Shown here piece after piece: positions 1 through 11,205 of a stretch of DNA of 11,205 nucleotides. A program made the translations under genes and the position numbers. The stretch is from Christensenella sp. UBA3792 (lineage in GTDB: Bacteria > Bacillota > Clostridia > Christensenellales > CAG-138): positions 25,785-36,989 of the forward strand of contig DFEW01000050.1 of NCBI GenBank assembly GCA_002369195.1, in the 5' to 3' direction. The stretch's first letter is position 1. Each line of letters starts with the position of its first letter. The notes under the pieces were generated by a model, which ran no database searches, had not been told where the DNA came from, and was given only the letters and a program-made list of their open reading frames with translations.

Positions 1-1062
1 AACGAGATCCTGATCTTCGACGAACCGACGGCGGTTCTGACCCCGCAGGAGATCACCGAACTCATGCAGATCATGAAGAACCTCAAGGCGGAGGGCAAGA
101 GCATTCTGTTCATCTCCCATAAGCTCAACGAGATCATGGAGGTTGCGGACCGCTGCACGGTTCTCAGAAAGGGAAAGTACATCGGCACCGTCAACATCTC
201 CGAAACTTCGAAGGAAGAGCTTTCGCGCATGATGGTCGGCCGCAACGTCAACTTCCACGTCGAAAAGAAGGAAGCGCACATCGGCGAAGAGATCCTGCGC
301 ATCGAGAACATGACGGTCGCCTCCAAGGTGCATAAAAACAACGCGGTCAAGAACGTCAGCTTGAACGTGCACGCGGGCGAGATCGTCTGCATCGCGGGCA
401 TCGACGGCAACGGCCAGTCCGAGTTCGTCTACGGCCTCACCGGTCTCGAACCGCTCGTTTCCGGCAAGATCACGATGTGCGGCAAGGATATCACCAGGAT
501 GCCGATCCGCAAGCGCAACATCTTGGGCATGAGCCACATTCCGGAGGATCGCCACAAGCACGGCCTCGTGCTCGACTATTCTCTGGAATACAACATGGTT
601 CTGGAGCGCTACTTCGAGCCGGAATTCACCAACAAAGCGGGCTTTTTGAAGAAAAAGAACATCCGCAAGTATACGGATCGGCTGATCGAGGAATTCGACA
701 TCCGTTCCGGTCAGGGCGCGATCACGATGGCGCGTTCGATGTCCGGCGGCAATCAGCAGAAGGCGATCGTCGCGCGCGAGATCGACAAGAACCCCGAGCT
801 GCTCGTTGCGGTGCAGCCGACCAGAGGTCTTGACGTCGGCGCGATCGAAGGCGTCCACAAGCAGCTGATCGCACAGCGCGATGCGGGCAAGGCGGTTCTG
901 CTGGTTTCTCTCGAACTCGACGAGGTCATGGACGTTCCGGACCGCATTCTCGTCATGTATGAAGGCGAGATCGTCGGCGAACTGGATCCGAAAAAGACGA
1001 CGCAGGAAGAGCTCGGCCTTTACATGGCGGGCGCGAAGAGAGACGAGGTGGTCGTAAAATGA
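1..1062 (+). CDS. ABC importer ATPase, nucleoside/simple-sugar type (5' end missing)
   Basis: This is the 3' part of a tandem-NBD ATPase that powers a BMP-lipoprotein-dependent importer of nucleosides or related compounds (NupO/YufO family; the wider group includes RbsA/MglA). The frame is open from base 1, so the gene starts outside the window. Counting from the first codon, NBD1 is represented only by its Walker B (ILIFDEPTAVLTPQE, residues 3-17) and switch histidine (SHKLNE, H40). NBD2 is complete: a relaxed Walker A GIDGNGQSE (133-141), signature SGGNQQK (248-254) and Walker B-like VQPTRGLDVG (271-280), where Q replaces the catalytic D/E pair seen in NBD1. This degenerate second site is normal for the family. 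The stop overlaps the next start as ATGA, so the permease is translationally coupled. Family is confident; the exact substrate cannot be read from sequence. Confidence 0.93.
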   Translation, partial: NEILIFDEPTAVLTPQEITELMQIMKNLKAEGKSILFISHKLNEIMEVADRCTVLRKGKYIGTVNISETSKEELSRMMVGRNVNFHVEKKEAHIGEEILRIENMTVASKVHKNNAVKNVSLNVHAGEIVCIAGIDGNGQSEFVYGLTGLEPLVSGKITMCGKDITRMPIRKRNILGMSHIPEDRHKHGLVLDYSLEYNMVLERYFEPEFTNKAGFLKKKNIRKYTDRLIEEFDIRSGQGAITMARSMSGGNQQKAIVAREIDKNPELLVAVQPTRGLDVGAIEGVHKQLIAQRDAGKAVLLVSLELDEVMDVPDRILVMYEGEIVGELDPKKTTQEELGLYMAGAKRDEVVVK

Positions 1063-2198
1063 AAAAGATCCTGAAGAACAAAGCGCTGCAATCGATTCTG
1101 GCAGCTTTGCTGTGCATCATCGTCGGCGTGCTCGTCGGCTACGTCGTGCTTCTGCTGATCGAGCCGAAGGGCGCAAACGATGCAATCGCCGGCGTTCTCA
1201 AGAACTTCTTTGCGCGTAAGAGCACGGCGCTGCGGCTGAAGGAACTCGGCAATACGCTCGTCAAGACGATGCCGCTGATCCTGTGCAGCTTGTCCGTCCT
1301 GTTTGCATACAAGGTCGGCCTCTTCAACATCGGCGCCGCCGGTCAGTACGTGGTCGGCGCAGGCGCGTGCCTCTACTGCGCGCTGGCGCTCGGACTCCCG
1401 TGGTACGTCTGCCTGCTCGCGGCGATCGTTGCGGGCGCGCTGCTTGCCGCGATCTCCGGTCTTTTGAAGGCATACTGCAACGTCAACGAGGTTATCTCCT
1501 GCATCATGCTGAACTGGATCAGCTTGTATGCGGTCAACACGCTGCTGTCGCCGTTCGCGCCGGTCGGCAAGAAGGACACCTACGAGATTTCGCAGATCAA
1601 CCCCGGCGCGCTGCTGCCGCGGCTCGGTCTCGATAAGCTGTTCAACGGCAACACCAAGGTCACGATCGCGCTGCCGATCACGATCATCCTCGCGATCCTG
1701 ATCTGGATCCTGCTCGAAAAGACCAAGCTCGGCTATGAGCTGCGCGCAACCGGTCTCAACAAGAACGCGGCGAAGTACTGCGGCATGAAGGAAAAGCGCA
1801 ACATCATCCTGACGATGATCATCGCGGGCGCGCTCTCCGGCGCAGCGGCAGGTCTGTACTTCCTCTCCGGCTTCAAAGAGTGGGACATCAACCAGAGCTC
1901 GGTTCCGGGCATGGGCTTCAACGGCATCGCAGGCGCGTTCCTCGGCGCATTGAACCCGATCGGCTCGATCTTCTCGTCGTTCTTCATTCAGCACATCACC
2001 GACGGCGGCGCGCTGAACCTGAACACGCAGAGCTATCCGCCGCAGATTGCGGACCTGATCTCCTCGATCATCATCTATCTGTGCGGCTTCGTCCTGTTCT
2101 TTAAGACGACGATGAACCGTCTCATCGACCGTGCGGAGGAGCGCAAGCTGCAAAAGCAGAAAGCTGCCGCAGGGAATACGGAAGGAGGTAACAAATAA
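1059..2198 (+). CDS. ABC importer permease 1, nucleoside type (NupP/YufP-like)
   Basis: Integral membrane permease (379 aa) of the BPD_transp_2 family, forming half of the heterodimeric channel of the importer. It begins with a basic N-terminus and a long hydrophobic helix (about 11-34), then about eight to ten further helices. Family landmarks are FNIGAAGQ (89-96), NVNEVISCIMLNWI (141-154) and the cytoplasmic coupling loop around LRATGLNKNAAKYCGM (228-243) followed by SGAAAGLYFLSG. Length is normal for the larger of the two permeases. The ATG overlaps the ATPase stop by 4 bp. Near its 3' end lies a perfect AGGAGGT (2183-2189) that serves the next gene, whose ATG shares one base with this TAA. 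The usual partner lipoprotein gene (BMP family) is not in the window and would be expected upstream. Confidence 0.93.
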   Translation: MKKILKNKALQSILAALLCIIVGVLVGYVVLLLIEPKGANDAIAGVLKNFFARKSTALRLKELGNTLVKTMPLILCSLSVLFAYKVGLFNIGAAGQYVVGAGACLYCALALGLPWYVCLLAAIVAGALLAAISGLLKAYCNVNEVISCIMLNWISLYAVNTLLSPFAPVGKKDTYEISQINPGALLPRLGLDKLFNGNTKVTIALPITIILAILIWILLEKTKLGYELRATGLNKNAAKYCGMKEKRNIILTMIIAGALSGAAAGLYFLSGFKEWDINQSSVPGMGFNGIAGAFLGALNPIGSIFSSFFIQHITDGGALNLNTQSYPPQIADLISSIIIYLCGFVLFFKTTMNRLIDRAEERKLQKQKAAAGNTEGGNK

Positions 2199-3139
2199 TG
2201 GATCTTTTGATACAGTATACGCTGGTATTTACCTCCGTCTTAACGCTCGTAGCACTCGGCGGATGCTTCTCGGAGCATTCCGGCGTCATCAACATCGGTC
2301 TCGAAGGCATCATGGTCATCGGCGCGCTCGGCGGCTCGCTGGTGCTGAAGTACATGAGCGTGACCACGCCGGCGATCTGGGTCGTTCTGGCAACGGTCGG
2401 CGTTGCGATCGCGGCTGGCGTCATCTACTCGCTCCTGCTCGGCGTCGCTTCCATCACGTTCAAGGCGGACCAGACGCTCGTCGGCACGGCAATGAACATG
2501 CTCGGCGTCGCAGCGGCAACGGTCGTCGTCAAGTCGGTGAACATCGCGGAAACGATGGGCTCCAACAACTCCCCGAAAGTCATCTACAGCGCGGTCAAGG
2601 ATAAGCTGCTGATCGTGCAGGGCACCGAATACAGCTGGTTCCTGCTCTTCGCTTTGGTGCTGCTGGTCGCATCGTACATCGTTCTCTATAAGACCAAGTT
2701 CGGTCTTCGTCTGCAGGCGTGCGGCGAGCATCCGCAGGCGGCGGCTTCCGTCGGCATCAACGTGCTGAAGATGCGCTACGCGGGCGTCATGATCTCCGGC
2801 GCGCTCGGCGGTCTCGGCGGCATCGTGTACATCACGGCGGGCGTTTCGCAGTGGTCGTTCGACGTCGGCGTCGCGGGCTTCGGCTTCCTGTCCCTGGCGG
2901 TTATGATCTTCGGTCAGTGGAAACCGGTGCGCATCGTGCTCGCGGCCTTGCTGTTCGGTCTGTTCCGCGCACTCGGCAGCGTCTACACGGGCTTCGACTT
3001 CCTCAACAACCTGAACATCCCGAAGAGCGTGTACAACATGCTTCCGTACATCGTCTCGCTGATCGTCCTCGCGCTGACCTCGAAGCGCTCCCGCGCGCCG
3101 AAGGCGGAGGGCATCCCGTACGACAAGGGCATGCGCTGA
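2198..3139 (+). CDS. ABC importer permease 2, nucleoside type (NupQ/YufQ-like)
   Basis: Second BPD_transp_2 permease (313 aa), the smaller partner of the channel heterodimer. Landmarks are SEHSGVINIGLEGIM (25-39), ADQTLVGTAMNMLG (90-103), and the coupling loop around ACGEHPQAAASVGINV followed by the SGALGGLGGIVYITAG helix. The tail ends in GIPYDKGMR, the kind of PYxxxxR terminus common in this subfamily. The start is fixed by AGGAGGT eight bases upstream and the TAATG overlap with the preceding gene. It is the last gene of the transport operon: a strong hairpin terminator follows 17 bases after the stop. Nucleoside or purine uptake is the likely role from family resemblance; other small ribose-containing substrates are possible. 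Confidence 0.93.
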   Translation: MDLLIQYTLVFTSVLTLVALGGCFSEHSGVINIGLEGIMVIGALGGSLVLKYMSVTTPAIWVVLATVGVAIAAGVIYSLLLGVASITFKADQTLVGTAMNMLGVAAATVVVKSVNIAETMGSNNSPKVIYSAVKDKLLIVQGTEYSWFLLFALVLLVASYIVLYKTKFGLRLQACGEHPQAAASVGINVLKMRYAGVMISGALGGLGGIVYITAGVSQWSFDVGVAGFGFLSLAVMIFGQWKPVRIVLAALLFGLFRALGSVYTGFDFLNNLNIPKSVYNMLPYIVSLIVLALTSKRSRAPKAEGIPYDKGMR

Positions 3140-3156
3140 GCATTCTCGAATTTCTC

Positions 3157-3184
3157 AAAAGGACGCGATCCGCGTCCTTTTTTC
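3157..3184 (+). terminator. Rho-independent terminator of the ABC importer operon
   Basis: An 11-bp stem (3157-3167 with 3171-3181; GC core GGACGCG/CGCGTCC, loop ATC) runs straight into a T tract ending at 3183. It lies just after the permease 2 stop and before the promoter of the next gene. Confidence 0.9.
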
Positions 3185-3190
3185 GTGCCG

Positions 3191-3219
3191 TTGCAATCCG
3201 GACGACCGCGTGATATGAT
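3191..3219 (+). promoter_or_regulatory. Sigma-A-type promoter with extended -10 for the P-loop NTPase gene
   Basis: TTGCAA (3191-3196), a 17-base spacer, then TATGAT (3214-3219) preceded by TG at 3211-3212, which makes an extended -10. It sits directly after the upstream terminator and about 30 bases before the start codon, so the downstream gene is probably transcribed on its own. Confidence 0.75.
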
Positions 3220-3249
3220 GGAGAAAAGCAATCGGAGAGGAAAAAGGCG

Positions 3250-3768
3250 ATGGTGATTCTGATCACGGGCGCGTCCCACACCGGTAAGACGCTGCTGGCG
3301 CAGAAGATGCTGGAACGGTACCGGTTTCCGTATCTTTGCATCGATCATTTGAAGATGGGGCTCATTCGGAGCGGGCGGACGAACCTGACGCCGGAGGACG
3401 ACGATGCACTCGTCGACTGCCTCTGGCCGATCGTTCGCGAGATCATCAAGACCGCGATCGAGAACGAGCAGAACCTGATCGTGGAGGGCTGCTACGTCCC
3501 GTTTGACTGGAGATCGGATTTTACGGCGCGCTACCTCCGTTCGATCCGGTTTATCTGCCTTGCCATGTCGGACGATTACATCGCCTCGAATGCTTCGCAG
3601 ATCGCGTCGCATGCTTCGGATATCGAAGCGAGGCAGGACGATTCCTACTGCACGGTCGATTGGCTCCTTCGGGAAAACCGCCGCGTGCGCGAGGGCTTTT
3701 TGCGCGCAGGCGAACCGGTCGCACAGATCGAGAGCGACTATACATCGACGATCGAAGGGCTGTTGTAA
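3250..3768 (+). CDS. Small P-loop NTPase/kinase-like protein
   Basis: A 172-aa cytoplasmic P-loop protein. The Walker A GASHTGKT (residues 7-14) follows the first beta strand (VILIT). A second hydrophobic strand NLIVEGCYV (75-83) and a third FICLAMSDDY (101-110) are spaced as in adenylate-kinase-like, 2-phosphoglycerate-kinase-like and zeta-toxin-like small-molecule kinases; the arginine-rich stretch RENRRVREGF (141-150) could be the lid. No transmembrane segment is seen. The start is supported by GGAGAGG (3234-3240) nine bases upstream. The gene has its own promoter and is followed by a terminator, so it is not part of the transporter operon or of the module beyond it. Its phosphoryl acceptor is unknown; I recognise the fold class but not a specific enzyme. 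Confidence 0.8.
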   Translation: MVILITGASHTGKTLLAQKMLERYRFPYLCIDHLKMGLIRSGRTNLTPEDDDALVDCLWPIVREIIKTAIENEQNLIVEGCYVPFDWRSDFTARYLRSIRFICLAMSDDYIASNASQIASHASDIEARQDDSYCTVDWLLRENRRVREGFLRAGEPVAQIESDYTSTIEGLL

Positions 3769-3823
3769 CGCGGTTCCGGCATGAAAGCGCTCGAATGCGG
3801 AACACCGATAAGGAGGAAAAGTT

Positions 3824-3856
3824 AAAACGAAGGGAAGCGATTCCCTTCGTTTTTTT
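3824..3856. terminator. Bidirectional terminator between convergent genes
   Basis: A 10-bp stem (3827-3836 with 3841-3850) with a GCGA tetraloop (GNRA type), extended by A/T pairs to 3824/3853 and followed by a T tract to 3856 on the + strand. On the - strand the same hairpin is followed by TTTT. It can therefore end both the P-loop NTPase transcript and the leftward zinc-ribbon/SPFH operon, which stops at 3890. Confidence 0.88.
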
Positions 3857-3889
3857 GAGCTGGTCATATGCAAGAAGTGAGAGAAATAA

Positions 3890-5458
3890 TTACTCCGCTC
3901 TTTTCTCAACCTCGTTTGCTACAGAAATATCTTTGAATTCTATTTTTGAGTTGCCGTGGAACAATTCACAACTAAATGTTGTATTTCCGGAAATATCCAT
4001 CTGTGCAGTGCTGTAAACCTCTCGCTTTTCAACATTTACAGCTTTTAGAGTATGGTTCCCTTCCAGTAAGCTGTCTTTCCAGAGCAGCGTCCCTCCGTTA
4101 GATACTGTTCCGATTTGAACATCATCTAAATAGATCTCCATATCATATTTGCTGAATAGCATATTGTCACCGGAGGTAACGACTATATCTACATAGCACA
4201 GCTTCTTGCAATACAGATCTATCCGAACATCCGGCATAATGCTTTTTCCTGCCTTATAGCTTTGACCGACAACAATCCATCGATCGGGATCCCAAGAAGG
4301 ATCGTTATCATTGGAGACAACTGTAGTAAAGCCTGCATCTAAAAGCGCAGTTCGAGCTTCCTCTATGGTTTTCCCTTCGACATCAATTACAGTAAGCTTC
4401 AGTGGCTCTGGGTCTTGCTCTTCAATGGCAGTTGTATCATCCGGCATTATGGAACGGGTGGATACAAACAACGACCTTCCTTTGTTGATGGTTTCTATGA
4501 GCGGTGCTGCTGCTCGATTCCACGCGATAAAGAGGCCGGTTATTAGTATCGCGATATAAACAATCAGTAGGACACTTCCGACAATCGCACGGTGCTTAAC
4601 TCTTTCCTTTATCAAGATTTCCGTTTGATTAATGCTGTTATACGTGTCGGCGATTGTTTTATCGTTTCCAAGGCTGACATCTGCCCGACGTTTCAGTTCA
4701 TCTCCTTTAGTGGTCCATTGATCCGTCCAGAATATCGTTCGGTCATCCACCTTTGCTTCATAGATAAATGCAACCTTTGATTTGATAAACAGCAGTGCTT
4801 CGATAATCGATCTTTTATCCGAAGGGAAGATGTAGTTTTCTATGAAGGCAGCCTTCTTCTGCTCGTCCTGCAGCAGATTATCCTTACCAATCCGCTTTAT
4901 CGATGGCTGAATGAGCCTCCTATAAATCGTACGAACGATAAGGGGAATCAATACAAACAAAACGTTGACTACGATCCAAGCCGTGCTGCTCTTACCACTG
5001 TCTTTTGCCGCAGCAATTTGATCGTCGTATGCTTGTATATGATCCTTGAAAGTTTCAACAGATTCGTTACACTCTTGACTGATAAATACAAACCCGCAGT
5101 CGGGACACTTCGCTACATGGCTTTGCACAACGCATCCACAGTTCGGGCATTTTTCAACCCCGCCGCGATAGGTCGTAGTGCGTGTAGTATTCCGCTCCTG
5201 CTTAATTCTTTTCAGCTCTTCTTCTTTTTGACGGAGCGCTTCCTTTTGGCGCTGTCGTTCCTCTTCATCACTTTGCCTTTTTTGTTTGAGCAATTCTTCC
5301 TGTTGCCGGAGCGAATCCTCTTTCTTTTTTAGTTCCTCCTGCTGAACTTGGATGCGTATGCGCATGTATTCCGGATATCGCGGATTCTCTGCGCCGCAAT
5401 ACCTGCAATGCTTACTACTTTCCTCTATTTGTCTGCCGCATTTAATGCAGTATGTCAT
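3890..5458 (-). CDS. Membrane protein with two zinc ribbons, coiled coil and PASTA-like domain
   Basis: A 522-aa protein of mosaic architecture; I do not recognise a named family for the whole. In order: zinc ribbon 1 (C4, C7, C18, C21); a highly charged K/E/Q/R-rich coiled coil (about 34-88); zinc ribbon 2 (C104, C107, C118, C121); a hydrophobic segment (about 160-178); a mixed domain (about 180-288); a second clear transmembrane helix (about 290-312); a PASTA-like domain (about 353-418, with GKTIEEARTALLDAGF); and a C-terminal beta-rich domain (about 420-512) with a PEGA-like LLEGNHTLKAVNV strand pair. PASTA domains generally bind peptidoglycan fragments or beta-lactams outside the cell; zinc ribbons are expected inside. 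GAGG (5467-5470) is eight bases before the ATG. The gene is last in the leftward operon, 50 bases after the SPFH gene. A role in linking envelope state to a cytoplasmic SPFH scaffold is inference. Confidence 0.85.
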   Translation of the reverse strand: MTYCIKCGRQIEESSKHCRYCGAENPRYPEYMRIRIQVQQEELKKKEDSLRQQEELLKQKRQSDEEERQRQKEALRQKEEELKRIKQERNTTRTTTYRGGVEKCPNCGCVVQSHVAKCPDCGFVFISQECNESVETFKDHIQAYDDQIAAAKDSGKSSTAWIVVNVLFVLIPLIVRTIYRRLIQPSIKRIGKDNLLQDEQKKAAFIENYIFPSDKRSIIEALLFIKSKVAFIYEAKVDDRTIFWTDQWTTKGDELKRRADVSLGNDKTIADTYNSINQTEILIKERVKHRAIVGSVLLIVYIAILITGLFIAWNRAAAPLIETINKGRSLFVSTRSIMPDDTTAIEEQDPEPLKLTVIDVEGKTIEEARTALLDAGFTTVVSNDNDPSWDPDRWIVVGQSYKAGKSIMPDVRIDLYCKKLCYVDIVVTSGDNMLFSKYDMEIYLDDVQIGTVSNGGTLLWKDSLLEGNHTLKAVNVEKREVYSTAQMDISGNTTFSCELFHGNSKIEFKDISVANEVEKRAE

Positions 5459-5508
5459 TCATTTTTCCTCAATCGATTCGTGAAGCGTACATCTGCTTCT
5501 ATTGTTTG

Positions 5509-6867
5509 TTATTTGGACGGAACGGGAGGCATGATGCTTGGCAGCACGTCTTGCAGCTCACTTATATCAGACAGTTTTTCCCATGCCTGCATTCCCGATT
5601 TCCATAATAGTGTTTCTTTATCGATGGAGCCTGATAAAGCCATTTGTTTCAAGGCGGTCGCATCGTAAGGTCCTGCCGGCTGCCCGTTAACGGCCACATA
5701 GTATGCAGGATTTGGCACGATTGGAGGGACCGTCATCTGCCCAACATTCATGTTGGACATAATGCCATTCATCGTTCCCGCGATATTTTGTCCAACGGCG
5801 CCGCCTAACGCCATGCCCACCATCATTGTTGCCGGATTGAAACCCATTCCGCCGCTGGTTTCTGCCCCAATATTGACGGAACCGGCTCCATTTGTGCCCA
5901 TCTGACCGAGAGCGTTTGCACCCGCGATACCGACTTCCGCCTGCTTTTCGATTTGGAAGGCTTCGATATTGGAGCTTTGCGTCTGCTTATGCTGTGAATA
6001 TTGAGCTTCTTCCCGTTTGATCCGTAAGGTTTCCTCATAATCCTTGGCTTCAATACGCTGTTTGTCCGCGATATTCTTGACCATCGCCTGCATCTGTGCT
6101 GCGGTGGTAGCCGTAACAACATCTTTAGTTACTGCCATAAGATGCTCATACGCAGGACTGGTTTTGTCGATTTCAATAGCACCGATGTCGACGGCAGTCG
6201 CCGTGACTCCAAAGGATTCTTTCAGCCTTTCTTTTATATCGAGCTCGATTGCATCATTGATAAGGGCTGTTTTACTCTCAAGCTGAACAACCGGAATATT
6301 GTTTGCGGCAGGAGCATTCGCAATCGTATCCTTGACATAGCGGTTGATTGCGTCCCGTATTTGTGTTTGAAAATCGTCCAAATCAAAGTCGATTAATCTG
6401 TGTAGCTTTATAAAGCTGCGGTAATCCGATACGTTGAATGTCACGTTTCCTCTGACTGCGACAGGTACGCCAAAGTCGGGGAAGCGAGGATCAAACACGT
6501 CAAAAAATGGTACGCCGAACCGTGCTTGAATTACCTTTGCGAGGTTGATAAAATACACTTCCGCTTGAAACGGTGTGTCCCCGCCATACGCCAAACCGAT
6601 GATCGAAGACAGTACAGGCAGGTTGGCTGTTTTTATGGCTTTGTTGAACGGTCCCTCAATGAAATCCTGCATTGTGCCGTTTTTCTGACGGTAAACGAAT
6701 ACGGCAACTTCGCCGTCTTTTACGTGCAAAGTTGATCCAAGTCGCAATGCGTTCTCTCTTTTGCTGCTTCCAGGCTGTACTCCGGCGGGATGCCACTTCC
6801 AAACTAAGTAATTTGGTTCGTCACAGCGAATAACATTCAGAATCCCCTTGTTTCGAAAGATACCCAT
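5509..6867 (-). CDS. SPFH-domain protein, YdjI/virion-core-like, with C-terminal GYF_2 domain
   Basis: A 452-aa cytosolic or membrane-peripheral scaffold protein. The N-terminal SPFH (band 7) region of the YdjI type covers about residues 15-235, starting with the characteristic LVWKWHP and including VYFINLAK and an AVDIGAIEID strand at its end. It is followed by an Ala/Lys/Glu coiled coil (about 240-312), a Gly/Ala/Met/Asn-rich hydrophobic linker (about 312-375) and a GYF_2/DUF4339-like domain (about 388-440) with GPY, W422 and GMQAW. Many relatives end in a zinc ribbon; here GYF_2 takes that position and the ribbons are on neighbouring proteins. SPFH proteins oligomerise and organise membranes; B. 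subtilis YdjI acts with PspA and the membrane proteins YdjG/YdjH. AGGAGG (6873-6878) precedes the ATG by five bases. The regulator gene lies 58 bases upstream on the same strand, with no convincing promoter in between. Confidence 0.9.
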   Translation of the reverse strand: MGIFRNKGILNVIRCDEPNYLVWKWHPAGVQPGSSKRENALRLGSTLHVKDGEVAVFVYRQKNGTMQDFIEGPFNKAIKTANLPVLSSIIGLAYGGDTPFQAEVYFINLAKVIQARFGVPFFDVFDPRFPDFGVPVAVRGNVTFNVSDYRSFIKLHRLIDFDLDDFQTQIRDAINRYVKDTIANAPAANNIPVVQLESKTALINDAIELDIKERLKESFGVTATAVDIGAIEIDKTSPAYEHLMAVTKDVVTATTAAQMQAMVKNIADKQRIEAKDYEETLRIKREEAQYSQHKQTQSSNIEAFQIEKQAEVGIAGANALGQMGTNGAGSVNIGAETSGGMGFNPATMMVGMALGGAVGQNIAGTMNGIMSNMNVGQMTVPPIVPNPAYYVAVNGQPAGPYDATALKQMALSGSIDKETLLWKSGMQAWEKLSDISELQDVLPSIMPPVPSK

Positions 6868-6925
6868 TTCTGCCTCCTACTATATTCAATAAAAATCGAT
6901 TGTGTGCCTTTTCTTTTTGTTCGCA

Positions 6926-7132
6926 TTATTGCGGATGCACAGCATCGCAAATGTCGCCTACATTGCAGTTCAGGTATTCGCAAATGCGCAGAAGAACCGA
7001 CAGAGCGACCTCCTCATTTTTTCGCAACTTTGTCATCGTACCTGTAGAGATAAGCAAATCCTTGCGCATGGTGGCAGGAGAAATGTCTCGCTCCAACAGG
7101 AGCATCCACAGCCTTTTATAACTGATCTTCAA
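6926..7132 (-). CDS. Small Xre/Cro-C1-type transcriptional regulator (TTG start)
   Basis: A 68-aa single-domain helix-turn-helix protein of the HTH_26 (YozG-like) kind. It reads MKISYKRLWMLLLERDIS, then a recognition region TGTMTKLRKNEEVALSVLLRICEYLNC and a short NVGDICDAV tail, which is essentially the whole family domain. No ATG is available before the conserved K-I-S-Y. TTG at 7132 is preferred because AGGAGG (7141-7146) lies eight bases upstream and because the family normally begins M-x-I-S-Y; the in-frame TTG at 7138 would leave only two bases after the ribosome site. It is the first gene after a near-consensus leftward promoter and precedes the SPFH gene, so it likely represses or controls its own operon and perhaps the divergent gene. 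That regulation is inferred from position only. Confidence 0.87.
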   Translation of the reverse strand: MKISYKRLWMLLLERDISPATMRKDLLISTGTMTKLRKNEEVALSVLLRICEYLNCNVGDICDAVHPQ

Positions 7133-7140
7133 GAGCAAGC

Positions 7141-7146
7141 CCTCCT
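7141..7146 (-). promoter_or_regulatory. Ribosome binding site that decides the regulator's TTG start
   Basis: On the - strand AGGAGG occupies these positions. The spacing is eight bases to TTG at 7132 but two bases to TTG at 7138, so the former is the plausible start. Confidence 0.75.
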
Positions 7147-7194
7147 ATATGACAAATGAACATTATGATCGGATGATTGTTTGCTACTGTAATA

Positions 7195-7223
7195 ATTCTA
7201 TTCGGCGAATGGTAATATGTCAA
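7195..7223 (-). promoter_or_regulatory. Leftward sigma-A promoter of the regulator-SPFH-zinc-ribbon operon
   Basis: Reading the - strand: TTGACA (7223-7218), a 17-base spacer, TAGAAT (7200-7195). The -35 is perfect and the -10 differs from TATAAT by one base. It lies about 60 bases before the regulator start codon and points away from the rightward promoter at 7305-7333. Confidence 0.85.
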
Positions 7224-7243
7224 TATGAAATCATGACTATATG

Positions 7244-7260
7244 GCAAGAATTCGCAAGAA
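7244..7260. promoter_or_regulatory. Candidate operator: heptamer direct repeat between divergent promoters
   Basis: GCAAGAA occurs twice (7244-7250 and 7254-7260), offset by ten bases, about one helical turn, so both copies face the same side of the DNA. It sits between the two divergent -35 elements. Binding by the neighbouring Xre protein is a guess. Confidence 0.35.
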
Positions 7261-7262
7261 GT

Positions 7263-7282
7263 TATCAAATTGTATTTTGATA
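7263..7282. promoter_or_regulatory. Candidate operator: inverted repeat TATCAAA-N6-TTTGATA
   Basis: A perfect 7-bp inverted repeat (7263-7269 and 7276-7282) with a six-base spacer lies 22 bases upstream of the rightward -35 box. The size and symmetry suit a dimeric helix-turn-helix regulator. In AT-rich DNA such a repeat can also arise by chance. Confidence 0.4.
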
Positions 7283-7304
7283 TTGATGTTTTTTAACAAG
7301 ATGT

Positions 7305-7333
7305 TTGACATTCCATCTGCGGAGGGGTATTAT
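7305..7333 (+). promoter_or_regulatory. Rightward sigma-A promoter of the small zinc-ribbon gene
   Basis: TTGACA (7305-7310), a 17-base spacer, TATTAT (7328-7333). The -35 is perfect and the -10 is one base from consensus. Transcription would begin near 7340, giving an untranslated leader of about 50 bases before the ATG at 7389. Confidence 0.87.
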
Positions 7334-7341
7334 ATTTATAT

Positions 7342-7357
7342 CCAACAAATGTGTTGG
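7342..7357 (+). promoter_or_regulatory. Small hairpin at the predicted 5' end of the zinc-ribbon transcript
   Basis: CCAACA (7342-7347), loop AATG, TGTTGG (7352-7357): a perfect 6-bp inverted repeat starting within a few bases of the expected transcription start. It could be a 5' mRNA-stabilising stem or, as DNA, an operator overlapping the start site; the sequence alone cannot separate these. Confidence 0.4.
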
Positions 7358-7388
7358 TAATATCTATCTTTTGCTGAGGATTGCGCTG

Positions 7389-7970
7389 ATGTCTTATTGC
7401 ACGAAATGTGGGAACGAATTGTTCCCGGGCTCTGTGTTTTGCGCCTACTGCGGTGAACCGGTTATGCGCAAACGTCCATCTGCACCTGAAACGCCGATCG
7501 ATCACACGTCTGAAAGAAATGCAGCACCGGCTGCTCGTCCCTTAACGTCACGCAGCAATTCGGCAGATACTGTAAGAAAACTGATACAACATATTGAGAG
7601 CCTAAATAAGCATGGTCAGATAGATCAGGCAATAGAGTATTGTGATGTTATTCTTACTGCTGATCCGTCAAATAGCGAAATACTAAAAAAGCGGGATCAG
7701 TTATCGCAGATTATCACAAACCCGAATGTGACCATCGTATTCAGAGCTTCAAAAAGGATTGTTCTACAGACTTCAATCAATAATACGATGTCTGCAAAAT
7801 ATGCTTCCGGCGACATGCGGCATTTTACTCTGAATGTCGGTACCTATGTCGTTAAGTTTCACCTTGGATCGAAGCGATATGAGCGGACAATTACAATCGC
7901 GGATCGTTACAGCAAAATCATGATCCATGTTGCAGCAGGAAAAATGAAAAACTCGATCCAAATCATTTAA
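7389..7970 (+). CDS. Small zinc-ribbon protein with C-terminal beta domain
   Basis: A 193-aa protein without a recognisable named family. It has an N-terminal zinc ribbon MSYCTKCGNELFPGSVFCAYCG (four cysteines at 4, 7, 18 and 21, the same spacing as ribbon 1 of the leftward membrane protein), a low-complexity Pro/Ala/Ser/Thr linker (about 28-58), a helical TPR-like pair (about 60-105, with QIDQAIEYCDVILTADPSN) and a beta-rich C-terminal domain (about 113-185) with a PEGA-like FTLNVGTYVVKFHLG strand pair. No transmembrane helix is evident. The frame is open upstream to 7305, but ATG 7389 is chosen because GAGGA (7376-7380) is eight bases before it and because zinc-ribbon proteins of this type normally begin with this motif. 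It is the only gene of the rightward arm, transcribed divergently from the regulator-SPFH operon, and probably works with it; its function is unknown. Confidence 0.85.
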   Translation: MSYCTKCGNELFPGSVFCAYCGEPVMRKRPSAPETPIDHTSERNAAPAARPLTSRSNSADTVRKLIQHIESLNKHGQIDQAIEYCDVILTADPSNSEILKKRDQLSQIITNPNVTIVFRASKRIVLQTSINNTMSAKYASGDMRHFTLNVGTYVVKFHLGSKRYERTITIADRYSKIMIHVAAGKMKNSIQII

Positions 7971-8028
7971 TAGAATTCATAAGCATAACCGTTTGTCAAA
8001 GATGCGAGGTAGCCCAAGACTAATATCG

Positions 8029-8053
8029 GAATCGCCCTAACGGGCGCTTCTTT
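8029..8053 (+). terminator. Weak terminator-like hairpin after the small zinc-ribbon gene
   Basis: CGCCC (8033-8037), loop TAAC, GGGCG (8042-8046), with outer GAA/TTC pairing after one mismatch and a CTTCTTT tail. The tail is not a clean T run, so efficiency is doubtful. The stretch 7971-8087 otherwise shows no gene and no convincing vegetative promoter. Confidence 0.4.
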
Positions 8054-8087
8054 GTATGCAAACGCAGATTTCGGGCATGCTGTGCGC

Positions 8088-8654
8088 ATGGGGATCCTGA
8101 TCGCGCTTTTCATATTGCTGTTTCTTTTGCTGCTGCTGTCGATGCCGATTTTGGTGCGCGTGCGCGCGCGGCTCGGCGTGCGCGGGGCGGTCGTGCATGC
8201 GCGGCTGTACCTGCTCGGGCTGATCCCGGTTCCGATCCGCCTGCGGGTGTATCTGCTCAAAAAGCCGTACTTTACGCTGTGCATCGGCAAAAGGCGCATC
8301 CGGCTCGGATCGCGCTCCGGCGGGGCGGGCGGCGCGCACAAAGGCGTGCGGGCGGAGCGGCTTTGCGTTTCGGTCACGGTCGGCGTGCGCGACGATCCGG
8401 CAGGCGCGACGGTGCTTGCGGGAACGCTCGGCGTACTCTTCTCAATGCTCGTGCCTGCAATCGCGGGATCGGGAACGGTCGCGGTGCATCCGATCCGCCG
8501 ACCGATGCTGCGGCTGTCGCTCGATGCGTTTTTGATCGCGCAGCCGCCGGTCATGCTCGCGGGCGTTTTGCACAAGAAGCGTATAGCGCGGGCGAAGGAT
8601 GCAAACAATAGGCGTATTCCGAAAGAAAAGAGGACCGAATATGCATCCTGTTGA
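8088..8654 (+). CDS. DUF2953 (YtfI-like) sporulation-associated membrane protein
   Basis: A 188-aa protein with one strongly hydrophobic N-terminal helix (about 2-24) and then a basic, beta-rich body beginning VRVRARLG, with an LYLLGLIPVPI strand typical of DUF2953. The C-terminus is again very basic. The function of the family is not established; it is found in endospore formers next to ytfJ/gerW, as it is here. The start is uncertain: ATG 8088 places the transmembrane helix at the very N-terminus, but no clear ribosome site precedes it; GTG 8082 and TTG 8052 are in-frame alternatives. The stop lies inside the gerW start region (14-bp overlap). In many Clostridia this gene follows scpA/scpB; here it follows the accessory segment instead. 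Confidence 0.8.
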   Translation: MGILIALFILLFLLLLLSMPILVRVRARLGVRGAVVHARLYLLGLIPVPIRLRVYLLKKPYFTLCIGKRRIRLGSRSGGAGGAHKGVRAERLCVSVTVGVRDDPAGATVLAGTLGVLFSMLVPAIAGSGTVAVHPIRRPMLRLSLDAFLIAQPPVMLAGVLHKKRIARAKDANNRRIPKEKRTEYASC

Positions 8655-9054
8655 AACCATTCTGCAAACGACCATGCGCGAGGTCAAGAACATCATCGAC
8701 GTGAACACGATCGTCGGCAACCCGATCTACGGCGAGGGTGGGGCGGTGCTGATCCCCGTCTCAAAGGTCTCGCTCGGCTTTTTCGCGGGCGGCGGGGATT
8801 TTCCGACGCAGACCGTCGCGCGCAAGGGGCAGCCCGACAACGACGCCGACCGCTACCCGTTTCTGGGCGCGAGCGTCGTCGGCGTCTCGATCACGCCGAA
8901 GGCGTTCCTGTACATGCAGGGCGGCAAGGCGACGCTGCTGCATGCCGACTGCGACAATACGCTCGACCGGCTCGTCCAGCTGATTCCGACCGCGATGAAC
9001 GAGATTCGCGAAGCGCTCGACGATCTGCGCCGCGCCCCGGAGGAGGAAGCGTGA
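8641..9054 (+). CDS. gerW: GerW/YtfJ family sporulation protein
   Basis: A 137-aa member of the Spore_YtfJ family, which in Bacillus is produced in the forespore and is needed for proper spore germination. Recognisable family blocks are VGNPIYGEGG (25-34), VLIPVSKVSLGFFAGGGDF (36-54) and GVSITPKAFLYM (81-92), followed by an acidic helical tail; length is standard. The start is ATG 8641 with GAGGA (8630-8634) six bases upstream; the longer open frame beginning at 8599 lacks a ribosome site and family support. It overlaps the DUF2953 gene by 14 bp and its TGA overlaps the next GTG start by 4 bp. The ribosome site for the next gene is embedded in its own last codons. Confidence 0.93.
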   Translation: MHPVETILQTTMREVKNIIDVNTIVGNPIYGEGGAVLIPVSKVSLGFFAGGGDFPTQTVARKGQPDNDADRYPFLGASVVGVSITPKAFLYMQGGKATLLHADCDNTLDRLVQLIPTAMNEIREALDDLRRAPEEEA

Positions 9055-10223
9055 AGCGGCTGCTTGCCGCGCTCGTGTGCCTGCTTCTGCTGGTTCCGGC
9101 ATCCGCGGGCGCGGAGACGGTGCCCGCGCAGGCGGCGTACCTTGTGGAGGCGAACTCCGGCACGGTGCTGTTCGAACAGAACGCGCATGCGCATTTGCCG
9201 ATGGCGAGCACGACCAAGATCATGACCGCCCTGCTTGCGATCGAATCGGGCCGCATGCAGGAGACGGTGACGGTCGCGCCGGAGGCGGCGGGGACGGAGG
9301 GCTCGTCGATGTATCTGAAGGCGGGCGAGCGGCTGCCGCTTGCCGATCTCGTGTACGGGCTGATGCTGCGCTCCGGCAATGACGCCGCGGCGGCGATCGC
9401 CTGCTTTCTGGACGGCGGGATCGCGGCGTTTGCCGACCGCATGAACGCGCGCGCGGAGGAGCTGAAACTCAAGGACACGCACTTTACGAACCCGAACGGA
9501 CTGCACGATCCCGATCACTACACGAGCGCGCACGATCTGTGCATGCTCGCGGCGGCGGCGCTCGACAACCCGACCTTCTGCGAGATCGTGCGCACGCAGT
9601 ACTACGAATCGCGCGGCGACACGGTGCGCACGCTCAAGAACAAGAACCGCCTGCTGTGGGAGTACGAAGGCGCGATCGGCGTCAAGACCGGCTACACGAA
9701 GGCGGCGGGCAAGTGCCTCGCGTTCGCAGCGGAGCGCGGCGGAATGAAACTCGTCGGCGTCGTGCTGAACTGTCCGTCGATGTGGGACACCGCCGAATCG
9801 ATGCTCGACGGCGCGTTTTCGACGTATCGGGCGCGGCTGTTTCTGGGCACCGACGCCGTTTTTATGCTGCCGGTGCAAAACGGTTCGAAAAAAACGTTGC
9901 CTGCGGCGCCGATTTCCTGTATACTGGTTCCGGTAAGACGCGACGACGACGCGATCTATTCGGTCGAAACGACCTTCCTTCCGACGGTCTGTGCGCCGGT
10001 TGCGGCGGGCGATGCGGTCGGAACGGCGACGCTGTACCGCAACGGGGAGGCGATCCGTTCGGTGCCGATCGTTGCACGGGAAGCGGTCGACGCGCGCGGT
10101 TTTACCGACTATTTTGAACAGGCGGTTTCGTCGTTTGTGCACGGAATCGCGAGGGGTTTATGCGGCTGCAAAAATACATGGCGGATTGCGGCGTGGCTTC
10201 GCGCCGCGCATCGGAACAACTGA
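9051..10223 (+). CDS. dacF: D-alanyl-D-alanine carboxypeptidase (DacB/DacF-type PBP)
   Basis: A 390-aa serine-type penicillin-binding protein (peptidase S11) that removes the terminal D-Ala from peptidoglycan stem peptides outside the membrane; in spore formers DacB/DacF tune cortex cross-linking. A signal peptide is clear (KR then a Leu-rich core, cleavage near residues 19-21, ASAGA). Catalytic motifs are all present: S53-T-T-K56, S108-G-N110 and K212-T-G214. A C-terminal beta domain (about 265-345) is followed by a possible amphipathic anchor helix (about 352-370). The start is GTG 9051, overlapping the gerW stop as GTGA, with GGAGG (9039-9043) seven bases upstream. Unusually, the last 21 codons overlap the pseudouridine synthase gene by 64 bp, so the tail after about residue 370 may be non-conserved. 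The choice between DacB and DacF cannot be made from motifs; the symbol is tentative. Confidence 0.92.
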   Translation: MKRLLAALVCLLLLVPASAGAETVPAQAAYLVEANSGTVLFEQNAHAHLPMASTTKIMTALLAIESGRMQETVTVAPEAAGTEGSSMYLKAGERLPLADLVYGLMLRSGNDAAAAIACFLDGGIAAFADRMNARAEELKLKDTHFTNPNGLHDPDHYTSAHDLCMLAAAALDNPTFCEIVRTQYYESRGDTVRTLKNKNRLLWEYEGAIGVKTGYTKAAGKCLAFAAERGGMKLVGVVLNCPSMWDTAESMLDGAFSTYRARLFLGTDAVFMLPVQNGSKKTLPAAPISCILVPVRRDDDAIYSVETTFLPTVCAPVAAGDAVGTATLYRNGEAIRSVPIVAREAVDARGFTDYFEQAVSSFVHGIARGLCGCKNTWRIAAWLRAAHRNN

Positions 10224-10873
10224 TTGCGGACGGGCGGGTCACGGTCAACGGACTGCCCGCCGTGCTCGGCATGTCGGTCGAGGACGGCGACGTCGTCTGC
10301 CTCGACGGCAAGCGGCTTTCACTCGAACAGAAGCGCGTCGTGCTGATGCTCTACAAGCCGCGCGGCGTTGTGTCCACGTCGAGCGACGAGGCGGGTCGCA
10401 AGACCGTGCAGGCGTTCGTGTCCGACCTGCCGTACCGGCTCTATAACGTCGGACGGCTCGACCTCAATTCGGAGGGACTGCTGCTGCTGACGAACGACGG
10501 CGAGCTGTGCAATCACCTGATGCACCCGCGCTACGGCGTCGAAAAGACGTACCGCGTCGTGTGCGACGGCACGCTGTCCGCAACCGAGATCGCGACGCTC
10601 ACCAACGGTGTGCAGCTCGACGACGGCATGACCGCGCCCGCGAAGGTCGCCAATATCCGCAGAAGCACGACCGGCGGCACCGCGTTTTCGATCACGATCC
10701 ACGAAGGGCGCAACCGGCAGATCCGCCGCATGCTCGAAGCGGTGGGGCACCGTACCCTGCGCCTCAAGCGCGAGGCATACGGACCGCTCAAGCTTGGCGA
10801 GCTGAAGCCGGGTGAGTGGCGATATCTGTCCGAAGCGGAAATCGCAGCGCTGTATCGCACCGCGCGCGTATAA
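10160..10873 (+). CDS. rluB: RsuA/RluB-type rRNA pseudouridine synthase
   Basis: A 237-aa enzyme that isomerises a specific uridine in rRNA to pseudouridine. An N-terminal S4 RNA-binding domain (1-about 60, MRLQKYMADCGVASRR) is followed by the catalytic domain with GRLDLNSEGLLLLTNDGEL (98-116), where D101 is the catalytic aspartate, and the C-terminal EGRNRQIRRM (182-191). Length is typical for the family. The start is fixed by the conserved S4 beginning and GAGG (10151-10154) five bases before ATG. B. subtilis also carries a rluB homologue (ypuL) close to dacB, so the neighbourhood fits. RluB (23S) is more likely than RsuA (16S) in Firmicutes, but the target base cannot be proven from sequence. 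Confidence 0.92.
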   Translation: MRLQKYMADCGVASRRASEQLIADGRVTVNGLPAVLGMSVEDGDVVCLDGKRLSLEQKRVVLMLYKPRGVVSTSSDEAGRKTVQAFVSDLPYRLYNVGRLDLNSEGLLLLTNDGELCNHLMHPRYGVEKTYRVVCDGTLSATEIATLTNGVQLDDGMTAPAKVANIRRSTTGGTAFSITIHEGRNRQIRRMLEAVGHRTLRLKREAYGPLKLGELKPGEWRYLSEAEIAALYRTARV

Positions 10874-10878
10874 TCACC

Positions 10879-10904
10879 AAGAAGGGGGAAGCCCCTTCTT
10901 TTTT
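10879..10904 (+). terminator. Rho-independent terminator of the sporulation/rluB operon
   Basis: AAGAAGGGG (10879-10887), loop GAAG, CCCCTTCTT (10892-10900), then T's to 10904: a 9-bp stem with a T tract starting six bases after the rluB stop. Confidence 0.9.
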
Positions 10905-10961
10905 GTTCTGTGCATGGCGCCGTTTTTTCGCGTCCGCGCGGAGTTTCTTCCTATGTACCAA

Positions 10962-11096
10962 ATACGATATTTATATCGTATACGGTAATAACGGATACGG
11001 TAATAACGAATACCGTATCCGATACGGTAGAGAATAATAAGTATCGTATCCGTTACGGTAAGGAAGAATCAAAAAATACCGTATCCGTTACGGTAT
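10962..11096. repeat. Cluster of TACGGTA/TACCGTA palindromic repeats
   Basis: Within 135 bases the heptamer TACGGTA or its complement TACCGTA occurs seven times exactly (10981, 10996, 11011, 11023, 11054, 11077, 11089), with related one-mismatch copies. They build three perfect inverted repeats: 10962-10981 (9-bp arms, TT centre), 11011-11029 (9-bp arms, one-base centre) and 11076-11096 (8-bp arms, five-base centre). There is also a 14-base tandem direct repeat (10980-10993 and 10995-11008, period 15). The two short open frames crossing it encode repetitive TVITDTV-like peptides without ribosome sites and are not taken as genes. Confidence 0.85.
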
Positions 11097-11155
11097 AGAA
11101 ATCTTTTTCTCAAGCGGAAAAACACCGCATCACGTGCATTGCGCACACCCAAATG

Positions 11156-11205
11156 CCCTCCCTGTGTAAGGGAGGGTGGGTTTTGCGCAGCAAAAGACGG
11201 AAGGG
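11156..11205 (+). repeat. Double-hairpin intergenic element, truncated by the window end
   Basis: CCCTCCCT (11156-11163) pairs with AGGGAGGG (11169-11176) around the loop GTGTA; then TTTTGC (11181-11186) pairs with GCAAAA (11190-11195) around GCA; then GACGGAAGGG to the end. The arrangement, including the GTGTAAGGGAGGG wording, resembles dispersed MITE/REP-like intergenic repeats that I associate from memory with gut Clostridia genomes. This is pattern recall, not a database result. The right boundary is outside the window. Confidence 0.6.

Follow-up and report, generated by a model that had tools for sequence, protein, structure and literature searches.

A soluble SPFH-GYF_2 protein encoded with a two-ribbon membrane partner in Christensenella: probably an undescribed cell-envelope surveillance module

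The inserted locus and its genes

The window analysed here is a stretch of 11,205 nt from Christensenella sp. UBA3792 (GCA_002369195.1, contig DFEW01000050.1, 25,785-36,989 of the forward strand). It contains an inserted block with a likely three-gene operon on the minus strand (7138-3890), coding for an HTH regulator, an SPFH-GYF_2 protein and a two-ribbon/PASTA membrane protein, and a divergently oriented gene for a one-ribbon protein. The features, in window positions, are:

3136..8050, no strand: inserted block of 4.9 kb, limits approximate (blastn against congener loci, junction sequences, composition)
3824..3853, minus: terminator-like hairpin with a 13-bp stem at the operon end (hairpin scan)
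3890..5458, minus: P0001, the partner protein, 522 aa, with ribbon 1, coiled coil, ribbon 2, hydrophobic segment, helical core, hydrophobic segment, PASTA domain and beta-rich C-terminal region (Pfam, alignment, model)
5509..6867, minus: P0002, SPFH (Band_7_1) protein with C-terminal GYF_2, 452 aa, no membrane segment, proline-rich linker and tail (Pfam, Foldseek)
6926..7138, minus: P0003, HTH_26 (Xre-like) regulator, 70 aa, TTG start (HTH_26, E 1.5e-17)
7195..7223, minus: operon promoter TTGACA-17-TAGAAT (promoter scan, spacing to the conserved site)
7251..7268, no strand: candidate operator TTCGCAAGAAGTTATCAA, 3 mismatches to the consensus TTCGCAAGAAGTTGCGAA (motif search, promoter spacing)
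7305..7333, plus: divergent promoter TTGACA-17-TATTAT (promoter scan)
7389..7970, plus: P0004, one-ribbon protein, 193 aa, in the insert but outside the conserved module (Pfam, module-locus search)

The first-pass annotation had described an island-like setting, with four genes sharing one AT-rich segment and one back-to-back promoter region. This description was borne out: all four genes are present, the GC content is 40-51% across about 3.75-8.0 kb compared with 56-68% on either side, and blastn searches with the window and the junction sequences revealed that the same site is empty in 14/14 readable congeners (22 congeners in all). The insert is mostly AT-rich, the AT-rich part beginning at about 3.85 kb. 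No tRNA gene is present in the whole window, no recombinase was detected by Pfam among the insert genes scanned, and a comparison of the insert edges yielded no common repeat longer than 8 nt. The scan of the window for terminator-like hairpins, which placed one at the end of the operon, returned 9 sites compared with 4.8 +/- 2.3 in shuffled sequences.

Bacterial SPFH proteins are widespread; to our knowledge, the characterised ones work with NfeD, proteases or PspA, and the role of most is unclear. P0002 contains a Band_7_1 domain at residues 37-233 (E 1.4e-23) and a GYF_2 domain at residues 389-438 (E 2.3e-17). Its model matches the structures of HflK/C, stomatin, flotillin and QmcA in Foldseek searches, which identifies it as a member of the SPFH fold, and its C-terminus matches the GYF domain of GltJ. 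In P0001, the zinc ribbons cover residues 1-24 (Zn_ribbon_3, E 1.9e-6) and 103-127, the hydrophobic segments residues 160-178 and 292-310, and the PASTA domain residues 356-416 (E 4.7e-7, passing the Pfam cut-off). The predicted structure of the outer domain has a pLDDT below 50 over residues 391-501. The single ribbon of P0004 scores just under the Pfam cut-off (24.3 versus 25 bits).

Recurrence of the gene set and its candidate operator

Patterns built from the window SPFH protein retrieved 221 relatives; for comparison, we fetched the loci of the best 80, which are therefore biased to close relatives. Upstream ribbon genes, two-ribbon proteins and SPFH/partner pairs were counted in 81 loci, namely 79 of the 80 fetched loci, the family locus L082 and the window, with L140 left out because its SPFH ORF was not picked; L079-L081 duplicate L094, L093 and L120 and were removed. 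The searches for HTH genes, the motif, P0004 homologues and PspA covered 82 loci (80 fetched, L082 and the window). Genes were called with a simple longest-ORF script, in which shadow ORFs occur, and since a shadow ORF hid the HTH gene in the window, HTH genes were counted by tblastn.

In 71/81 loci, a two-ribbon gene on the same strand is found no more than three genes away from the SPFH gene. Among the 80 loci with a called upstream gene, the next gene upstream on the same strand codes for a ribbon protein in 70, compared with 19/749 background genes. The ten loci lacking a directly upstream ribbon gene include four at contig ends, one with a shadow ORF and the window, in which the partner is encoded downstream of the SPFH gene, unlike in 69/71 loci. 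By tblastn, an HTH gene precedes the SPFH gene in 38/68 loci and is absent in 30/68. Loci with the SPFH-ribbon pair come from Clostridia, Bacilli, Collinsella and Gardnerella, and those that also have the HTH gene from Clostridia, Streptococcus equinus and Acholeplasma. When 291 class-level genomes were searched reciprocally with the partner alignment, there was one strong match outside the own genome, adjoined by an HTH protein (79%), an SPFH protein (65%) and a site with 3 mismatches, and a second, weak match with no HTH, SPFH or site in its flanks. The SPFH proteins lack a hydrophobic segment in 79/80 module loci and have a GYF_2-like signature in 79/80, and a hydrophobic, presumed membrane segment is present in 64 of the 71 partners with two ribbons. 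Judged from these sequence comparisons, the operon is a real, widespread module, in which the gene for a soluble SPFH-GYF_2 protein accompanies that for a double-ribbon partner, usually with a membrane segment, and about half of the loci have a dedicated HTH gene and site. The SPFH and ribbon genes, and often the HTH gene, travel together across many genomes, and homologues that are generally found apart, which had been named as a refuting outcome, were not seen.

Two proposed parts of the module fared differently. No full-length homologue of P0004 was found in the other 81 module loci, and we therefore regard this divergently encoded protein as a neighbour rather than a shown component. The PASTA domain had been proposed as a defining part that senses cell-wall material. 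In a second set of 71 aligned partners, consisting of the window and 70 loci with a directly upstream ribbon gene, PASTA is not among the 25 families listed, the commonest of 73, which reach down to families with two members. At most one other partner could therefore match, and PASTA-mediated wall sensing cannot apply to the module in general. The outer domain of the partner is PASTA in the window, and DUF6591, of other kinds or missing elsewhere.

For the suggested control of expression by the Xre-like protein, there is now a candidate operator. Both back-to-back sigma-70-like promoters agree with the pattern at 11/12 positions; the scan of the whole window returned 11 sites compared with 7.9 +/- 2.6 in shuffled sequences, so that on its own it is weak evidence, but the minus-strand promoter is independently supported, since its distance to a conserved near-palindrome equals that in relatives. 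In 27 of the 32 promoters kept, window included, this near-palindrome precedes the -35 box by 26-28 bp, the 32 being those of 44 upstream stretches that have a site with at most 4 mismatches and a promoter at the set score (the other 12 were dropped). In the window, the distance is 27 bp and the site is centred at -71.5; one of its halves is degenerate and accounts for the 3 mismatches. At up to 3 mismatches, the near-palindrome occurs within 250 bp upstream of 34/45 HTH genes, of which those of L094 and L119 entered the set through partial HTH matches, and upstream of 0/37 HTH-less loci, 7 of which have less than 2.5 kb of upstream sequence. In 24 genomes, every copy that deviates at no more than one position (18/18) precedes the HTH_26 regulator gene of the module. 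At up to 2 mismatches in whole genomes, the reversed control pattern has 36 sites and the real pattern 32, and the case for the site therefore rests on the location of its best copies and on the spacing, not on number. The HTH loci that yielded the motif are also those in which it was first counted; HTH-less loci, whole genomes, G171 and the promoter spacing serve as independent checks. The HTH protein would bind this site and tune its own operon, and the position of the site makes an activator more likely than a repressor.

Comparison with PspA and other SPFH systems

A tblastn search with five valid queries (a sixth was a wrong-frame ORF) detected no PspA in the 82 module loci, and the own genome (73.6% complete) likewise yielded none. 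PspA scores above the Pfam cut-off in 2/103 family genomes and in 8/38 module-bearing genomes. The earlier view of the locus as a PspA-lacking variant is in accordance with these counts, and a pspA-type gene that is consistently part of the locus elsewhere was not encountered (0/82). Given that the locus does not include PspA, there is little to suggest a degraded ydjFGHI operon. A control search found the Band_7_1 family in B. subtilis as well, in a protein that we take to be YdjI. The pspA-ydjGHI operon and the module both code for a soluble Band_7_1 SPFH protein and membrane proteins, one with a zinc ribbon, YdjG/YdjH and the module partner being alike in architecture, the only level at which they were compared. 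In contrast to the B. subtilis operon, the module has no pspA, its SPFH protein carries GYF_2, its partner is variable and it often has a dedicated HTH gene and site. Sigma-W control is another feature of the B. subtilis operon; before the window operon, the promoter identified is sigma-70-like and accompanied by the conserved site. According to PMC8581546, YdjI needs YdjG/H for membrane recruitment and YdjH interacts with YdjI; the proteins form a membrane-stress complex in B. subtilis.

In the NfeD-SPFH operons (FloT/YuaF, QmcA/YbbJ), the gene for the SPFH scaffold likewise adjoins a gene for a small membrane partner, but the module partner is a ribbon/helical-core protein and the module SPFH protein lacks a membrane segment. 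NfeD has no Pfam match in the window partner, nor, for the other 70 aligned partners, does it occur among the 25 families listed, the commonest of 73. These operons correspond to groups SPFH1, 2 and 5 of PMC2636767, which calls SPFH8 and SPFH9 soluble and whose main text, in the portion available, does not contain the words 'zinc' or 'GYF'. GltJ of Myxococcus xanthus shares this type of GYF domain (structure 7z3c); it is by name an adventurous gliding motility protein, and the comparison covers its GYF domain only. P0001 has one PASTA domain in common with the PASTA kinases (PknB/Stk1) but no kinase domain match, its NCBIfam score being 15.4 against a cut-off of 450.

Partner turnover, rival explanations and proposed function

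It is hardly credible that unrelated genes merely came together by chance in this AT-rich insert: P0004 has no counterpart in other module loci and the position of the partner relative to the SPFH gene is unusual in the window, but the recurrence of the SPFH-ribbon pair across the taxa named above, also with the HTH gene, refutes this explanation for the core; it may hold for P0004. It is very improbable that the near-palindrome is an intrinsic terminator of the preceding gene instead of an operator. It has short hairpin potential and T-runs adjoin it in several loci, but the sequence of its arms and loop is conserved, several variants disrupt the pairing, the spacing to the -35 box is fixed (27/32 within the 3-bp range given above) and the site tracks the HTH gene. 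The same Pfam family and the same plan of a ribbon membrane protein with a soluble SPFH protein could also indicate a remnant or PspA-less derivative of the pspA-ydjGHI operon, acting via PspA or LiaH encoded elsewhere. We consider this improbable, as PspA is over the cut-off in so few module genomes and in none of the module loci, the SPFH protein carries GYF_2, the module often has its own regulator and site, and its genes are conserved rather than decaying.

The most probable alternative is a role in conflict or defence (immunity to phages, bacteriocins or toxins), with the conserved SPFH cage as effector or scaffold and a polymorphic partner as a receptor that is continually altered in response to attackers. 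In six of seven pairs of loci with SPFH proteins 90-98.5% identical, the partner core is only 31-53% identical, although the seven pairs with at least 90% SPFH identity are not independent, four of them falling among L144, L145, L147 and L148. Near-identical SPFH proteins occur with different partners, as in L119 and L122, and do so even in syntenic wider surroundings (L168/L171); such fast turnover is also compatible with a conflict role. Over the 1.1 kb that precede the SPFH gene and consist mostly of partner sequence, the GC content averages 9.9 points below the host flanks, unlike that of the SPFH gene, which tracks the host; the low GC of ribbon and intergenic DNA may, however, reflect amino-acid use. 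The locus is patchy and inserted, and a set of 33 downstream-gene sequences has one match each to a ThsB-type TIR, SUKH and DUF4062 (32/44 genes were taken on in this search, the window's own partner and 11 genes overlapping much or far off being left out). On the other hand, PADLOC revealed nothing convincing in the four proteins, the best match being LmuB (E 8e-4) to the coiled-coil region of P0001 (residues 39-195). Defence families are found both near the module and more than 6.5 kb away, and enrichment is not shown (128/426 near and 118/235 far genes scanned; of the sampled genes, 2/130 near and 12/130 far ones running off contig ends were left out). Evidence for carriage by plasmids or phages is scant: no plasmid match extends over more than 24% of the protein, one record is phage-labelled and none by pattern is in IMG/VR. 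We regard a conflict role as possible, if rather unlikely.

In our preferred reading, the operon probably represents a module for cell-envelope surveillance that has not been described before, and not a known one in damaged form. Whether the window locus is a horizontally acquired member of a widespread module that acts as a PspA-independent surveillance scaffold with exchangeable membrane sensors we consider about evenly balanced. The SPFH proteins would form a ring- or cage-like assembly at the cytoplasmic side of the membrane, and the cytosolic ribbons and helical core of the partner would dock this cage, by analogy with YdjH and YdjI. GYF_2 would bind proline-rich tails of neighbouring subunits or clients, and the exchangeable outer domain of the partner would sense the condition of the wall or a ligand outside the cell. 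The output would be local protection or organisation of the membrane without an ESCRT-III/PspA effector. More tentatively, one might speculate that gut and rumen bacteria use a modular surveillance system, in which a slow-changing cytosolic SPFH-GYF cage is plugged with interchangeable membrane receptors; recombination would swap these and leave the cage, the regulator and the single operator unchanged. If this were true, a lineage could retarget its outside sensing, for example to wall fragments, bacteriocins or phages, with the inner machinery unchanged.

The module indicates that a pair of SPFH and ribbon proteins can exist without PspA. As a compact, recurrent set of a regulator, one site, a scaffold and a swappable partner, it could be transferred to a laboratory strain, which makes the effect of changing the membrane partner on an SPFH scaffold testable, and TTCGCAAGAAGTTGCGAA provides a DNA signature with which the HTH-bearing form can be found. 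Five distant SPFH paralogues have an in-frame ribbon that matches the partner profile (E 4e-9 to 5e-6); the ribbon common to these paralogues and the partner may be a generic one.

The SPFH-ribbon module across genomes

The four genes that the first-pass annotation had placed in the window are all real and lie where it put them.

Features of the window
7138-6926, minus strand: HTH_26 regulator, 70 aa, first in transcription order
6867-5509, minus strand: SPFH protein with a C-terminal GYF_2 domain, 452 aa, second in transcription order
5458-3890, minus strand: partner protein with two zinc ribbons, two hydrophobic segments and one PASTA domain, 522 aa, third in transcription order
7389-7970, plus strand: one-ribbon protein, 193 aa
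3853-3824, minus strand: terminator-like hairpin, 13-bp stem
7223-7195, minus strand: promoter-like site, pointing away from the plus-strand site
7305-7333, plus strand: promoter-like site, pointing away from the minus-strand site
3250-3768: P-loop kinase-like gene within the insert (sub-threshold Pfam matches)

With only 58 and 50 bp between them and a terminator-like hairpin at the end, the HTH, SPFH and partner genes likely form one operon. The promoter scan gave 11 sites overall, compared with 7.9 +/- 2.6 in shuffled sequences.

For the SPFH protein, a pattern scan covering one genome per species gave 221 relatives, of which the best 80 were fetched with their surroundings. According to the record titles, these 80 span Clostridia, Bacilli (Streptococcus equinus, Bacillus sp.), Collinsella, Gardnerella, Acholeplasma and others, and many are metagenome-assembled. 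The counted set comprises 81 loci, namely 79 of the 80 fetched, a family locus (L082) and the window. A two-ribbon gene is found at most three places from the SPFH gene in 71 of them, at position -1 in 67, -2 in two, +1 in one (the window) and +2 in one. Among the 80 loci in which a gene was called directly upstream of SPFH, this gene encodes a ribbon on the same strand in 70; among more distant genes the figure is 19 of 749. Of the 68 loci having more than 2.5 kb upstream, 38 carry an HTH homologue (same strand, at least 55% identity, no farther than 3.5 kb upstream). The co-occurrence of SPFH and ribbon genes, often with the HTH gene as well, is borne out, and we are highly confident that this module is real. 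When the partner alignment was used for a class-level search (291 genomes, at most seven candidates scored in each), one strong match beyond its own genome was obtained, which is flanked by HTH, SPFH and the candidate operator site, and a second, weak match, which has none of the three alongside. As far as it goes, this reverse search agrees with the module. A relative of the SPFH protein (58%) is also encoded in a 'Bacteriophage sp.' record that comes from human faeces and lacks annotation (MT835670.1:14466-15833).

A conserved SPFH protein and a variable membrane partner

Of 80 SPFH proteins, 79 lack a hydrophobic segment, and one is present in 64 of 71 partners. Mean column identity among 49 aligned SPFH proteins is 70%; the structural model (mean pLDDT 71.3) matches structures of HflK/C, stomatin, flotillin and QmcA, and its end matches the GltJ GYF domain. 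As a proline-rich linker (78/80) and a PP-containing tail (75/80) are present, GYF-tail contacts between SPFH subunits are conceivable. In the window's partner, the helical core and coiled coil are well modelled, with 211 residues at a pLDDT of at least 90, and the outer region is poorly modelled. Alignment of this partner with 70 others revealed an invariant Lys ahead of the first Cys of ribbon 2; in the helical domain past this ribbon, a Trp is likewise invariant and a Pro-Asn pair nearly so. One subtype of partners has an additional hydrophobic segment ahead of the core; it comprises those of loci L125, L130, L136, L155, L159, L167 and L172 and, as a divergent member, that of the window. 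Five SPFH paralogues that lie further off within the family carry a ribbon matching the partner profile in frame with the SPFH domain, which fits a physical link between the two proteins, bearing in mind that ribbons are alike in general.

Seven pairs of loci with SPFH proteins at least 90% identical have partner-core identities of 53, 41, 89, 31, 32, 44 and 32%; four of these pairs fall within four related loci and are not independent. In the pair L119/L122, the SPFH genes are 95.5% identical at the DNA level, whereas the partner gene aligns over its first 159 nt (84%) and one 66-nt piece alone. In L168/L171, both from Collinsella tanakaei, the outer chromosome is alignable on both sides but the partner gene is not. 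L145/L148 is a counter-example, in which the alignment continues through the partner. Over 54 pairs with SPFH identity of at least 80% (from 43 three-gene loci), the HTH averages 88.0% and the partner core 48.7%. In the 1.1 kb preceding the SPFH gene, GC content averages 9.9 points less than in the host flanks, and the difference exceeds 5 points in 46 of 68 loci, whereas the GC content of the SPFH gene tracks the host. This low GC may reflect exchange, or amino-acid use together with intergenic DNA. Partner C-termini vary: fewer than 60 residues follow the core in 31 of 71, DUF6591 is found in 11 of 71, and PASTA in the window's partner. About ten more appear PASTA-like by eye; no Pfam PASTA domain was called in the three of these tested (L094, L110, L168).

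In B. subtilis, the soluble SPFH protein YdjI depends on two membrane proteins, YdjG and YdjH, and localises PspA (PMC8581546), and YdjG carries a zinc ribbon (PMC9239133). The plan of a soluble SPFH protein and a membrane ribbon protein appears similar here, but the module often has its own regulator and, in line with the first-pass annotation, no PspA was found in any of 82 module loci. We consider the chances about even that the module works as a PspA-independent envelope-surveillance scaffold with exchangeable membrane partners. In a survey of prokaryotic SPFH proteins (PMC2636767), 12 subfamilies are described, with NfeD operons and two soluble groups, and its main text contains neither the word 'zinc' nor 'GYF'. 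Searches of the accessible open-access literature, DUF6591 and the operator string included, found no paper on such a module; this coverage takes in few subscription papers. For defence, no convincing match to known families was found among the four window proteins. Matches by family, not by protein, include Gabija, TIR and reverse transcriptase among near-module genes (128 of 426 scanned), and Cas1 and restriction among far genes (118 of 235 scanned).

The regulator and its candidate operator

Upstream of the HTH gene lies a candidate operator, TTCGCAAGAAGTTGCGAA. At up to three mismatches, 34 of 45 HTH loci have it in the 250 bp preceding the HTH gene, and none of the 37 loci without HTH has it in the 3.5 kb preceding the SPFH gene; it has 37 occurrences overall in 1.29 Mb. 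The 16-base core at up to one mismatch has 18 copies in 24 genomes (23 HTH-bearing), at most one per genome and all just upstream of this HTH. At exactly two mismatches, three of 14 sites in the 24 genomes precede the HTH gene and 11 lie elsewhere. Since a reversed control pattern is more frequent than the real one (36 versus 32 sites at up to two mismatches, the control count not being split by mismatch), the case rests on the location of the best copies and not on their number. In 27 of 32 promoters, the site is centred at about -71.5, 26-28 bp ahead of the -35 box; it is 12-13 bp nearer in four and centred at -94.5 in one. The window's site has three mismatches and a spacing of exactly 27 bp. 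A site at a fixed distance ahead of the -35 box would more usually be that of an activator.

The inserted block and the divergent ribbon gene

The segment has a GC content of 40-51% compared with 56-68% in the surrounding region, confirming an earlier description of it as AT-rich. In congeners, a permease gene resembling that at 2198-3139, upstream in the window, adjoins a gene pair like the downstream one (8052-9054). Of the 22 other genomes in the genus, 14 have permease and gene pair on one contig, 41-231 bp apart, with the block at ~3136-8050 absent from between them; the remaining eight are uninformative on the insert site. Identity to the window's permease is 94-99% in five of the 14 empty-site genomes and 50-53% in nine. 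As the P-loop kinase-like gene inside the block has host-like GC, the insert may be composite. Scanning the window and insert genes and comparing the edges revealed no tRNA, recombinase or edge repeat longer than 8 nt. The partner's protein record (P0001) rests on three contigs, the longest of 98,756 bases, so its gene is not confined to this contig.

The divergent ribbon gene (7389-7970) is probably a passenger or a local accessory, and its tie to the operon through the common intergenic region is suggestive only. Among 33 sequences in a set of downstream genes, one of which is the product of the divergent gene (P0004), DUF6591 is found again in 11. The best relatives of P0004 (35% and 31%) lie at L083 7035-7634 and L084 9823-10365, in other AT-rich patches of congeners, and are likewise small proteins with one ribbon; in the gene lists, no partner or SPFH gene stood out near them. 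Loci L108 and L124 have a divergent one-ribbon, multi-TM gene (186-187 aa) beside the HTH, arranged as in the window, which P0004 did not match by tblastn.

Two repeat features were also seen. At 10956-11100, after a gene which we take to be pseudouridine-synthase-like, there is a cluster of short repeats, both direct and inverted, based on TACCGTATCCGTTACGGTA; the exact 19-mer occurs in none of the 296 loci searched, of which those overlapping the window may not reach this stretch. A second imperfect inverted repeat, with a CCAACA-AATG-TGTTGG core (7332-7367), lies at and just downstream of the -10 box of the divergent promoter.
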